From Haloarchaeobius amylolyticus (GTDB taxonomy: Archaea > Halobacteriota > Halobacteria > Halobacteriales > Natrialbaceae), in assembly GCF_026616195.1 (NCBI RefSeq), contig NZ_JANHDH010000002.1, forward strand, positions 558,001-622,000: DNA of 64,000 nucleotides, in the 5' to 3' direction. Shown here piece by piece: positions 1-64,000 of the stretch (within the stretch, counting starts at the first letter, position 1; every line of letters begins with the position of its first letter). The notes beneath the pieces were generated by a model. That model had not been told where the DNA came from. It made no database searches and saw only the letters and a program-made list of their open reading frames with translations. Made by a program: the position numbers and the translations under genes.

Positions 1-1
1 G

Positions 2-1084
2 CTCGGCGTCCTGCCGGCCGACCCCGCCACGAAGACGCAGGTCATCCCGCTGGCCGCGGACTACATGCGCCTGTTCTTCCTCGGGTCGCCGTTCCTCTTC
101 GGCTTCTTCGTCTTCGTCTCCCTGCTGCGGGGGTACGGCAACACCCGGACGCCGATGCGCATCATGTTCGTCTCCGTCGTCGTGAACGTCGTGCTCGACC
201 CGCTGCTCATCTTCGGCGTGGGCCCGTTCCCCGCCATGGGCATCGAGGGCGCCGCCATCGCGACCGTGTTCGCCCGCGCCGTGGCGACCGTGCTCGGGTT
301 CTACATCCTGTTCGCGACGACGGTCGGCCCGACCATCCGGCGCGAGCACCTCGTGCCCGACCTGCCGACCATCCGCGACATCGTCCGGGTCGGCGTCCCG
401 AGCGCGGCCGAGCAGTCGATGGCCTCGCTGGCGTTCATCACGCTCACCGCGATGGTCGCGACGTTCCCGCCCGCCGTCATCGCGGCCTACGGGCTGGGCA
501 ACCGGCTCATCTCGCTGGTGTTCCTGCCGGCGATGGGCCTCGGGCAGGCGACGAACACCATCGTCGGCCAGAACCTCGGTGCCGGGAGACCGGAGCGCGC
601 CGAGCGCGCGGTCTGGATCGCCGCCAAGCTCGCCGCGGGCGTGTTGCTGGTCGTCGCCCTCGTCGTCTTCGCGTTCCCGACGACCATCCTGCGGCCCCTG
701 ATGAGCGCGGACACCGCCCAGGCCGCCGAGACGCTGCGCTACGGGAGCGAGTACCTCCGCATCGTCGCGGTCGCGTTCGTCGCCATGGGGCTGTTCCCCG
801 TGTTCCTCGGCGCGTTCCGCGGCGCGGGCAAGACCACCACGGCGCTGGTGTTCTCGGCCGTCGCGCTCTGGATCGCCCGGGTGCCGGTGACGTACTACCT
901 CGTCTTCGACCTGGGCTGGGGCACGACCGGCATCTGGACCGCGGTCGCCCTCGGCGACGTGGTCGGGGCCATCGCCGCCATCCTCTACTTCACCCGGGGG
1001 ACCTGGAAGTCGACCATCGTCGACACCGGGGACGACGCGACGCCGGGCGCAGAGACGGTCGCGGCGGCGGGGCAGGACGATTGA
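2..1084 (+). CDS. MATE family efflux transporter, C-terminal part (5'-truncated by window edge)
   Basis: This is a polytopic membrane protein whose open frame runs off the left edge, so the N-terminal part is missing. About 360 residues remain, against 450-490 for a full MATE transporter. Many hydrophobic segments alternate with short loops. The pattern AAEQSMASLAF, then NRLISLVFLPAMGLGQATNTIVGQNLGAG, matches the start of the second six-helix half in MATE proteins. MATE transporters export drugs or organic cations using Na+ or H+. The acidic C-terminal tail (GDDATPG) is typical of haloarchaea. The substrate cannot be read from sequence. Confidence 0.88.
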   Translation, partial: LGVLPADPATKTQVIPLAADYMRLFFLGSPFLFGFFVFVSLLRGYGNTRTPMRIMFVSVVVNVVLDPLLIFGVGPFPAMGIEGAAIATVFARAVATVLGFYILFATTVGPTIRREHLVPDLPTIRDIVRVGVPSAAEQSMASLAFITLTAMVATFPPAVIAAYGLGNRLISLVFLPAMGLGQATNTIVGQNLGAGRPERAERAVWIAAKLAAGVLLVVALVVFAFPTTILRPLMSADTAQAAETLRYGSEYLRIVAVAFVAMGLFPVFLGAFRGAGKTTTALVFSAVALWIARVPVTYYLVFDLGWGTTGIWTAVALGDVVGAIAAILYFTRGTWKSTIVDTGDDATPGAETVAAAGQDD

Positions 1085-1139
1085 AACGTGTAAACGGGGC
1101 AAGGGCTTTTTATGTCATCGGTCTGTCGTGCCTGCCGGG

Positions 1140-1658
1140 ATGGATAGACGACGCTTCCTGAAACGAAGCGGTGTTGCACTGGCATCGACGACACTCGCGG
1201 CGACGCCCGTCGCGGCCGCCGGGGACGGCGACGCGCCGAACGACCAGGTCGAGACGACGCTGGTGAGCCCTGTCGGTGACGACTTCACCGTGCCCGCGGG
1301 CTCCTGGGTCGACCATCGACTCGGCTGGGTCGACCGCCACGAACCCTCGAAACGGGCGTACATCGAGGAGTACCTGGAGAAACTGAACTTCATCAGCTAC
1401 ACCATCGACGGTGAACCGGTCGAGAACCCCGACGACTACTGGAACGAACCGTACGTGAACGAGAACGATTACTGGACGATATACTGGGAATACACGACGC
1501 CCCCGGTGGACCCCGGTGTCCACGAGGTCGCCTGGACCATCGAGTACGAGGAACCCATCGACGACGGCGACAGGGTGTTCTCGGGCGGTCCCTACACGCT
1601 CTCGTCGGAGTTCGAGGTCGTCCCGGGGAAGAAGGGTAACGGGAAGGGCAAGAACTAG
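1140..1658 (+). CDS. Tat-exported hypothetical protein
   Basis: A 172-residue protein opening with MDRRRFLKRSG followed by a hydrophobic stretch and an Ala-rich cleavage region ending near AAAG, which is a classical twin-arginine signal. The mature part is acidic and Tyr/Trp-rich (DYWNEPYVNENDYW) and ends in a Lys/Gly-rich tail (GKKGNGKGKN), unusual for a haloarchaeal protein. I recognise no domain. The ATG at 1140 is chosen over the GTG at 1128 because the TATA-like GCTTTTTATG is centred about 30 nt before the ATG. It converges on the HD-domain gene, with a 4-nt overlap of stop codons. Confidence 0.72.
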   Translation: MDRRRFLKRSGVALASTTLAATPVAAAGDGDAPNDQVETTLVSPVGDDFTVPAGSWVDHRLGWVDRHEPSKRAYIEEYLEKLNFISYTIDGEPVENPDDYWNEPYVNENDYWTIYWEYTTPPVDPGVHEVAWTIEYEEPIDDGDRVFSGGPYTLSSEFEVVPGKKGNGKGKN

Positions 1659-2263
1659 CCGCGGACCGCCTCGTACGCTTCTTTCGCCGCCTCGAACAGC
1701 TCACGCCCGAACTCGGTGTTGAGCCGCGGCTCGGCCGTCGCGAAGAACTCGTCGAGGTGGTCGTACTCCGCGAACGCCTCGGCGTCGCCCGGCTCGTACC
1801 GGTCCTCGCGTTCGTAGACGACGGCCTGCAGGCACATGTCCACGAGGTCCATGTCCTTCACGAAGCGGGCCTCGGGCGTCGCACGGGCCTCGTACTCGGC
1901 CCAGGCGTCGTGGGCGTGCTCGAATCCGGCGAGCAGGTCGGCCGCGGCGGCCGTCTCCGCGGCCTCCTTCTCGGCCGGGTCGTAGCTGTCTACCGTCTCG
2001 TCGGCCCTGGTCGCCCAGTCGCCCGTCTCGGCCTCGGCCACGTCGTGGACCACCGCGAGCCGGAGGGCGCGGTCGGGGTCGACGCCGGCCTGCTCGGCGA
2101 ACAGCAGCGTGAGGTAGGCGACGCCCCACGAGTGCGCGGCGACCGACTCCGGGGCCACGACGCCGCGGAGCTGCCAGCCGGTCCGCGTCTCGTCCTTGAG
2201 CGCGAGCGCGGAGAGCAGGGGTTCGAGTGCCGGGTCGGATTCCTGCGGGTCCTCGTCGGTCAT
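1655..2263 (-). CDS. HD domain protein (YfbR/5'-deoxynucleotidase-like)
   Basis: A 202-residue HD-superfamily protein. H44 (VAAHSWGVAY) and the H73-D74 pair (VVHDVAEAETGDW) supply the metal-binding signature, and a later KDMDLVDMCLQ segment holds the distal acidic residue. Size and motif spacing fit the YfbR/HDDC2 group, which hydrolyses deoxynucleoside 5'-monophosphates. That substrate is inferred from the family. It lies just downstream of the ASST-like gene on the same strand, with a 33-nt gap. Confidence 0.82.
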   Translation of the reverse strand: MTDEDPQESDPALEPLLSALALKDETRTGWQLRGVVAPESVAAHSWGVAYLTLLFAEQAGVDPDRALRLAVVHDVAEAETGDWATRADETVDSYDPAEKEAAETAAAADLLAGFEHAHDAWAEYEARATPEARFVKDMDLVDMCLQAVVYEREDRYEPGDAEAFAEYDHLDEFFATAEPRLNTEFGRELFEAAKEAYEAVRG

Positions 2264-2296
2264 GGATGCGAGTGAGAACGGAGACCGCCGAGTCTC

Positions 2297-3685
2297 TTAC
2301 GACCCGAGTCGGCCGCGGACCCCCGCAACGATTCGCTCGCGGCGGATGACCGCCTCGCCGATACCCCAGACGAGCGCGACGACGACCGCGAGCCCGCCGT
2401 TGAACAGTGCGCTCAGGGGCATCCAGTTCGGTATGGCCCACGGGCCGTAGTGCTGTATCTTGTCGACGCTCCAGCCGACCACGTCGCCCAGCACCGGCAC
2501 GCCGTCGGTGGCGAACTCGGCGCGCTGGAACAGCGTCGGCTCGCCGCTGTGGGCGGCGTGGCCGGCCGAGCCGGAGAGGTCGTACGACCCGGAGACGTTC
2601 AGGTCGCGCATGGTCGGGCCGTCGGGTTCGTCGCCCAGGTGCATGCGCTCGGCGTCGTAGGGCGCCCACGGGACGTAGTACTCCCAGACGATCTCACCCG
2701 TCGGCGTCACCTCGACGACGCGCTGGTTCATCGAGTCGACGATGAGGGTGTTCCCGTTCGGGAGGCGGTCGGCGTCGCGGGGCCACTGCAGTTTGTCGTC
2801 GCCGACCGCCCAGACCTGGGTCCACGAGCCGTCCTCGTAGGTGTACTCGACGACGCGGTCGTTCTCGCTGTCGGCGACGAGGACCGTCTTCTGGCCGGAC
2901 TCGGTCTCTAAGTACTGCGGGTTGTGCTGCTCGTTCATGATGCCGTACTCGTCGTCGCTCCCGAGCCGCCACGTGATGTTCTTGGTCTCGCGGTCGATGG
3001 CGATGACCTGGTCGAAGTCGCGCGGCGAGACCATGTAGGTCCCGTTCGCGATCTTGTCGACGTCGTTGACGTGGGTCCAGTCGTGGTCGAGTCCGCCGTC
3101 GGTCGACAGGGGGTAGTGGTTCCGGAAGTACCAGTGCCAGGTGATGCGGTCCTCGTTCAGGTCGTAGACGAAGACGCCGTCGTAGCTGGTGCCGTTCGAG
3201 GAGTTCTTGATGTTCGCGACGAGCAGTTCGTCGCCGTTGATGAGGTCCACGTCGTGGGTGTCTTCGATGTCGAGTCGTTGCTGCCACTCTCGCTCGCCGG
3301 TGTCCGGGTCGAGCCGGGTGACGAGCGTCTGGCCGTCCGCGGTGGTGTTCGTGACGAGCAGGTCCCCGTCGGGGAGCGGGTCCACGTCGTAGAACCGGGT
3401 GCCGGGGATGTCGGTCGTCTCGCGTTCCCACTGGAGCCGTGCGTCCTCGGAGAGGGCGACGAGCCGGACCGGTTTGTCGGGGTCCGCGGGGCCGGTGAGG
3501 CTGGCGTGCCAGCCGTGGGTCGAGACGACGGTCGTCCCGTTCGCGGGGTCGGTGACGGTCCCGCGCTGCAGTTCGGGAGGCTCGTAGGTGGCAGTCGCGG
3601 CGACGCTACTCAGCGTGAGGAGGACGAGGACGACCGTCAGGGCGATGCGGATCCGGCTGGCTGAGACTGTCTCGGAGGGGACCAT
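2297..3685 (-). CDS. ASST-like (aryl-sulfotransferase family) membrane-anchored beta-propeller
   Basis: A 462-residue protein with an N-terminal hydrophobic segment (about residues 12-30) and a C-terminal one (about 425-445), enclosing an extracytoplasmic propeller. Repeated blades follow the pattern HDVDLINGDELLVAN, HVNDVDKIANGTYMVS, DADRLPNGNTLIVDS. Conserved His in HVNDVD and HNPQYL and the DPDTGE turns resemble arylsulfotransferase-family proteins (PF05935/PF14269). Bacterial ASST moves sulfate between phenols. Whether this member has sulfotransferase activity is unknown, and many archaeal members are annotated only from fold. The ATG at 3685 begins MVPSETV. Confidence 0.75.
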   Translation of the reverse strand: MVPSETVSASRIRIALTVVLVLLTLSSVAATATYEPPELQRGTVTDPANGTTVVSTHGWHASLTGPADPDKPVRLVALSEDARLQWERETTDIPGTRFYDVDPLPDGDLLVTNTTADGQTLVTRLDPDTGEREWQQRLDIEDTHDVDLINGDELLVANIKNSSNGTSYDGVFVYDLNEDRITWHWYFRNHYPLSTDGGLDHDWTHVNDVDKIANGTYMVSPRDFDQVIAIDRETKNITWRLGSDDEYGIMNEQHNPQYLETESGQKTVLVADSENDRVVEYTYEDGSWTQVWAVGDDKLQWPRDADRLPNGNTLIVDSMNQRVVEVTPTGEIVWEYYVPWAPYDAERMHLGDEPDGPTMRDLNVSGSYDLSGSAGHAAHSGEPTLFQRAEFATDGVPVLGDVVGWSVDKIQHYGPWAIPNWMPLSALFNGGLAVVVALVWGIGEAVIRRERIVAGVRGRLGS

Positions 3686-3703
3686 CGACGGATGCGAGGT
3701 GTG

Positions 3704-4396
3704 TCAGTCCAGCAGTGTCCAGCCGCCGTCGGTGGCCTCGACGACCTCCCGGCGGGTCATCTCGCTCATGACCTCGTCGAGGCGGTTCGGCTGGGCGATC
3801 TCCATCTCGATGCGCTGGAGGTCGTGCTGCTCGGCGAGGAAGTGGCGGATGTCCTCCTTGGTGTAGACGGACTTGTCGTTGCGGTCCATGACGCCGCCGA
3901 TGATGTCGATCATGTCCTCGATGAAGTTCCACGGGTAGACCATCCAGGCCCACTCCTCGAGACGCTCGCCGATGTAGTCCGGCTCGAACTCGCTGGTCTG
4001 GAGGAGCTGGAGGGTCGCGGTCCGGACCTGCCCGGCGTTGCGCTCCTCGACGTACTCCTCGGCGCGCTTGATGGAGCCGCCGGTGTCGGCGATGTCGTCG
4101 ATGATGAGCACGTCCTTGCCCTCCACGCTGCCCTCTGGCATCGGGTAGCGGACCTGGGGCTCCTCGGCCTTCTGGGCCGTGCCGACGTAGTGCTCCATCT
4201 TCAGGCTGGTCAGGTCGTTCAGCCCGAGGAAGTCACAGATACATCGCCCGGCGAACCAGCCGCCGCGGGCCAGCGCGACGATGACGTCGGGCTCGAACTC
4301 GTCCGCCTTGACGTCGTTGCTGACGTCGCGGCAGAGACCGTAGATGTACTCCCAGTTGGTGATGGTACAGTTGAAATCGTCCGGGAGGTCGCTCAT
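3704..4396 (-). CDS. Phosphoribosyltransferase family protein
   Basis: A 230-residue type I phosphoribosyltransferase. The PRPP-binding signature VLIIDDIADTGGS lies near residues 120-132, preceded by the VALARGGWFAGR loop that binds pyrophosphate. The C-terminal half (IRHFLAEQHDLQ, then EMTRREVVEATDGGW) looks like a small winged-helix or regulatory tail. Related haloarchaeal genes are annotated as purine (xanthine/guanine) phosphoribosyltransferases, and the base specificity is not visible here. The ATG at 4396 is preferred to the GTG at 4405 because CTTAACGG on the plus strand provides a TATA-like element about 28 nt upstream. Confidence 0.83.
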   Translation of the reverse strand: MSDLPDDFNCTITNWEYIYGLCRDVSNDVKADEFEPDVIVALARGGWFAGRCICDFLGLNDLTSLKMEHYVGTAQKAEEPQVRYPMPEGSVEGKDVLIIDDIADTGGSIKRAEEYVEERNAGQVRTATLQLLQTSEFEPDYIGERLEEWAWMVYPWNFIEDMIDIIGGVMDRNDKSVYTKEDIRHFLAEQHDLQRIEMEIAQPNRLDEVMSEMTRREVVEATDGGWTLLD

Positions 4397-4452
4397 ACCC
4401 GCCACTCCGGAACGTCGCTACTTAACGGTTTACAGGTTCGACGAGGGCGTTC

Positions 4453-4872
4453 TCACTCGATGCGCGTGAACATACCCCGTGAGGCTGGTGCGGTCGGCTC
4501 GAAGCCCCACTGCTCGTAGAACCCCTCGACGTCCGCCATGAGGTTCACGTAGGCGGTCGGGGGCGCGTGCTGGGCGAGGTAGGTCATCAGGGCGTCCACG
4601 ATGTCCGTGCCGAGTCCCTTCCCCTGGTGGGCGGGGTGGACCGCGACGTCGACCAGCTGGAAGACGGTCCCGCCGTCGCCGACGATGCGGCCCATGCCGA
4701 CGACCTCCTCCTCGCCGGTCACCTCGCTGTCGGTGACGACGGTCACGCCGAAGGTGGTGTTGGGCAGGCCGCGCCGGGCCGCGTTCAGGCTCCGTGGTGC
4801 CATCCCGGCGGCCTCGCGCAGGGCGACGTACTCCTCGGGCGTGGGGAGGGTCTCGCGGAGTTCGTAGTCCAT
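4453..4872 (-). CDS. GNAT family N-acetyltransferase
   Basis: A 139-residue single-domain GNAT. The acetyl-CoA pyrophosphate loop is seen in VAVHPAHQGKGLGTDIV (Q/R-x-x-G-x-G/A form), followed by a helix and the C-terminal VEGFYEQWGFEP motif common to the family. It transfers an acetyl group to an amine, and the acceptor is unknown. The start MDYELRE lies about 27 nt from a TATA-like CGTTACAGG on the minus strand. It is divergent from the lipoprotein hydrolase at 4978. Confidence 0.87.
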   Translation of the reverse strand: MDYELRETLPTPEEYVALREAAGMAPRSLNAARRGLPNTTFGVTVVTDSEVTGEEEVVGMGRIVGDGGTVFQLVDVAVHPAHQGKGLGTDIVDALMTYLAQHAPPTAYVNLMADVEGFYEQWGFEPTAPASRGMFTRIE

Positions 4873-4977
4873 GGGTGTGAATCGAGTCGGGGACCTGTAA
4901 CGATGTCGAGTTCCGGTGCCGTCGATTCCCGGCAGACGAAAGGTCGATTTATGATAGCTGCGATACAAGACGAGGAC

Positions 4978-6396
4978 ATGGACGACGCCCTCCCCCGCAG
5001 ACGCCTCCTCGGCAGTCTCGCGACCGTCGGTACGGCCGCCCTCGCCGGGTGTTCCAGCGGCGAGCAGGAGACGGAGACGACGACCGGCCCCGCGACCGAT
5101 ACGACGACGCAGACGGCCACCCCGACCGCGACCGACACCACGACCCAGCAGCCGACCGGCGAACCGCTCTCCGAGGCGGAGTTCGTCGCCCGCGCGCAGG
5201 CCCTCACGCTCGACCTCGCGAACGGCGCCTACGACGACCTCACCGACGAGTTCGTCGGGCAGGCCGCCGAGCAGGTCTCCGCCGACCTGCTCCAGCAGGC
5301 CTGGAACTCCCAGACCAGCGACAAGGGGTCGTTCACCGGTATCGCGAGCGCCGAGTACACCGAGCAGAACGGGACGCACGTGGTCACTGTTCGCGCGTCC
5401 TTCCAGAGCGGCGTGTTGCTCGTCAACTGGGGCTTCGACGACACCGGGGGCGTGGTCGGCCTGCGCCTGAACCAGCCACAGGCTGCCTGGAGCGCGCCCG
5501 ACTACGTCGACCAGTCCAGTTTCACCGAGTCGACGCTCTCGCTCGCCTCGCCGGCCTGCGACCTCGGTGCGACCCTGACGATGCCGGCCCGGTCCGGCGA
5601 CGTGCCCGGCGTGGTGCTGGTCCACGGCTCCGGGCCGAACGACCGCGACGAGACCATCGGTCCGAACAAGGTGTTCAAGGACCTCGCGTGGGGCCTCGCC
5701 TCCCGGGGTGTCGCGGTCATGCGGTACGACAAGCGCACCTTCGCCTGCGACGTGTCGGCCACCGACCAGGTGACCATCGACGACGTGACCGTCGACGACG
5801 CCGTCACCGCCATCGACCGGCTCGCGGACGAGGACCGGGTGTCTTCCGTGACCGTCGTCGGGCACAGCCTCGGCGGGCTGGCGACTCCCCGCATCGCCTC
5901 GCGGGCCGACGTATCGGGCGCGGCCATGCTCGCCGCGCCCATCACCCCGCTCTGGGAGCTGATCCCGGAACAGATCCGCTACCTCGCCGAACTCGACGGG
6001 ACGGTCTCCGAGGCCGAACAGCAGCAACTCGACTTCGCCGAGAGCGCGTCGAACCGCATCGGTGGCGGCTCGTTCGTCGACAGCGAGACGCTGCTCGGCT
6101 TCTCCGGGACGTTCTGGCGCAGCCTGAAGACGTACGACCACGTCGCGACCGCGAACGAGCTCTCGGTCCCGCTGTTGCTCGCACAGGGTGGCAGGGACTA
6201 CCAGGTCCCGCCCGAGGAACTCGACGGCTGGGCCGTCGCGCTGAAACAGGAGACGGTCTCGTTCAAGTCCTTCGCGGACCTGAACCACCTGCTCATGCCC
6301 GGAACCGGCCCGTCCGACCCCAGCGAGTACCTCGTCCAGAACCACGTCGGCCAGACCCTCGTGGACGAGCTGGCCGAGTTCGTCGGCGCGGCGTGA
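4978..6396 (+). CDS. Lipoprotein with DUF3887-like N-terminal module and alpha/beta hydrolase domain
   Basis: A 472-residue exported lipoprotein. RRRLLGSL plus the lipobox LAGCSS gives a Tat lipoprotein signal, and a Thr-rich tether follows. Residues about 63-165 form a DUF3887-like domain (FVARAQALTLDL, GVLLVNWGFDDTGGVVG). The rest is an alpha/beta hydrolase: oxyanion region VLVHGSGPNDRDE, nucleophile elbow GHSLGG, acid in AQGGRDYQVP, and a final DLNHLL histidine. This architecture occurs in bacterial serine esterases/peptidases. TATA-like GATTTATGATA lies 28 nt before the ATG, which settles the start. The next gene repeats the N-terminal module without the hydrolase. Confidence 0.87.
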   Translation: MDDALPRRRLLGSLATVGTAALAGCSSGEQETETTTGPATDTTTQTATPTATDTTTQQPTGEPLSEAEFVARAQALTLDLANGAYDDLTDEFVGQAAEQVSADLLQQAWNSQTSDKGSFTGIASAEYTEQNGTHVVTVRASFQSGVLLVNWGFDDTGGVVGLRLNQPQAAWSAPDYVDQSSFTESTLSLASPACDLGATLTMPARSGDVPGVVLVHGSGPNDRDETIGPNKVFKDLAWGLASRGVAVMRYDKRTFACDVSATDQVTIDDVTVDDAVTAIDRLADEDRVSSVTVVGHSLGGLATPRIASRADVSGAAMLAAPITPLWELIPEQIRYLAELDGTVSEAEQQQLDFAESASNRIGGGSFVDSETLLGFSGTFWRSLKTYDHVATANELSVPLLLAQGGRDYQVPPEELDGWAVALKQETVSFKSFADLNHLLMPGTGPSDPSEYLVQNHVGQTLVDELAEFVGAA

Positions 6397-6499
6397 TGGG
6401 CGGACGTGCCGGTCGCCCCCATACGATTACCAGCAGATAGGGCCATCCCTCGTTACCACTGTGCTTTTCCGTCACTCGCATCTCCCACCTAGTACGACC

Positions 6500-7291
6500 A
6501 TGGCCGACCCCCTCCCTCGCAGGAACCTTCTGCAGACCCTCGCGGCCGGCGGACTCGCCGCCCTCGCCGGCTGCTCGGGTGGCTCCGAGACGGACGCCCC
6601 CGCCACGACGGCCCCCGACGCGGTCCCGAACACGGGAGTCAAGACCGCGACGGACCGGCCCGCGACCGGGGCGACGGGGACCGCCGATTCGACACGGTCG
6701 ACCGGCGACACGGCCGACGGGACCGGAACCGGCCCACAGACCGACCCGGGGACGACGGCAGGGTCGACGACCGCGGGTGACACCCCGACCGGCGGGACGA
6801 CGACCACGCGGGGGACCACGGCGCGGCAGACCACGGACGGACAGGAGGGCGGGGGCGGCGGTGGGGGAGGCGGTGCGGACGGTGGCGACGGTAGCACCGG
6901 AGGTGGTGGCGGCGGTGGCGGTGGAGGGGACGATGGCGGCAGCGATGGCGGCGGCGCCGAGACCACCGCCCGCAGTCCCTCGCAGTTACGAGCGCGGGGG
7001 CGCGACCTGACCGAGGCGCTGTCGGCAGGCCGGTACGCGTGGGTGGCCGACGCCTTCGTCGGGAGCGCGGCCGAGACCGTCACCGCGACGAGCCTGCGGG
7101 ACGCCTGGGCGACCCAGACCCGGGGACTGGGCACGTACACCGGTATCGAGCGCACCGAACACCTCGTCTCGGAGGGCTACGACGTCGTGCTGGTGCAGGC
7201 GACGTTCGAGAGCGGCTCCCTCGTCGTCGCCTGGACGTTCGACGCGGGCGGCGTCGTCGGCATCTGGCTCGCGGAGCCGGACCGTAGTTGA
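6500..7291 (+). CDS. Lipoprotein with Gly-rich linker and DUF3887-like domain
   Basis: A 263-residue protein with PRRNLLQTLAAG and lipobox LAGCSG (Tat lipoprotein), then a roughly 140-residue low-complexity linker. The linker is Thr/Gly/Asp rich and includes uninterrupted Gly runs around bases 6850-6950. The last 100 residues align with the DUF3887-like module of the preceding gene: ADAFVGSAAETV / TDEFVGQAAEQV, TYTGIERTEH / SFTGIASAEY, ATFESGSLVVAWTF / ASFQSGVLLVNWGF. It looks like a domain duplication that dropped the hydrolase. Function unknown. The Gly-coding GGN repeats are a likely hotspot for length variation. Confidence 0.8.
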   Translation: MADPLPRRNLLQTLAAGGLAALAGCSGGSETDAPATTAPDAVPNTGVKTATDRPATGATGTADSTRSTGDTADGTGTGPQTDPGTTAGSTTAGDTPTGGTTTTRGTTARQTTDGQEGGGGGGGGGADGGDGSTGGGGGGGGGGDDGGSDGGGAETTARSPSQLRARGRDLTEALSAGRYAWVADAFVGSAAETVTATSLRDAWATQTRGLGTYTGIERTEHLVSEGYDVVLVQATFESGSLVVAWTFDAGGVVGIWLAEPDRS

Positions 7292-7346
7292 CCAGGGCGA
7301 CCGCACGGACGCCAGTTTCTTGCCCCGATAGGTCCTCGTGGCGCCC

Positions 7347-8246
7347 ATGGATACCTATCGCGCGTTACAGGTCGACGCCTTCACCGACGAGCCACTGGCG
7401 GGGAACCCGGCGGGGGTCATCCCCGACGCCGCGGGTCTGACGGCCGAGCAGATGCAGCAGGTCGCGCGCGAACTCGCCGTCTCCGAGACGGCGTTCGTCC
7501 TGCCGAGTCCGAGCGCGGACCACCGGCTGCGGTTCTTCACACCGACTCAGGAGGTCGACCTCTGCGGGCACGCGACCGTCGCGGCCTTCAGCCACCTCCA
7601 CGAGGACGGCGAACTCGACGCCGGGGAGTACAGCGTCGAGACGAACGTGGGCGTCCTCGACGTGGCGGTGGACGACGACGGGACGGTCTGGCTCACGCAG
7701 GACGCGCCACACGTCAGGGAGGTCGAGCCGACGTACGAGCGCGTCGGTGAGGCACTCGGCATCGACGAGGCCGCACTGACCGACGTGGGTGCTGACCTGC
7801 CCCTCGCGGTCGCCTCGACCGGCGTGCGCTACCTGCTGGTCCCCGTGAACTTCCTCGAACACCTCGGGAACGCCGACCCGGACCTCGACGCGGTCGCGGC
7901 CCTCGCGGACGAGTACGACGCGCTCGGGGTCTATCCCTTCACCTTCGACGCCGTGGGTGCCGACGCGACCCTCCACGCCCGGATGTTCGCGCCCGGCGCG
8001 GGCATCCCGGAGGACCCGGTGTGTGGTACCGGTGCGGGCGCGGTGACCGCGTACCTCGACCACTACGGCGCGTTCGCCGACGAGTTCCCGGAGGAGGTCG
8101 TCGTCGAGCAGGGCCACTACGTCGACCGCCCCGGGCGCGTCCGGGTCCGGACCGCACCGGTCCGCGTGGGTGGGCGGAGCGTGACGGTGCTGGACGGCTC
8201 GCTGGTCGTGCCGGACGCGGAAGAAGACGAGATTCTCGAAGCCTGA
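7347..8246 (+). CDS. PhzF family isomerase/epimerase
   Basis: A 299-residue PhzF-fold protein. The N-terminal RALQVDAFTDEPLAGNPAGV, the QVARELAVSETAFVLPS block with the family glutamate, FFTPTQEVDLCGHATVAA, and the C-terminal MFAPGAGIPEDPVCGTGAG are all hallmark segments. Characterised members isomerise or epimerise small acids (PhzF in phenazine synthesis, diaminopimelate epimerase relatives). No phenazine genes lie nearby, so the substrate is open. The ATG at 7347 is chosen over the GTG at 7338 because the conserved N-terminus begins MDTYRALQ. Confidence 0.9.
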   Translation: MDTYRALQVDAFTDEPLAGNPAGVIPDAAGLTAEQMQQVARELAVSETAFVLPSPSADHRLRFFTPTQEVDLCGHATVAAFSHLHEDGELDAGEYSVETNVGVLDVAVDDDGTVWLTQDAPHVREVEPTYERVGEALGIDEAALTDVGADLPLAVASTGVRYLLVPVNFLEHLGNADPDLDAVAALADEYDALGVYPFTFDAVGADATLHARMFAPGAGIPEDPVCGTGAGAVTAYLDHYGAFADEFPEEVVVEQGHYVDRPGRVRVRTAPVRVGGRSVTVLDGSLVVPDAEEDEILEA

Positions 8247-8249
8247 GGC

Positions 8250-8978
8250 TCAGCGCAGGGGGTCGTCGGTGCCGCCGTCGCTGGCGGGGCTACCACGGCC
8301 GCCGGACCCGCCGCTCGTGTCGTCCGTCTCGCTGCCCGAGCCGGACGAGGAGCGCGACCCGGACCCGCTGTCGGACCCGGACCCGGACGTGGTGGTGCTA
8401 CCCGTGTCGTCCGCCCCGGCCCTCTCGGAACCCTTCGAGCCGGACTCGGAGCGGGAACTGCGGCGCTCGCTCTTGCTGGCGGCGGACGACCCGGACCCGG
8501 ACGACCGCGAGGACCGGCTGGCCGACGACCCGGGCGAGGACCCCGACCGGTTGCTGCCGAAACTGCCCGAAGCCGTGCTGGACCCGTCCGAGCCGGCGTT
8601 CGCCTTGATCTCCGAGCGGAGGTCGGACTCCATGCTGGAGAGCTGGTCGTTCACCACGTCGAGCACCTCGCTCTTGACCTGCTGCTGGTCCGGCTCGCCA
8701 TCGCCGCCTGCGGCCCTGTCCATCGTCTTCACCATGGCGAAGGACTTGCCGAACTGCCAGACGAGGACGCCGACGACGCCCAGCGCGACCGTGATGACCG
8801 GGTTCGCCGCGGCGATGGCCGTGTCCACGTTCGCCGGGAAGTCTCGCAGGAGGATCTGCGCCGTCTCACCCATACCGAGGTAGACACCCACGAGCGCGAT
8901 ACCGCCCCCGACGACGAAGGAGAGGAACGCCAGGGTGCGGTAGTACGCGACGAGTTTGAGCGTCTGCTTGGTATCCAT
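8250..8978 (-). CDS. Two-TM membrane protein with long Ser-rich cytoplasmic tail
   Basis: A 242-residue protein with two hydrophobic segments (roughly residues 9-31 and 49-71), a short charged stretch (QVKSEVLDVVNDQLSSMESDLRSEIKAN) that could form a coiled coil, and then about 115 residues made almost wholly of Ser, Gly, Asp, Arg and Glu. The tail is probably disordered. No family recognised. The start at 8978 is favoured by GGTTATGG on the minus strand about 28 nt upstream. It converges on phzF with a 3-nt gap. Confidence 0.72.
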   Translation of the reverse strand: MDTKQTLKLVAYYRTLAFLSFVVGGGIALVGVYLGMGETAQILLRDFPANVDTAIAAANPVITVALGVVGVLVWQFGKSFAMVKTMDRAAGGDGEPDQQQVKSEVLDVVNDQLSSMESDLRSEIKANAGSDGSSTASGSFGSNRSGSSPGSSASRSSRSSGSGSSAASKSERRSSRSESGSKGSERAGADDTGSTTTSGSGSDSGSGSRSSSGSGSETDDTSGGSGGRGSPASDGGTDDPLR

Positions 8979-9059
8979 GTCCGATGGGTCACGGGCACCG
9001 ACCATAACCCCTGCGGCCCGCCCCCCACCCGGGCAACACTTGCCGAGCAGCCGAATCGT

Positions 9060-9077
9060 TCACTCAGTGGCGAGTGA
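9060..9077. promoter_or_regulatory. TrmB-like palindrome upstream of ppsA
   Basis: TCACTC-AGTGGC-GAGTGA is a perfect 6-bp inverted repeat with a 6-bp spacer, 60-77 bp before the ppsA start. Written as CACT-N7-GAGTG it differs from the Halobacterium TrmB site I recall, TACT-N7/8-GAGTA, only at the two outermost bases. It lies upstream of any plausible TATA element, the position reported for activation by TrmB of gluconeogenic genes such as ppsA. Confidence 0.5.
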
Positions 9078-9136
9078 GAATCCAGAGACGGCGTCCGGAA
9101 TCTTCATGGTCGCCCCCCGACTGGCTCCGCATAGAG

Positions 9137-11455
9137 ATGGCAGTACTCTGGCTGGACGAGATACGGGCCAGCGATATCGAAGCCGTCGGCGGTAAAGGCG
9201 CCTCCCTCGGCGAGTTGACCGCCGCAGGGCTTCCTGTCCCACCCGGGTTCGTCGTGACCGCGGGCACGTACCGGCGATTCATCGAAGAGGCAGGCATCGA
9301 CGAGGAGCTGTTCGAGGCCGTCGACGTCGACGTCGACGACTCGAAGGCCCTCTCCGAGGCCGAGGCGCGTGCGAGCGAACTCATCCTCGGCACCGAGTTC
9401 CCCGACGACCTCCGCGAGGAGGTCCTCGAGGCGTACCGCGAGGTCGGGGACGGCGAGGCCTTCGTCGCCGTCCGGTCCTCCGCGACCGCCGAGGACCTCC
9501 CCGACGCCTCCTTCGCGGGCCAGCAGGAGACGTTCCTCAACGTCACCGAGGACGAACTCCTCGAACGCGTCCGGGAGTGCTGGGCCTCGCTGTTCACCCA
9601 GCGCGCGATCTACTACCGCCAGCAGCAGGGGTTCGACCACGCCGACGTGAACATCGCCGTCGTCGTCCAGCTGATGGTCGACGCGGAGAAGTCCGGCGTC
9701 ATGTTCACCAGCCACCCCTCGACGGGCGAACCGAAGATGATCATCGAGTCCGCGTGGGGCCTCGGCGAGGCCGTCGTCTCCGGGAGCGTCTCCCCGGACA
9801 ACTACGTCATCGACCGGAAGACCCGGGAGGTCGCCGAGGTGACGGTCGCCGACAAGAAGATACAGATGGTCAAGGACCCCGACACCGGCGAGACCGTCGA
9901 GGTCGAGGTCGACGAGGACCGCCGGACAGAGCGCGTCCTCTCCGACGAGGAACTCGCGAAGCTACGCGAACTCGGCGAGACCGTCGAGGACCACTACGAC
10001 ACCCCGCAGGACGTCGAGTGGGCCATCGTCGACGGCGAGGTGTTCATGCTCCAGTCCCGCCCCATCACGACCATCACCGAGGGCGACATCGGCGAGGCCG
10101 ACGAGACGCGCGTCGACGCCGAGATGGAGGAGGCCGCCAGCACGAGCACCGACGGGAGCGGTGCCGTCAGCGCCGAGCAACAGACCATCCTCGTCCAGGG
10201 CCTCGGGTCCAGTCCCGGCGTCGCCTCCGGGAAGGCCCGCATCGTCAAGAAGCTCGACCAGCTCGACAAGGTCGGTGAGGGCGACATCATCGTCACCGAG
10301 ATGACGACACCGGACATGGTGCCCGCGATGAAACGGGCCGCCGGCATCGTCACCGACGAGGGCGGCATGACCAGCCACGCTGCCATCGTCTCGCGCGAAC
10401 TCGGCGTCCCCGCGGTCGTGGGTGCCGGGAACGCCACCTCGATGCTCGAGGACGGCCAGCTCATCACCATCGACGGCGACAAGGGCAGCATCCGCGAGGG
10501 GCGCGTCGAGACCCAGGAGGAGGAGCGCGAACCCGTCGAGGAGGTCCGCCCGCAGGCACCCGTCAAGCCGATGACCGCGACCGAGGTCAAGGTCAACGTC
10601 TCCATCCCGGAGGCGGGCGAGCGCGCGGCCGCCACGGGCGCCGACGGCGTCGGCCTGCTCCGCATGGAGCACATGATCATGTCGACGAACAAGACGCCCC
10701 AGAAGTACATCGACGACCACGGCGAGAAGGCCTACGTCGACGAGATCGTCGAGGGCGTCCAGGGCGTCGCCGAGGAGTTCTACCCGCGCCCGGTCCGGGT
10801 GCGCACCCTCGACGCGCCGACCGACGAGTTCCGCCAGCTCGAGGGCGGCGACGACGAGCCCAAAGAGCACAACCCGATGCTCGGCTACCGCGGCATCCGC
10901 CGCAGCCTCGACAAGCCCGACCTGTTCAAGCACGAGCTGGAGGCGTTCCGTCGCCTGTTCTCGATGGGCTACGACAACGTCGAGGTCATGTTCCCGCTCG
11001 TCAACGACGCCGAGGACGTCCTGCAGGCCCGGAAACTGATGGAGGAGGTCGGCATCGACCCCAAGAAGCGCCGCTGGGGCGTGATGATCGAGACGCCCGC
11101 CTCGGCGCTGGGCGTCGAGGCGATGGCCGAGGCCGGCATCGACTTCGCCTCCTTCGGCACGAACGACCTCACGCAGTACACGCTCGCGGTGGACCGGAAC
11201 AACGGCAACGTCGCCGACCGGTTCGACGAACTCCACCCGGCCGTGCTCGAACTCATCGGCCAGACCATCGAGACGTGTCGCGAACACGACGTGGACACAT
11301 CCATCTGCGGGCAGGCGGGCTCGAAGCCCCAGATGGTCCAGTTCCTCGTCAACGAGGGGGTCTCGTCCATCTCGGCGAACATCGACGCGGTCCGCGACGT
11401 CCAGCACGAGGTCAAGCGGGTCGAGCAGAAGCTCATCCTCGAATCGGTTCGCTGA
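9137..11455 (+). CDS. ppsA: Phosphoenolpyruvate synthase
   Basis: A 772-residue PEP synthase (pyruvate, water dikinase): pyruvate + ATP + H2O to PEP + AMP + Pi, the gluconeogenic entry step. The N-terminal ATP-grasp domain begins GGKGASLGELTAAGLPVPPGFV and includes VRSSATAEDLPDASFAGQQ. The swivelling phosphohistidine domain carries GGMTSHAAIVSRELG with the catalytic His at residue 414. The C-terminal TIM barrel contains VGLLRMEHM, PMLGYRGIRR, ASFGTNDLTQYTL and the active-site CGQAGS. Length is normal. The start MAVLWLDE at 9137 matches family N-termini. A TrmB-like palindrome lies upstream. Confidence 0.96.
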   Translation: MAVLWLDEIRASDIEAVGGKGASLGELTAAGLPVPPGFVVTAGTYRRFIEEAGIDEELFEAVDVDVDDSKALSEAEARASELILGTEFPDDLREEVLEAYREVGDGEAFVAVRSSATAEDLPDASFAGQQETFLNVTEDELLERVRECWASLFTQRAIYYRQQQGFDHADVNIAVVVQLMVDAEKSGVMFTSHPSTGEPKMIIESAWGLGEAVVSGSVSPDNYVIDRKTREVAEVTVADKKIQMVKDPDTGETVEVEVDEDRRTERVLSDEELAKLRELGETVEDHYDTPQDVEWAIVDGEVFMLQSRPITTITEGDIGEADETRVDAEMEEAASTSTDGSGAVSAEQQTILVQGLGSSPGVASGKARIVKKLDQLDKVGEGDIIVTEMTTPDMVPAMKRAAGIVTDEGGMTSHAAIVSRELGVPAVVGAGNATSMLEDGQLITIDGDKGSIREGRVETQEEEREPVEEVRPQAPVKPMTATEVKVNVSIPEAGERAAATGADGVGLLRMEHMIMSTNKTPQKYIDDHGEKAYVDEIVEGVQGVAEEFYPRPVRVRTLDAPTDEFRQLEGGDDEPKEHNPMLGYRGIRRSLDKPDLFKHELEAFRRLFSMGYDNVEVMFPLVNDAEDVLQARKLMEEVGIDPKKRRWGVMIETPASALGVEAMAEAGIDFASFGTNDLTQYTLAVDRNNGNVADRFDELHPAVLELIGQTIETCREHDVDTSICGQAGSKPQMVQFLVNEGVSSISANIDAVRDVQHEVKRVEQKLILESVR

Positions 11456-11524
11456 GGGGTCTGGTAACTCCCCTCAGGTAATCGGGATTCGTCCTTTTCA
11501 CGGAACCTGCCTCTTCTCTGTAGT

Positions 11525-12586
11525 ATGAGAGCTATCGCCAGCGTGGCCGTCGCCACGGTCGTCCTGCTCGCCGGCTGTGTCGGGGGCATCGGCGCCGTCG
11601 ACTCGACAGGAGCCAGTACACCGGACTACGCGCCGGGCGTCGCCGACGACGGCGTCACCGACCCGGCCGACCTGCTCGCGGCCCACGAGGAGGTCCTCGC
11701 GGGCATCGGCTACGAACTGTCGTTCGCGCTGCGCTACGAGGCCGGCGAGGACGGCATGGAGCAGACCAGGCAGGTCACGGTGGGCACCGACGGGCAGTTC
11801 TCGCTCACCGAGCAGTCCACCTACGGCGACCAGACCGCCACCCGCGCCCTGTTCAGTGACGGGACCGTCGCCTACGAGCGCGACGAGTTCGGCGACGAGA
11901 CCGTCTACAGCGGCTACGACGCCGCCATCGCCTACGGCGAACTGACCGGCAGCGAGGTGCTGCAGACGTTCCTCGGGACCGTCCCCTACGAGGTCACGAC
12001 TGCCCAGCGCGGCGGCGAGACGGTCACGCTGCTGACCGCGGAGGACGTCTCGGCCGACCCGTTCGGCTTCGGTGAGGGCACGACCGTCACCTCGACCGTC
12101 GTGGTGGCCGCAGACGGCCTCGTGCAGTCGCTGGACGCGACCGTGACGAACGACGCGGGCGAGACGCCGACGTCCGTGACCGTCACCTACGAGGTCGAGC
12201 CGGCCGCCCCGACGGTCACCGAGCCCGGCTGGGTGAGCGCGAACCGCGCCGAGATGACCATCGCGGACCTCGAGTACAAGATACACGGTGACGCACTGAA
12301 GATCACCCACGCTGGCGGCGACGTGCTGCCCGAGGGCACCGAGATAACCCTCGTCGTCCAGCAGTCCGAGGGCGAGGTCATCGTCACCTACGCGACGCTC
12401 GACGCCGACCTCGCGCCCGGCCAGACCGCGTCGGTCCACAACGTCGGCTCCGAGGAGCCCGCGACCGCCTACGTCGGCAGCCACGAGGACCCCGAGGGTG
12501 GGACCACCATCGACGGGCTCGTCGAGGTGACCGTCCGGAACGGCATGGCGCTCGTGGACGTGGACTACCTCTCCAGCGAGGAGTAA
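11525..12586 (+). CDS. Haloarchaeal lipoprotein, unknown function
   Basis: A 353-residue protein with a short signal ending in lipobox VLLAGCVG, but no twin-arginine pair directly before it. The middle is a repetitive beta-rich region of the sort found in haloarchaeal lipoproteins related to LolA/LppX-like folds (DLLAAHEEVLAGIGYELSF, YGELTGSEVLQTFLG). The last 110 residues form a separate beta domain (MTIADLEYKIHGDALKITHAGGD) that resembles archaeal type IV pilin-like beta sandwiches. CCTTTTCAC about 30 nt upstream is a plausible TATA element. Confidence 0.7.
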   Translation: MRAIASVAVATVVLLAGCVGGIGAVDSTGASTPDYAPGVADDGVTDPADLLAAHEEVLAGIGYELSFALRYEAGEDGMEQTRQVTVGTDGQFSLTEQSTYGDQTATRALFSDGTVAYERDEFGDETVYSGYDAAIAYGELTGSEVLQTFLGTVPYEVTTAQRGGETVTLLTAEDVSADPFGFGEGTTVTSTVVVAADGLVQSLDATVTNDAGETPTSVTVTYEVEPAAPTVTEPGWVSANRAEMTIADLEYKIHGDALKITHAGGDVLPEGTEITLVVQQSEGEVIVTYATLDADLAPGQTASVHNVGSEEPATAYVGSHEDPEGGTTIDGLVEVTVRNGMALVDVDYLSSEE

Positions 12587-12640
12587 CGACCGACCGGGCT
12601 CCGGGGTTCACGGGGCCCAGCCGGACCTTCGAAGAACGCA

Positions 12641-12673
12641 ATCCCTAAATTCCACAGGCCGCACCATAGGGAT
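12641..12673 (+). promoter_or_regulatory. mfnA promoter spanned by a 7-bp inverted repeat
   Basis: ATCCCTA (12641-12647) and TAGGGAT (12667-12673) are exact reverse complements separated by 19 bp. The left arm overlaps the TATA-like CCTAAAT, centred about 26 nt before the start codon, and the right arm abuts the ATG. A protein bound here would block TBP and the transcription start, so it looks like a repressor operator. This is inference only. Confidence 0.45.
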
Positions 12674-13747
12674 ATGCGCGGCCAGCCACAGGACTTCGAC
12701 CGGGTTCTCTCCTCGATGTGTACACCACCGCACCCGGTCGCTCGCGAGGCCGCAGAACGCTACCTCGCCACGAACCCCGGCGACCCCGCGACGTACCAGA
12801 CGGTCGCCGACCTCGAGGACGACGCCGTCGCCATGCTCGGCGACGTCGTCGGCCTGCCCGACCCCGCCGGCTACGTCGCCAGCGGCGGCACGGAGGCGAA
12901 CATCCAGGCGGTCCGGATGGCCCGGAACCGCTCGGTGTCGAGCGACCCGAACGTCGTCGTCCCCGAGAGCGCGCACTTCTCCTTCCAGAAGGCCGCCGAC
13001 GTGCTGGCCATCGAGTTACGCATCGCCCCCCTGACCGACGACTACACCGTCGACCTCGGGGCGGTCCGCCGGTTCTGCGACGAGGACACCGCCGGCGTCG
13101 TCGGCGTCGCCGGCTCGACCGAGTACGGTCGCGTCGACCCCATCCCCGAACTGGCCGACATCGCCCACCGCCACGACGCGCTCTTGCACGTCGACGCGGC
13201 CTGGGGCGGCTTCGTGCTCCCCTTCACGGACCACGAGTGGCACTTCGGCCACGCGGACGTGGACACGCTCACCATCGACCCGCACAAGATGGGCCAGGCT
13301 GCCATCCCGGCCGGCGGCCTGCTCGCCCGCGAGGACGAACTGTTCGACGCGCTCGCGGTCGACACGCCCTACCTCGAATCTGCCAAGCAGGCAACCCTGA
13401 CGGGCACCCGCTCCGGCGCGGGCGTGGCCAGCGCCGCCGCGGTGATGCAGGAACTCTGGCCCGACGGCTACCGCGAGCAGTACGAGACCTCGGTCGCCAA
13501 CGCCGACTTCCTCGTCTCGGAACTGCGCGAGCGGGGCTTCGACGTGGTCGAACCCGACCTCCCCATCGTCACCGCGGACGTCCCCGACGACCTGTTCGAG
13601 GCGCTCCGCGAGGAGGGCTGGCGGGTCTCGACGACCGGCTCCGACGAGATGCGCGTCGTCATGATGCCCCACGTCACCCGGGAGATGCTGTCAGCGTTCC
13701 TGACCGACATCGACCGGCTGCGACCCACCGTGAACATCAACACTTAG
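12674..13747 (+). CDS. mfnA: L-aspartate/L-tyrosine decarboxylase (MfnA family)
   Basis: A 357-residue PLP-dependent group II decarboxylase. Landmarks are the SSMCTPPHP start, [13 protein letters not shown], the VDAAWGGF cofactor-binding Asp, and TIDPHKMGQ with the Schiff-base lysine at residue 205. In methanogens MfnA makes tyramine for methanofuran. In archaea without methanofuran the same family makes beta-alanine from aspartate for CoA, which is the likely role here. TATA-like CCTAAAT sits 26 nt before the ATG and implies a leaderless mRNA. Confidence 0.93.
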
Positions 13748-13773
13748 GTTGCGGCGGTTGCGACACTCTGGCA

Positions 13774-14352
13774 GTGACAGCCGTACTCACGACTGGTCCC
13801 CTCGCCGTCTTCGACTCCGTGGTCCTCGCCCCGTGGTTCGACTACCACTGGCTCGAAGCAGCCGTCGAGACAGCGACCGGGTGGGTCGGCCTCGGCATCA
13901 TCGCCGTCTACTCGTTCCTCATCGCGTTCGTGTTGCCCCTGCCGAGCGAGATCGTCCTCGCGCCGAAGCTCCAGCTCGGCGTCCCGCGGAACGTCGAACT
14001 CGCGCTCATCATGCTCGTGAGTGGGCTCGGCAAGGCCGGCGGCAGCGTCTTCGCGTTCCACATCGGCCAGGAGGCCAAGGAGGCCGGCCCCATCGTCCGG
14101 TTCCTCAAGCGCTCCCGGTTCGACGTCATCGAGTGGTCCGAGAAGCAGACGGTCGAACTCGCGCGCAAGTACGGCTACGCCGGGCTCGCGATGGCGCTGT
14201 CGGTGCCGTTCTTCCCCGACACGCTCTCCATCTACGCCTTCGCCGTGCTCGAACGCGACTACCTGAAGTTCGCGGCGGCGACCTTCGTCGGGAGCGTCGG
14301 CCGGCTGCTGGTGACGGTGCTGTTCTTCAGTGGCGCGTTCGCGCTGCTGTGA
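13774..14352 (+). CDS. VTT/DedA-like membrane protein
   Basis: A 192-residue integral membrane protein from a GTG start 26 nt after mfnA, so probably co-transcribed. FLIAFVLPLPSEIVLAPKL, then GLGKAGGSVFAFHIGQEAKE and VPFFPDTLSIYAFAVLERDYLKFAAATFVGSVGRLL follow the VTT (SNARE-associated Golgi/YqaA) pattern, with the Phe-Pro-Asp re-entrant loop. Family members take part in lipid scrambling or membrane homeostasis. The role in haloarchaea is not established. Confidence 0.8.
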   Translation: MTAVLTTGPLAVFDSVVLAPWFDYHWLEAAVETATGWVGLGIIAVYSFLIAFVLPLPSEIVLAPKLQLGVPRNVELALIMLVSGLGKAGGSVFAFHIGQEAKEAGPIVRFLKRSRFDVIEWSEKQTVELARKYGYAGLAMALSVPFFPDTLSIYAFAVLERDYLKFAAATFVGSVGRLLVTVLFFSGAFALL

Positions 14353-14433
14353 CCTGGGGCAGCAGGCCGCATCCTTCTCGCCACCCGAGAACCAACTTCT
14401 CGGTATATCGTCGGTGTCAGCGTATCTAGACAC

Positions 14434-15150
14434 ATGAACCTCAGGATCAACAGCAGACTCGTCAGCGGTGGTGTCATCGTCCTCTTCGGCCTCCTGCTCC
14501 TGCTGGGGACCACCGAGACCTACGACACCGGGCAGCTCTGGCTGTTCGTGCCCAGCGTGTTCGTGCTGCTCGGCGCCTGGGCCATCGTCCAGAGCCGCGG
14601 TGCCAACCTCGTCGGCCCGATGGTGCTGATACTCGTCGCCGGGGCGCTCCAGCTCGCGGCGCTCGACATCCTGACCGACGCGGTCGTCGAGGCGTACTGG
14701 CCCGTGCTGGTCATCCTCGTCGGCCTGACCGTCGTCTTCGGCCGCCAGCTCAGGACCCGCACGGTCGACTCCGACGCCGAGACCATGGACCTGTTCGCCA
14801 TGTTCGGCGGCGTCACCAAGCGCGCGACCGGCTCCCGGTTCGCCCAGGCCGACGTGACCACCCTGTTCGGCGGCGCCGAACTCGACCTGCGCGACACCGA
14901 GCCCGTCGGCACCGCACAGGTCGACGTGTTCGCCATGTTCGGCGGCGTGGAACTCCACGTCCCCGCGGACTGGACCGTCCGCATGGAGGTCCTGCCCGTC
15001 TTCGGCGCGGCCGAGGACGAACGGCCGCGGGTCATCCGCGAGCCCGAGACCGACGTGGCCGGCCGGACGACCACCCGGCCCACCGGCGGCGACGACGTGG
15101 ACCTCATCGTCACCGGCCTCGTCGGCTTCGGTGGCGTCGAAGTGAACTGA
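14434..15150 (+). CDS. LiaF-family membrane protein
   Basis: A 238-residue protein with four N-terminal hydrophobic segments (about residues 10-100) and a C-terminal beta-helical domain. That domain carries the LiaF-type repeats LFAMFGGVTKRA, VTTLFGGAELDLRD, VFAMFGGVELHVPADW and VTGLVGFGGVEVN. In Bacillus, LiaF controls the LiaRS cell-envelope stress system. Archaeal members have no LiaRS partner nearby, and none is seen here. GGTATATCG about 29 nt upstream is a good TATA element and fixes the ATG. Confidence 0.82.
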   Translation: MNLRINSRLVSGGVIVLFGLLLLLGTTETYDTGQLWLFVPSVFVLLGAWAIVQSRGANLVGPMVLILVAGALQLAALDILTDAVVEAYWPVLVILVGLTVVFGRQLRTRTVDSDAETMDLFAMFGGVTKRATGSRFAQADVTTLFGGAELDLRDTEPVGTAQVDVFAMFGGVELHVPADWTVRMEVLPVFGAAEDERPRVIREPETDVAGRTTTRPTGGDDVDLIVTGLVGFGGVEVN

Positions 15151-15274
15151 GCTTCGGCGTTCTTTCTGATTTTCCGATTTCCGGTCTGGCGCGCGCCGAC
15201 AGGGTGCCGAGCCCGAGCGAGGCCCCTGGTAGGCGTCGCGCGAGGTCCGCACGACCGGTAGCGAGAGCGGGCTC

Positions 15275-15522
15275 GTGAGAGCTTGCTCTCACGGTGGCCG
15301 ACCGGAGTGACGCGGAACGTAGTGGAGCGAAACGGCGGGAGTCGGCTGGGGAGGGCGTGGCTGCGGTGCTGTGCCGTGGCGGTCTCCATCGCCCTCGGCG
15401 CGAGTCGACGTTCTCCCCCGAGTCACCCCAGCGTCGAATCCGAAACTGCAGGTGGGCAGTGGTGGCGACGAGCAGACCACTCATGCTGGCGTCCACGACC
15501 GCACCACGCCCTCCCCAGCCGA
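15275..15522. repeat. Intergenic inverted-repeat region
   Basis: The start of the 780-base gene-free stretch holds GTGAGAGC-TT-GCTCTCAC (15275-15292), a perfect 8-bp hairpin. It also holds a 19-bp perfect inverted repeat with arms TCGGCTGGGGAGGGCGTGG (15342-15360) and its complement (15504-15522), 143 bp apart. The outer flanks (TGGAGCG.. / ..CGCTCCA) are also partly complementary. This kind of decorated, non-coding sequence recurs in haloarchaeal genomes as dispersed repeats. From 15523 to 15690 I see nothing definite. Confidence 0.5.
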
Positions 15523-15690
15523 TTCCGCGCTTCCTTCCGTTCCGCTGGCGCTCCATTCCAGTCCAGTGCTCATCCCTCGCGCGACGTCGAACGCGGCCGT
15601 CTCACGGGGTTCGACGACCGCGTCGGCGCGCGCCAGAACCCTATTCACACCGGGTCGAAATCACGCTACCACCCAACACACCCCACGACA

Positions 15691-15700
15691 CCTTTTTATC
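15691..15700 (+). promoter_or_regulatory. TATA-like element for candidate RNA
   Basis: CCTTTTTATC is one of the clearest TATA-like sequences in the gene-free region. Using the usual archaeal spacing it would place a transcription start near 15722-15725, at the first base-paired element of the structured region and about 200 nt before metG. Confidence 0.45.
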
Positions 15701-15721
15701 CGTCTCCCGACCAACCCAGTA

Positions 15722-15895
15722 CCGTGACAGATACGACCCGTCACGTCCCCGAGAACCGCCGTATGCGCATGGCGTGAGCCATGCCTGGCGGGTGGACCGG
15801 GGGTTGCGGGTCGGTCATACGACTTCTCCGCGCGGTCTGAAAGCCGGGTGCTGTCGAATCCCAGAGCGAACCGTCGACAGAACAGACCGGAATCA
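15722..15895 (+). ncRNA. Candidate structured RNA (or long leader) upstream of metG
   Basis: Successive exact inverted repeats can be read directly. CGTGAC/GTCACG pair at 15723-15728 and 15740-15745. CGTATG/CATACG (15760-15765/15816-15821) enclose GCATGGC-GTGA-GCCATGC (15767-15784, a GNRA tetraloop) and a weaker ACCG/CGGT. CGGTCTG/CAGACCG (15833-15839/15883-15889) enclose CTGTCGA/TCGACAG (15851-15857/15874-15880). There is no good reading frame. A TATA-like box precedes it and the metG promoter follows. I do not recognise SRP, RNase P or a tRNA. An H/ACA guide is possible but the pocket geometry and ACA are not convincing. Confidence 0.45.
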
Positions 15896-15912
15896 GCGGG
15901 TTTTAGGCCCGC
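15896..15912 (+). promoter_or_regulatory. metG TATA element inside an inverted repeat
   Basis: GCGGG-TTTTAGG-CCCGC: the TTTTAG core is centred about 28 nt before the metG ATG, the expected spacing for a leaderless transcript. It is flanked by a perfect 5-bp inverted repeat that could also form a hairpin ending an upstream transcript. Confidence 0.5.
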
Positions 15913-15930
15913 ACGATAGCAGACGATACC

Positions 15931-18006
15931 ATGAGCAACGACGACTTTCCCACGGACAACACCGCGGTGGTGACGTGTGGGTTGCCCTACGCCAACGGCG
16001 ACCTGCACGTCGGCCACCTGCGGGGCTACACGAGTGCAGACACGTTCAACCGCGCGCTCCGGAAACTGGGCCAGCAGACGGCGTACGTCTGTGGCTCGGA
16101 CATGCACGGGACACCTATCGCGGTGAACGCCGAGAAGGCCGGCGTCTCGCCCGAGGAGTTCGCGCTGGACTACCACGAGCAGTACGAGGAGACGTTCCCG
16201 CGGTTCAACATCGAGTTCGACAACTACGGGCACACCCACGACGAGACGAACACGGAGACCACCCAGTCCATCGTCCGCAAACTGGAGGACGAGGGCTACG
16301 TCTACGAGAAGGAGATCAAGGTCGCCTGGGACCCCGTCGAGGACCAGCCGTTGCCGGACCGCTACGTGGAGGGCACCTGCCCGTACTGTGGCGAGCAGGC
16401 CCGCGGCGACGAGTGCGACGAGGGCTGTGGTCGCCACCTCGAACCCGGCGAGATAGAGGACCCCGTCTCCTCGGTGACGGGCAACCCGGCGGAGTACCGC
16501 GAGCGCCCGCACAAGTTCTTCGAGGTCTCGGAGCTCTCGGACTACCTCACGGAGTTCCTCGACGACCTCCAGGGGACGAGCAACGCGAAGAACCAGCCCC
16601 GCGAGTGGATAGAGAGCGGGCTGCAGGACTGGTGTATCACCCGCGACCTCGACTGGGGCATCGACTACCCCGGCGAGAATCCCGAAAACCTGGTGCTGTA
16701 CGTGTGGGTCGACGCGCCCATCGAGTACATCTCCAGCACGAAGCAGTACTCCGAGAAGGTCGGAAAAGACGAGTACGACTGGGAGAACGTCTGGCGCGAC
16801 GACGACGGGGAGATCATCCACGTCATCGGCCGCGACATCATCCAGCACCACACCATCTTCTGGCCGGCGATGCTCCACGTGGCCGAGTACAACGCCCCGC
16901 GGGCCATCTGTGCGACCGGCTTCGTCACCATCAACGGGAAGGGCCTCTCGACGAGCCGGAACCGCGCCATCTGGGCGCAGGAGTACCTCGACGAGGGCTT
17001 CCACCCGGACCTCCTCCGGTACTACCTGACGACGATGGGCGGCTTCCAGCAGGACCTCGACTTCAGCTGGGACCGCTTCCAGGAGCGCGTCAACGGCGAG
17101 TTGGTAGGTACGGTCGGGAACTTCCTCTACCGCAGCCTGCTGTTCGCCCAGCGGAACTTCGGCGGGACGCCGGCGGCCGACCTCTCCGCGGAGGTCGAGG
17201 CGCGCATCGAGGCGGCCATCGCGGACTTCACCGACGCGGTCAACGAGTACGAGATCCGCCGGGCCGGCGACGCCGCGGTCAAACTCGCCCAGTTCGGGAA
17301 CGAGTACATCCAGCAACACGAGCCCTGGAAGCTCGACGACGAGGAGGCTGCACCGGTCATCCGCGACTGCGTCCAGATCGCGAAGGCCGTCACGCTGCTC
17401 ATCGAGCCCATCACGCCCGGCAAGGCCGAGCAGGCCTGGGACCAGTTCGCCGGCGAAGGCGACGTCCACGAGGTCACCGTCGACGCGGCGCTGGAGCCGC
17501 CGGCTGCCGAGTTCGACGAGCCCACAGAGCTGTTCGAGAAGGTCGAGGACGAGCGCGTCGCGGAGCTGAACGAGAAGCTCGCCGAGCGCGTCGCCGAGGC
17601 CGAGGACGACGAGGACGAAAGCGAAAGTGACGATACCGCGGGGGATGACGAGGCGGACGTGAGCGACGAACTCGAACCCCTGCTGGACTCGCGCATCGAC
17701 TTCGACGACTTCCAGGAACTGGACATCCGGGTCGGCCGCATCGAATCGGCCGAGCCCATCGAGGACTCCGACAAACTGGCGAAGCTCTCGGTCGATATCG
17801 GCGTCGAGACGCGCCAGGTCGTCGCGGGCATCAAGCAGCTCCACGACCTCGACGAGCTGCCGGGCACGAAGGTCGTGCTGCTCGCGAACATGGAGAAGGC
17901 CGAGCTGTTCGGCGTCGAGTCGAACGGGATGGTACTGGCCGCCGGCGAGGAGGCCGACCTGCTGACGACCCACGGCGACGCCGAGCCGGGCACGAAGGTC
18001 CGGTAG
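15931..18006 (+). CDS. metG: Methionyl-tRNA synthetase with C-terminal tRNA-binding domain
   Basis: A 691-residue class I synthetase charging tRNA-Met. The HIGH motif is HVGH (26-29). The connective peptide carries a Cys cluster (CPYCGEQARGDECDEGCG). The KMSKS-like motif is GKGLSTSRN. An acidic linker at about 555-580 joins a C-terminal EMAP/Trbp111-type domain (DFDDFQELDIRVGRIESAEP, VVAGIKQLHD). The fused domain raises tRNA affinity and allows dimerisation in homologues. Length is as expected for this two-part form. Confidence 0.96.
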   Translation: MSNDDFPTDNTAVVTCGLPYANGDLHVGHLRGYTSADTFNRALRKLGQQTAYVCGSDMHGTPIAVNAEKAGVSPEEFALDYHEQYEETFPRFNIEFDNYGHTHDETNTETTQSIVRKLEDEGYVYEKEIKVAWDPVEDQPLPDRYVEGTCPYCGEQARGDECDEGCGRHLEPGEIEDPVSSVTGNPAEYRERPHKFFEVSELSDYLTEFLDDLQGTSNAKNQPREWIESGLQDWCITRDLDWGIDYPGENPENLVLYVWVDAPIEYISSTKQYSEKVGKDEYDWENVWRDDDGEIIHVIGRDIIQHHTIFWPAMLHVAEYNAPRAICATGFVTINGKGLSTSRNRAIWAQEYLDEGFHPDLLRYYLTTMGGFQQDLDFSWDRFQERVNGELVGTVGNFLYRSLLFAQRNFGGTPAADLSAEVEARIEAAIADFTDAVNEYEIRRAGDAAVKLAQFGNEYIQQHEPWKLDDEEAAPVIRDCVQIAKAVTLLIEPITPGKAEQAWDQFAGEGDVHEVTVDAALEPPAAEFDEPTELFEKVEDERVAELNEKLAERVAEAEDDEDESESDDTAGDDEADVSDELEPLLDSRIDFDDFQELDIRVGRIESAEPIEDSDKLAKLSVDIGVETRQVVAGIKQLHDLDELPGTKVVLLANMEKAELFGVESNGMVLAAGEEADLLTTHGDAEPGTKVR

Positions 18007-18067
18007 ACGGGTTCCTGTCCCCGTCTTTCTCCTGCCCGTATCTTCCTATTCCTGTTTCCATCGCCGT

Positions 18068-18079
18068 TGGAAATTTCCA
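18068..18079. promoter_or_regulatory. Palindrome upstream of the lipase-like gene
   Basis: TGGAAATTTCCA is a perfect 12-bp palindrome. It ends about 10 bp before the TATA-like ACCTTTACC (centred near 18092) and 60 nt after the metG stop. The position just upstream of TBP suits an operator. It could alternatively be part of the metG termination region. Confidence 0.35.
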
Positions 18080-18119
18080 CCGGCCAACCTTTACCAGCCA
18101 CCCGCCGGTGCGTGCAGTC

Positions 18120-18998
18120 GTGACATCCGACAAGGACGGTCTCGGCAGGCGCAGCGCACTCAAGGGACTCGCGACGACCGGGCTGGCACTCGGCGGCCTC
18201 TCCGGCCTCGCCGCGGCCGGCGGCAGCGACGGCGACTACGAGGCGCCCGCGGACTACCCCCTCATCTCGACCCGCGGGCACTTCGACGACGACGGGAACC
18301 TCACGAGCAGTGGGACGACCTACAACTACTACGGCGAGGGCGACTGGGCGAAGTACACCGAGTCCTGGCACGACCAGATCATCGTCTTCGTCCACGGCTG
18401 GAACCAGGACGACTCGCAGGACCAGGACATCGACGGGGCCTACACCTGCGAACTCGCGCTGGAGCAGAACGACGTCTACCAGACGAACGTGGGCTACTCC
18501 TGGGACTCCGACCGCGGCTGGTGGACGGCGGTCGACATCGCCAAGCAGAACGGGCCGAAACTGGCGAACTGGATCGCGAACTGGACCAGCAACGGTGGCG
18601 ACCCCATCCGCCTCGTGGGACACTCGCTGGGCGCACAGGTCGTCGCCAGCGCGCTGAACAACCTCCACGCCTGGGGCTACTACAACGCCGTCGAGACGGC
18701 GTCGCTCGTCGGCGGCGCCATCCCGGACCAGACCGTCTCGACGGAGGACCTGTACGGCGATGCCATCGAGTACGCGGCGTATAGCTTCGGGAACTTCTAC
18801 AACCGCGAGGACGACGTACTGGACTGGGCGTACAGCTCGGCCGAGTGGGACACCGCCGTCGGCGAACAGGGCATCCAGGATGGGCTCGCGGCCCCGTACA
18901 ACTACCAGGAACTCGACGTCACACAGCAGGTGCCGGACCACGGCTCGTACTACGAACCGGGCGACGGCTGCATGCCGGAGGTCGTGGCGTCGTGGTAG
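18120..18998 (+). CDS. Tat-exported alpha/beta hydrolase (lipase/esterase-like)
   Basis: A 292-residue exported protein: GRRSALKGLATTGLALGGLSGLAAAGG is a Tat signal with little room before the twin arginines. The catalytic domain shows the oxyanion strand IIVFVHGWNQDD and the nucleophile elbow GHSLGAQV. Acid and His candidates lie in the C-terminal third, where PDHGSYYEPG contains a likely His. The HGWN form is like DUF900/lipase-class hydrolases. The GTG at 18120 is preferred to that at 18108 because the TATA element is 28 nt upstream of it. The substrate is probably a lipid or ester outside the cell (inference). Confidence 0.8.
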   Translation: MTSDKDGLGRRSALKGLATTGLALGGLSGLAAAGGSDGDYEAPADYPLISTRGHFDDDGNLTSSGTTYNYYGEGDWAKYTESWHDQIIVFVHGWNQDDSQDQDIDGAYTCELALEQNDVYQTNVGYSWDSDRGWWTAVDIAKQNGPKLANWIANWTSNGGDPIRLVGHSLGAQVVASALNNLHAWGYYNAVETASLVGGAIPDQTVSTEDLYGDAIEYAAYSFGNFYNREDDVLDWAYSSAEWDTAVGEQGIQDGLAAPYNYQELDVTQQVPDHGSYYEPGDGCMPEVVASW

Positions 18999-19022
18999 CC
19001 GCGAGCGACCGCCGGGCGAGCG

Positions 19023-19310
19023 TCACATATCGGTGACGAGTTCGGCGAAGTCGTCGGTCGGTACCACCTCCATCGTCTGCATGTCGAGGCCGTGACGCTC
19101 CATCGCGAGCGCCACCTTGAACGCCTCGTCCCGCCCGGCGGCGTCGAAGATGACGATGAAGTCGTAGTCGCCCAGGACCGCGTAGGTGTCCTTGAGTTCC
19201 GCGTCGAAGTCCTCGATCTCGGTGTGTATCTCGCCCCAGAGCGTCGCGAGTTCCTGCACGTTGTTGACGTCTCGTTCACGGACGCTGACGAGGGAGGTGT
19301 ACGTACCCAT
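19023..19310 (-). CDS. GYD domain protein
   Basis: A 95-residue protein with the defining VLGDYDFIVIFDA segment and the ferredoxin-like alpha/beta pattern of the GYD family (PF08734). These are small proteins related to Lrp ligand-binding domains. No function is known. It is divergent from pyruvate kinase, and the 121-bp gap between them contains the pyk operator. Co-regulation with central metabolism is possible. Confidence 0.85.
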   Translation of the reverse strand: MGTYTSLVSVRERDVNNVQELATLWGEIHTEIEDFDAELKDTYAVLGDYDFIVIFDAAGRDEAFKVALAMERHGLDMQTMEVVPTDDFAELVTDM

Positions 19311-19374
19311 GCCCCGGCCTACTCACCCGCCGACGGAAAGGGTGCGGCCTGATTACCGAGGGCTAGTGGAAGGG

Positions 19375-19406
19375 TACTCGAAACCGAGTAAAACACCGGG
19401 GTTTTT
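19375..19406 (+). promoter_or_regulatory. TrmB-type operator and TATA element of pyk
   Basis: TACTCG-AAAC-CGAGTA (19375-19390) is a perfect 6-bp palindrome and an exact TACT-N7-GAGTA match to the TrmB consensus as I recall it from Halobacterium. The TATA-like GGTTTTTG (about 19400-19406) follows 10 bp later and lies 28 nt before the pyk ATG. A factor bound here would sit next to TFB and TBP. Confidence 0.62.
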
Positions 19407-19431
19407 GCCGACCTCCAGCGTACACCGCCAC

Positions 19432-21186
19432 ATGAGAAACGCCAAGATCGTCTGTACACTCGGGCCAGCGACCGACACGGTCGGGCGCATCCGGGCACTG
19501 GCGGACGCCGGGATGTCGGTCGCGCGCATCAACTCCAGTCACGGCGACGAGGAGAGTCGCGCGCAGATCGCCGACCGCATCCGCCAGGTGGACAAGGAGA
19601 CGGAGCAACCCCTCGCGACGATGGTCGACCTGCAGGGACCGGAGGTACGCACCGCCCCCCTCGACGAGCCCATCCAGCTCGAGGCGGGCACGACCGTCCG
19701 GTTCTACGAGGGGGACGAGGCCACGCCCGACGAGATCGGGCTCTCCTACGACATCTCCTCGGTCTCGCCGGGCGACAGCATCCTGCTCGACGACGGCCGC
19801 ATCGAATCGACCGTCGAGCGTGTCGACGGCTCCGACGTCTACGCCACGCTGGAGACGGGTGGCGAACTCGGCGGGCGCAAGGGCGTGAACATGCCCGGCG
19901 TCGACCTCGACATCGACGTGGTGACCGAGAAGGACCGGACGGACCTGCAACTCGCCGCCGAGAAGGAGGTCGACTTCGTCGCGGCTAGCTTCGTCCGGAG
20001 CGCCGCGGACGTCATCCACGTCAACGAGGTCCTGGAGGAGTACGGCGCGGACATCCCCATCGTCTCGAAGATCGAGCGGGCCGGCGCCGTCGAGAACCTG
20101 GAGGAGATCATCGACGCCTCCTACGGCATCATGGTCGCCCGCGGCGACCTCGGCGTCGAGTGCCCGATGGAGGACGTGCCGATGATCCAGAAGCGCATCA
20201 TCCGCCGCTGCCGCGAGACCGGAACGCCGGTCATCACGGCGACCGAGATGCTCGACTCGATGATCCACGAGCGCCGCCCGACCCGCGCGGAGGCCTCCGA
20301 CGTGGCGAACGCGGTGCTCGACGGGACCGACGCCGTGATGCTCTCGGCGGAGACCGCCGTCGGCGACCACCCGGTCCGCGTCGTCGAGGCGATGGACCGC
20401 ATCGTCCGGCAGGTCGAGGAGAGCGAGGAGTACGCCGAGACGCGCGAACAGCGCGTCCCGCCGGCCAGCGACTCCCGCACCGACGCGATCGCCCGGTCCG
20501 CGCGCTACCTCGCCCGCGACATCGGGGCCAGCGCGGTCGTGGCGGCGTCCGAGTCCGGGTACACGGCCCTGAAGACCGCGAAGTACCGCCCCGGCGTCCC
20601 CGTGGTCGCGACGACGCCGACCGACCGCGTCCGGCGCCAGCTCGCGCTCTCGTGGGGTGTCAACGCCCAGTACGCACCCTTCGACCAGGACGGCGTCGAC
20701 GCCGTCATCCAGAACGCGGTGCAGGCCGCCCTCGACGCGGGCGTCGCCGAGAGCGGCGACACGGTCGTCGTCCTCTCCGGCATGATGACCGAACTGGAGG
20801 GCGCCCAGACGACGAACATGCTGAAGGTCCACGTCGCCGCCGAGACCATCTCGACCGGCCGCGGCGTCGTCTCCGGCTACGTCTCCGGCCCGGTCCGGCA
20901 CGTCGACGACGGCGACCTGACCGACGTGCCGGAGGGCACCATCGTCACGCTCGGCCCGGACTTCGACGCGGAGTTCGACGGCGACGTCTCGAAGCTCGCC
21001 GGTATCGTCGACGCGCGCCCCGGCATGACGGGCTACCCCGCCATGATCGCCCGCGAGGTCGGCATCCCGATGGTCTCCGGCGCCGACCTGTCGTCGGTCG
21101 CGGACGGCGCGACGGTCACCATCGACGCCGAGCGCGGCGTCGTCTACGACGGGGCCATCCGCAGCCGCGAGGACACCCGTCGGTGA
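19432..21186 (+). CDS. pyk: Pyruvate kinase with C-terminal PEP-utiliser-like domain
   Basis: A 584-residue pyruvate kinase: PEP + ADP to pyruvate + ATP. AKIVCTLGPATDT, ARINSSHGD, the signature VSKIERAGAVENLEEI with the catalytic Lys, MVARGDLGVE and MLSAETAVGDHPV are all present. The last 110 residues form a PEP-utilising mobile-type domain, a known C-terminal extension. Here the usual GMTSHAA becomes GMTGYPA, so the phosphohistidine is a tyrosine (about residue 535). It is leaderless by TATA spacing and has a TrmB-type operator upstream. Confidence 0.95.
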   Translation: MRNAKIVCTLGPATDTVGRIRALADAGMSVARINSSHGDEESRAQIADRIRQVDKETEQPLATMVDLQGPEVRTAPLDEPIQLEAGTTVRFYEGDEATPDEIGLSYDISSVSPGDSILLDDGRIESTVERVDGSDVYATLETGGELGGRKGVNMPGVDLDIDVVTEKDRTDLQLAAEKEVDFVAASFVRSAADVIHVNEVLEEYGADIPIVSKIERAGAVENLEEIIDASYGIMVARGDLGVECPMEDVPMIQKRIIRRCRETGTPVITATEMLDSMIHERRPTRAEASDVANAVLDGTDAVMLSAETAVGDHPVRVVEAMDRIVRQVEESEEYAETREQRVPPASDSRTDAIARSARYLARDIGASAVVAASESGYTALKTAKYRPGVPVVATTPTDRVRRQLALSWGVNAQYAPFDQDGVDAVIQNAVQAALDAGVAESGDTVVVLSGMMTELEGAQTTNMLKVHVAAETISTGRGVVSGYVSGPVRHVDDGDLTDVPEGTIVTLGPDFDAEFDGDVSKLAGIVDARPGMTGYPAMIAREVGIPMVSGADLSSVADGATVTIDAERGVVYDGAIRSREDTRR

Positions 21187-21224
21187 CCCGTCCGGTTTAG
21201 TAGTCCGAGCGCGTATACACTCCC

Positions 21225-21452
21225 GTGACAGACGACACCGCCGACGACCAGTACCGCTTCAGCCTCGAGGACCTCGAGGACGACGAGGCGGAGACTGACC
21301 GTCACGAGGCCCGTGCCGTCGAGATGGGCCAGTACGACCCCGACGAGGTCATCGAATCCGGCTCCATCGACGGCGAGAACGCGCTGTTCGTCGCCCTCGG
21401 CGTGCTCGCCATGGTGGCGTTCTTCGTCCACGTGGTGACGCTGCTGGGGTGA
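21225..21452 (+). CDS. Small acidic protein with C-terminal TM helix
   Basis: A 75-residue protein from a GTG start (TATA-like GGTTTAGTAG lies 29 nt upstream). The first 50 residues are highly acidic (YRFSLEDLEDDEAETDRHE, MGQYDPDEVIESGSIDGENA) and the last 22 form one hydrophobic helix ending VVTLLG. It is a tail-anchored or single-pass protein of unknown role, of a type conserved in haloarchaea. It follows pyk by 38 nt. Confidence 0.7.
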   Translation: MTDDTADDQYRFSLEDLEDDEAETDRHEARAVEMGQYDPDEVIESGSIDGENALFVALGVLAMVAFFVHVVTLLG

Positions 21453-21539
21453 CCAGGCACCTCCCCACGGGCGAACACGTATCGTACCGGTACCGACCGC
21501 CTGCAAAATTTTAATCAGCCCTGGCCCTAACCGACCCAC

Positions 21540-22097
21540 ATGGCACCGTTACTCGACGTCGACCTGTTGCCCTTGCTCCTGTTCCTCGCCGGAACGGGAC
21601 TGATGATAGCGGAGGCGCTCGTCCCCGGTGCGCACTTCATCGTCATCGGTGTCGCGCTCTTCATCGCCGGCCTGGTCGGGATGCTGTTCACCCCGCTCGG
21701 GACCCCCGTCGCGCTGGCGGCGATGGTGCTCGCCGTCGGCCTGCTCACGTTCTACGTCTACCGCGAGTTCGACTTCTACGAGGGAACCGACCGCGGCCAG
21801 ACGAGCAGTTCGAACGACCTGCGGGGCGCGACCGCCCGCGTCACCGAGACCGTCACCTCGACCAGCGGCCGCGTCCGCCTGCTCGACCAGGGTGGGTTCG
21901 ACCCGAACTACACCGCCCGCAGCGAGTGGGGCGACGAGATACCCGAGGGCAGCGAGGTCGTCGTGACCGACCCCGGCGGCGGCAACGTCCTGACGGTCGC
22001 GCCGACGGAGACCGAGGACGACATCGACCGCGAACTCCGCCGAGAGCGCGAACGGCAAGAGCGCGAGCAGGAAGAGGACGAGACCGAGACAGCGTAA
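21540..22097 (+). CDS. NfeD family membrane protein
   Basis: A 185-residue NfeD protein with three or four hydrophobic segments at residues 5-75 and a C-terminal OB-fold domain (LRGATARVTETVTSTSGRVRL, EIPEGSEVVVTDPGGGNVLTV), ending in an acidic-basic charged tail. NfeD proteins partner SPFH/stomatin proteins in membrane microdomains, and the next gene is an SPFH protein. TATA-like ATTTTAATC lies 29 nt before the ATG. Confidence 0.88.
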   Translation: MAPLLDVDLLPLLLFLAGTGLMIAEALVPGAHFIVIGVALFIAGLVGMLFTPLGTPVALAAMVLAVGLLTFYVYREFDFYEGTDRGQTSSSNDLRGATARVTETVTSTSGRVRLLDQGGFDPNYTARSEWGDEIPEGSEVVVTDPGGGNVLTVAPTETEDDIDRELRRERERQEREQEEDETETA

Positions 22098-22160
22098 TCG
22101 GGCAGACAAATCAACTCTGCAACAGGAAGGCTTTTGTAATCTGGTTCCCCGGATGATATT

Positions 22161-23366
22161 ATGGAGCCACTTCCACTACAAGGGGCAGCGACCTTCGGGT
22201 TCGTGGCTGCGATTATCGGGATACTGATAATCGTGGCGCTGGCCTCCGCGGTGAAGATCGTGCAACCGACCGAGAAGCGCACGCTCACCGTCCTCGGCCA
22301 GTACCGCGGTCTCCTCGAACCCGGGTTCCACCTGGTCCCCCCGTTCGTGTCGAGCACGCAGAGCTTCGACATGCGGACGCAGACGCTCGACGTCCCGCCC
22401 CAGGAAGCTATCACCCGCGACAACTCCCCGGTCGTCGCGGACGCCATCGTCTACATCCGCGTGATGGACGCGAAGAAGGCGTTCCTCGAGGTCGACGACT
22501 ACGAGAACGCCGTCCGCAACCTCTCGCAGACGACCCTCCGCGCCGTCATCGGCGACATGGAGCTCGACGATACCCTCAACAAGCGCCAGGAGATCAACGC
22601 GCGCATCCGCGAGGAACTCGACGAACCCACCGACGAGTGGGGTGTCCGGGTCGAGTCTGTCGAGGTCCGCGAGGTCAACCCCTCGAAGGACGTCCAGCAG
22701 GCGATGGAGCAACAGACCTCCGCCGAGCGCCGTCGCCGCGCGATGATCCTCGAGGCGCAGGGTGAACGCCGCAGCGCCGTCGAGCAGGCCCAGGGTGAGA
22801 AGCAGTCCAACATCATCCGGGCGCAGGGTGAGAAGCAGAGCCAGATCCTCGAAGCGCAGGGTGACGCCATCTCGACGGTCCTGCGCGCGAAGTCCGCCGA
22901 GTCGATGGGCGAGCGCGCCGTCATCGACAAGGGCATGGAGACGCTCGCGGAGATCGGTACCTCCGACTCCACGACGTTCGTCCTGCCCCAGGAACTCTCC
23001 TCGATGCTCGGCCGCTACGGCAAGCACCTGACCGGCAGCGATATCAAGGAGAGCGAGGCCGCCCTCGACAGCAAGGACTTCGACAACGAGACCCGGGAGA
23101 TGCTCGGGCTCGACGACATCGAGGACATCATCGGCGCCATCGACGAGGAGGCCGAACTCGACACCGAGAAGATGGAGAAGCAGGCCGAGGCCGTCAAGAT
23201 GGGCGACGACCCCACGGACATCAAGGACCCCGACGAGGTCATCCAGGAGGCCGACGACGAGATCGCCGGCGGGGACTACGACGTGAGCGACGACATGTCC
23301 GACTCGTTCACCAGCGCCGAGAAGAAGATGGAGGACAAGGAGAAGGAGACCGAGACCGAGAAGTAG
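22161..23366 (+). CDS. SPFH/Band 7 (stomatin-like) protein
   Basis: A 401-residue protein with one N-terminal TM helix (GFVAAIIGILIIVALASAV), an SPFH domain from about residue 38 (TEKRTLTVLGQYRGLLEPGFHLV, FDMRTQTLDVPPQEAITRDN), and an Ala/Gln/Glu coiled coil with an AQGE motif repeated four times (EAQGERRS, QAQGEKQS, RAQGEKQS, EAQGDAIS). The long acidic tail beyond residue 300 (DEVIQEADDEIAGGDYDVSDDM) is not part of standard stomatins. It forms oligomeric membrane scaffolds with NfeD. GCTTTTGTAAT 27 nt upstream gives it its own leaderless promoter. Confidence 0.9.
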   Translation: MEPLPLQGAATFGFVAAIIGILIIVALASAVKIVQPTEKRTLTVLGQYRGLLEPGFHLVPPFVSSTQSFDMRTQTLDVPPQEAITRDNSPVVADAIVYIRVMDAKKAFLEVDDYENAVRNLSQTTLRAVIGDMELDDTLNKRQEINARIREELDEPTDEWGVRVESVEVREVNPSKDVQQAMEQQTSAERRRRAMILEAQGERRSAVEQAQGEKQSNIIRAQGEKQSQILEAQGDAISTVLRAKSAESMGERAVIDKGMETLAEIGTSDSTTFVLPQELSSMLGRYGKHLTGSDIKESEAALDSKDFDNETREMLGLDDIEDIIGAIDEEAELDTEKMEKQAEAVKMGDDPTDIKDPDEVIQEADDEIAGGDYDVSDDMSDSFTSAEKKMEDKEKETETEK

Positions 23367-23409
23367 CGAAGGCGTTTTACCGCTGGGGAAGTATAGAAAG
23401 AAACGAACA

Positions 23410-24021
23410 ATGGGCGAACGCGGGGAGGTCGACGAGCAGAAACGCGCCACGTTACGGCGCTTCGCCGCGGTCGGTGCGGCGAGCCCGTTCGCTCGTTTTA
23501 CGGACGACGACGACACCGGCGAGAGCGACGTGCGCGACGCCATCGCCGGCTACCTCGCCGCGACGCCCGGCGCCCACTTCTCGAAGCTCCGTGACGACCT
23601 GCAACTCGGCACGGGGGAGACCCAGCACCACCTGCGTCGGCTGGTCGACGGCGGCGCGGTCGAGGTCCACCGCGACGGCGACTACAAGCGCCTCTACCCC
23701 GCCACGCAGTTCTCCGAGTTCGAGAAGACCGCCCTCGGCTACCTGCGTCGGGACACGCCCCGCGGGATGCTCGTCGAACTCCTGCGCGACCCCGACGCCA
23801 CCGGCTCCGCCCTCGCGGAGGCACTGGGCGTCTCGCGTCCGACCGTGAGCAAGTACGCGAAGGAACTGGAGGCCGCCGGCCTGCTCTCGCGCGAGGACGG
23901 CTACCGGGTCGAGCGCCCCGAGACGGTGCTGTTGCTCGTGGTTCGCTACGCGGACTCCTTCGACGCCAACGCGGCACGGCTCGCCGGAGAGGCGGACGAA
24001 CTGGTCACGTTCGGGCGCTGA
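23410..24021 (+). CDS. Double winged-helix transcriptional regulator
   Basis: A 203-residue DNA-binding protein with two wHTH units. The first is about residues 42-95 (AGYLAATPGAHFSKLRDDLQLGTGETQHHLRRLVDGGAVEV). The second is about 108-165 (RGMLVELLRDPDATGSALAEALGVSRPTVSKYAKELEAAGLL). The arrangement is common in haloarchaeal MarR/ArsR-like regulators. No ligand domain is visible. The target may be the neighbouring NfeD/SPFH genes, but nothing in the sequence proves it. Confidence 0.83.
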   Translation: MGERGEVDEQKRATLRRFAAVGAASPFARFTDDDDTGESDVRDAIAGYLAATPGAHFSKLRDDLQLGTGETQHHLRRLVDGGAVEVHRDGDYKRLYPATQFSEFEKTALGYLRRDTPRGMLVELLRDPDATGSALAEALGVSRPTVSKYAKELEAAGLLSREDGYRVERPETVLLLVVRYADSFDANAARLAGEADELVTFGR

Positions 24022-24071
24022 CGACGGGTCGCAGAAAACGGGTCGAGAAAACGGATCGCGGAAAACGTTTC

Positions 24072-24578
24072 TCAGGCGTTCGGAACCGTGAGCTCACGCT
24101 CTGGCGGTTCGTCGTCGGGTGCCTCTGCGTCTGCGAGGTCGAGGGTGCCGAGCGGGTCGACACCGTCGAGCAGGCTCTCGAGATACGATTGCACGGTCAC
24201 GTGCTCGCCGTCTGCGACCGTGCAGGGAAGTACCGCCGCGAGCTCGTCGTCCTGTCGGACCGCGAGACAGATACACGGCGTGCGGAGCCGCTCCGTGGTC
24301 TCGCCGGTGAACAGGTTGTCGTCGCGCCGGGTGACGAACGACTGGTCGATGCGGACGTCCTCGGCCGCCGCCCAGTCGCGGAAGCGCTCGTAGTGGCGCG
24401 AGGTGGTCGTCGAGCGGTCAGCGCGGACCGCGCTTGGCCAGGTGTGCACGTCGTACGACGCCACGAGACCGTCGTCCCGGAGGTCCCGGACGGTTTCGAG
24501 CACCGTCTCTTGCGGAGCGGAGACTGGTGCGTAGGCGCGCAGGTAGACGTCGATGGTCAGTGGTGGGTATGCGGTCAT
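24072..24578 (-). CDS. Conserved haloarchaeal protein, unknown function
   Basis: A 168-residue soluble protein with the pattern IDVYLRAYAPVSAPQETVLE and SYDVHTWPSAV, then TERLRTPCICLAVRQDDELAAVLPC, ending in an acidic tail. It resembles haloarchaeal proteins annotated as HTH-domain or DUF proteins, but I see no confident helix-turn-helix. CPxC-like metal binding is not evident (single CIC). An AT-rich TTTAATAATG about 33 nt upstream on the minus strand could be its TATA element. Confidence 0.65.
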   Translation of the reverse strand: MTAYPPLTIDVYLRAYAPVSAPQETVLETVRDLRDDGLVASYDVHTWPSAVRADRSTTTSRHYERFRDWAAAEDVRIDQSFVTRRDDNLFTGETTERLRTPCICLAVRQDDELAAVLPCTVADGEHVTVQSYLESLLDGVDPLGTLDLADAEAPDDEPPERELTVPNA

Positions 24579-24729
24579 CCTTCCCCCACAGGAACCTTAA
24601 TCATTGTTCATTATTAAACTAGCCCTTCCACGGCAACATCTGCCAGCGACGCTGGTGGGTGGTGGGGCTGTGGGGTGCGCACCGTCGGAGAGCCCCGACG
24701 GGCGCGGGATGACAGGACAGGATGGGGCC

Positions 24730-24748
24730 GACGCGACGGGGTCGCGTC
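24730..24748. terminator. GC hairpin downstream of the small wHTH gene
   Basis: GACGCGAC-GGG-GTCGCGTC is a perfect 8-bp stem with a 3-nt loop, 24-42 nt past the stop of the minus-strand gene at 24772. No T-run follows, so it would be a structural rather than T-tract terminator. The function is uncertain. The rest of 24579-24771 holds the upstream gene's AT-rich promoter and nothing else I can name. Confidence 0.3.
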
Positions 24749-24771
24749 AGCGGGGACACGCGACAGCCGGT

Positions 24772-25011
24772 CTAGACCGAGACCTTCCAGGTGGTCGAGG
24801 AGGAGTAGCCCCACTTCTCGACGTCGACGTCGAAGTCGCCGCGCTGGATGGCGGTCATGTTGGTGCCGACCTCCTTGGCGGTCATGCCGAGGTCGTCGCC
24901 GATGAGCCGGGACTTGAAGTACGTCTTGGTCTGGGCCTCCTCGCGCAGGTACGAGAGGATCCGCCGTTGTTTCTCGGACAGGTCGAGGGCGGCTGCGGAA
25001 CTGGTGCTCAT
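24772..25011 (-). CDS. Small winged-helix-like conserved protein (DUF7123-like)
   Basis: A 79-residue protein: LDLSEKQRRILSYLREEAQTKTYFKSRLIGDDLGMTAKEVGTNM reads as a compact winged helix with a recognition helix at GMTAKEVGTNM, then a short basic/aromatic wing ending WGYSSSTTWKVSV. It is a family widely kept in haloarchaea with no assigned role. The ATG at 25011 is chosen because CCCTAAGAG lies about 26 nt upstream. It is divergent from the glycosyltransferase-flippase gene. Confidence 0.75.
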   Translation of the reverse strand: MSTSSAAALDLSEKQRRILSYLREEAQTKTYFKSRLIGDDLGMTAKEVGTNMTAIQRGDFDVDVEKWGYSSSTTWKVSV

Positions 25012-25189
25012 ACCTACAGGGATGGGACGTGTTCTCTTAGGGGGTTTGGTACAGGGAGTTAATCGGCCGCTGTCTTGCGATTTACAGGGGTCCAAAGACC
25101 CGGGTGGAACGTTCTGCAACACTTCTTGGTACGGGTGGTTAACACAACGTTCAGAAGCTACTTACCTGCGGATGGCTCAATTGGTGGCA

Positions 25190-27034
25190 ATGAGTACGGA
25201 GTCGGTCGACGTCAGCGTCGTCCTCCCCGCCTACAACGAGGAGAAGACCATCCGCTCCACCGTGGAGACGACGCTCGAAACGCTAGAGTCCTTCCTGCCG
25301 GCCGGCACCTTCGAGGTCATCGTCGCCGAGGACGGTTGCGACGACCGCACGCCGGACATCGCCGACGAGATGGCGGCCGCGGACGACCGCGTGCGCCACT
25401 TCCATTCCGACGAACGCCTCGGCCGCGGGGGCGCGCTCGAACGCGCCTTCGAGGCCAGCCACGGCGACACGCTGGTCTACTTCGACACGGACCTCGCGAC
25501 GGACATGAAACATCTCGAGGAGCTCGTCGAGAGCATCCGGACCGAGGGGTACGACCTCGCGACGGGGTCGCGCTGGATGGCCGGCCACGAGGCGGACCGC
25601 CCCGCGAAGCGCGGCATCCCGAGTCGCGGGTTCAACCTCCTCACGCGGCTGTTCCTGCGCTCTGACCTGCGCGACCACCAGTGCGGGTTCAAGGCGTTCG
25701 ACCGCGAGGCGTTCCTCGCGCTCCAGCCGACCGTCGAGGACAACCACTGGTTCTGGGACACCGAGATGCTCGTGAAGGCCCAGCGCCGCGGCTTCCGGGT
25801 CAAGGAGTTCGCCGTCGACTGGGAGCCCAAGGGCGACACCAAGGTCGACCTCGTGCGCGACGTCTTCGGCATGGGGAGCCAGATCCTCCGGACCTGGTGG
25901 GAGCTGTCGGTGACCCCGCGGGTGAACCGCCGTGTCAGCCTCGTCGCCGGGACGCTGCTCTCGACCGTCGCCATCCTGCTGATGGCGTTCTACTACCTGG
26001 AGTGGGAGGTCGTGCTCGACCACATGGGCGCTGCCGACCCGGCGTTCGTGGTCGCCGCGGCGGTCGTCTACCTGGTCTCGTGGCCCATCCGCGGCCTTCG
26101 CTACCGCGACATCCTCGACACCATCGGCTACGACAGCGATACGAGATTCCTGACCGGCGCGATATTCATCAGTCAGACGGGGAACCTCGTGTTCCCGGCG
26201 CGGCTCGGTGACGGCGTCCGGGCGTACGTGATGAAGGTCCGGCGGCGCGTCCCGTATCCATCGGGCTTCGCGTCGCTCGCCATCGAGCGCGTGTTCGACC
26301 TGCTGACCATCGCCGGGCTGGCCGGCACGGTGATGCTCGCGCTCGTCGCGACGGGGAGCGCGGACGACATCGCCGCTGCCCTCGCTGGCGAGGCGGTCCC
26401 GCAGGAGTACGCCCAGTACCGGTCGGCAGCCGAATACGCGTCGTACGTGGCTGCCGGGGTCGGCATCGCGGCAGTCGCCGCCGTCACCGCCATCTTCGCC
26501 TCGGCGCGCTCGGACCGAGACCTCGTGAGCCCGCTGGTCGCGCGTCTCAGCGACGACTCCTACGCCATCATGGTCGTGAACGTCATCAGGGGCTTCGTCA
26601 CCGACGTCCAGGCCGTCACGCAGGACGGCAAGGCGTTCGCGGTCGTCGGCTCGACGAGCCTGCTCATCTGGACGTTCGACGTGGTCACCGCGATGGTCGT
26701 GATGGCTGCGGTCGGTATCGACCTCCCGCTGGCGCTGTTCGTCACGGTCGGCTTCTTCGCGGTGAGCGTCGGGAACCTCGCGAAGGTCCTGCCGCTCTCG
26801 CCGGGCGGCATCGGCCTGTACGAGGGCGCGTTCACGGTCTTCGCGGTCGGACTGGCACCGGGCATCTCGGTCGAACTCGCCATCGCCGCGGCGGTCGTCG
26901 ACCACGCGGTGAAGAACGTCGTCACCATCCTGGGCGGGCTGGTCTCGATGGTCTCGCTCAACGTGTCGCTGACGACGGCGCTGGAGGAGAGTTCCGAGGC
27001 CCGCGAGGCAGCGGAGCCAGCGGGCCAGGAATGA
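25190..27034 (+). CDS. aglD: GT2 glycosyltransferase fused to a flippase-like (UPF0104) domain, AglD-like
   Basis: A 614-residue fusion. Residues 1-230 are a dolichyl-phosphate mannosyltransferase-like GT2 domain (VVLPAYNEEKTIRSTV, EDGCDDRT, the DTD metal motif at 99-101, HQCGFKAF, ExxVxW-type VDWEPKGDTKV). From about residue 245 come seven or so TM helices of the lysylphosphatidylglycerol synthase TM/UPF0104 family (GDGVRAYVMKVRR, PLSPGGIGLYEGAF). This is the architecture of Haloferax AglD, which charges dolichol phosphate with the last mannose of the S-layer N-glycan. CTACTTACC 28 nt before the ATG at 25190 favours that start over 25172. Confidence 0.83.
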   Translation: MSTESVDVSVVLPAYNEEKTIRSTVETTLETLESFLPAGTFEVIVAEDGCDDRTPDIADEMAAADDRVRHFHSDERLGRGGALERAFEASHGDTLVYFDTDLATDMKHLEELVESIRTEGYDLATGSRWMAGHEADRPAKRGIPSRGFNLLTRLFLRSDLRDHQCGFKAFDREAFLALQPTVEDNHWFWDTEMLVKAQRRGFRVKEFAVDWEPKGDTKVDLVRDVFGMGSQILRTWWELSVTPRVNRRVSLVAGTLLSTVAILLMAFYYLEWEVVLDHMGAADPAFVVAAAVVYLVSWPIRGLRYRDILDTIGYDSDTRFLTGAIFISQTGNLVFPARLGDGVRAYVMKVRRRVPYPSGFASLAIERVFDLLTIAGLAGTVMLALVATGSADDIAAALAGEAVPQEYAQYRSAAEYASYVAAGVGIAAVAAVTAIFASARSDRDLVSPLVARLSDDSYAIMVVNVIRGFVTDVQAVTQDGKAFAVVGSTSLLIWTFDVVTAMVVMAAVGIDLPLALFVTVGFFAVSVGNLAKVLPLSPGGIGLYEGAFTVFAVGLAPGISVELAIAAAVVDHAVKNVVTILGGLVSMVSLNVSLTTALEESSEAREAAEPAGQE

Positions 27035-27055
27035 ATCGGTGACTCGACTCGTTTC

Positions 27056-27604
27056 TCAGGACCGGTAGTGCGGCGTGACGAACGGCCCGAGCGCGCCGGC
27101 GACGGCGCTCTCGAGTGCGCCCTCGCGGTCGATGGCACCACCGCTGAAGATGCCGATGGCGCCCTCGCTCCGGGCCACGTCGTCGCGGTCGAACTCGTCG
27201 TTCATCACGGGGCCGAGCTCCTCGCCGTCGTGCACCCGGGTCGCGACGTGGTCGGGTAGACGGATGCTCGGCCCGGCGGCGCGCTCGACGCGGGTCCCGT
27301 CGAAGACGGCGGCCCACATGACGAGGTGGAGGTCGGTCGTCGGGTCCCCCTCGTCCGACCGCGGTGCCGGGACGAGGTCGGCCACGCCGCCTTCGATACC
27401 GACGCCGAGGTCGAACGCGCCGGTCTCGTAGGCGCGGCGGGCCCGGTTGGTCGCGCCCGCGACGGTCTCGTCGAGACCGCGGGGCTGCTCGGGCACGCCG
27501 GAGTCCACGTCGGCCGGTTCGACGACCACGCCGGGGAGTGTTTCGAGGGCTCGCTCGGTCGCTGCCACCTTCACGGGGTTCTGGCTCCCGATGGCGACTC
27601 GCAT
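27056..27604 (-). CDS. DUF84 family inosine/xanthosine triphosphatase
   Basis: A 182-residue protein of the YjjX/DUF84 family, which hydrolyses non-canonical purine nucleoside triphosphates (ITP, XTP) to keep them out of nucleic acids. The signature IGSQNPVKVAATERAL at the N-terminus, GIEGGVADL in the middle and EGAIGIFSGGAIDREGAL near the C-terminus fit well, with normal length. It is divergent from tfb across a 231-bp AT-rich gap. TTTTAATATG around 27662-27672 may be its TATA element, giving a short leader. Confidence 0.88.
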   Translation of the reverse strand: MRVAIGSQNPVKVAATERALETLPGVVVEPADVDSGVPEQPRGLDETVAGATNRARRAYETGAFDLGVGIEGGVADLVPAPRSDEGDPTTDLHLVMWAAVFDGTRVERAAGPSIRLPDHVATRVHDGEELGPVMNDEFDRDDVARSEGAIGIFSGGAIDREGALESAVAGALGPFVTPHYRS

Positions 27605-27743
27605 CGAGTAGGTTCACGCGCGGGAGGCAGATGTGCGTTGTCATCGCCGCTACGACGACTACATATTAAAATTGTGATTTTCAGTCGAGTTCCGGCGTAT
27701 GACATAGGAATTCGTGGCATATAGAGAAAAATTCCACAACATT

Positions 27744-27750
27744 TAATATC
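27744..27750 (+). promoter_or_regulatory. Putative TATA element of tfb
   Basis: TTTAATA within an AT-rich island (27655-27752) that stands out from the surrounding high-GC DNA. It predicts a start near 27775 and a leader of about 60 nt, in contrast to the leaderless genes around it. No obvious Shine-Dalgarno sequence precedes the ATG. Confidence 0.4.
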
Positions 27751-27835
27751 GGGCTCCACATCGCACAGTATCAGCACCAGCGCTTCCGGGTTTCTCCAGG
27801 ACAGCTCCTGCCCGGTAGCCCCCGCCTTCGCACCC

Positions 27836-28789
27836 ATGCCAAACGCACGAACCCGAACACGAGTAAGCAGCACCGAAGAAGAGACATCCGACAACAGCCT
27901 CCAGTGCCCCGAATGCGGCGGTAGCGTCGTCAGTGAGGGGTCCGAGACGGTCTGTGACGACTGTGGTCTCGTCGTCGAGGAGGACCAGGTCGACCGCGGC
28001 CCGGAGTGGCGCGCCTTCGACGCCCAGGAGAAGAACGAGAAGTCCCGCGTCGGTGCCCCGACGACCAACACGATGCACGACAAGGGTCTCTCGACCAACA
28101 TCGACTGGCGCAACAAGGACGCCTACGGGAACTCCCTGGGCTCGCGCCAGCGCGAGAAGATGCAGCGCCTGCGCAAGTGGAACGAGCGCTTCCGCACCCG
28201 TGACTCGAAAGAGCGCAACCTGAAGCAGGCGCTCGGCGAGATCGACCGCATGGCCAGCGGCCTCGGCCTCCCGAAGAACGTCCGTGAGACCGCCTCCGTC
28301 ATCTACCGCCGCGCGCTCAACGAGGACCTGCTCCCCGGCCGGTCCATCGAGGGCGTCGCGACCTCCGCCGTCTACGCTGCCGCGCGCCAGGCCGGCGTCC
28401 CGCGCAGCCTCGACGAGATCGCCGAGGTCTCCCGCGTCGAGAAGAACGAGGTCGCTCGCACCTACCGCTACGTGGTCCGCGAGCTCGGCCTCGAGGTCCA
28501 GCCGGCGGACCCCGAGAGCTACGTCCCGCGCTTCGCGTCGGGCCTCGACCTCTCCGACGAGGCCGAACACCGCGCCCGCTCGCTCCTGCAGAACGCCAAG
28601 GAGAAGGGCGTCCACTCCGGGAAGTCCCCGGTCGGCCTCGCCGCCGCGGCCGTCTACGCCGCCTCGCTGCTCACCAACGAGAAGACCACGCAGGCCGCCG
28701 TCAGCGACGTCGCCGACATCTCCGAGGTCACCATCCGGAACCGCTACCACGAACTGCTCGAAGCCGAGGACAACCTCGGCCTCGTCTGA
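27836..28789 (+). CDS. tfb: Transcription initiation factor IIB (TFB)
   Basis: A 317-residue TFB that bridges TBP-DNA and RNA polymerase. The N-terminal zinc ribbon uses C24, C27, C40 and C43 (CPECGG, CDDCG). The B-reader/linker region includes RGPEWRAFD and GLSTNIDWRNKDAYG. Two cyclin repeats follow, each with a helix-turn-helix (PRSLDEIAEVSRVEKNEVARTYR; TQAAVSDVADISEVTIRNRYHEL) that contacts BRE DNA. Haloarchaea carry many TFBs for alternative promoter sets, and which paralogue this is cannot be told from the window alone. Confidence 0.96.
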   Translation: MPNARTRTRVSSTEEETSDNSLQCPECGGSVVSEGSETVCDDCGLVVEEDQVDRGPEWRAFDAQEKNEKSRVGAPTTNTMHDKGLSTNIDWRNKDAYGNSLGSRQREKMQRLRKWNERFRTRDSKERNLKQALGEIDRMASGLGLPKNVRETASVIYRRALNEDLLPGRSIEGVATSAVYAAARQAGVPRSLDEIAEVSRVEKNEVARTYRYVVRELGLEVQPADPESYVPRFASGLDLSDEAEHRARSLLQNAKEKGVHSGKSPVGLAAAAVYAASLLTNEKTTQAAVSDVADISEVTIRNRYHELLEAEDNLGLV

Positions 28790-28790
28790 G

Positions 28791-29327
28791 CTACAGGTCG
28801 AGAAACGCCGCGTCGTAGGTGACGCGCCCACCGATTCTGTCGTTCTCCTCGTCCGTCAGCCACAGCACCTGGAAGTCCGCATCCGGTAGGTCGAAGGGGT
28901 GCGAGAACCCGTACGGCGCCGCCGGCTCGAACCCGAACCGGCTGTAGAAGTCCGGGTCGCCGTGGAGGACGGCGCACTCGTACCCCGCCTCGCGGCACGC
29001 GTCGAGCCCGTGGCGGATGAGCCGGCTTCCGATGCCCTCGCCCTGTCGGTCCGGGCTGACGGCCACCGGCGCGAGCGTGAGTGCCGCGTCGGGACGGGCG
29101 GCGTCGCGTCCGGTTCGGCCGCCGCCGGAAACCGAGACCTCGGTGAACAGCACGTGCCCGACGATTCCCGCGTCGGCCTCGGCGACGATGGAGAGGCCGG
29201 GGACGAACGCGTCGCTCTCGCGCAAGGCGGCGACGAGGGCGGCCTCGTCGTCGGTCGGGAAGGCGGCGCGGTGGACGGCCTCGACCGCAGCGTGGTCGGC
29301 GGCCGTCTCGGGGCGGAACTGGCACAT
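28791..29327 (-). CDS. GNAT family N-acetyltransferase (YhbS-like)
   Basis: A 178-residue acetyltransferase starting MCQFRPETAADH. LAPVAVSPDRQGEGIGSRLI is the acetyl-CoA-binding motif, and LHGDPDFYSRFGFEPAAPYGFSHPF is typical of the YhbS subgroup. The acceptor is unknown. It converges on tfb with only 1 nt between the stop codons and is divergent from aroD. Confidence 0.88.
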   Translation of the reverse strand: MCQFRPETAADHAAVEAVHRAAFPTDDEAALVAALRESDAFVPGLSIVAEADAGIVGHVLFTEVSVSGGGRTGRDAARPDAALTLAPVAVSPDRQGEGIGSRLIRHGLDACREAGYECAVLHGDPDFYSRFGFEPAAPYGFSHPFDLPDADFQVLWLTDEENDRIGGRVTYDAAFLDL

Positions 29328-29426
29328 GGGGGTCGAGACGCCACGCCCCCGGATGACCGTTCCGGTGCCCCGACAAGCGATGACGGTTCGCGCACGCTTT
29401 TGCCGGTCGCCACGCAATGCACTCGC

Positions 29427-30125
29427 ATGGACTTCGACTCCTTCGTGCTGTGTGCGAGCACCGCCGACCTCGGCGAGGAGCCGGCGGCCCGCGAGCACGC
29501 AGACGCCGTCGAGTTCCGGATGGACCTCGCGGCCGACCCGCTGGCCGCCCTCGACGCCTACGACGGCGAGCTCCCCATCCTCGCGACGAACCGGGTCGCG
29601 TGGGAGGGCGGCGAGGCGGCCGACGACCCGGCCCGCCTGGAGGCGCTGACGGCCGCGGCGGAACACGACGCGGTCGAGGCGGTCGACCTCGAACTCGCCG
29701 CGCTCGCGGACGACCCCGACGGGGTGGTGGCGGACGCCGCCGCACACGCCCGCGACCACGGCGCGGCACTCGTCGTCTCGGCCCACGACTTCGAGGGCAC
29801 CTTCGACGCCGAGGAGATGGCGGAGACGCTGGAGGCCGCAGGTGAGTACGGCGACGTGGCCAAACTGGCAATCGCGGCCGAAGAGCCACTCGACGTGCTG
29901 GAACTGCTCGCGGTGACCCGCGAGTTCGCCGCCGCGGGCGAGCGCGTCGCCACCATGGCGATGGGCGAGGTCGGCAGCCACTCACGGGTCGTCGCCCCGA
30001 CGTACGGCTCGCGTATCGGGTACGCGCCCGTCGACCCGGCGGACGCGACCGCCCCCGGCCAGCTCCCCCTCTCGCGACTGCGCGAGCTGGTCGCGGCGCT
30101 GTCGACGAAACCCGAAACCTATTGA
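29427..30125 (+). CDS. aroD: 3-Dehydroquinate dehydratase, type I
   Basis: A 232-residue AroD: 3-dehydroquinate to 3-dehydroshikimate, third step of the shikimate pathway, through a Schiff base. H120 (VVSAHDFEGTF) and K146 (YGDVAKLAIA) are the catalytic pair, EFRMDLAAD is the substrate-binding strand, and MGEVGSHSRVVAPTYGSRIGYAP is the C-terminal signature. CGCTTTTGCCG 27 nt upstream of the ATG fits a leaderless mRNA. DHQ synthase II lies 445 nt downstream on the other strand. Confidence 0.93.
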   Translation: MDFDSFVLCASTADLGEEPAAREHADAVEFRMDLAADPLAALDAYDGELPILATNRVAWEGGEAADDPARLEALTAAAEHDAVEAVDLELAALADDPDGVVADAAAHARDHGAALVVSAHDFEGTFDAEEMAETLEAAGEYGDVAKLAIAAEEPLDVLELLAVTREFAAAGERVATMAMGEVGSHSRVVAPTYGSRIGYAPVDPADATAPGQLPLSRLRELVAALSTKPETY

Positions 30126-30148
30126 ATCAGCGTCGATAACGCGGCCCC

Positions 30149-30550
30149 ATGGTTCGTGTGCGCGTGGTCGTGGCCGTCGTGCTCTCGTTCATCTTCCCCG
30201 GCCTCGGCCACGCCTATCTCCGCCGCTGGGCGCGTTCGCTGCTGTTCGTCGGCATCTTCGTGACCGTCACCGCCATCGCGGTGCCCGAGAGCGCGCTCAC
30301 CTCCGTCGGCTCCATCGTCGAGGTCACCCAGCGCGTCTCCGACCGCATCACGCTCTCGGAGAGCCTCGCGATGAGCGTGGTCGAGGTGGCCGCGATGACC
30401 GACGCCTACCTGCTGGCGAGCAGTGCGGCCCGGACAAGCGACGAGGGGCCGCGCTGTCCGAACTGCGGGAAGGAACTCGACGGCGACATCGACTTCTGTC
30501 CGTGGTGCGCCCACGAGATAGACGAGTTACGGCGCGTGTCGCGGGACTGA
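30149..30550 (+). CDS. Small membrane protein with C-terminal zinc ribbon
   Basis: A 133-residue protein with two hydrophobic segments in the first 90 residues (VVVAVVLSFIFPGLGHAYL; LLFVGIFVTVTAIAV) and a C-terminal rubredoxin-like zinc ribbon (CPNCGKELDGDIDFCPWCAHEI). The first segment, with PGLGHAYLRRW, is like TM2/DUF5683-type small membrane proteins. Function unknown. TATA-like ACCTATTGA overlaps the aroD stop region, 28 nt upstream, so it has its own promoter. Confidence 0.78.
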   Translation: MVRVRVVVAVVLSFIFPGLGHAYLRRWARSLLFVGIFVTVTAIAVPESALTSVGSIVEVTQRVSDRITLSESLAMSVVEVAAMTDAYLLASSAARTSDEGPRCPNCGKELDGDIDFCPWCAHEIDELRRVSRD

Positions 30551-30569
30551 GACGACCCGCTTTGCGACC

Positions 30570-31781
30570 TCACTTCTCGATGATTGACTCTTCGATGGCC
30601 TCGCCGAAGTGCCGGGCCTTGTCCTCGTAGTAGAGCAGGAGTTCGTCACCGGGTTCGAGTTCGGTGACGGCCTTGCGGCCCTCGCGGGTGTGGACCTTGA
30701 TGGTCTCTGCGTTCTGGAGCAGCGTCTCGACGCGGTCCTCGGCCTCGTCGTCCTCGATGGCGAGTTCGATGCGGAACATCGGGCGCTTCTCGATCTTCGC
30801 GCGACCGACGATGACCTCGCGGGTGTTGCCCGCGGTGTCGACGACCTGCACCTCGTCGCCCGACTTCAGCTCGGAGAGGTACTTCGTGCCGCCGCCGGGG
30901 GTGCGGACGTAGGCGTGGACCGCGCCGGCGTTGACCCGGAAGGGGCGGGAGGCGACGTAGGGCGACTCGGCCGTCTCGGCGTGGACGAACACGAGGCCGC
31001 GGGCCATCGAACCCACGAGCATCCCCTCGTCGTGGTCGAGCAGCGAGCCGGTGTCGATGCAGACGCGGTCGGCGCTGCCGGTCTGTTCGATGTCGGTGAC
31101 CTCGGCCCAGCGCATGTCGAGCTTCTCGCGGTCGGCCGCGTCGCGGGCCTCGACCGTGTCGCGGATCTCGCCGGGGTCGTCGCTGTCGAGCAGGACGGCG
31201 TCGGAGCCGCGCTCCAGCGTCTCGAAGGCGGTCCTGGCGTCCTCGGCGGTCTCGACACCGGCGACGAGCGTCGTCTCCCCGCCGATGCGGGCGATGAGGT
31301 TCTCCAGCGGGATGATGGTCCAGTCCTCGCCGACGACGATGGTGTACTCGGCGATGGACGCGGCCTCCTCCGCGAAGCCCTCGTACTCCTTGCCGAGGAT
31401 GCGGACGTACGCGCCGTCGGCGTTGCCGCGGCGGATGGTCGAGAGGTCGGCGGAGCCGGAGAAGTCGGTCGGGAAGTCGATGGTCCCGTCGCCCTCGCTA
31501 CCCTTGCCGACGACGTAGGCGTCGGGGTCGGCGTGGCCGCCGTCGCTCTCGACCTCGTCGTCGTCCTCGCTCTCGGCGTCGGTGATGATGTCCACGTCGC
31601 TGCCGTTGCGAAAGGCGGCGACGTTCACGGCGCCGAGTTCGCGGACGCGGGCCACGTCGGCCTCGTCCACGAGTACCCAGTCGACGCCCGCTTCGAGCCC
31701 TGCCGTGATGCGTCGTTTGCGTGCCTCCCAGTCGCCGACGCTGCTGTCGGCTTTCAGCCAGACTTCGCGCTCTGTAGTCAT
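30570..31781 (-). CDS. 3-Dehydroquinate synthase II (archaeal type)
   Basis: A 403-residue archaeal DHQ synthase, unrelated to bacterial AroB. It oxidatively deaminates and cyclises ADH (2-amino-3,7-dideoxy-D-threo-hept-6-ulosonate) to 3-dehydroquinate using NAD+. It starts VWLKADSSVGDWEARKRRIT and contains EVTDIEQTGSADRVCIDTGSLLDHDEGMLVGSMARGLVFVHAET and the GAVHAYVRTPGGGTKYLSEL block. An acidic insertion near residues 70-85 (DAESEDDDEVESDGG) is a halophilic addition. Its partner enzyme is encoded at 34926. Confidence 0.93.
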   Translation of the reverse strand: MTTEREVWLKADSSVGDWEARKRRITAGLEAGVDWVLVDEADVARVRELGAVNVAAFRNGSDVDIITDAESEDDDEVESDGGHADPDAYVVGKGSEGDGTIDFPTDFSGSADLSTIRRGNADGAYVRILGKEYEGFAEEAASIAEYTIVVGEDWTIIPLENLIARIGGETTLVAGVETAEDARTAFETLERGSDAVLLDSDDPGEIRDTVEARDAADREKLDMRWAEVTDIEQTGSADRVCIDTGSLLDHDEGMLVGSMARGLVFVHAETAESPYVASRPFRVNAGAVHAYVRTPGGGTKYLSELKSGDEVQVVDTAGNTREVIVGRAKIEKRPMFRIELAIEDDEAEDRVETLLQNAETIKVHTREGRKAVTELEPGDELLLYYEDKARHFGEAIEESIIEK

Positions 31782-31834
31782 ACCACGAAGTCCGTCAGGG
31801 CGTTGCTTTAACGTGGCGGAAGTGGCGATTGTGC

Positions 31835-32392
31835 TCAGTCGAGCAGACTGCCGGCCAGCGACGCGCCGAGGCTGCCGACCGAGCCGGTGAGGCCGGTGAG
31901 AACGCCGTTCAGGAGGACGCCGGCGGTGTCGTAGGGTGGCACCGTGGACCCGAACAGGTGGATCCGCCCGTCGGTCGGGACGAACTGCGTGTACGGAATC
32001 CCAGTGGTGGCGATCGTGAAGAGGGTACAGCCGACGAGCGCCCCGGCCACAATGGCGGGCACGAACGTCTGTTCACGACTCGCGCTCGCGACGAACGTGA
32101 CGAGGGTCGCCAACAGCACCCCGAGAAGCGGGACGTACTGGTAGATGTGAAAGCCGAGGAGTATCCGGAGCTCCGTCAGCGTCACGTCCACCGGGGAATA
32201 GGTCCATTCCATGAGCGCCTGCGCACCGAACTCGCCGACCACGACAGGCACCAGGCCGAGTGCGAGGCCGGCGGCGAGCAGGACGAGCGCCACCGCAGCT
32301 GATTGCCGGGCGGCGTCCCGTTCGGTCAGGGCGTCGGCGATATCGCGGAGCGTGACGACGTCGTCGTATCGGTCTCGGTCGGGGGAAGTCAT
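31835..32392 (-). CDS. Membrane protein, tandem paralogue B
   Basis: A 185-residue protein with about four hydrophobic helices. It begins DVVTLRDIADALTERD and ends PPYDTAGVLLNGVLTGLTGSVGSLGASLAGSLLD, both nearly identical to the gene 51 bp upstream (VLTLRDIAAVLTD.., PPYDTAGVLLNGALVGLTGAVGALGASLAGSLLD). No family recognised. No clear TATA element precedes it, so it is probably read from the promoter of the upstream copy. Confidence 0.72.
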   Translation of the reverse strand: MTSPDRDRYDDVVTLRDIADALTERDAARQSAAVALVLLAAGLALGLVPVVVGEFGAQALMEWTYSPVDVTLTELRILLGFHIYQYVPLLGVLLATLVTFVASASREQTFVPAIVAGALVGCTLFTIATTGIPYTQFVPTDGRIHLFGSTVPPYDTAGVLLNGVLTGLTGSVGSLGASLAGSLLD

Positions 32393-32443
32393 CTCGTATC
32401 GAACTCTCGGGAGCGGGACCGTCGTGTCGTGGCTGTTCGGCTG

Positions 32444-33010
32444 TCAGTCGAGCAGACTCCCGGCCAGCGACGCGCCGAGCGCGCCGACCGCGCCGGTGAG
32501 GCCGACGAGGGCCCCGTTCAGGAGGACGCCGGCGGTGTCGTAGGGCGGGACGGTCTCCTCGAAGGGGAAGGAGTTCTCGACGACCGCGAACTGGGTGTGC
32601 GGGAGCCAGGTGCTCGCCAGCATGAACAGCAGGCAGCCGACGAACGCGCCGACGACGGCCGCGGGGACGACCTTCCGGCGCGGGCCGTCGTGGCTCGTGC
32701 TGGAGACGAACGAGACGACGGTCGCCAGCAGGGGCGCCAGTATCGGGGCGAAGATGTACACCAGCCTGCCGATGTTGTTCTTGCTCGCCTGTGCGCTCTG
32801 CTGGGCACTCGGCCCGCCGGCGAGTTGCAGGAGGTTGTGGTCGCCGAACCCGCCGAAGAGCAGCGGGACCAGTCCCAGTGCGATGCCGGTCGTCAGGAGG
32901 GCGAGGGTCACGACGCCGAACTGCCGCGCGAGCGTCCCGTCGGTCAGGACGGCCGCGATGTCACGCAGCGTGAGGACGTCGTCGTAGGGGGACCCTTCAG
33001 GGTTGGACAT
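32444..33010 (-). CDS. Membrane protein, tandem paralogue A
   Basis: A 188-residue four-helix membrane protein and sister of the next gene. The N- and C-terminal segments are conserved between the two copies while the two extracytoplasmic loops differ (GGPSAQQSAQASKNNIG here; EWTYSPVDVTLTEL there). That looks like duplication followed by loop divergence. ATG 33010 is supported by GATTTATGTG 27 nt upstream on the minus strand. Function unknown. Confidence 0.74.
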   Translation of the reverse strand: MSNPEGSPYDDVLTLRDIAAVLTDGTLARQFGVVTLALLTTGIALGLVPLLFGGFGDHNLLQLAGGPSAQQSAQASKNNIGRLVYIFAPILAPLLATVVSFVSSTSHDGPRRKVVPAAVVGAFVGCLLFMLASTWLPHTQFAVVENSFPFEETVPPYDTAGVLLNGALVGLTGAVGALGASLAGSLLD

Positions 33011-33098
33011 ATCGACCTGTTCCCTAGTCCGACACATAAATCTCCGGGGAGGAATCCCTCGACACGCCTTTACCCCTGTCTCTACAACTCCCGGCACG

Positions 33099-33776
33099 AT
33101 GACTGCCCCCGCCACGGTCCTCTTCGACCTCGACCTGACCCTGTGTGCCTCCACACAGGACCGGGACGCCCTCCTCTCGGACACCTTCGACGCGGTCGGC
33201 GTCGAGCAGTACTGCGACCCCGCGGACCTCGGCGCGGTCGTCGGCGAGGTGGGCACCGCCGACACCGAACACGGGTTCTACGAGTCCATCTTCGCCGCGG
33301 CCGCCGACCGCGCCGGCGTCGAGGACGTGCCCACGGACGCGCTCGCCAGCGCCCACGCCGACCTCGTCGACCACGCCGCGGTCGAGTTCTGCCCCGGCGC
33401 GGAGCGCGCCCTCGAACACGCCCGGACCCACGCCGAGAGCGTCGGCCTCGTCACGAACGGCGGCGAGGCGAGCCAGACCACCAAGTTGGAATCGCTCGGC
33501 ATCGCCGACGACTTCGACGCGACGGTGTTCGTCGACCCCCGGAACGGTGTCGAACCGAAGCCCCACCCGGCACCCTTCGAGCGCGCTCTCGGGGCACTGG
33601 ACGCGGCCCCCGAATCGACCATCCACGTCGGCGACTCGCTGCGCTCGGACGTCGCCGGCGCGAACGCCATGGGTATCGGCTCCGTGTGGGTGCCCTACGA
33701 CGCCGCGAGCCACGACGGGGCCCACGACCCGACCCACCAGCTCGACACGCTCCACGAGTTCGAGACGGTCCTGTAG
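33099..33776 (+). CDS. HAD family hydrolase
   Basis: A 225-residue haloacid-dehalogenase-type phosphatase. Motif I is LFDLDLTL, where the usual DxDxT second Asp position is kept. Motif II is VTNGG, motif III Lys is in EPKPHP, and motif IV is GDSLRSDVAGA. A helical cap lies between about residues 20 and 95. The general reaction is dephosphorylation of a small metabolite. TATA-like GCCTTTACC lies 29 nt before the ATG. Confidence 0.89.
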   Translation: MTAPATVLFDLDLTLCASTQDRDALLSDTFDAVGVEQYCDPADLGAVVGEVGTADTEHGFYESIFAAAADRAGVEDVPTDALASAHADLVDHAAVEFCPGAERALEHARTHAESVGLVTNGGEASQTTKLESLGIADDFDATVFVDPRNGVEPKPHPAPFERALGALDAAPESTIHVGDSLRSDVAGANAMGIGSVWVPYDAASHDGAHDPTHQLDTLHEFETVL

Positions 33777-33779
33777 GGC

Positions 33780-34349
33780 TCACCAGTCGTCGCCGAGCGC
33801 GGCCCGGGCCTCGCGGTAGCCCGCCGCGGTCCGCCACGTCTCGCCCGAGTCGACGTGTTCGACCTCGTAGGGCGACTGGCACGCGCCGCAGCGATAGCCG
33901 TCGGCAGGTCGTTTCACGGGTTTCGAGGCGCGGTGGCGGGCCGCCCGCCAGTCGCAGTCGCTGGCCGCACAGCGCAGCAGGTACCGCGGCTCCGAGAACG
34001 TCTTGCAGTGTCGCGGCGCGTCGAGTTCGGTGGCCTTCTCGCGGAAGCGCTCGCCGTGGCCCGACTCGCCGAACTGCTGGAACTCCCAGGCGTGGACCAG
34101 CTCGTGGCGGATGGTGTCGGTGAACTGCCGCCAGCCGAAGGCGCGGTACGCCTGCCACGTGAGGACGATGGTGCAGGTCTCCTCGTCGGGATGGTACCGG
34201 CACGCCCCCGCCCGGCGTTTCGCCCGCTTCGAGACGTCCCAGTCCACCCGGTCGAGGTCGACCGCGACGTCGACGGTGCTGGCGTACGTCCTCGCCCAGT
34301 CGCAGAGCTCCGCGGGCGTCTCGGGGTCTGGCGTGCCGGTGTCGTGCAC
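33780..34349 (-). CDS. SprT-like zinc metalloprotein
   Basis: A 189-residue protein with a gluzincin-type HExxH (TIRHELVHAWEF) and a C-terminal zinc ribbon (LRCAASDCDWRAARH, then YRCGACQSPYEV). This is the SprT/Spartan domain plan, and eukaryotic homologues cleave DNA-protein crosslinks. Activity is unproven here, but all metal ligands are present. A GTG start at 34349 is proposed because CTTAGG on the minus strand lies about 27 nt upstream. The longer frame upstream lacks conserved sequence. Confidence 0.82.
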   Translation of the reverse strand: MHDTGTPDPETPAELCDWARTYASTVDVAVDLDRVDWDVSKRAKRRAGACRYHPDEETCTIVLTWQAYRAFGWRQFTDTIRHELVHAWEFQQFGESGHGERFREKATELDAPRHCKTFSEPRYLLRCAASDCDWRAARHRASKPVKRPADGYRCGACQSPYEVEHVDSGETWRTAAGYREARAALGDDW

Positions 34350-34470
34350 GGCTGCAATCGCGGGCGGGGCGTCCCTAAGCGTTCCGGCGGCGAAGCCACC
34401 CCACGTTCCGGCGACCCTCGTATGACATACCGGCACAAAGTTCATCCCGGACTGGCCAGAGCATCCCCAC

Positions 34471-34929
34471 ATGGCCTCGCTCACCGACAGGCTCCCCACG
34501 TTCGCGCAGGTCGAGACGGCGCTCGCACTGCTGTTCCTCGGGAGCATCGCGGGCGTCCTGCTCACCAGTGGGAGCGTCATGGGGGCCGCCTTCGAGGGGA
34601 ACTGGCTCCTCACCGTCCTCTTCGTCCCGGTGTTCCTGCTCCCCGCCGTCGTGGTACTCCACGCGCTCGTCGACCTCTACCGTGCCATCGACGGCGACGA
34701 CGCGACCATCGAGGACGCCATCGGCCACCTCGCCCGCGTCCTGCCGGCCGGCACCTTCGTCTTCGGCGTCTGGCTCGTCACCCGCATCGACCCCGACGCC
34801 GAGTTCGACCCGACCGCCATCGTCGCGGTCATCCTGCTGTTCGTGGGGACCGTGGCACTGGTCGGGTCGGTACTGGCACAGGCCGGCTGGCGACTGCTAC
34901 GAAGAACGAGTCCCGGTGCAGAAACCTAG
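34471..34929 (+). CDS. Four-TM membrane protein, unknown function
   Basis: A 152-residue integral membrane protein with four predicted helices (residues about 13-33, 45-68, 88-106 and 115-140) and one acidic cytoplasmic loop (RAIDGDDATIEDAIGHLA). No motif recognised. Its stop overlaps the stop of the ADH synthase gene by 4 nt (convergent). Confidence 0.72.
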   Translation: MASLTDRLPTFAQVETALALLFLGSIAGVLLTSGSVMGAAFEGNWLLTVLFVPVFLLPAVVVLHALVDLYRAIDGDDATIEDAIGHLARVLPAGTFVFGVWLVTRIDPDAEFDPTAIVAVILLFVGTVALVGSVLAQAGWRLLRRTSPGAET

Positions 34930-35726
34930 ACTTCCATCGCGAACCCGCCGCGCTTCAGCGCCTCGTCCACGCTCGCGTCGTCGTGGACGATGGCGGCGAC
35001 CGCGCGGGCGATGCGCTCTGGCGACTCGTGCTGGAAGATGGAACGACCCATCGAGACGCCGGCCGCGCCGCCGTCCATCGCGCCGCGGACCATCTCGACG
35101 GTCTCGCGGTCGGTGCCCTTCGCGCCGCCGGCGATGACGACGGGCAGGCGGGTGGACTCGACGACGTGCTCGAACGAGTCACCGTCGCCGGAGTAGCCCG
35201 TCTTCACGATGTCGGCGCCGACCTCCTCGGCGAGGCGGACCGCGTGGCCGAGCGCCTGCGGGTCGTCGCTCTCGACGTCGGGGCCGCGGGCGTAGGCCAT
35301 CGCGAGGACCGGGATGCCGTAGTCGGCGGCCTCGGCGGTGACCTGCGAGAGCTCCTCGATCTGACCGGGTTCGTAGTTCGAGCCGACGTTGATGTGGAAG
35401 GAGACGGCGTCGGCGCCGACCCGGATGGCCTCCTTGACGGTGCCCGTCATGCGTTTGTCGTTCGAGTCGGGCCCGATGACGGTCGAGGCGTTGAGGTGGA
35501 CGATGTAGCCCGCCCCGTTCTTGTGCTCGTGGACGCGGGGCGCGATGCCTTTCTGCGTGAGGACCGCGTCCGCGCCGCCACGCGTGACCGCGTCGATGGT
35601 GGATTCGATGTCCTTCAGCCCCTGTACCGCACCGAGTGTGATACCGTGGTCCATCGGGACGATGACGTACTTCCCGTCTGTCCCGATGCGTTCTAGCCGT
35701 GTCTGGATTCCGATGTCTGTGTTCAT
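34926..35726 (-). CDS. 2-Amino-3,7-dideoxy-D-threo-hept-6-ulosonate (ADH) synthase
   Basis: A 266-residue class I aldolase-fold enzyme that makes ADH from 6-deoxy-5-ketofructose 1-phosphate and aspartate semialdehyde, the first step of the archaeal shikimate route. VPMDHGITLGAVQGL at the N-terminus, the Schiff-base lysine in DIVKTGYSGDGDSF and the phosphate-binding VVIAGGAKGTDRE and GVSMGRSIFQ are intact. ATG 35726 (MNTDIGIQTRLERI) is preferred to an in-frame GTG 9 nt earlier. It lies 27 nt past trpA, at the end of the trpCBA run. Confidence 0.94.
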   Translation of the reverse strand: MNTDIGIQTRLERIGTDGKYVIVPMDHGITLGAVQGLKDIESTIDAVTRGGADAVLTQKGIAPRVHEHKNGAGYIVHLNASTVIGPDSNDKRMTGTVKEAIRVGADAVSFHINVGSNYEPGQIEELSQVTAEAADYGIPVLAMAYARGPDVESDDPQALGHAVRLAEEVGADIVKTGYSGDGDSFEHVVESTRLPVVIAGGAKGTDRETVEMVRGAMDGGAAGVSMGRSIFQHESPERIARAVAAIVHDDASVDEALKRGGFAMEV

Positions 35727-35753
35727 GTATGTCACTCTGTAGCAAACAATAGG

Positions 35754-36581
35754 TTATGTCCCTTCTGGTTCGGGTACTCCTTGCGCGTAACCGGCCCGGA
35801 CGCCCTCTGCGAGTTCTCGCGCCTTCTCCTCGAGGCGCTGGGGCACGTCGTCACCCTCGGGGTCGCCGTGCTCGGCGACGATGTCCACGAGGGCACTGCC
35901 GACGATGACACCGTCGGCGCCGCCGGCCACGATACGCCTGGCATGGTCTCCGGTCGAGACTCCGAAGCCGACGGCCTTGGGGATATCGTACTGACAGATG
36001 CGACTGAGAGAATCGGCCGTCTGGTCGCTCACGTCGTCGCGAGCCCCCGTGGTGCCGAGTCGTGCCTGTACGTAGACGTAGCCCGAGGTCTGTTCCATCA
36101 TGCGTTCGAGGCGCTCGCCGCGGGTCGTCGGCGCGACGATGAACACGAGGTCGAGCCCGTACTCGTCACACGCCTCGCGGAGTGGGCCGGACTCCTCGGC
36201 CGGCAGGTCCGGCACGACGAAGCCCGAGATGCCGACCTCGGCGGCGCGCTTCACGAAGGGTTCGGGCCCCTCCTCGTCGCCGTACTGGTAGATGAGGTTG
36301 TAGTAGGTCATACAGACCAGTGGCACCTCGACGTCGAGCGACTCGACGAAGTCGAAGTACACGTCGGGCGTGACGCCGGCGTCGAGCGCGCGGACGACCG
36401 ACGCCTGGATGGTCGGCCCCTCCGCGATGGGCTCGGAGAACGGCAGGCCGAGCTCGATGACGTCGGCGCCGCCGCGTTCGAGCGCCTTCACGTACTCGCG
36501 GGTGCGCTCGACGCTCGGGTCGCCCACGCAGAGGTACGGCACGAAGGCGGGTTCGTCGAAGGCGGCGTCGAGGTCGCTCAT
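35754..36581 (-). CDS. trpA: Tryptophan synthase alpha subunit
   Basis: A 275-residue TIM-barrel enzyme that cleaves indole-3-glycerol phosphate to indole and glyceraldehyde 3-phosphate and channels indole to Trp[19 protein letters not shown] carries the catalytic Glu, VPDLPAEES the catalytic Asp, and [29 protein letters not shown] the phosphate site. It overlaps trpB by 4 nt (ATGA type), so it is translationally coupled. Confidence 0.96.
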
Positions 36582-37867
36582 AGCGAACCACCGCCGACCT
36601 CCTCGAAGACGTCCATGTCGGGCGCTCCGGGGATGTCGCGCTTCTCGGTCTCCTCGATGACCGCCTCGAGGTCCTTGTCGCCGCGCCCGGAGACGTTGAT
36701 GACGGTCACGTCGCCCAGCGTCTCGGGGTGCTCGGAGGCGTAGGCGATGGCGTGGGCGGACTCCAGCGCCGGGATGATGCCCTCGTGCTGGCTCAGGTGG
36801 TGGAAGGCGGCCAGCGCCGCGTCGTCGTCGACGTTCACCGGGGTCACCCGGCCCTCGTCCACGAGGTAGGAGAGCTCCGGGCCGACGCCGGCGTAGTCCA
36901 GCCCCGAGGAGATGCTGTGGCTCTCGACGATGTTGCCGTCCCTGTCCTGCAGGAGCTTCGTCCGGGCCCCGTGGAGGACCCCCTCGGAGCCGGTCGAGAG
37001 CGACGCCGAGTTCGGGGCGACCCCCGTCTCGCTGTCGACCTCGAGCGAGGAGCCGCCGGCCTCGACCGCGAACAGGTCAACGTCCTCGTCGTCGACGAAG
37101 TTGGCGAAGGTGCCCATCGTGTTCGAGCCGCCGCCCGCGCAGGCGACGACCGAGTCGGGGAGGCGCCCGACCTGTTCCTGGATCTGGCGGCGAGCTTCCT
37201 CGCTGATGACGGCCTGGAAGTCACGCACCATCGACGGGAACGGGTGCGGCCCGACGACCGACCCGATGACGTAGTGGGTGTCCTCGACGTTGGTCGCCCA
37301 GTCGCGCATCGTCTCGTTGATGGCCTCCTTCAGGGTGCCACGCCCGGCCGTCACGGGGTTGACCTCGGCCCCGTTCAGGCGCATCCGGAAGACGTTGGGG
37401 CGCTGGCGCGAGATGTCGCGGGTACCCATGTAGATCTCGCAGGGGAGGTCGAGGTGGGCCGCCGCCATGGCCGTCGCGGTGCCGTGCTGGCCCGCGCCGG
37501 TCTCGGCGACGATGCGCTCCTTGCCCATGTACTTCGCGAGCAGCACCTGCCCGAGCGCGTTGTTCAACTTGTGGGCGCCGCCGTGGAGCAGGTCCTCGCG
37601 CTTCAGGTAGACGTCGAGACCGTACTCCTCGCTGAGGCGGTCGGCGCGCTGCAGCGGCGTGGGACGGCCACCGAAGTCGCGCAGGCGTCGGCGGAACTCG
37701 TCCATGAAGCCGTCCTCGTTCTCCAGGACGTAGCGCTGGTAGGCGTCCTCCAGCTCCTGGATGGCGGGCATCAGTGCCTCTGGGACGTACTGGCCGCCGT
37801 AGCGGCCGAACGTGCCCGGTCGGTCCCGTGTCGATTCCTCGGTCGTCGTGTCGTCGTCCGTACTCAT
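36578..37867 (-). CDS. trpB: Tryptophan synthase beta subunit
   Basis: A 429-residue PLP enzyme condensing indole with serine to tryptophan. The Schiff-base lysine is in [15 protein letters not shown], the catalytic Glu in [12 protein letters not shown], and the PLP-phosphate loop in [10 protein letters not shown]. The C-terminal [14 protein letters not shown] motif is intact, typical of the TrpB1 group. Four-base overlaps with both trpC and trpA make trpCBA one transcription unit. Confidence 0.97.
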
Positions 37868-38619
37868 GCGTTCACCAGGTCGCGTGTGTTCGTCTCCACG
37901 TCGCCGTCCATGATGGCGCTCCCGACGAGCAGCCCGTCGGCGCCCGCCTCGCGCATCCGCCGCGCGTCTGCAGGCGTCGTGATGCCGGACTCGGCGAGCA
38001 GTGTCACGTCGTCCGGAACGTGGGGCGCGATGGCCTCGAATGTGTCGAGGTCGACGACCAGTTTCGCGAGGTCGCGGTTGTTCACGCCCACGAGGGTCGC
38101 GCCCGCGTCGAGCGCGGTCTCCAGTTCGGCCAGCGTGTGCACCTCGACCAGCGGCTCGAAGCCGCGGTCGCGGGCTGCGTCTATCATCCCCCCGAGGTCG
38201 TCGAGGAACCGGACGATGAGCAAGACAGCGTCGGCCTCAACGGCGTCGAGGTGCGCCTCCTCGAGCAGGAAGTCCTTGCGCAACACCGGGACGTCGACCG
38301 TCTCGCGAATGCGGGTCAGGTTCTCGGTGCTGCCGCCGAAGTGTTCTGGCTCCGTGAGAACCGAGATGGCGGCCGCGCCGCCCGCGACCATCTGCTTCGC
38401 CAGCTCGACCGGGTCGTCGGTCCGCGAGCCCTCCGTCGTGGGACTCGTCGGCTTCACCTCGGCGATGACCGGTGTCCGCCCGTCCGCCGCCGCGGCGGCG
38501 AGCGCGTCGACGAGCGACCGCGATTCCACCGAGACGCGCCCGTCTGGTGTCTCTCGCCGCGCTGCAGCGTCCAGGATGGACCGGACCGCTGGCGCAATAT
38601 CCTCAGTAGCGTTCATCAT
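37864..38619 (-). CDS. trpC: Indole-3-glycerol-phosphate synthase
   Basis: A 251-residue TIM-barrel enzyme that converts CdRP to indole-3-glycerol phosphate. [14 protein letters not shown] holds the family Lys, [23 protein letters not shown] the general-acid region, and [15 protein letters not shown] plus [28 protein letters not shown] the phosphate site. The start at 38619 sits 27 nt from a TATA-like TTATGTAC on the minus strand. It heads trpCBA. trpD/E/F/G are not in the window. Confidence 0.94.
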
Positions 38620-38620
38620 C

Positions 38621-38650
38621 GTACATTGATGTGCTAATCTGTACATAAGC
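38621..38650 (-). promoter_or_regulatory. trpCBA promoter with ATGTAC direct repeat
   Basis: Read on the minus strand, ATGTAC occurs at 38646-38641, within the TATA-like TTATGTAC, and again at 38626-38621, at the predicted transcription start. The two copies are exactly 20 bp apart, about two DNA turns. A dimer binding both would cover TBP and start sites. The regulator is unknown. Confidence 0.45.
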
Positions 38651-38717
38651 CTTGCGCACCCGTCAGTCCGCCGACCGACGAGGAACCTTGAAGTCGGTTT
38701 CGCGCCTCGTGTCGCGT

Positions 38718-39182
38718 ATGGACGACGCGGGCATCTACGCGAGGCACTACCCCTTCCTGGAGCGATACGTGCAACTCGGCGTCGCCAGCGGGCGCGTCAT
38801 CTCGGTCACGTTCCCGGAGCAACCGGACGACGACGCGGCCGACGACCACGACCTGCTCGACCGCATCCAGACGTACTTCGACGGCGTCACCGAGGTCGAC
38901 TTCGGGGACGTGCAGGTCGCCCTGACGCTGCCGACGGACCAGCGCGAGGTGCTGGAGACACTGCGCGAGAACGTGCCCTACGGCGAGCAGGTCGACGTGA
39001 AACAGCTCGCCCGCATGACGCCCGGCCTCGACGCCGAGGACGAGGACGACCTCATCCTCGTCCGGACCGCCCTCGACGAGAACCCGGCGCCCCTGCTCAT
39101 CCCCGACCACCGCGTCCGCGACGGACCGAGCGCGGCCCCGCCGGAGGTCGAACAGCGACTGCGCTCCGTCGAAGACCTCTGA
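38718..39182 (+). CDS. MGMT-family (alkyltransferase-like) protein lacking the active-site cysteine
   Basis: A 154-residue protein aligning end to end with O6-alkylguanine-DNA alkyltransferases: QTYFDG (51-56), [13 protein letters not shown] (86-98), then [19 protein letters not shown] (115-133). In true MGMTs the last motif is PCHRV with the methyl-accepting cysteine. Here residue 130 is Asp, and the protein has no cysteine at all. It cannot act as a suicide methyltransferase. Alkyltransferase-like (ATL) proteins bind alkylated bases without repair and flag them for excision, usually with Trp at this spot. An ATL-like damage sensor is a reasonable guess. Confidence 0.8.
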
Positions 39183-39189
39183 CTCTCTC

Positions 39190-40035
39190 CTACTCGACGC
39201 CCAGTCCCTCGTGGACGACGAACTCCAGCGCGTTCACCAGGTAGTGTGCGACCACCACGACCAGCAGGCTCCCCGTGAGGATGAACACCGCCGCGAGGAC
39301 GAAACCGAGGGCACCCGTGATGACGACGCCCGCCGGCCCCTGCACGCCGTGGCCGACCGCGAACGCCAGCGACGACACGACCGCGAGCAGCCACGGTGAG
39401 ACGCCGAAGCCGACCGAGAGCGCCCCGACGAGCACCGCCCGGAACATGAACTCCTCGAAGAGTGCGACCAGCGGGAGCACCCCGGCGAGGAGGACGGCCC
39501 AGCCCCGGGGGCTCTCGGGGGCGAGCAGCGCCCGCAACTCCTCGCCCGTCTCGATGTCGAAGCGCGCCGAGACGGACGAGCCGACCTGGTTCGCCGCGTA
39601 GAGCGCCAGCCCGACCGCCACGCCGACCGCCAGCGGGGCGAGGCCGACGTGGGCCGGTGCCACGCCGAGTGCAGCCGGCGGGACCGCCGCCAGTATCGCC
39701 GCGCCGACGAGCACCGCGAGGAACAGTCCCTGCGTCAGTGCGACGTTCGCGAGCAACAGCCCGGTCGAGAACTCCTGCCGGGTGCCTGTCGAGTCGGTCT
39801 CGGCCAGCCAGCGGTCCTGTCGCTCCGCGGCCCACTCGTCGCCCTGCTCGGCGACCCACTCCTCGTACAGTCCCTCGTGGTCGGCGAAGCGCTCGCGGGC
39901 GTGGGCGTCGACCTCCTCGGTGGTCGGGAGCGTGGCCTCCGTCGTCGTCACTGTCGAACTCGTCGCGTGTGCGAGAAAGAGCAAGAAACCACAGACGACC
40001 GCCGCGACGGCAGCGAAGGCCGCCCAGTTCGGCAT
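39190..40035 (-). CDS. CPBP family intramembrane metalloprotease
   Basis: A 281-residue multi-pass protein. The EExxxR motif is FEEFMFRA (E194, E195, R199), with further metal-ligand His at FAVGHGV (H229) and VAHYLVNAL (H264). This is the CAAX-protease/bacteriocin-processing (Abi) family. A large N-terminal acidic extracytoplasmic loop (about residues 25-90) is extra. The start codon directly abuts the lonB stop, so both are on one transcript, which suggests a joint role in membrane protein turnover. Confidence 0.87.
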   Translation of the reverse strand: MPNWAAFAAVAAVVCGFLLFLAHATSSTVTTTEATLPTTEEVDAHARERFADHEGLYEEWVAEQGDEWAAERQDRWLAETDSTGTRQEFSTGLLLANVALTQGLFLAVLVGAAILAAVPPAALGVAPAHVGLAPLAVGVAVGLALYAANQVGSSVSARFDIETGEELRALLAPESPRGWAVLLAGVLPLVALFEEFMFRAVLVGALSVGFGVSPWLLAVVSSLAFAVGHGVQGPAGVVITGALGFVLAAVFILTGSLLVVVVAHYLVNALEFVVHEGLGVE

Positions 40036-42153
40036 CTACTGCGGGCTCGGGGAACCGGTGCCGCGCCCGACGTTGTGCTCGAGCGCCGAGCCGGTGATGG
40101 ACTTCAGGCGGTCGACCAGCGAGTCCTTCTCGGTCTCGCCAACGAGGGCCACCTCGAGGACCTCGCTGATGTGGCTGACCGGGATGATCTCGATCTGCTC
40201 CTTGTACTCGTCCTCGATCATGACGTCCTGCTCGTTCGCCTTCGGGATGATGACCCGGTCGAGTCCGGCCTTCGCGGCGGCCTCGATCTTGTGGGTCACC
40301 CCACCGACGGGGAGCACGTCGCCACGGACCGACAGCGAGCCGGTCATCGCCATCGACTGGTCGACGGGCACGTCCTCGAGCGCCGAGATGACAGCGGCCG
40401 CGACCGTGATGGACGCGGAGTCACCGTCGACACCCTGCTGGCCCGCCTGGACGAACTGGATGTGGATGTCCTTCTCCGAGATGTCCTCGTCGGAGAACTT
40501 CTTGATGATGGCGGAGACGTTCTGGACCGCCTCCTCGGCCATCTCCTGGAGCTTGCCGGTCGCGATGACCTTGCCCTGGCCCTGTGCCGGGACGACCTCG
40601 GCCATGACGGGGAGGACGATACCGGAGTCCTCGCCCATGACCGCGAGGCCGTTGACACGGCCGACGACGTCCCCGGAGGAGACGGTCAGCTCGTAGTCCT
40701 TGCGGCGCTCGATGTAGTCGTCCGCCAGCTGCTGCTCGATGGAGCGGCTGCGGCGCTTGGCGCGGAGCACGTCCTGACGGTCCGTGAACTCCTTGTCCTC
40801 GGCGCGGGCGATGTCGCCGGAGACGCGCACCAGCCCACCGAGGTTACGCAGCTCGAGGGTCAGGTGGCCCTTGCGGCCCGCACGGCGGCGGGCCTCGAGG
40901 ATGATCTCCTCGACGGCGTCGCGGGTGAACGACGGGAGGCGGCCGTCCTTGGCGACCTCCTGTGCCACGAAGCGCGCGTACTTGCGGCGCATCTCGGGCG
41001 TGTCCTCGATGGTGTCGTCCATGTACACCTCGTACCCGTATCCCTTGATACGGCTGCGGAGCGCGGGGTGCATGTTCTCCATCGCGTCGAGGTTCCCGGC
41101 CGCGACCATGATGAAGTCACAGGGGACGGGTTCGGTCTGGACCATCGCACCCGAGGAGCGCTCGGACTGGCCCGTGATGGAGAACTCGCCCTCCTGGATG
41201 GCGGTCATCAACTTCTGCTGGGACCGGATGTCGAGGGTGTTGATCTCGTCGATGAACAGCACGCCCTTGTTCGCCTTGTGGATGGCGCCGGGCTCGACGC
41301 GGTCGTGGCTCGGCGTCTCCATCCCACCGGACTGGAACGGGTCGTGGCGGACGTCGCCCAGCAGCGCGCCGGCGTGGGCGCCGGTCGCGTCCTCGAACGG
41401 GGCGGTCTGCTGTTCGGCGTTGTTGACGATGAGGTTGGGAATCATCGAGTCGCTGCTCCGGCCGGAGTAGCGGAACGCGAGGTAGACGACACCCGCTGCG
41501 AGGATGCCCAGCAGCAGGTTGCGGGTGACGACCGCGTACACGAGGACCACGGCCATGATGATGAGCATCAGGAACGAGCGCATCTGGTTGCGCTTTCTGG
41601 CCTCGTCCTTGTACGCCTCGATTATCTGGTCGCCCTTACCCGCGGGGACGGTGCGGACCTTCGGCTCGTTGCCGTCGTCCGGGTTGTGGTAGACGAGGAT
41701 GTCCTGGAGGTCCTCCTTCGGGAGGAGCTGGGACATCGCCTTCGCCAGCATCGACTTCCCCGTACCGGGGGAGCCGATCATCATGACGTGGCGGCGCTGC
41801 TTGGCGGCCTTCTTGACGATGTCACGAGCCTCGTCCTGGCCGATGACCTGGTCGACGAGGCGCTCTGGCACCTCTATCTCTTCGGTGCTGTCGATCTGGA
41901 GGCCACCGAGGAGGTCGTCCTCGGCCACCTCTTCGTCGATGTCGGCACCGATGTCGACTTCCACGTCGCTACCCAGTCGTTCGATGGAGTCACCGTCGTC
42001 CTCTGAGGGGGAATCGTCGGGCACGACGGGGTCCGGGTGCTTGTCCTTCGGGACGCCCGGCATCCCCGTCTCGCCTGACTCGGAATCCCCGTCAGTCTCG
42101 GTCTCCTCGACCGTCTCCGGGATTCCGTCGTTGGTGTCACTGTCGTTGCTCAT
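40036..42153 (-). CDS. lonB: Membrane-anchored ATP-dependent protease LonB
   Basis: A 705-residue archaeal Lon. An acidic N-terminus (to about 95) leads into the AAA+ domain with Walker A GSPGTGKS (127-134). Two TM helices (about 191-228) are inserted before Walker B GVLFIDEI (297-304). The protease domain has the catalytic dyad S579 in GDSAS and K622 in VTHKIEAA, 43 residues apart as in bacterial Lon. LonB is essential in Haloferax and degrades regulators including phytoene synthase. The GPSAG-type motif is GDSAS here. Confidence 0.96.
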   Translation of the reverse strand: MSNDSDTNDGIPETVEETETDGDSESGETGMPGVPKDKHPDPVVPDDSPSEDDGDSIERLGSDVEVDIGADIDEEVAEDDLLGGLQIDSTEEIEVPERLVDQVIGQDEARDIVKKAAKQRRHVMMIGSPGTGKSMLAKAMSQLLPKEDLQDILVYHNPDDGNEPKVRTVPAGKGDQIIEAYKDEARKRNQMRSFLMLIIMAVVLVYAVVTRNLLLGILAAGVVYLAFRYSGRSSDSMIPNLIVNNAEQQTAPFEDATGAHAGALLGDVRHDPFQSGGMETPSHDRVEPGAIHKANKGVLFIDEINTLDIRSQQKLMTAIQEGEFSITGQSERSSGAMVQTEPVPCDFIMVAAGNLDAMENMHPALRSRIKGYGYEVYMDDTIEDTPEMRRKYARFVAQEVAKDGRLPSFTRDAVEEIILEARRRAGRKGHLTLELRNLGGLVRVSGDIARAEDKEFTDRQDVLRAKRRSRSIEQQLADDYIERRKDYELTVSSGDVVGRVNGLAVMGEDSGIVLPVMAEVVPAQGQGKVIATGKLQEMAEEAVQNVSAIIKKFSDEDISEKDIHIQFVQAGQQGVDGDSASITVAAAVISALEDVPVDQSMAMTGSLSVRGDVLPVGGVTHKIEAAAKAGLDRVIIPKANEQDVMIEDEYKEQIEIIPVSHISEVLEVALVGETEKDSLVDRLKSITGSALEHNVGRGTGSPSPQ

Positions 42154-42190
42154 AGAATCGGGTTGCTACCTGAATCGAAGGCTCAGGCAC

Positions 42191-42200
42191 TGATATACTT
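42191..42200 (-). promoter_or_regulatory. Putative lonB TATA element
   Basis: AAGTATATCA on the minus strand, centred about 42 nt before the lonB ATG, predicts a 15-nt leader. It lies 90 bp from the divergent nadM TATA element. Confidence 0.45.
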
Positions 42201-42290
42201 TCTCCCCTCTCGCCCCGTCGACACACGACCGGATTCGATGGATAGAAGCCTCCTACACCCCACGAACGGCACCCGCCGGATGCCGCCACC

Positions 42291-42300
42291 CTTATAAATG
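42291..42300 (+). promoter_or_regulatory. nadM TATA element
   Basis: CTTATAAATG, a near-consensus archaeal TATA box centred 25 nt before the nadM ATG, which implies a leaderless transcript covering nadM, the SAM hydrolase gene and the TRIC gene. Confidence 0.6.
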
Positions 42301-42320
42301 GAACGGTCGACCCATGTAGT

Positions 42321-42842
42321 ATGACTCGCGGATTCTACATCGGCCGGTTCCAGCCGTACCACAACGGCCACCACAGCATGGTCGAGACCATCGCCGCGGA
42401 GGTCGACGAACTCGTGCTGGGCATCGGGAGCGCGGGCGACTCGCACAGCACCCACGACCCGTTCACGGCCGGCGAGCGGATCATGATGCTGACGAAGTCG
42501 CTCCAGGAGTTCGACCTGACGACGTACGCGGTCCCCATCGAGGACCTCGAACGGAACTCGGTGTGGGTGAGCCACGTCCAGTCGATGTCGCCGTCGTTCG
42601 ACGTGGCGTACTCGAACAACCCGCTCGTCATCCGGCTGTTCGAGGAGGCCGGCATCGAGGTGCGCCAGTCGCCCATGTTCAACCGGGACGTCCTGGAGGG
42701 CACCGAGGTCAGGGAGCGGATGATACAGGGCGAGGACTGGGAGAGCCTCATCCCGGACCCGGCCGTCGAGATCATCGAGGAGATAGACGGTATCGAGCGC
42801 ATCCAGCAGGTGGCCGAGACCGACACGAACGGCGGGGAATGA
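42321..42842 (+). CDS. nadM: Nicotinamide-nucleotide adenylyltransferase
   Basis: A 173-residue nucleotidyltransferase making NAD+ from NMN and ATP. GRFQPYHNGHHSMVE supplies the (H/T)xGH-type ATP-binding motif, and the C-terminal EGTEVRERMIQGEDWESLIP corresponds to the ISGTxxR region. Length is typical of archaeal NadM. Its stop overlaps the next start by 4 nt (ATGA). Confidence 0.94.
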   Translation: MTRGFYIGRFQPYHNGHHSMVETIAAEVDELVLGIGSAGDSHSTHDPFTAGERIMMLTKSLQEFDLTTYAVPIEDLERNSVWVSHVQSMSPSFDVAYSNNPLVIRLFEEAGIEVRQSPMFNRDVLEGTEVRERMIQGEDWESLIPDPAVEIIEEIDGIERIQQVAETDTNGGE

Positions 42843-43630
42843 TAACGCTCGCCTCGGACTTCGGGTCGCCCTACCCGTCCGCGATGCGCGGCGTCATCTG
42901 TGCCGAGTCCGACGCCCGCATCGAGGACGTGGCCCACGATTTCCCCCGACACGACGTGCGTGCCGCCGCCTTCTGGCTCCGCGAGGTCCTGCCGTACTTC
43001 CCACCGGCGGTCCACTGCGTCGTCGTCGACCCCGGCGTCGGCACCGACCGCGACGCCATCGTCCTCCGGGTCGGCGAGCACGCCCTCGTCGCGCCCGACA
43101 ACGGCGTGGTCCTCCCGGTCGCCCGCGAGCTTGCTGGACTCGCGCCCGGCGACCCACTCGACACCGCCGCGGACGTGGCCGCCTTCGTCGTCGACGACGA
43201 GGACGCCGCGAGCAGCACCTTCCACGGCCGGGACGTGTTCGCGCCGGCGGCCGCCGCGGTCCACGACGCCGGCGTGGCGGACGCCGACTCGCTCGCCCGG
43301 CTCACCTCGACCGACCCCGGCAGTCTCGTCGACTGCACGCTTCCCGAAGCCACCATCGAGGGCGAGCGCGCCGAGGGCGAGGTGCTCGTCGTCGACGACT
43401 TCGGGAACGCTATCACGAACGTCCCCGGCGACTTCCTCGCGGGCGCGAGCGCAGTCACGGTGGACGGGACCCGGACACCCGTCGGCGACACCTTCGCCGC
43501 GGTCTCCGAGGGCGACCGCCTCGTCACCGTCGGTAGCCACGGCAACGTCGAGTGCGACGTGAACCAGGGCCGCGGCGACGAGGCGTTCGGACTGGCACCG
43601 GGAGATACAGTCGTACTGGAGCGCTGTTGA
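42839..43630 (+). CDS. SAM hydroxide adenosyltransferase (DUF62)
   Basis: A 263-residue protein of the DUF62/SalL-related family. Members use water or hydroxide to split S-adenosylmethionine into adenosine and methionine. ASDFG at the N-terminus, VDPGVGTDRD, VAPDNGVVLP and FHGRDVFAPAAA are the signature blocks, and GSHGNVECDVNQG near the C-terminus is the SAM-binding region. It is translationally coupled to nadM. The physiological need for SAM hydrolysis is not settled, and halophile NAD/SAM linkage is only inferred. Confidence 0.92.
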   Translation: MITLASDFGSPYPSAMRGVICAESDARIEDVAHDFPRHDVRAAAFWLREVLPYFPPAVHCVVVDPGVGTDRDAIVLRVGEHALVAPDNGVVLPVARELAGLAPGDPLDTAADVAAFVVDDEDAASSTFHGRDVFAPAAAAVHDAGVADADSLARLTSTDPGSLVDCTLPEATIEGERAEGEVLVVDDFGNAITNVPGDFLAGASAVTVDGTRTPVGDTFAAVSEGDRLVTVGSHGNVECDVNQGRGDEAFGLAPGDTVVLERC

Positions 43631-43631
43631 G

Positions 43632-44240
43632 ATGCTGACGCCGTTCGCCGCGATGAACGCCCTCGGTACCGTCGCCTTCGGGGCCGCCGGCGCCTCGAAG
43701 GGCGTCGAGAAGGACCTCGACTACCTCGGGGTGTCGGTGCTGGGAGTCGTCACGGCCCTCGGCGGGGGTATCACCCGCGACCTGCTCGTCGGCAAGGTCC
43801 CCGGCGCGCTCCTCTCGGAACTCGACATGACGCTCGCGCTGGCCGGCGTGGGCGTCGCTATCGTCCTCGCGCACCTCGAAGCCGGCGACATCGCGGACTC
43901 GCCCCTGCTCACGATTCCGGACGCTATCGGCCTCGCGGCCTTCGCCGGGACCGGTGCCATCGTCGGCTACCAGGCCGGCCTCTCGCCCTTCGGCGTCGTC
44001 ATCACGGCGACCCTGACGGGGACCGGCGGCGGGGCGATTCGCGACCTGCTGGCTCAGGAGGTTCCGAGCATCCTCCACGAGGACTTCTACGCGACCTGCG
44101 CGCTGGCCGGTGGCGCCGTCTTCTGGGTCGTTCGCGAGGCCGGCGGTCCGCAGGTGTGGGCGACGGCCCTGAGCGTCGGCCTCGCGCTCGGGTTGCGGCT
44201 GGCGGCGATGCGGTACGACTGGTCGCTGCCGAATCCCTGA
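43632..44240 (+). CDS. TRIC family cation channel (UPF0126)
   Basis: A 202-residue membrane protein with two homologous three-helix repeats, each with a glycine kink motif: LGGGITRDLLVGKVP in the first half and TGGGAIRDLLAQEVP in the second. This matches prokaryotic TRIC channels, trimeric K+-permeable channels. It starts 2 nt after the DUF62 stop, so it is the third gene of the nadM unit. Confidence 0.92.
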   Translation: MLTPFAAMNALGTVAFGAAGASKGVEKDLDYLGVSVLGVVTALGGGITRDLLVGKVPGALLSELDMTLALAGVGVAIVLAHLEAGDIADSPLLTIPDAIGLAAFAGTGAIVGYQAGLSPFGVVITATLTGTGGGAIRDLLAQEVPSILHEDFYATCALAGGAVFWVVREAGGPQVWATALSVGLALGLRLAAMRYDWSLPNP

Positions 44241-44282
44241 CTGGCACCGATATCACACAACCGTCGGTTTCAGCTAGCCGGG

Positions 44283-44292
44283 CGCTTTTATC
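44283..44292 (+). promoter_or_regulatory. TATA element of the Cys-pair membrane protein gene
   Basis: CGCTTTTATC, centred 27 nt before the GTG at 44315. The spacing supports that GTG as a leaderless start. Confidence 0.5.
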
Positions 44293-44314
44293 GCAGACAT
44301 CTGTAACCCCACTC

Positions 44315-44593
44315 GTGACCCGCCTGGCCCTCGCCATACTGTTCGTCCTCCTCGGTACCTTCCTCGTCGTCGCAAGCCCGGGTGCCTGCACCGAGCGTGC
44401 GTGCCCCGGCGAGACGACCGGCCCCACGGACTACCGACTCACAGGCATCGACACGCAGGACCACACCGTCGAGTACTACGACGGCTGCAACTGGTGTACG
44501 CGGAGTCTGGTCTGGCTCTCCCTCGGCGTCGCCGCCATCGGGAGCGGCGGGACGCTGGGGGGTGTCACCGTCGTCCGCCGGTTCTGGGGGTAG
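44315..44593 (+). CDS. Small membrane protein with two cysteine pairs
   Basis: A 92-residue protein with hydrophobic helices at about residues 3-21 and 63-86. Between them is a loop facing one side with C25, C30, C58 and C61 (GACTERACPGE; DGCNWCTRSL). The CxxC and CxxxxC spacing suggests either disulfides on the outside or metal binding. No family recognised. The GTG start is supported by TATA spacing. The stop lies 9 nt from the convergent permease stop. Confidence 0.68.
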   Translation: MTRLALAILFVLLGTFLVVASPGACTERACPGETTGPTDYRLTGIDTQDHTVEYYDGCNWCTRSLVWLSLGVAAIGSGGTLGGVTVVRRFWG

Positions 44594-44602
44594 CCCCCGG
44601 TC

Positions 44603-45979
44603 TCAATCGTCCGAGTTCCCGAAGACGCCGTCCGCGGCGCTCGCGACCTCGGACTCGAAGGCTTCGACCTCCTCCTCGATGGTCTCGCGCTCGAAGTACA
44701 GCAACTCGAGCGCGATGACCGCGGCGGCGATGGCGACGACCATGTAGAACGTCCCCGGTTCCTTCGTGTAGAGGTGGTACAGCATCAGCGGGAAGAAGCC
44801 GAACGCGCCGACGGCGCCGACCGCGGGGATGGCGCCCGTCACCGCCTCCTGGTCGCGCTGGCGGAACGCGAGCAGGCTCATCGACCCGAAGACGACGATG
44901 AACGCGAGCGAGGCGAACGAGGTGATGGCGTTCAGGCTCCCGTAGGCGGTGAACGCGGCGGTCACCACCCCGATGACGAGGACGGTCCGCGGCGGGACGC
45001 CCTCGTCGTGGTCCTCGCTGGTGATGCGGTCCGGGAGCAGGCCGTCACTGACCATGCCCTCCGCGAAGTGGGCGGTCGAGAACAGCGTCGCGTTGATGGC
45101 GCTCCCGGTCGAGAGGATGGCCGAGAACGAGATGACGACGGCCGCGGCCGCGCCGACACCCCACGGCGAGACCATCTGCTGCCCGGCCCTCACCAGCGCG
45201 GTGTGGGGATGCTTGGTGATGGCCTGCGGGACGAGGTTCACCGTCACGACGGCCACGAGGATGTAGATGAGCACCGACACGGGGATGGAGACGTACACCG
45301 CCTTCCGGATGGTCTCCACCGGGTCGGAGATGCTGTCCTGGTCGTAGAACAGCAGTTGCCAGCCCTGGAAGGCGACGAAGGAGACCGCCGCCGCCATCAC
45401 GGGGCTGAAGGAGGCGAGCTTGCTCGTGCCCATCGAGACCGCCATCGGTTCGAGCATCGTCGCGTACACCAGCCCGAGCACCCCGAAGACGACGAGGATG
45501 CCGACCTTCCCGGCGACGAGGACGTTCTCGGCCGAGCCGGTCGCCTGCGCGCCGAGCAGGTTCAGCCCGACGAAGGCAGCGACCGCGACGACCGAGAGCA
45601 CCGGCCGGAGTGGGAGGCTGGCGAACGACGTCGGGACCGCGTCGAACCACATGGTGAACTCGGCGAACGCGAAGGCGTACATCGCCATGGAGCCGATGTA
45701 CCCGAACAACAGCGTCCAGCCGACCATCCCGGCCAGCGTCGAGTTCCCGACGAAGGACTGGACGAACGACACCGACCCGCCCTGGTTGTCGCTCATGGTG
45801 TTCAACGTGACGTAGGAGTAGCCCGCGCAGGCGGCGACCACGCCGGCGAGCACGAAGGCGAACCACGTCGCAGCCTTCGTGATGCCGGCGACCACACCCA
45901 GCACGGCGTAGATGCCCCCGCCGATCATCCCACCGAGGGCGATGGATATCGCTTCCGTGAGACCGAGTCGTTCAGACAT
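44603..45979 (-). CDS. APC superfamily amino acid permease
   Basis: A 458-residue transporter with twelve predicted helices. ALGGMIGGGIYAVLG is the glycine-rich unwound helix 1 that binds substrate in the APC fold, and SFSAILSTGSAINATLFSTAH marks helix 8. The N-terminal start MSERLGLTEAIS is chosen because the longer upstream frame lacks family sequence. A C-terminal acidic cytoplasmic helix (ETIEEEVEAFESEVASAADG) is extra. Substrate unknown. Confidence 0.88.
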   Translation of the reverse strand: MSERLGLTEAISIALGGMIGGGIYAVLGVVAGITKAATWFAFVLAGVVAACAGYSYVTLNTMSDNQGGSVSFVQSFVGNSTLAGMVGWTLLFGYIGSMAMYAFAFAEFTMWFDAVPTSFASLPLRPVLSVVAVAAFVGLNLLGAQATGSAENVLVAGKVGILVVFGVLGLVYATMLEPMAVSMGTSKLASFSPVMAAAVSFVAFQGWQLLFYDQDSISDPVETIRKAVYVSIPVSVLIYILVAVVTVNLVPQAITKHPHTALVRAGQQMVSPWGVGAAAAVVISFSAILSTGSAINATLFSTAHFAEGMVSDGLLPDRITSEDHDEGVPPRTVLVIGVVTAAFTAYGSLNAITSFASLAFIVVFGSMSLLAFRQRDQEAVTGAIPAVGAVGAFGFFPLMLYHLYTKEPGTFYMVVAIAAAVIALELLYFERETIEEEVEAFESEVASAADGVFGNSDD

Positions 45980-46172
45980 CTGTGAACACGTCGTGGTCGG
46001 TCGCCGAGCCGAAAGCATGTCTTGCCAAAGATGGTTGGCGACGGCGGAAGTACCGGAAATCGGGACTTTCGCCCCGTCACGACCGGATTCGGCGAGTCAC
46101 CGACCCAGCGCGGTCGCTCTGTGTGCGACGACGGAGAAGAATCGAGGATGCTGGTTCGACCGCGCCGCGGCG

Positions 46173-47762
46173 TTACTTCGCGGCGATGATGTCGTCGATG
46201 CGGATGATCATCGTCGCGGCCTCGGTCGCGGACTCGACGGCTTCGCGCTTCACGTCGGCGGGGTCGATGACGCCGTACTTGAGCGGGTCGTCGATGCGGC
46301 CCGACTCGCCCTCGCTGATGACGCCCATCACGTCACCGCCCTCGTAGGCGGCGCGCAGCGAGACGAGCGCGTCGATGGAGTCCATGCCGGTGTTCTCCGC
46401 GAGGGTGCGCGGGAGCGTGTCGACCGCGTCGGCGAACGCCTCGACGGCGAGTTGCTTGCGGCCCTCGATGCCGGCCGCACCCTGGCGGACCGCGTCGGAG
46501 ATGGCGATCTCGGTCGCACCCGCGCCGGGGACGACCTCTTCGGACTCGGCCGCGACGGCGACCACGTCGAGCGCGTCCGTGAGGGCGCGCTCGAGTTCGT
46601 CGACGACGTGCTCGGTGCCGCCGCGGACGAACATGGTCACGGACTTCGCGGCCGCGCCGCCCTCGATGAAGGTGAGCTCGTCCTCGCCGAAGCGCTCGAC
46701 GCGGATCTCGTCGGCGTGGCCGAAGTCCTCGCCGTCGAGGTCCTCGAGCGAGCCGAGGCGCTTCGCGCCGGTCGCGCGAGCGATGGCCCGGGCGTCCGTG
46801 CTGGAGAGCTTCTCGAAGGCGAGGATACCCTCGTTCGAGAGGTAGGAGGCGACGCGCCTGTCGATGTCGTCGGTGGTGAAGACGACGTCGACCTTCGAGT
46901 CGGCGATGGTCTTCGCGTAGCCGCGGAGTTCGGTCTCCTCGGCCTCCATGACGGCCTCGAGCTGGTCGATGGAGTCGATGCGGTACTCCGCGTCGACGTC
47001 GGTCTTTCTGACCTCGAGGTCCATGTCGAGGACGAGGATGTTGGCGTCCTCGACGGTGCGGGGCATCGAGTCGTGGACGGGCTCCTCGTCGATGATGATA
47101 CCCTCGACGAGTTCGGTCGCGTTCGAGGACGCGCCGACCTTCGTGTGGATGCGCACGTCGTCGCGCTCGACGTCGGTGCCCTCTTGGACGTGGCGGATGG
47201 CCTCGACGACGGTCTCGGCGAGCTGGTCGGCGGTGAGGCCGCCGGTGCCCTTGCCGGTCATGCTGGACTCGGCGACCTGGTGGAGCGTCTCGTCGTCCAT
47301 CTCGACGTCGAGGACCATCTCGTCGATGGTCTCGAGGGCGATGCGCGAGGCCTCGCGGTAGCCCTCGACGATGGTCGTCGGGTGGACGTCGCTCTCGAGC
47401 AGGTCCTCGGCCTGCGCGAGGAGCTGGCCCGCGAGGACGGCCGCGGTGGTGGTGCCGTCACCGACCTCGTCCTCCTGGGACTGGGCGACCTCGACGATCA
47501 TCTGGGCCGCGGGGTGCTCGATGTCCATCTCCTTCAGGATGGTCGCGCCGTCGTTCGTGATGACGACCGTGCCCGAGGTGTCGACGAGCATCTTGTCCAT
47601 GCCGCGGGGGCCGAGTGTGGTGCGGACGGCCTCGGCGACGGCCTTGCCGGCCATGATGTTCGACGACTGGGCGTCGCGGCCGTGGGTTCGTCGGGTGTCC
47701 TCTGCGAGGATGAACATCGGCTGACCGCCCATGCTACGCTGTGCGAAAGATTGTTGGGGCAT
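46173..47762 (-). CDS. cct: Thermosome (group II chaperonin) subunit lacking a GGM tail
   Basis: A 529-residue chaperonin subunit. [33 protein letters not shown], the ATPase [12 protein letters not shown], and [11 protein letters not shown] near the C-terminus are all canonical. It ends [12 protein letters not shown], with none of the Gly-Gly-Met repeats that most thermosome subunits carry in the cavity. In Haloferax, as I recall, Cct3 also lacks them, so this may be the Cct3-type paralogue. The ATG at 47762 gives a 14-nt leader from a strong TATATATA. Confidence 0.95.
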
Positions 47763-47797
47763 GATGGGAAACCTCGCTTCCATATTGTTTGCGAGAC

Positions 47798-47859
47798 TAT
47801 ATATAGATTTCTTGGCTACAGAATCGCTTGCTTGCGTTTAGCAAGCTTGCGTGTGCAAG
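47798..47859 (-). promoter_or_regulatory. Thermosome promoter with upstream overlapping inverted repeats
   Basis: TATATATA (47798-47805) is the strongest TATA element in the window. Upstream on the minus strand lie two linked inverted repeats, GCTTGC-GTTTA-GCAAGC (47830-47846) and CTTGC-GTGT-GCAAG (47846-47859). The arrangement 25-55 bp beyond the TATA box suits a heat-shock regulator site. No regulator is assigned. Confidence 0.5.
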
Positions 47860-47939
47860 AAGTAATTCAAGAGAGGGTTTCTCCCGCGGGTTCCCTAGCC
47901 GGTACCAAGAAATAGCAGCGCCCGAATGTATCACGCGAG

Positions 47940-48767
47940 ATGCTGGAGTTGGAACACCGGTTCCGCGTCGTAGACGTCCACGCCCAACTCACCAGCGACG
48001 AGTTCGCCTCGACACGCGGCCGCGCCATCTCGCCCGAGAAACTCGAACGCGAGATGCAACAGGCAGGGGTCGTCCGGTCCGTCGTCTTCCCCGAGCCCGG
48101 TCCCGAGGAGGGTGACTACCTCACCCGGAACAACACCGTCGCCCGGCTGAGCGTCGACCGCCCGTTCGTCGCGTTCGCCCGTATCAACGGCCAGCGCGAC
48201 CCCGGCGCGGGTGCGACCGCCCGACTGCGGAACCTCACGACATCCCGGCAGCCGTGGCACACCTCGCCTGCCGACGTGGAACAGTACGCCTACGACGACC
48301 GGTTCCACGGGTTCGTCCTCGACGCGCCCAACGACGGGTTGCCGGACGAGCAGGTCCTGGACGAACTCGCGTCGGTCGGGCTGCCGGTGCTGGTCCGGGC
48401 CGGGCAGGGGTTCGCCCCCGAGGCAGTCGCCGAGACGCTCCTGGGCCGGGGCTTCCCGGTCGTCGTGGCCCACCTCGGCGGCTACCCGCTCGACCGCGAC
48501 ATGATGGACCGGACCATCGACCTGCTCGACCACTACGACGACACCTACGTCGACACCTCCTTCGTCCGGTTCCGCGACCAGCTCGAACGCGCCATGCTGG
48601 AGCACCCGGACAGGGTGCTCTTCGGGAGCGGCGCGCCCTGGACGCACCCGAACGTGGGCGTGATGGAACTGCTGACGCTCGACGTCTCGGAGGATACGAT
48701 GCGCCGGGCCTTCGCGAAGAACGCCTGCCGGGTCATCGAGGCACTGCGACCCGCGGCAGAAGCCTGA
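47940..48767 (+). CDS. Amidohydrolase family protein
   Basis: A 275-residue TIM-barrel protein. VVDVHAQL takes the place of the usual HxH first metal motif, VVAHLGGYPLDRDMMD gives the strand-5/6 histidine, and LFGSGAPWTHP with the late Asp region ends the barrel. This resembles amidohydrolase-2 (ACMSD-like) proteins, but the first His pair is reduced to DVHAQ, so metal binding may be altered. CAAGAAATAG is about 27 nt upstream, so leaderless. Confidence 0.75.
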   Translation: MLELEHRFRVVDVHAQLTSDEFASTRGRAISPEKLEREMQQAGVVRSVVFPEPGPEEGDYLTRNNTVARLSVDRPFVAFARINGQRDPGAGATARLRNLTTSRQPWHTSPADVEQYAYDDRFHGFVLDAPNDGLPDEQVLDELASVGLPVLVRAGQGFAPEAVAETLLGRGFPVVVAHLGGYPLDRDMMDRTIDLLDHYDDTYVDTSFVRFRDQLERAMLEHPDRVLFGSGAPWTHPNVGVMELLTLDVSEDTMRRAFAKNACRVIEALRPAAEA

Positions 48768-48773
48768 CCTGAT

Positions 48774-49685
48774 TCACTCGCCGGCGACCTGGTAGCGACA
48801 CACCGCCCGGTCCTGCCGGGTCGAGATGCCGTTCGGGTTCCGCCGGAGCGTCCGGTCGTTCTTCCGGGCGGCGAGGCCGTCCTTCCACCCGAGGAGCATC
48901 CCCTTGACCACCGAGCGCCCGCCACCGAGCCACGACGAGGGGCGCTCGTGGCCGGTGACGACGCCCTTCAGGGAGCGCGCCCCGTCCAGCAGCGCGTGTT
49001 TCACCGCACGCGCGGCGACCGTCGGACGGACGCCGTAGTTCTTCACCAGCCGGTACGACAGCGCCCGGTACTTCCACTCCCAGTCGTGGACGGTGTGGCC
49101 GCCGTCGGTCTCGAACTCGCCGCGGACGGACATCGACGACTCCCACGTCACGTCGTGCCGGAGGTGGGCCAGCCGGTGGGCGCCGTCGCGGGCCCCGCCG
49201 GTCTGGAGGTACTCGTCGAACCCGTCCATGTCCTCCAGTACCTGTCGTTCGAACGCGACGTTGTCGCCGTTGAAGTACGTCACCTCACGGCCCGCGAGAG
49301 AAACAGACTCCTTCTCCTCGGTGGTCATCCCGGCCTTGACGGTCCGGTGTGTCGGCCCCGTCACGACGGCAGCCCCGTCGTCGAGGGCGCTCACCAGCCC
49401 CTCGTACCAGGACGGCTCGACCGCGAGGTCGTAGCTGACGAGCGCGACCACGTCGCCCGTCGCCACCTCGATGCCGGCGTTCCGGGCGACGTTGATGTTC
49501 CGCTCGCTGATCTCGACGAGCACGTCGACGTCGTCGCGCTCGCGGACCATCCCGGTCGTCCCGTCGGCCGACGGCCCGTTGACCACCACGACCTCGGCGT
49601 CTGGGACGTGCTCACCGAGCGCGTCCAGCGAGGCGTGGAGTTCCTCTCGGCCGTTCAGTGTCGGGACGACCACCGAGAGTTGCAT
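48774..49685 (-). CDS. Family 2 glycosyltransferase
   Basis: A 303-residue GT2: SVVVPTLNGREELHASLDAL (UDP-binding fold), NVARNAGIEVATGDVVALVSYDLAVEP, where the usual DxD is SYDLA, and a C-terminal basic segment. The reduced DxD means metal use is uncertain. It probably adds sugars to a surface glycan or lipid. TTTTTAAGTAT 27 nt before the ATG is a good TATA element. Confidence 0.84.
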   Translation of the reverse strand: MQLSVVVPTLNGREELHASLDALGEHVPDAEVVVVNGPSADGTTGMVRERDDVDVLVEISERNINVARNAGIEVATGDVVALVSYDLAVEPSWYEGLVSALDDGAAVVTGPTHRTVKAGMTTEEKESVSLAGREVTYFNGDNVAFERQVLEDMDGFDEYLQTGGARDGAHRLAHLRHDVTWESSMSVRGEFETDGGHTVHDWEWKYRALSYRLVKNYGVRPTVAARAVKHALLDGARSLKGVVTGHERPSSWLGGGRSVVKGMLLGWKDGLAARKNDRTLRRNPNGISTRQDRAVCRYQVAGE

Positions 49686-49744
49686 AATCGTTGCTTGCGG
49701 TTCCGATACTTAAAAACCAGTGTGTCAATCGAACCGAACCTGTT

Positions 49745-50452
49745 TCATTCGACGCGCGCGTTCCAGTAGGAAACCGAGGCGAGGCGTTCGAGCCCCGGCG
49801 CGTCGAGGATCTCCTTGTCGAGGCCCCGGAACGTGCTCGCGAGGTTGCCGGGGATCTGCCGGTAGAACCCGTACGGGAGCACGAAGTCGTGGGACTCGCC
49901 GGCGAGCTGGAGTCCGGACTTCGAGAGCAGCGACTCGACCTCCGAACGCGAGTAGAGTCGCGACCCCATCGGGAGCGCCCAGTTGTAGATGCTCCGCGTC
50001 GAGAACCGGTTGAAGGTGTCGAAGAACACCTGTTCCTTCGAGACGCGGCACATCTCGGAGAGGAACGAGGCAGGGGTGTCGGCCAGATGGAAGAAACGCA
50101 TCGCCATCACCGTGTCGAAGTGGTCGTCCGGGAACGGCAGGCGAGCGGCGTCACCACGCATGAACTCCAGGTGGTCGGCGACCCCGGCGGCGCGTGCCTT
50201 CCGGCGCCCCTGCTGGAGCATCGCCGCGGAGATGTCGAGACCGACGATGTCGGCACCACGCTCGGCGAGCATGACCGTGAATCGACCCGTACCGCAGGCT
50301 ATCTCGAGGATGTCCTTGTCGTCGACGGGGCCGATGGCGTTCAGTACGGCCTCCTTCTCGCGCCGATCGATGAGGCGACCGCCACGGGAGAACCGCTTCT
50401 CTTCGTACTCCTCGGCCACCTCGTCGGTCTGGTACCATTCCTGCCCCTTCAC
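49745..50452 (-). CDS. Class I SAM-dependent methyltransferase
   Basis: A 235-residue Rossmann-fold methyltransferase from a GTG start. DILEIACGTGRFTVMLAERGADIVGLDIS holds motif I and the acidic ribose-binding residue, and MRGDAARLPFPDDHFDTVMAMRFFHL is motif II/III of the UbiE-like group. The N-terminal WYQTDEVAEEYEEKRFSRGGRLID helix resembles quinone/lipid methyltransferases. The substrate is unknown. It lies 59 nt upstream of the glycosyltransferase gene on the same strand, so a surface-lipid role is possible. Confidence 0.85.
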   Translation of the reverse strand: MKGQEWYQTDEVAEEYEEKRFSRGGRLIDRREKEAVLNAIGPVDDKDILEIACGTGRFTVMLAERGADIVGLDISAAMLQQGRRKARAAGVADHLEFMRGDAARLPFPDDHFDTVMAMRFFHLADTPASFLSEMCRVSKEQVFFDTFNRFSTRSIYNWALPMGSRLYSRSEVESLLSKSGLQLAGESHDFVLPYGFYRQIPGNLASTFRGLDKEILDAPGLERLASVSYWNARVE

Positions 50453-50566
50453 ACTGTGCGTTGCTACTCACCCGGTGGGATAAAACGGTATTGGACTCGC
50501 CTCGTCGTGTGGCGGTCTCGCCACGGTACGGGAAGCTTGTTGTAGTGTGGTACCATATGTCATCAT

Positions 50567-50728
50567 ATGCCGACCTGCAAGCACTGCACCGCCGAGGTCG
50601 AGACGGAAGACCTCATCCGACACGAACGACGGGGTCTGACGCTGGTCCACTGTCCCGACTGCAACTGCCTGATGGGCCAGTACCGCGACCCTAGTTACCA
50701 GTCACCCGAGCCGGTCGAATCCGAATGA
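50567..50728 (+). CDS. Small zinc-finger protein (53 aa)
   Basis: A 53-residue protein with C4-K-H-C7 and C29-P-D-C32 (plus C34), the classic two-knuckle pattern of haloarchaeal small CPxCG-related zinc-finger proteins. Between them is a charged helix (EVETEDLIRHERRG). The ATG is 27 nt from TATA-like AGCTTGTTGTAG. Its last 38 bases overlap the end of the convergent PPOX gene. Members of this class regulate stress, biofilm and swarming in Haloferax, but no role can be given here. Confidence 0.7.
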   Translation: MPTCKHCTAEVETEDLIRHERRGLTLVHCPDCNCLMGQYRDPSYQSPEPVESE

Positions 50729-51092
50729 TGACCCGCGGCCCGGACTCCTCGCCGTGGTTCGGGTACGTGTCTTGCCCCATGTAGCGCTGGGCCAGCTCGT
50801 CGATGTGCTCGACCGCGCCGTCCTCGGTGACCGCCACGACCTCGCCCCGCACCGAGAGGAACCGGTACGGGTCGTCCGGGTCGGTCATCTCGATGCCGAC
50901 CTTCGGGTTCTCGCGGACGTTGCGCTCCTTCCGGCGGCCCCGGGCGGTGTTGACGAGCACGTGGTTCGTCTCGGGGTCGTAGTCGACCCAGACCGGGGTC
51001 ACCTGCGGCGTCCCGTCGGGCATCAGCGTCGCGAAGTGCGCGAACGTCTGCTTCTCGAACAGGTCGTGGTACTGCTCCGGAATCGGCTCCAT
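50691..51092 (-). CDS. Pyridoxamine 5'-phosphate oxidase-like (PPOX) flavin/F420-binding protein
   Basis: A 133-residue split-beta-barrel protein: FAHFATLMPDGTPQVTPVWVDYD, then VLVNTARGRRKERNVRENPKVGIEM and RFLSVRGEVVAV. This pattern is that of the PPOX class F420-dependent family (FDOR-B). It may reduce small molecules using F420H2. The start is 26 nt from GGTTTATCC on the minus strand, so leaderless. Confidence 0.88.
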   Translation of the reverse strand: MEPIPEQYHDLFEKQTFAHFATLMPDGTPQVTPVWVDYDPETNHVLVNTARGRRKERNVRENPKVGIEMTDPDDPYRFLSVRGEVVAVTEDGAVEHIDELAQRYMGQDTYPNHGEESGPRVIIRIRPARVTGN

Positions 51093-51149
51093 GTCCGGTG
51101 GTTCGCGCGCCGCGTGGATAAACCGTCGTGCGAACTCTTACCGTGGCAT

Positions 51150-51205
51150 ATAATCACTTAATATTATCTTTACTATACCAACTCCCATATAGCCAACCCT
51201 TAACA
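51150..51205. promoter_or_regulatory. AT-rich divergent promoter island
   Basis: A sharp AT-rich patch (ATATAATCACTTAATATTATCTTTACTATACC) between the divergent PPOX and wHTH genes. It contains several TATA-like sequences and could be an autoregulatory site of the small wHTH protein. CCCTTAACAC at its right edge is the likely TATA element of that gene. Confidence 0.4.
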
Positions 51206-51228
51206 CTGACCTCGCGAGACGCAGAGGC

Positions 51229-51510
51229 ATGAGCATGAGTACCGCAGACGACCGTGCCGAGAACGCAGAGGAGACCCTCTCCGACGCCGAATACCGCGAA
51301 CGCCTCCGCGAGCTTCCCCCGAGCGCGAAGCTCGTCGCCAAGGTCCTGGAGTCCGACTCGCCCCTCTCGCAGGGGCAGCTGGCCGAGGAGTCCCTCCTCC
51401 CCGACCGCACGGTCCGCTACGCCCTCAACCGCCTGGAGGACGCGGGCCTCGTCAGCTCGCGCTACAGTTTCCAGGACGCGCGCAAGCAGGTCTACTACCT
51501 CAACATCTAG
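51229..51510 (+). CDS. Small winged-helix regulator
   Basis: A 93-residue MarR/TrmB-type winged helix: LPPSAKLVAKVLESDSPLSQGQLAEESLLPDRTVRYALNRLEDAGLVSSRYSFQDARKQVYYLNI. The recognition helix is PDRTVRYALNRLEDAG, and the wing ends QVYYLNI. There is no effector domain. ATGs at 51229 and 51235 are both possible, and TATA spacing slightly favours 51235. It is probably a general haloarchaeal DNA-binding protein, targets unknown. Confidence 0.83.
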   Translation: MSMSTADDRAENAEETLSDAEYRERLRELPPSAKLVAKVLESDSPLSQGQLAEESLLPDRTVRYALNRLEDAGLVSSRYSFQDARKQVYYLNI

Positions 51511-51693
51511 ACGACGCCGACGGCGCTCGGCAGGGTCGCCAGCCACGGACCCGGTCGACCCCTCGATTCCGTCCTTTCGACACGCTCCACCCCCGAGCCG
51601 TGGCTCCCCGTCCCCGGCACGGTCCTCGCCCCGCCAGCAGTGCGGGCGCCTCCTTCCCCTGTCGTTTTACCTCCCACCCTCCTCTGTCGTCGC

Positions 51694-52479
51694 ATGACCG
51701 ACGTCGTGCCAGCCGTCACGCGGATCGCCGTCCCGACGGAGACTCGTGCGCCGACCGCCCGGACCAACGCCTACGTGGTCGGCGAGCGCACCGCCCTGCT
51801 CGTCGACCCCGCGACGACCAACGAACGCCTCGACGAGGTCGTCTCGACCCACGACGTGCGCCACATCGCGGTGACGCACACTCATTCGGACCACGTCGAC
51901 GCGGTCGCCCACTATGCGGACCAGACGGGCGCGACCGTCTGGGCACGCCAGGGACACGAGGACGCCTTCACCGCCGCCACCGGCGTCGAGCCGGACCGGA
52001 CGTTCCGCGAGGGGACGGTCATCCCCGACGTGGGCGTTCGCGTCCTGGAGACGCCCGGGCACGCCCGCGACCACGTCTCGTTCGTCGCCGGGGATTCCAT
52101 CCTCTGTGGCGACCTCGCCATCGCCGAGGGGAGCGTCGTCGTGGGCGGCGACGGGGCCGACCTGCGCGCCTACCTCACCAGCCTGCGCCGGCTCTGGGCG
52201 ATGGCGCCCGGCGAACTCTGTCCGGGCCACGGGCCCGTCCTGACCGACCCGCGCGGCCAGTGCGAGCGTCTCATCCGGCACCGGAACCGGCGCGAGCAGA
52301 AGGTCCTCGGTGCGGTCGTCGCCGGGGCCGAGACGCTCGACGAGGTGCTCGATTCGGCCTACGACAAGGACCTCTCCGGGGTGCGGGACCTCGCGGCCGC
52401 GACGGTCGAGTGTCACCTGTCGAAACTGTCGCGGGCCGGTCGCATCGACTGGGACGGCGAGCGGGCCAGCCCGGTGTAA
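51694..52479 (+). CDS. MBL-fold metallo-hydrolase
   Basis: A 261-residue metallo-beta-lactamase-fold protein with a C-terminal winged-helix-like tail. Metal motif HTHSDHVD (HxHxDH), then GHARDHVSF, CGDLAI with the bridging Asp, and CPGHGPV complete the zinc sites. RRLWAMAPGELCPGHGP resembles the LACTB2/hydroxyacylglutathione group. The tail LAAATVECHLSKLSRAGRI is like the LACTB2 C-terminus, whose human member is an endoribonuclease. The substrate here is unknown. TATA-like CGTTTTACC lies 28 nt before the ATG. Confidence 0.86.
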   Translation: MTDVVPAVTRIAVPTETRAPTARTNAYVVGERTALLVDPATTNERLDEVVSTHDVRHIAVTHTHSDHVDAVAHYADQTGATVWARQGHEDAFTAATGVEPDRTFREGTVIPDVGVRVLETPGHARDHVSFVAGDSILCGDLAIAEGSVVVGGDGADLRAYLTSLRRLWAMAPGELCPGHGPVLTDPRGQCERLIRHRNRREQKVLGAVVAGAETLDEVLDSAYDKDLSGVRDLAAATVECHLSKLSRAGRIDWDGERASPV

Positions 52480-52530
52480 TCGGTTCCTGACACGACAAAG
52501 TATTTATGCAACACTCCGGTAGCGTCGGGT

Positions 52531-52752
52531 ATGGCAGGAGAAGCCCTCTTCGTCCTCTTCGCCCTCGCGATGTTCGTCCTGTTCGCCATCGTCCTCCCCA
52601 TCTGGACGTACAACGATGCCCAGCGGAACAGCTCGCACAGCGGGCTGCTCTGGGCACTGGTCGTGTTCTTCGGCGGCATCATCGGCATCCTGCTGTACTT
52701 CATCATCGGCCGCGACCAGACGGGTCCCGGCGGTGCGGCCTCGACGTACTGA
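52531..52752 (+). CDS. Small two-TM protein with PLDc_N-like domain
   Basis: A 73-residue protein with two hydrophobic helices. LPIWTYNDAQRNSSHSGLLWALVVFFGGIIGILLYFIIGRD matches the phospholipase D-nuclease N-terminal domain (PF13396), a membrane anchor seen alone or ahead of cardiolipin synthases. A free-standing copy cannot be catalytic, so it is probably a small membrane component. AGTATTTATGC is 28 nt upstream. Confidence 0.78.
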   Translation: MAGEALFVLFALAMFVLFAIVLPIWTYNDAQRNSSHSGLLWALVVFFGGIIGILLYFIIGRDQTGPGGAASTY

Positions 52753-52845
52753 CCACGCGACCGTCCCACCCCGTTCCCCGTCTCGCCCTGCCCCGCCGCC
52801 CGAACGAACCGCTTTTTCCCGCTGGTCCCCGACCACCAGTCACGC

Positions 52846-53505
52846 ATGGAGTCACTCGAAGCCGAACTCGAGCGCGCGAAGGACCTCGACGTGGCCAGCC
52901 TCGCCGACGCCATCGAGGACATCGGCTTCGAGTGCACGCGCTGTGGCGCCTGCTGCACGTCGGAGGCCGACGACCCCCACACCGCGACGGTGTTCCCCGA
53001 CGAGGTCCGTGACCTGCAGGCGACCACGGAGTACGACTGGCGCGACGTGGCCCGCCCGATGCCCTACGGCCTCACCGAGAACCCAGAGGGGGACCTCGAG
53101 GGCGAGACGTTCGAGTGGGCCCTCCAGACCGACTCGTGTGGGGACTGCACCTTCTACACCGAGGACGAGGACGGCGTCGGCGCGTGTTCGGTCCACGGGT
53201 CGCGGCCCCTCATCTGCCGGACCTACCCCTTCAGCGTCGCCCTCGCGGGGACGAGCCAGCCGATGGGTGAGGCGGTCGACGAGTCTGGTGTCGTCCGTGC
53301 CCACGAGTGCGAGGGCCTCGGTCGGGACATCTCACGCGAGGACGCCGAGGAGCTGGCCGCGGCGCTCAAGGAGCGGGCGGTGCGAGAACTGGACGAAGCC
53401 ATCGCCGTCAGGGACGAGTACGAACCCGCGAGTCCGCGATCTGGCGAGGTCGTCGTCCACGACTCGGAAGGCGCGAAACGACCGGACGGGACGGACGCCG
53501 AGTGA
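52846..53505 (+). CDS. YkgJ family cysteine-cluster protein
   Basis: A 219-residue protein with FECTRCGACCTSEAD, then SCGDCTFYTEDEDGVGACSVHGSRPLICRTYPFSV. These are the conserved cysteines of the YkgJ/UPF0153 family, which chelates zinc or iron. Function unproven. The C-terminal 30 residues are an acidic halophilic tail. TATA-like GCTTTTTCC lies about 31 nt upstream. Confidence 0.88.
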   Translation: MESLEAELERAKDLDVASLADAIEDIGFECTRCGACCTSEADDPHTATVFPDEVRDLQATTEYDWRDVARPMPYGLTENPEGDLEGETFEWALQTDSCGDCTFYTEDEDGVGACSVHGSRPLICRTYPFSVALAGTSQPMGEAVDESGVVRAHECEGLGRDISREDAEELAAALKERAVRELDEAIAVRDEYEPASPRSGEVVVHDSEGAKRPDGTDAE

Positions 53506-53513
53506 GGAGCGAC

Positions 53514-53915
53514 TCAGAAGGTCTCTTCGATGATCTCGCCGACGGCGAAGTTCGACTTCACTTCGGTTATCTCCACCTTGACGCGCTCGCCGACCTCGGC
53601 ACCGGGGACGATGATGACGTAGCCGCGCTCGACGCGGGCGATGCCGTCGCCCTGCTTGCCGATGTCCTCGATCTCGACGTAGCGTGTTTCGCCGGCTTCC
53701 ACCGGGGGCTGGGGCTCGGACGGGGCGGCGCTCGTCGTCTCGGTGGTCTCGGCCTCCTCGGCCTCCTCTCGCGCGATGAGTGCGACGCGGTAGGTCGCAC
53801 CCGGCTCGACGGAGCCGTTCTCGATCTCCTGGCGCGGTACCTCGACGGTGAAGGAGTCGTCGTCCCCCTCTACCTCGGCGCTGAACAGACACAGTAGCTT
53901 ATCAGATATCTCCAC
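53514..53915 (-). CDS. TRAM domain protein
   Basis: A 133-residue protein with a C-terminal TRAM domain (GETRYVEIEDIGKQGDGIARVERGYVIIVPGAEVGERVKVEITEVKSNFAVGEII), an RNA-binding beta-barrel. The N-terminal half (LFSAEVEGDDDSFTVEVPRQEIENGSVEPGATYRVAL) is a second beta-rich unit joined by a Pro/Ser-rich linker. Archaeal TRAM proteins act as RNA chaperones, including cold-shock-like roles. The GTG at 53915 is chosen because conserved sequence begins VEISDKLLCLF. Confidence 0.85.
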   Translation of the reverse strand: MEISDKLLCLFSAEVEGDDDSFTVEVPRQEIENGSVEPGATYRVALIAREEAEEAETTETTSAAPSEPQPPVEAGETRYVEIEDIGKQGDGIARVERGYVIIVPGAEVGERVKVEITEVKSNFAVGEIIEETF

Positions 53916-54021
53916 AGTGAGTAGCCTCCATCGAAGTAGACAGGTGGGGTTGTCTTCAAATTTCCGCTGATGCATGAGATGAAAAGGTCACTTCGGCACA
54001 CGGGCCGGGACGCCCCCGGCC

Positions 54022-55743
54022 TCAGTCGGCGCCGGACTGCCGTCGGGCGGTCGCGTACTTCGTGAGGTCGACCTCGGCGGTCACCTCGGTCGGGTCGGCG
54101 TAGGGGCGGTCGACGATGATGTCGCCCGCGGTCCCCTTGCCGATGCCCGGAATCGCGGTCAGCTCCTTCATCGAGGCGCTGTTGAGGTCGAGGGGGTAGG
54201 GCACGCCCGTCACCGAGCGATAGCCGTGGTCGACGAGGGCCACGTCGACGGTCTGGCCGAGGTCGTACTCGCCGGGGAGCCCCACGAGCAGCGGGTAGGT
54301 TCCCAGCTGGCGGCCGAAGGTCGTCCCGTCCTCGTGGTACTCCAGGTGCACGTCCTCGAGGATGGTCCCCGGCGGCGCGAGGCGCTGGAGCATCGGGTTG
54401 TCGATCTCCTCGCGCACCTGCTGCTTGTAGGACTTGAACAACTGCTTGTGGTCGTGGGCGATGTGGGCGCCCTCGCTGTTCATGTCGGTGCCGGCGAACG
54501 TCATCACCTGCCGGATGTTCACACGCCGGAGCATCAGGCCGGCGTCGTACACCCGGTGGAGGAAGTCGAGGTTGTGCTGGAACGTCTCCTCGCGCTCGGC
54601 CTTCAGCCCGTGGAGCAGGTTGATGCCCGGGAGGAGCTTCGGGAGCCGACGCGGCGCGTCGGGCCCGGTCGAGGGGCCGGTTCCGGGCTCGTCACCCGGC
54701 CGCCAGCCACCCTCCTCGTTGACGATCTTCACCGCCTGGAACGCCTCCTCGGCGGTCACGTTGAGGTTGTTCGCGTCCTGCACCTGCGGGTCGGCGGATT
54801 CGAGGCCGAAGGCGGCCGTGTCGCCGGGGGTGTTGTGCTTCGCGATGATGCGGATGCCCTCGCGCGACAGTTCGGGCCACTCGACGACCGTAATGGGGTT
54901 CATGTTGTCGAGATGGAGCGTCCCGAGGTCGGGCGCGACCTCGCGGATGCCGCCGTACAGCTCGCGCAGGGCGTCCGGGTTCGGCTTCTCGCCGTCGCCG
55001 CCGTAGGCGAGGATGTCGGCCTGCCGGCCCAGCCGGAAGTGCCGGGCACCACGGTCGTACAGCTCCTCCACCTCACCGATGACGGAGTCGGGCTGGCGGA
55101 AGGAGGGATTCCCGTACAGCGGTTCGGTACAGAACGAGCACCGGTACGGGCAGCCACGCGAGGTCTCCATCTCGCAGATGAGGTACTCCGGGTGGTTCGG
55201 GTGCTGTTCGATGACGAACGCGCCGTCGGCGGCCCAGCGGTCGATCTCCTCGTTGTCGCGCATCCGGTTGTTGAAGCCCTCCAGCCCACTCTCCACGAGG
55301 TCGTAGGCGGCGGCCTCCACGTCGCCCTTCGCCACGAAGTCGTAGTCGAGGTCGTCGCGTTCGGTCTCGGTCGCGCCGGCGTTCTCGTCGCCGACGCCGA
55401 ACTTCACGGGGCCGCCCATCAGGGTCGTGCCCTGTGCGGTCCAGGCGAGTTCTTTCACCTCGTCCGGTTCCGCGGGCGTGCCGCCGACGTACTTCCCGGG
55501 GACGGTCATCCCGCCGAGGTAGCACATGAGGTCGGCCTGTTCGACCTCGGCCCACAGCATGCGGTCCTCGCGCAGTTCGTCGATGGTGAGGTACGTGATC
55601 TGGTCGGCTGGCACCCCCGCGTCGACCAGCGCCCCGGCGGTGTACCGGGGATAGGTCGAGATGTAGGGCGGCACCCCGAAGTGCGCCGGCTCGTCGACGT
55701 AGCCGTCGACGATGGTGACGTCGAGTGTCGCGGGGTCGGTCAT
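54022..55743 (-). CDS. Radical SAM protein with C-terminal helix-hairpin-helix (COG1031)
   Basis: A 573-residue protein of the COG1031 type. An N-terminal cobalamin-binding-like region (LDVTIVDGYVDEPAHFG, GGMTVPGKYVGGTP) precedes the radical SAM cluster C198xxxC202xxC205 in SRGCPYRCSFC. The C-terminal HhH motif LDLNSASMKELTAIPGIGKGTAGDII suggests nucleic-acid contact. The reaction is not known for this family, and RNA modification is one guess. Complete and of normal length. Confidence 0.9.
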   Translation of the reverse strand: MTDPATLDVTIVDGYVDEPAHFGVPPYISTYPRYTAGALVDAGVPADQITYLTIDELREDRMLWAEVEQADLMCYLGGMTVPGKYVGGTPAEPDEVKELAWTAQGTTLMGGPVKFGVGDENAGATETERDDLDYDFVAKGDVEAAAYDLVESGLEGFNNRMRDNEEIDRWAADGAFVIEQHPNHPEYLICEMETSRGCPYRCSFCTEPLYGNPSFRQPDSVIGEVEELYDRGARHFRLGRQADILAYGGDGEKPNPDALRELYGGIREVAPDLGTLHLDNMNPITVVEWPELSREGIRIIAKHNTPGDTAAFGLESADPQVQDANNLNVTAEEAFQAVKIVNEEGGWRPGDEPGTGPSTGPDAPRRLPKLLPGINLLHGLKAEREETFQHNLDFLHRVYDAGLMLRRVNIRQVMTFAGTDMNSEGAHIAHDHKQLFKSYKQQVREEIDNPMLQRLAPPGTILEDVHLEYHEDGTTFGRQLGTYPLLVGLPGEYDLGQTVDVALVDHGYRSVTGVPYPLDLNSASMKELTAIPGIGKGTAGDIIVDRPYADPTEVTAEVDLTKYATARRQSGAD

Positions 55744-55818
55744 GTTCCAAGGTGGACGCCGAAGCGGTAAAACGAGTGCGGAACTCCTCGTGGCCGTCGA
55801 CAGAAAAAACGAACCAGG

Positions 55819-56418
55819 TCAGGGCGCGACCATCGGCTGGTGGTCCAGCGTGATGATGGCGTCGAGCGAGTCGTCGCTCAGCTGCCCGACCGCGAACGCG
55901 GTGTAGGTCTTGCCGGCCTCGACGGTGACGTCGGGGACCGACAGGACGGGCTTCTTCTTCCCGGCGGGCATGACCTGGAGTTCGTAGCTGCCGGCGTCGA
56001 CGCTGGCGTAGGCGCCCGCCTTCCCGAACGGCATCTCGGTGAACAGTTTCGCGCCGTCGAAAGCCACGTCGACGCTGGGGGCGTCGGGGGCCGCGTGGAC
56101 GAAGCGGACCCGGCCCGCGTTCGCCTTCTCCTCGTTCTTGTCGTTCAGGACGAGGGTGTCGATGTCGGCGAGCGTGCCGATGGCGAGTATCGTGAACTCG
56201 TGGTCGGCCTCCAGCTCCAGGGACTTCTCGATGACCGGCTGGTCCGGCTTACCGGCGGGGCAGATCTTGACGTCGTGACTGCCCGCGGGCAGCTCCATGT
56301 AGTCGCTGACGTTCTTGAACGAGACGTCCGAGGCGACCGTCTCCCCGTCGACGATGACGTCGACGGCCGGGGCGTCCGGTGAGCAGTGCCCGATGCGTAC
56401 TTGCGTGTTTGTTGCCAT
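55819..56418 (-). CDS. DUF4397 protein with two repeats and no signal peptide
   Basis: A 199-residue protein made of two DUF4397 units: VRIGHCSPDAPAVDVIVDGETVASDVSFKNVSDYMELPAG, and VRFVHAAPDAPSVDVAFDGAKLFTEMPFGKAGAYASVDAG. The family is usually on secreted or cell-surface proteins, but this copy starts MATNTQVRIGH with no signal. It may be cytoplasmic or leave by another route. The ATG is 28 nt from CACTAGACA on the minus strand. Function unknown. Confidence 0.85.
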   Translation of the reverse strand: MATNTQVRIGHCSPDAPAVDVIVDGETVASDVSFKNVSDYMELPAGSHDVKICPAGKPDQPVIEKSLELEADHEFTILAIGTLADIDTLVLNDKNEEKANAGRVRFVHAAPDAPSVDVAFDGAKLFTEMPFGKAGAYASVDAGSYELQVMPAGKKKPVLSVPDVTVEAGKTYTAFAVGQLSDDSLDAIITLDHQPMVAP

Positions 56419-56545
56419 AGTACTCCCTCCGTGGGCAGGTGTCTAGTGGCGCCTCGCCGTATTCAGGTCGTTGTCATCCGGGGAGTCAGGTCACCGCGTG
56501 GTAACGTTGCGAGTTGACAGGACGACGTGGGCTTCGGCGACTGGT

Positions 56546-58348
56546 TCACTCGCGCCGAGCCAACAGGGTGCTGGTGCCGAGCAGTACCAGTGCCGCCACC
56601 ATCCCGGCCACGCCGAAGCCCGGAATCGCGCTCTCGGAGCCACCGTCGGTCGCGGTGGTGGTCTCGGTCGTCGCCGGGGCGGTTGGAGTCGGGGTCGTCG
56701 TCTCTCCGTCGCCCGGCTCTGCCGTCTCGGTCGCCGTCGCGGTCTGTATCGACGCATCGGTGGGCGCGGCGTCCTCGCCGTCGGGCACCCCGTCGCCGTC
56801 GGTGTCGGGGTCGGTCGGGTCGGTGTTCGTGTCGTAGCGCTCCGTGCCGTCGTCGAGACCGTCGCCGTCGGTGTCCGCCTCGGTCGGGTCGGTGCCCGCG
56901 AACTCTATCTCGGTGCCGTCGTCGAGGCCGTCGCCGTCGGTGTCCTTCTTCGCGGGGTCGGTCCCGAGTTCGCGCTCGCGCTGGTCGTCGATGCCGTCGC
57001 CGTCGGTGTCGGGGTTCAGGCGGTTCAGGCCGAGGCGGTTCTCCTCGGCGTCGGTGATGCCGTCGCCGTCCGAGTCGAGCGGGCCCTCGGGTTCGGCGAA
57101 CAGCGAGCGGTTCTCCGGCACGTCGGGCACCGCGTCGGTCGTGACGTAGCGCTCGACCCACCCCCGCAGGGACTCGTCGCCACTCACGTCGACCACGGCC
57201 TGCTGGAAGTTGGCCACCGTGACCTCCTCGTCCCGGACGTTCAGCAGGTAGAACACGTCCTCGAGGGTGTTGTTCCCGTTCGTCGCCTGCCGGATCTCGG
57301 CGTCGAGTGCGGCCAGCACGCGCCGCCCCTTCGTGTACTCGGCGTACTCGGAGGTCCACTTGCTCTGTGCGCTCAGGCGGGAGGCGGCGTCACGGTCGGT
57401 CGAGACGTGGGTGTAGAACTCCTCGAAACTGATGCGCCCCTCCTGGTAGGTGAGCAGGGCGGTCGTGTAGTCGGCGCTGCCCTCGAAGAACCAGTCCATC
57501 TTGTGCGTCGTGGTGAACCGCTGGCGGGTGTGGATGTACTCGTGCACCCAGACGTTGTCGGGGTCGTTCACCGCCGAGGAGTGGTGGACCCACATGTCGG
57601 TGTTCCCGGCCTGCAGGCCGCCCAGACGTATCGGGTCTGGCGCGGCGAAGACGCGGATGTCCCTGTCGCCGTGGTGGACCTCTAGTTCGTCCATCGCGTA
57701 CGTCAGCGTTCCGAACACGTCGTCGGCGTCGACGACACCGGTCGCCTCGGGGATGACCAGCGTCATCGTCCGCCCCTCGGACGTGTAGGTCCGCGCCTCG
57801 TGCGGCCCGAGGAAGGCCATCCGGTCGCCGACGACGCCCTCGCCGGCGGCGCGGTACGTCGTCGGGAGGGTGTCGTCCTCCCAGGAGTGGTACGTCTCGG
57901 CACCCGTGGTGAAGAAGCGCGCGGGGAAGCGGGTCGGCACCAGCGCCCACGACCCCTCGTCGTAGAAGTTGTAGCGATTGAACAACTGCTGGTTGGCGTC
58001 TATCTCGATACGGATGCTCGGGGCGGCCGTCTCGCCGTCCCAGGTGTACGCCCAGGCCCCGCCGCTGCGCTCGAAGCCATCGCGGTCGACCACCACCGCG
58101 GTCTCCGGCAGGGCCACGTCCAGCCCGGTGACGTTCGCGGCCACCTGGAACTCGGCGGTCAACTCGACGTTGCCGGGGTCGTCCGGGGTCAGGTGGACCG
58201 TGAGTGTTCGTTCGACCGCTGTGCTGTCGTCCAGCGAGGCCGCCGCCGACGGCGCGGTGTCGGCAGCAGCCGGCGCAGCCGCCGGTCCGGCGACCGATGC
58301 GACGAGGAGGACCGTCACGACGACGACGCTATGCCACGTGGTGCCCAT
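56546..58348 (-). CDS. Secreted gluzincin-type metalloprotease with Ca-binding repeats and PGF-CTERM anchor
   Basis: A 600-residue exported protein with a Sec-type signal (HSVVVVTVLLVASVAGPAAA). The peptidase core has H269-E270-Y-I-H273-T and the third ligand Glu289 in WFFEGSADY, the HExxH...E layout of M1/M61-like proteases. Residues 445-540 hold five DxDGDGxxD calcium-binding repeats (thrombospondin type 3-like). A Thr/Pro stalk precedes IPGFGVAGMVAALVLLGTSTLLARRE, a PGF-CTERM archaeosortase (ArtA) signal that is cut and lipid-anchored. Confidence 0.87.
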   Translation of the reverse strand: MGTTWHSVVVVTVLLVASVAGPAAAPAAADTAPSAAASLDDSTAVERTLTVHLTPDDPGNVELTAEFQVAANVTGLDVALPETAVVVDRDGFERSGGAWAYTWDGETAAPSIRIEIDANQQLFNRYNFYDEGSWALVPTRFPARFFTTGAETYHSWEDDTLPTTYRAAGEGVVGDRMAFLGPHEARTYTSEGRTMTLVIPEATGVVDADDVFGTLTYAMDELEVHHGDRDIRVFAAPDPIRLGGLQAGNTDMWVHHSSAVNDPDNVWVHEYIHTRQRFTTTHKMDWFFEGSADYTTALLTYQEGRISFEEFYTHVSTDRDAASRLSAQSKWTSEYAEYTKGRRVLAALDAEIRQATNGNNTLEDVFYLLNVRDEEVTVANFQQAVVDVSGDESLRGWVERYVTTDAVPDVPENRSLFAEPEGPLDSDGDGITDAEENRLGLNRLNPDTDGDGIDDQRERELGTDPAKKDTDGDGLDDGTEIEFAGTDPTEADTDGDGLDDGTERYDTNTDPTDPDTDGDGVPDGEDAAPTDASIQTATATETAEPGDGETTTPTPTAPATTETTTATDGGSESAIPGFGVAGMVAALVLLGTSTLLARRE

Positions 58349-58427
58349 CACCGATATGTTCGCCAAGTCGAAGAAAAGCGTTCCGCCCTCCGAAAACTGT
58401 TTTCCCCTGACGGCCGAACTCCCGGGT

Positions 58428-58586
58428 ATGCCAGCGACGATGGAGGTCAAGTGTACCGACGGCGAGTGTGAGCTGGACATGTTCGAACTCCACTACACGT
58501 ACGACATGCCCGACGACACCACGGTCGGTGACTTCGTCTGCCCGTACTGCCAGGGGAGCGACTGCCTGGAGGAGATCGAGCTATGA
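58428..58586 (+). CDS. Small cysteine-rich protein, coupled to Hsp20
   Basis: A 52-residue protein (MPATMEVKCTDGECELDMFE then FVCPYCQGSDCLEEIEL) with five cysteines: C9, C14, C38, C41, C46. The CPYC and CxxxxC spacing suits a single zinc site or redox pair. The ATG is 27 nt from ACTGTTTTCC. Its stop overlaps the hsp20 start by 4 nt (ATGA), so both are translated together. I know no function for it. Confidence 0.75.
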   Translation: MPATMEVKCTDGECELDMFELHYTYDMPDDTTVGDFVCPYCQGSDCLEEIEL

Positions 58587-59053
58587 CGCTGCGGGACATC
58601 GGCAAGACGGTCAGCGATTCCGTCCTCAAGCAGGTCGGCCGCGCCGCCAGTCAGGTGCAGGAGAACCGACCGCTCCCGGTCGACGTCCTCGAGTCCGACG
58701 ACGCCTACCTCGTCGTCTTCGACGCCCCCGGCGCGACCCAGTCCGACGTGCAGGTCCGCTACATCGAGGGCGCGGTCGAGGTCCGCATCGACCGCTTCCG
58801 CCAGTTCTACGAGGAGTTCGAGATGCGCGTCCCCGGCCGCGGCATGTCCCTCGACGGGCACGCGAAGCTCCCGGCCGACGCGCTCGTCAACGCCGAGGAC
58901 GCGAAGGCGACCCTCCGGAAGAACGGTACGCTGGAGATCGAGATTCCGAAGGAAGAAGGCGGGGAAACCGAGGAATCGGGCGACACCGTCACCATCGCCG
59001 AACCCGACGAGGGCGACGACGAGCCGTTCGACGACGAGGACTTCGACGAGTAA
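58583..59053 (+). CDS. Hsp20/alpha-crystallin small heat-shock protein
   Basis: A 156-residue sHsp. The alpha-crystallin domain runs about residues 30-125 (RPLPVDVLESDDAYLVVFDAPGATQSDVQVRYIEGAVEV; AKLPADALVNAEDAKATLRKNGTLEIEIPKE), with the GTLEI variant of the I/V-x-I/V motif near the end. The C-terminus is a long acidic tail. It holds unfolding proteins for refolding, here potentially handed to the thermosome. Translation is coupled to the preceding cysteine protein. Confidence 0.92.
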   Translation: MTLRDIGKTVSDSVLKQVGRAASQVQENRPLPVDVLESDDAYLVVFDAPGATQSDVQVRYIEGAVEVRIDRFRQFYEEFEMRVPGRGMSLDGHAKLPADALVNAEDAKATLRKNGTLEIEIPKEEGGETEESGDTVTIAEPDEGDDEPFDDEDFDE

Positions 59054-59230
59054 TCTCGCTTCTCGGTACTGCTCACGGCTTCGCCCTTCGCGTTCGAGGT
59101 TCTCACTCGCAACGCTCTCTGAATCTCGCTACTCTTCGCGGCTTCGCCGTTCGTTTCGAGAGTCCTCCTCCCAGTCGGACACTCGCTATTCCTCGCGGCT
59201 TCGCCGCTCGCTCCCGAGGTTCCTCACTCG
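59054..59230. repeat. Degenerate tandem intergenic repeats
   Basis: About three 55-65 bp copies of a pattern CTCGCTA-TCTTCGCGGCTTCGCCGTTCG...CGAGGTTCCTCACTCGC fill the gap between hsp20 and the FAD oxidase gene (units near 59053, 59123 and 59180). The sequence is pyrimidine-skewed on this strand and non-coding. It is the kind of low-complexity repeat often seen between convergent haloarchaeal genes. Its function is unknown. Confidence 0.6.
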
Positions 59231-60361
59231 CTACTCCACATCCATCCCTTCGACGATCTCGAACGCCTCGTCACCCTCGAACCGGGTCGGGTCGAACGGC
59301 TCGATGCCCTCGTCGCCGAGAATCTCCGCAGCGACGGCTTCACCCAGCGCGGGCGACCGCATGAACCCGTGGCCCTGGAAGCCGGTCGCGACGTAGAGCC
59401 CGTCGCGAACCTCGCCAAGCAGGGGGTCACGGTCCGGCGTCGCGGTACAGAGGCCGGCCCAGGACCGCTCGACCTCGGGTGACTGGCCGATGCGCCGGTC
59501 CAGCCCCTCGGCCATATCGTCCAGGAACCAGTCGTCGGCGTCACGGTCCCACTCGTCGGGGTCAGCCTCGACCTCCTCGGTTCCGTCGCCCGCGAGCAGC
59601 CCTTCTGGGTGGGGCCGGAGGTAGAATCCGCCGGTGGCGTCGTAGCAGATGGGGACCGCGAGGTCGTCGCTCGCGGTCAGTGCCTGCACGCGGTAGGGCT
59701 TCATCGCGATGGGGGCCCCGGCGTCGGCGAGCAACTGTTTCGAGTGCGCGCCGGCGGCGACCAGCACCGCGTCGAACTCCTGCACTGCGTCTTCGCCATC
59801 GGGAACCACGCCCGTCGGGTCGGTGCTGAGGTCGACCGGGGTGTCCGTCCGAACCGTCGCGCCCTCCGCCTCGGCCTTCTCGGCGAGCAGCGGGGGGTAG
59901 GTCTCGGGGACGACGTGGGCCGCGTCGTGGGCGACCGCGGCGACCGCCACGTCGTCGGTCCGGAGGTCGTCGAACTCGGCTGCGAGGTCGGCCGGGTCGA
60001 CCAGTTCGACGTTCCGGCCGTTGGTCTGCATCCGGGGGACCTGCTCGCGGATGGCCTCGGCACGTCGCTCGTCGCCCTCCCGGGCCAGCCAGACGTAGGG
60101 CCACGGCGTCAACTCGAAGTCGCCCTGGCCGTCGAACGCCCGGAAACGCTCCATGGCGCGCTGGGCGACCGCGGCGTCGACGTCCTCGGCGAAGGCGTCG
60201 TAGCAGATACCGGAGGCGCGCCCGGTGCTCCCGCCGGCGATATCGCCCGCCTCGAACAGGGTCACGTCGGCGCCGTCGCGCGCGAGGTCGTACGCCGCAG
60301 TGGTGCCGACCGCACCGGCCCCGACGACGGCGACGGTCTCCGGACCCTCCGATTCGGTCAT
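59231..60361 (-). CDS. FAD-dependent oxidoreductase (DAO/glycine-sarcosine oxidase family)
   Basis: A 376-residue flavoprotein. VAVVGAGAVGTTAAYDLARDGADVTLFEAG is the dinucleotide-binding Rossmann motif, followed by GGSTGRASGICYDAF. The C-terminal DRDPLLGEVRDGLYVATGFQGHGFMRSPALGEAVA is the DAO family FAD-contact motif. It oxidises an amine or amino acid to an imine, forming H2O2. The ATG overlaps the stop of the creatininase-family gene by 4 nt. Confidence 0.9.
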   Translation of the reverse strand: MTESEGPETVAVVGAGAVGTTAAYDLARDGADVTLFEAGDIAGGSTGRASGICYDAFAEDVDAAVAQRAMERFRAFDGQGDFELTPWPYVWLAREGDERRAEAIREQVPRMQTNGRNVELVDPADLAAEFDDLRTDDVAVAAVAHDAAHVVPETYPPLLAEKAEAEGATVRTDTPVDLSTDPTGVVPDGEDAVQEFDAVLVAAGAHSKQLLADAGAPIAMKPYRVQALTASDDLAVPICYDATGGFYLRPHPEGLLAGDGTEEVEADPDEWDRDADDWFLDDMAEGLDRRIGQSPEVERSWAGLCTATPDRDPLLGEVRDGLYVATGFQGHGFMRSPALGEAVAAEILGDEGIEPFDPTRFEGDEAFEIVEGMDVE

Positions 60362-61122
60362 CGGTGCGCCTCCGGCAGCAGCGCCTCGAACTCGTGGCCG
60401 GCGAGCCAGTCGACCAGCGCGTCGAGGTCGTCGGTCGCCTTCTCGAACAGTTGCTTCCCGGCGCCGGGCGAGCCGGCGGTGGGGTGGCCGACCGCCCCGG
60501 ACTCGGAGAAGTCCGCGGTGTCGAAGCCGACGTTCGCGCCGTGGACCGACTTGCCCCACGAGTCCGCCGCCCCGTCCTCGGCGTCCTCCAGGTTCTCCTC
60601 GCGGACGAGGTCCGGTTCGACGTGCATCACCATGCTCGTCTCGACCTCGTCGGCGTGGCCGATGCCGGACTGGCCGAACAGTTCCGCGTCCAGCCCCTCG
60701 AGGTTCGACCACCAGTTCCACGGCGCGGCGAAGGCCGTCTCCTCGCGCCGGAGGCGGCGAGCCGCGCGGGTGATGGCGTCGGTGTTGCCGCCATGGCCGT
60801 TGACGATGACGGCCTTGCGGACGCCGTGGCTGGCGACGCTCGCCAGCACGTCGCTCACGTAGTTCTCGAAGGTGTCGGGGTGGGTCCAGAGCGTCCCGTC
60901 GAACTGGCGGTGGTGCTCGCTGACGCCCACGGGGAGTGTGGGCAAGCAGACCGCGTCGTCGCGGTCGGAAACGGCGTCGGCGACCGCCTCGGCCGCCATG
61001 AAGTCGGTTCCCAGTGGCAGGGCGGGGCCGTGCTGTTCGACGCTGCCCGTCGGCAGGAGGGCGACCTCGGCGGAGTCGAGGCGGTCGCGGAGGGTCGTCG
61101 TCGTGTGTCGCGCGAGGTGCAT
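60358..61122 (-). CDS. Creatininase family amidohydrolase
   Basis: A 254-residue metal-dependent hydrolase. LLPTGSVEQHGPALPLGTDFMAAE gives the His/Asp metal ligands, VIVNGHGGNTDAI the second, and GHADEVETSMVMHVEPDLV with GHPTAGSPGAGKQLFEKA complete the active site. The family includes creatinine amidohydrolase, archaeal FAPy deformylase (riboflavin and F420 synthesis) and MftE. Coupled to an FAD oxidase, a catabolic amide substrate is possible, but a deformylase role cannot be excluded. Confidence 0.9.
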   Translation of the reverse strand: MHLARHTTTTLRDRLDSAEVALLPTGSVEQHGPALPLGTDFMAAEAVADAVSDRDDAVCLPTLPVGVSEHHRQFDGTLWTHPDTFENYVSDVLASVASHGVRKAVIVNGHGGNTDAITRAARRLRREETAFAAPWNWWSNLEGLDAELFGQSGIGHADEVETSMVMHVEPDLVREENLEDAEDGAADSWGKSVHGANVGFDTADFSESGAVGHPTAGSPGAGKQLFEKATDDLDALVDWLAGHEFEALLPEAHR

Positions 61123-61221
61123 ACCGGAGGTGCAGGCGGGCGTGTGGTAAACCTTCTGCCGCCGGGCGATTCCCTTCCGGAACCGCAGCAGTCGGGGGCG
61201 TGCTCGCCGTCCTGCAGGGAC

Positions 61222-61983
61222 CTACTTCACCGCGTGGAGCGTCGTCGGGCCGTCGCCGTCGTGTATCGCCACCTGCGAGAACCCGGCGTCGGCGAACGTC
61301 TCCCGCAGTGCGTCGGGGTCGTGGAACCGCCCCTCGAAGACGGTCCCCATCGTCACCTCGCGGTCTTCGGCCTCGTCGCGGATGACGAACTGGTAGGTCG
61401 TGGTGTAGTGCCCGTCGGCGGACGTGAGGGCACTGGTGGAGTGACGCTCGACCGAGTACCGGTCGGACTCGGCGGTCTGGACGTCCCGGCTCCCGTTCTC
61501 GACGTCGTCCGAGAACGGCTGGAAGAAGGTCACGAAGGCGCCGTCGTCCCGGAGGCTCTCGCACGCGTTCTCGGCGAGGGCCGCGACCTCCCGGTCGTCC
61601 GTGAGGTGTAACATCCCGCCCAGCAGCACCGACACGTCGAACACCAGGCCGTCGTCGGCCGCCGACCACGCGGTGAAGTCGGCCTCGCGGACCTCGGCCG
61701 TCGTGACGCGCTCTCTCGCCACCGCGAGCATCGCCTCGTTCACGTCGATGCCGAGGACCGTCTCGTACTCGTCCTCGATGCGCGTGAGCAGCGGGCCGGT
61801 GCCACAGCCGAACTCGAGCACCCGGGTGGTGTCCTCGGGTTCGTATCGCCGGAGCAGTCCGACCTGTGCGTCCCTGTCGAGGACGCGCGAGTGATAGAAG
61901 TCGTAGAGGGCGGGGTACTCGTAGAAACTCCGGGGCCGGTGCGGGTCCTGTTCGAGGTCCTCGATGACGGCGTCGAGCGGCAT
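61222..61983 (-). CDS. Class I SAM-dependent methyltransferase
   Basis: A 253-residue methyltransferase: RVLEFGCGTGPLLTRIEDEYETVLGIDVNEAML is motif I plus the acidic ribose-contact residue, and DFTAWSAADDGLVFDVSVLLGGMLHLTDD is motif II/III. The N-terminal helix (FYEYPALYDFYHSRVLD) resembles small-molecule methyltransferases. GTTTATCTTTT about 30 nt upstream on the minus strand supports the ATG at 61983. Substrate unknown. Confidence 0.86.
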   Translation of the reverse strand: MPLDAVIEDLEQDPHRPRSFYEYPALYDFYHSRVLDRDAQVGLLRRYEPEDTTRVLEFGCGTGPLLTRIEDEYETVLGIDVNEAMLAVARERVTTAEVREADFTAWSAADDGLVFDVSVLLGGMLHLTDDREVAALAENACESLRDDGAFVTFFQPFSDDVENGSRDVQTAESDRYSVERHSTSALTSADGHYTTTYQFVIRDEAEDREVTMGTVFEGRFHDPDALRETFADAGFSQVAIHDGDGPTTLHAVK

Positions 61984-62085
61984 GTACCGGCTGCTTCCGG
62001 CGCCGAAAAGATAAACGATGTTGCACGTCTGGCGACCAGTCAGCACCACCGCGAGGGGCCACGGAGCCGACGCGCCGACGGCGGG

Positions 62086-62868
62086 TCAGTTCAGGAACTC
62101 GTCGAGCCCGCGGGCGGGGTAGCCGACCACGTAGTCGGCGCCCAGTTCCTTCAGCTCCGCAATCCGGTCACGGACCGTCGCGGTGTCGCCGACGAGCGCG
62201 AAGTCGGTGCTCGCCTTCAGCAGCACCTCGCGGGCCCGGCCGGTCGCCGAGGAATCCGTCGCGCAGTCGTCGGGCAGCGCCCGGGCGACCGCGCCGCGGC
62301 GGGCGACGTACCCACCGACCGCGTCCAGCACCGCGTCGTCGTCCTCGGTGAGGACGGTCGGCGCGTAGATGGCGACCTCGCCGGCGAACCCGGCGTCGCG
62401 CATGGCGCGGAGGTCCCGCGCGGTCGAGCGCGACAGCAGTTCGAACTGGGTGCCGCCGGCGGCCATCGCGATGCGCTCGATACCCTCGGTGCCGACCCAC
62501 GCCTCCGAGTCGACCTTCCGGGCCGCGCCGAGGCGGGGCGCGATGGCCCGGCCCTTCTCCTCGTCGGTGAGGTAGGCGGGGTGGCCGGCGACGAGGATGC
62601 GCCGGATGTCCTCGGGGAGGGTCCGGGCCAGCGAGTCGTCGCCGAGGGGGTCGAACCCGTCGGCGCGGACCGGCGTGGTGACCATGACCTGCGAGTGCTC
62701 GGCGAGGTCACGCAGGACCGACGCGTCGGGCAGGTGCTCGCGACCCTCGTAATCGACCGCGAGCATGTCCACGTCGAGGCCGACGGCTGCCGAGATGTCG
62801 ACCTCCTTGGGCTTGAGCGCGACACCGTCCAGTCCGGTCTTCGGCAGGGTGACGCCTCTTGTCAGCAA
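62086..62868 (-). CDS. Conserved haloarchaeal protein (DUF7388-like), TTG start
   Basis: A 260-residue protein with a repeating beta-alpha pattern (GLDGVALKPKEVDISAAVGLDVDMLAVDYEG, FAGEVAIYAPTVLTEDDD, TDFALVGDTATVRDRIAELKELGADYVVGYPA) that reads as a TIM barrel like flavin/F420-dependent luciferase-fold proteins, though no cofactor motif is clear. No ATG or GTG precedes the conserved region and an in-frame stop bounds it, so the TTG at 62868 is the probable start. Confidence 0.7.
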   Translation of the reverse strand: MLTRGVTLPKTGLDGVALKPKEVDISAAVGLDVDMLAVDYEGREHLPDASVLRDLAEHSQVMVTTPVRADGFDPLGDDSLARTLPEDIRRILVAGHPAYLTDEEKGRAIAPRLGAARKVDSEAWVGTEGIERIAMAAGGTQFELLSRSTARDLRAMRDAGFAGEVAIYAPTVLTEDDDAVLDAVGGYVARRGAVARALPDDCATDSSATGRAREVLLKASTDFALVGDTATVRDRIAELKELGADYVVGYPARGLDEFLN

Positions 62869-63046
62869 TCTCCGACACCTCCGCTACAGCAACAGAATAG
62901 TTGACTATCGGGCGAGTGGAACTCGATCCATCGTCTGGGCGACCATGTACTGATAGGCAGGCCAGCATCCGGCATAAGCGTGTCGGAGCACACGAAGTAT
63001 CGCCGTGGGAAGCCGATACCCGCACCGTCACGCTGTCACCCGGAAC

Positions 63047-63226
63047 TCACTCCGGCGACCACTCGCACGACGCCCCGTACGTGAGCTGCTCGTCGTCGAT
63101 GTACGCCGCGAGACAGGCGTAGTTGCAGAACGGTTTCTCGCCCTCGCGTCCGGCTTCGACCTCGCGGACGTACACCGGGTCGTGGCGCTCGACGTCGCTC
63201 TCACAGTAGACGCAGGTGGTGGGCAC
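63047..63226 (-). CDS. Small zinc-binding protein (59 aa)
   Basis: A 59-residue protein from a GTG start with C5-V-Y-C8, C34, C38 and C54 (TTCVYCESDVE; PFCNYACLAAY; GASCEWS). The FCNYACLAAYI stretch resembles TRASH/MYM-like treble-clef knuckles. It is a likely member of the haloarchaeal small zinc-finger set. Another gene starts 60 nt upstream on the same strand. Confidence 0.68.
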   Translation of the reverse strand: MPTTCVYCESDVERHDPVYVREVEAGREGEKPFCNYACLAAYIDDEQLTYGASCEWSPE

Positions 63227-63287
63227 GGTACTCGGAGAGAGGACCGCGACGGGCAAGAAACCCGCCACGAGGGCAAAACCCCTGGCC

Positions 63288-63815
63288 TCAGGGAAGCGAG
63301 TACGTCGCGACCAGTTCCAGCGCCTCCTCGTCCGGCCCGGCGGCCTCGGGCTGTGCCACGACCGAGAACGCCCAGTGGCCGCGTTCGAGGTCGACTCGGT
63401 CGACGACGGTCTCGCCGGCGACCCCCTCGCGGTTCGGGCCGAGCAGCCAGCTGTACCGCGCCGACGGCCGGAGCCGGGCCTGCACCGGCCAGCGCTGGGC
63501 CGGGGCGACCCGGGTCCACCCGGTCCCGGTCCACTCGTAGAGGGTCCAGGAGTTGACGCCGACGAGCCACGGCGCATCGGTCGTGTTCTCCACGACGACC
63601 CGGACCGAGTCGACCCGCGTCTCTGCCCCGACCGAGGTCTCGACCGTGACGGTCATCGGAGCCTCCTCGCCCGGGCAGACCGTCCGGTCGGCCGCGGCCT
63701 CGAACGACGGACAGGCTGCTGGCTGCGGGTCGGACTGTCCCAGGCCGTAGGCCACCAGCGGACTCGCGAGTGCGGCGGCCGCCCCGAGTTCGGCGAGGAC
63801 TGCGCGGCGATTCAC
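63288..63815 (-). CDS. Exported protein with Ig-like beta domain
   Basis: A 175-residue protein: MNRRAVLAELGAAAALASPLVAYGLG is a Tat signal (NRRAVLA), and the mature part from residue 27 contains two cysteines (AACPSFEAAADRTVCPGE) and a beta-sandwich pattern (VRVVVENTTDAPWLVGVNSWTLYEWTGTGW, WAFSVVAQPEAAG). It looks like a small extracellular Ig-fold protein. No enzymatic motif. Function unknown. Confidence 0.72.
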   Translation of the reverse strand: MNRRAVLAELGAAAALASPLVAYGLGQSDPQPAACPSFEAAADRTVCPGEEAPMTVTVETSVGAETRVDSVRVVVENTTDAPWLVGVNSWTLYEWTGTGWTRVAPAQRWPVQARLRPSARYSWLLGPNREGVAGETVVDRVDLERGHWAFSVVAQPEAAGPDEEALELVATYSLP

Positions 63816-63894
63816 GGAAGCGGGTTCCGGGCCGGGAGAGAAAGGGTTTGCGTCGGGTGTCGCGTCGGTCTGTCGGTTGCCCTGCCGAGACGCC

Positions 63895-64000
63895 TCAGAT
63901 GCGGCGGTCCAGCCGCATCGGCGCGCGCCAGTCGGTCGTCAACTCGAGCAACTGCACGAGGATCCGCCCGGTCGCACCCCAGACGGTATAGCCGTCGACG
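63895..64000 (-). CDS. Nudix/CoA pyrophosphatase-like protein, C-terminal end (5'-truncated by window edge)
   Basis: Only the last 35 codons are inside the window: VDGYTVWGATGRILVQLLELTTDWRAPMRLDRRI. The YTVWGATGRILxxLLEL segment is the conserved C-terminal strand-helix of CoA diphosphatase-type Nudix hydrolases (NUDT7/YeaB). The Nudix box itself lies beyond 64000. Confidence is limited by the short length. Confidence 0.72.
   Translation of the reverse strand, partial: VDGYTVWGATGRILVQLLELTTDWRAPMRLDRRI

Follow-up and report, generated by a model that had tools for sequence, protein, structure and literature searches.

What is the interval between a repeat region and metG, the methionyl-tRNA synthetase gene, in the window (the whole stretch of 64,000 nucleotides analyzed here), and is it a separate RNA or a part of the metG transcription unit? 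The source region is that of a Haloarchaeobius, the metG relatives at 83–84% identity being those of Haloarchaeobius sp. FL176 and H. iranensis, and the region is common to six Haloarchaeobius genomes. The repeat region 5' of the interval (15180–15640) has stretches (CGGCTGGGGAGGG.GTG.. and GCGAGGGA..GAA.CG) in common with regions upstream of hisS and of the second trpS (L289, L290, L314, L315), and it looks like a dispersed haloarchaeal repeat. The sequence-only reading had proposed a structured non-coding RNA on the basis of a series of complementary segments. All the pairs that it named were found in place, among them the following:

15723 and 15740: complementary pair CGTGAC/GTCACG, present
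15760 and 15816: complementary pair CGTATG/CATACG, present
15767 and 15778: complementary pair GCATGGC/GCCATGC, present
15833 and 15883: complementary pair CGGTCTG/CAGACCG, present
15851 and 15874: complementary pair CTGTCGA/TCGACAG, present
15896 and 15908: complementary pair GCGGG/CCCGC, present

As a signal of structured RNA the segments did not hold, their number being at the chance level of GC-rich shuffles and most of the stems not being conserved. Exact complementary pairs of at least 6 nt numbered 8, against 6.2 ± 2.4 in dinucleotide shuffles (58 of the 200 reached 8), and those of at least 7 nt numbered 4, against 1.65 (14 of the 200 reached 4). Also the fold of 15722–15930 gave no support (z = −1.12), as 22 of 200 shuffles folded equally well. 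Conservation in relatives, suggested earlier as a check, failed for most of the named stems: GCATGGC/GCCATGC was seen in no genome but this one and a sibling with 95% identity, in which CTGTCGA/TCGACAG was already broken. GCGGG/CCCGC was conserved, but as a palindrome at the metG TATA box, and it was present also in genomes where the other parts of the region are absent.

The statement that no reading frame fits the interval was wrong. An ORF extends from GTG at 15724 to TGA at 15777, in a layout conserved across the order, and the supposed GNRA loop GTGA contains its stop codon. The features of the locus are as follows:

15692–15699, + strand: TATA box of the leader promoter P1, CTTTTTAT (from the sequence)
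15724–15777, + strand: leader peptide ORF of 17 codons with GTG start and TGA stop, MTDTTRHVPENRRMRMA (translation; homologs)
15747–15760, + strand: 5' strand of the alternative stem 1:2, inside the ORF (minimum-energy fold)
15763–15771, + strand: control codons Met-Arg-Met, ATG CGC ATG (in-frame ATG counts over 79 leaders)
15787–15849, + strand: conserved post-stop hairpin (match to covariance model R1; covariation)
15815–15818, + strand: UCAU of the apical loop, containing CAU, the anticodon of tRNA-Met (invariant in alignment A1)
15889–15912, + strand: metG promoter P2, GGAATCAGCGGGTTTTAGGCCCGC (nearly constant distance to metG in most genomes)
15931–18006, + strand: metG, methionyl-tRNA synthetase, 691 aa (ORF; relatives)

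The TATA box that had been noted ahead of the first stem was confirmed. It lies 25–32 nt 5' of the leader start codon, a spacing that would fit a leaderless or nearly leaderless transcript. Judged by sequence, the homologous leader ORFs, which start with ATG or GTG, have an A+T-rich box at equal spacing upstream.

Full-length relatives of metG were present in all the haloarchaeal genomes searched. The metG upstream regions of 156 genomes from the order were examined, each in the reading frame set by the ATG or GTG that comes next after the first TATA box. A fixed rule, i.e. a TATA-spaced short ORF in which, close to the end, Met adjoins Arg, Pro, His or Cys, detected a leader in 66 of the 156 regions, compared with 1–6 in ten shuffles and 4 in the reverse complements; with all upstream regions in the metG orientation the count was 70 of 156. 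At least 79 haloarchaeal genomes, from nine families and 34 genera, have this layout immediately 5' of metG, and approximately half of the sampled genomes had no recognisable leader. Apparently decayed leaders (L180, L183, L164, L104), showing an apparent frameshift, a nonsense codon or an ORF-less remnant of the hairpin, suggest that the leader has been lost repeatedly. Outside Halobacteriales, the metG upstream DNA of 21 other genomes in the phylum showed no convincing Met leader.

The leader of the source genome has two Met codons near its end, a single sense codon separating the second of them from the stop. Homologous peptides likewise ending with Met codons before the stop include MTRQTRLPGVRFDDSGMRMRLF, MTSVHPTSMRMRMGLF, MTQPAPPQFSMRM, MFRTDGRRARSMRP, MCRTAHLTRMPMRGQQ and MTTRAVVPVCSRPMRM. 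The 79 metG leaders are 12–38 codons long, with the start, the Met(-Arg) codons and the stop in one frame and the last Met 0–6 codons before the stop. Altogether 136 ATG codons were in frame and only 3 and 0 in the other two frames, and Arg followed at 103 of these 136; since the ORF search itself applied the Met rule, these Met counts are biased by selection, and the structure-only model described below is the less biased check. The Arg codons after Met were 44 CGC, 31 CGT, 15 CGG and 13 CGA, all four CGN codons thus being used and the wobble position free. The rest of the peptide showed no third-position excess, substitutions being equal over the three codon positions, and the N-terminal part is therefore unconstrained. 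We find it hardly credible that the product of the ORF is a functional small protein: the ORF does have a conserved start, stop and C-terminal Met-Arg motif, as would be expected of one, but it ranges from 12 to 38 residues, its N-terminal part is free to change, and it always stands beside metG.

The stop codon of the leader is followed by a hairpin. Its base helix, CGGG/CCCG, leads through an internal loop, where GGA faces GAA, to a middle helix, and this is topped by an apical hairpin. A crude downstream duplex energy test of this hairpin was not significant, and alignment covariation was therefore used for its support. Alignment A1 included 22 sequences from six families. None of 500 shuffles reached the observed covariation on any of five measures, and 80.6% of the cells were paired compared with 34–48% in slid controls, the structure having been derived from these same sequences. 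Compensatory changes occur among the homologs. Plain RNAalifold retained just 9 of the 18 pairs in A1. A kink-turn (L7Ae site) considered at CGGGTGGACC/GAAACCCG was rejected, many homologs lacking the 3-nt bulge and the consensus being the GGA/GAA internal loop. Also the pairing CGTATG/CATACG, which would join the Met codons with the apical loop, was rejected, since beyond AUG/CAU it is kept in some species only.

The structure-only covariance model R1, covering only the hairpin, was searched in 146 genomes and gave matches in 35 of them at E ≤ 0.05. The strong matches were only beside metG, and the few marginal ones away from it look false. Seven of the matched genomes were outside the training set (L206, L208–L211, L213, L216), and each of the seven had a leader ORF in which Met closely precedes the stop. 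One genome (G086) had a marginal match and a degenerate ORF. The hairpin of the source genome (15787–15849) is a weak member, scoring 26.3 bits (E 2.5e-4) in a search of 12 kb and falling below the threshold in the whole-genome search.

The earlier alternatives, a separate small RNA or an attenuator-like leader, can be told apart with these results. An independent structured sRNA or an H/ACA guide RNA could be expected to have its own promoter and a conserved hairpin, as here, and haloarchaea do possess H/ACA guides (PMC2584109). It is nevertheless very unlikely, since no match of convincing score was found away from metG, the strong R1 matches being in cis to it, and since the start of the element is the start of an ORF. 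The absence of matches to known RNA classes was borne out by Rfam: the window gave none at gathering scores, and covariance models including T-box, SAM, SRP and RNase P gave no match even at E 10 in 15600–16000. A guide for 23S rRNA helix 69 was considered separately and rejected: the complementarity of 7–8 nt (GGTCATA, 7 nt) is at chance level, there is no second arm, and the complementarity varies between families. The other half of the proposal was nearly right, as the element adjoins metG in every strong match and combines its own promoter, a structured RNA and a peptide with Met codons.

The UCAU of the apical loop, invariant in the 22 sequences of A1, was present in 37 of the 74 leaders overall and absent in families f5 and f17. 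In four members of f5 (L083, L087, L090, L098) the apical loop is GUAACG or GUAGCG in place of UCAU. The loop raises the possibility of MetRS autoregulation by anticodon mimicry, in which the UCAU hairpin would imitate the anticodon arm of tRNA-Met and MetRS binding would feed back on its own mRNA. The tRNA-Met loops of the source genome are CUCAUAA on 5-bp stems, some leaders have CUCAUAC or CUCAUGC, and there is precedent in the regulation of thrS by ThrRS in E. coli and in yeast HisRS, both being cases of autoregulation by anticodon-arm mimics (PMC6542539). As the explanation of the locus we regard it as unlikely. The CAU loop cannot be the core of the mechanism, two families having the Met codons without it, and mimicry leaves unexplained both the in-frame peptide and the Phe and Trp leaders described below. 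Such feedback could, however, act beside the leader peptide.

That metG has its own promoter downstream, as the sequence-only reading had held, was confirmed by comparison among the genomes. The TATA element of P2 (TTTTA) lies within the GCGGG/CCCGC palindrome approximately 30 nt before the metG ATG, and P2 is kept at a near-constant distance from metG in most genomes, including those without the leader. The leader is therefore not needed for basal expression. The palindrome around this TATA box (15889–15912) is kept across haloarchaea even where there is no leader and is possibly an operator.

The RNA around the Met codons can pair in two ways. Within the ORF, CCCCG (15747–15751) and CCGCC (15756–15760) can pair with GGCGG (15787–15791) and CGGGG (15798–15802) to form stem 1:2, the Met codons sitting between its two strands. 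The post-stop strand thus has two possible partners, the ORF and the 3' side of the hairpin. Over 74 leaders taken together the pairing of the ORF with the post-stop strand was stronger than in shuffles, with a combined z of −5.6 when kinship was ignored, and the leader of the source genome alone had a z of about 0. T-runs after the stop were enriched when all the sequences were pooled; genus by genus they were not, and f17 with a few others accounted for most of them. A universal intrinsic terminator is consequently unsupported, the enrichment being confined to some lineages. Archaeal termination may not require a hairpin.

The same kind of scan was made on trpS, pheS, hisS, cysS, ileS and tyrS in the source genome and its relatives (13 genomes). 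For pheS, a TATA-preceded ORF ending FGFF(F) was found in all six Haloarchaeobius genomes and three others, that of the source genome being MAAESSHRGIAQEHGDTPGFGFFFAV followed by the stop, at G000:C1:2360652-2360732 (L294). These pheS leaders (L294, L292, L293, L295, L296, L300–L303) are conserved, leaderless, approximately 100 nt upstream and seemingly unannotated. For trpS, leaders with WRW were found in eight genomes, that of the source genome being MQSAPCWRWRSFPGADSIACGVDVA followed by the stop, at G000:C1:2317195-2317272 (L284); the conserved WRW leader belongs to one trpS paralog (L284, L276–L283). No leader was found for hisS, cysS, ileS or tyrS in the 13 genomes. When genes were tabulated against amino acids, metG had Met in 5 of 11 (two-Met rule), pheS had Phe in 9 of 12 and trpS had Trp in 8 of 12, and the other cells had 0–2.

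In trpS the Trp codons are in a loop between the covarying strands GTCCGCTCCC/GGGAGCGGAC, with compensatory changes GTCCATTTCCC/GGGAAGTGGAC and CCGCTCTC/GAGAGCGG. A third strand offers the second an alternative partner, so that 1:2 and 2:3 pairings are both visible, and a pyrimidine tract follows in several species. In pheS several post-stop RNAs fold with a similar loop, CGGAC being opposite CGAAA. R1 gave no significant match in the pheS and trpS loci, the best being at the pheS leader L303 (E 0.16), and an RNA module common to metG, pheS and trpS is a suggestion only.

Three synthetase genes with three matching codons would very unlikely be a coincidence, and gene-matched codons are, as a sequence pattern, the hallmark of cognate-codon leader-peptide control. 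They bear also on another explanation, promoter interference or a plain uORF effect, by which the short ORF and P1 would modulate P2 or metG translation with no codon-specific sensing. P1 and P2 being on the same strand approximately 200 nt apart agrees with it, but it predicts neither gene-matched codons nor a covarying hairpin, and we consider it quite improbable.

The computational support thus consists of an in-frame ORF with cognate codons, promoter-like spacing, a covarying hairpin, linkage to metG, and the Phe and Trp counterparts. We think it likely that the region is a cis-acting metG leader peptide and RNA switch that would sense Met-tRNA charging via ribosome stalling, and the leader most likely couples metG expression to that charging. 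The steps that we infer are leaderless translation, stalling at hungry codons, a structural switch and an altered output. Transcription from P1 would begin at the GTG codon or close by, and the RNA would be translated as a leaderless peptide of 17 residues, the last of which are Arg-Met-Arg-Met-Ala. With charged tRNA-Met scarce, the ribosome would stall at the Met codons, and the position of the stall would decide whether 15787–15802 is taken up in stem 1:2, with the ORF behind it, or in the hairpin 15787–15849 ahead. This choice would alter the amount of RNA or protein from metG, and through the leader a shortage of Met-tRNA would lead to more MetRS. The favoured output, in view of the second promoter retained beside metG, is readthrough of P1 transcription added to basal P2 expression, and effects on translation or RNA stability may contribute instead.

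More generally, we are inclined to believe that haloarchaea use a general, leaderless type of ribosome-mediated attenuation, at least at metG, pheS and trpS, with an extra promoter, a cognate-codon leader and surrounding RNA structures, stalling raising the synthetase; at metG, MetRS binding to the CAU mimic would possibly be added. This suggests that in haloarchaea ribosome stalling may serve to detect a lack of amino acids, a mode of regulation known best in bacteria. If true, archaeal transcription and translation would be coupled so tightly that expression could depend on where the ribosome stands, and leaderless uORFs would acquire a regulatory role; the question is directly testable in genetically tractable haloarchaea. 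To our knowledge, no leader-peptide attenuator has been demonstrated in Archaea. A search of the open-access full-text literature, subscription journals being outside its scope, found no archaeal cognate-codon leader peptide, and such control in Archaea is provisionally regarded as unreported.

Compared with known systems, half of the metG leaders resemble those of thrS and HisRS (PMC6542539) in having a hairpin with the cognate anticodon CAU in its loop ahead of a synthetase gene. They differ in that the CAU loop is not universal, the MetRS site is putative, and it is combined with a cognate-codon ORF. Like the haloarchaeal H/ACA guides (PMC2584109), the metG element is a conserved haloarchaeal RNA hairpin in a non-coding interval, but it has no guide pocket for 23S helix 69 and it encodes a peptide. 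With the Gram-positive T-box leaders it shares the position at a synthetase gene and the presumed sensing of tRNA charging; unlike them it has no Rfam match, and the sensing proposed goes through codon translation instead of direct binding of the tRNA. In bacteria, attenuation mediated by the ribosome on a leader peptide is known from trp and his, and from pheST for a synthetase operon. The haloarchaeal leaders are like these in having a short cognate-codon ORF upstream and, putatively, control codons between pairable strands, and the candidate alternative pairings downstream are clearest in the trpS leader. The metG leader is unlike them in being archaeal, in its leaderless start, in the second promoter before the gene and in having no general intrinsic terminator. 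Cognate-codon leader peptides are thus already known in bacteria, and what is new, provisionally, is the archaeal case of metG, pheS and trpS.
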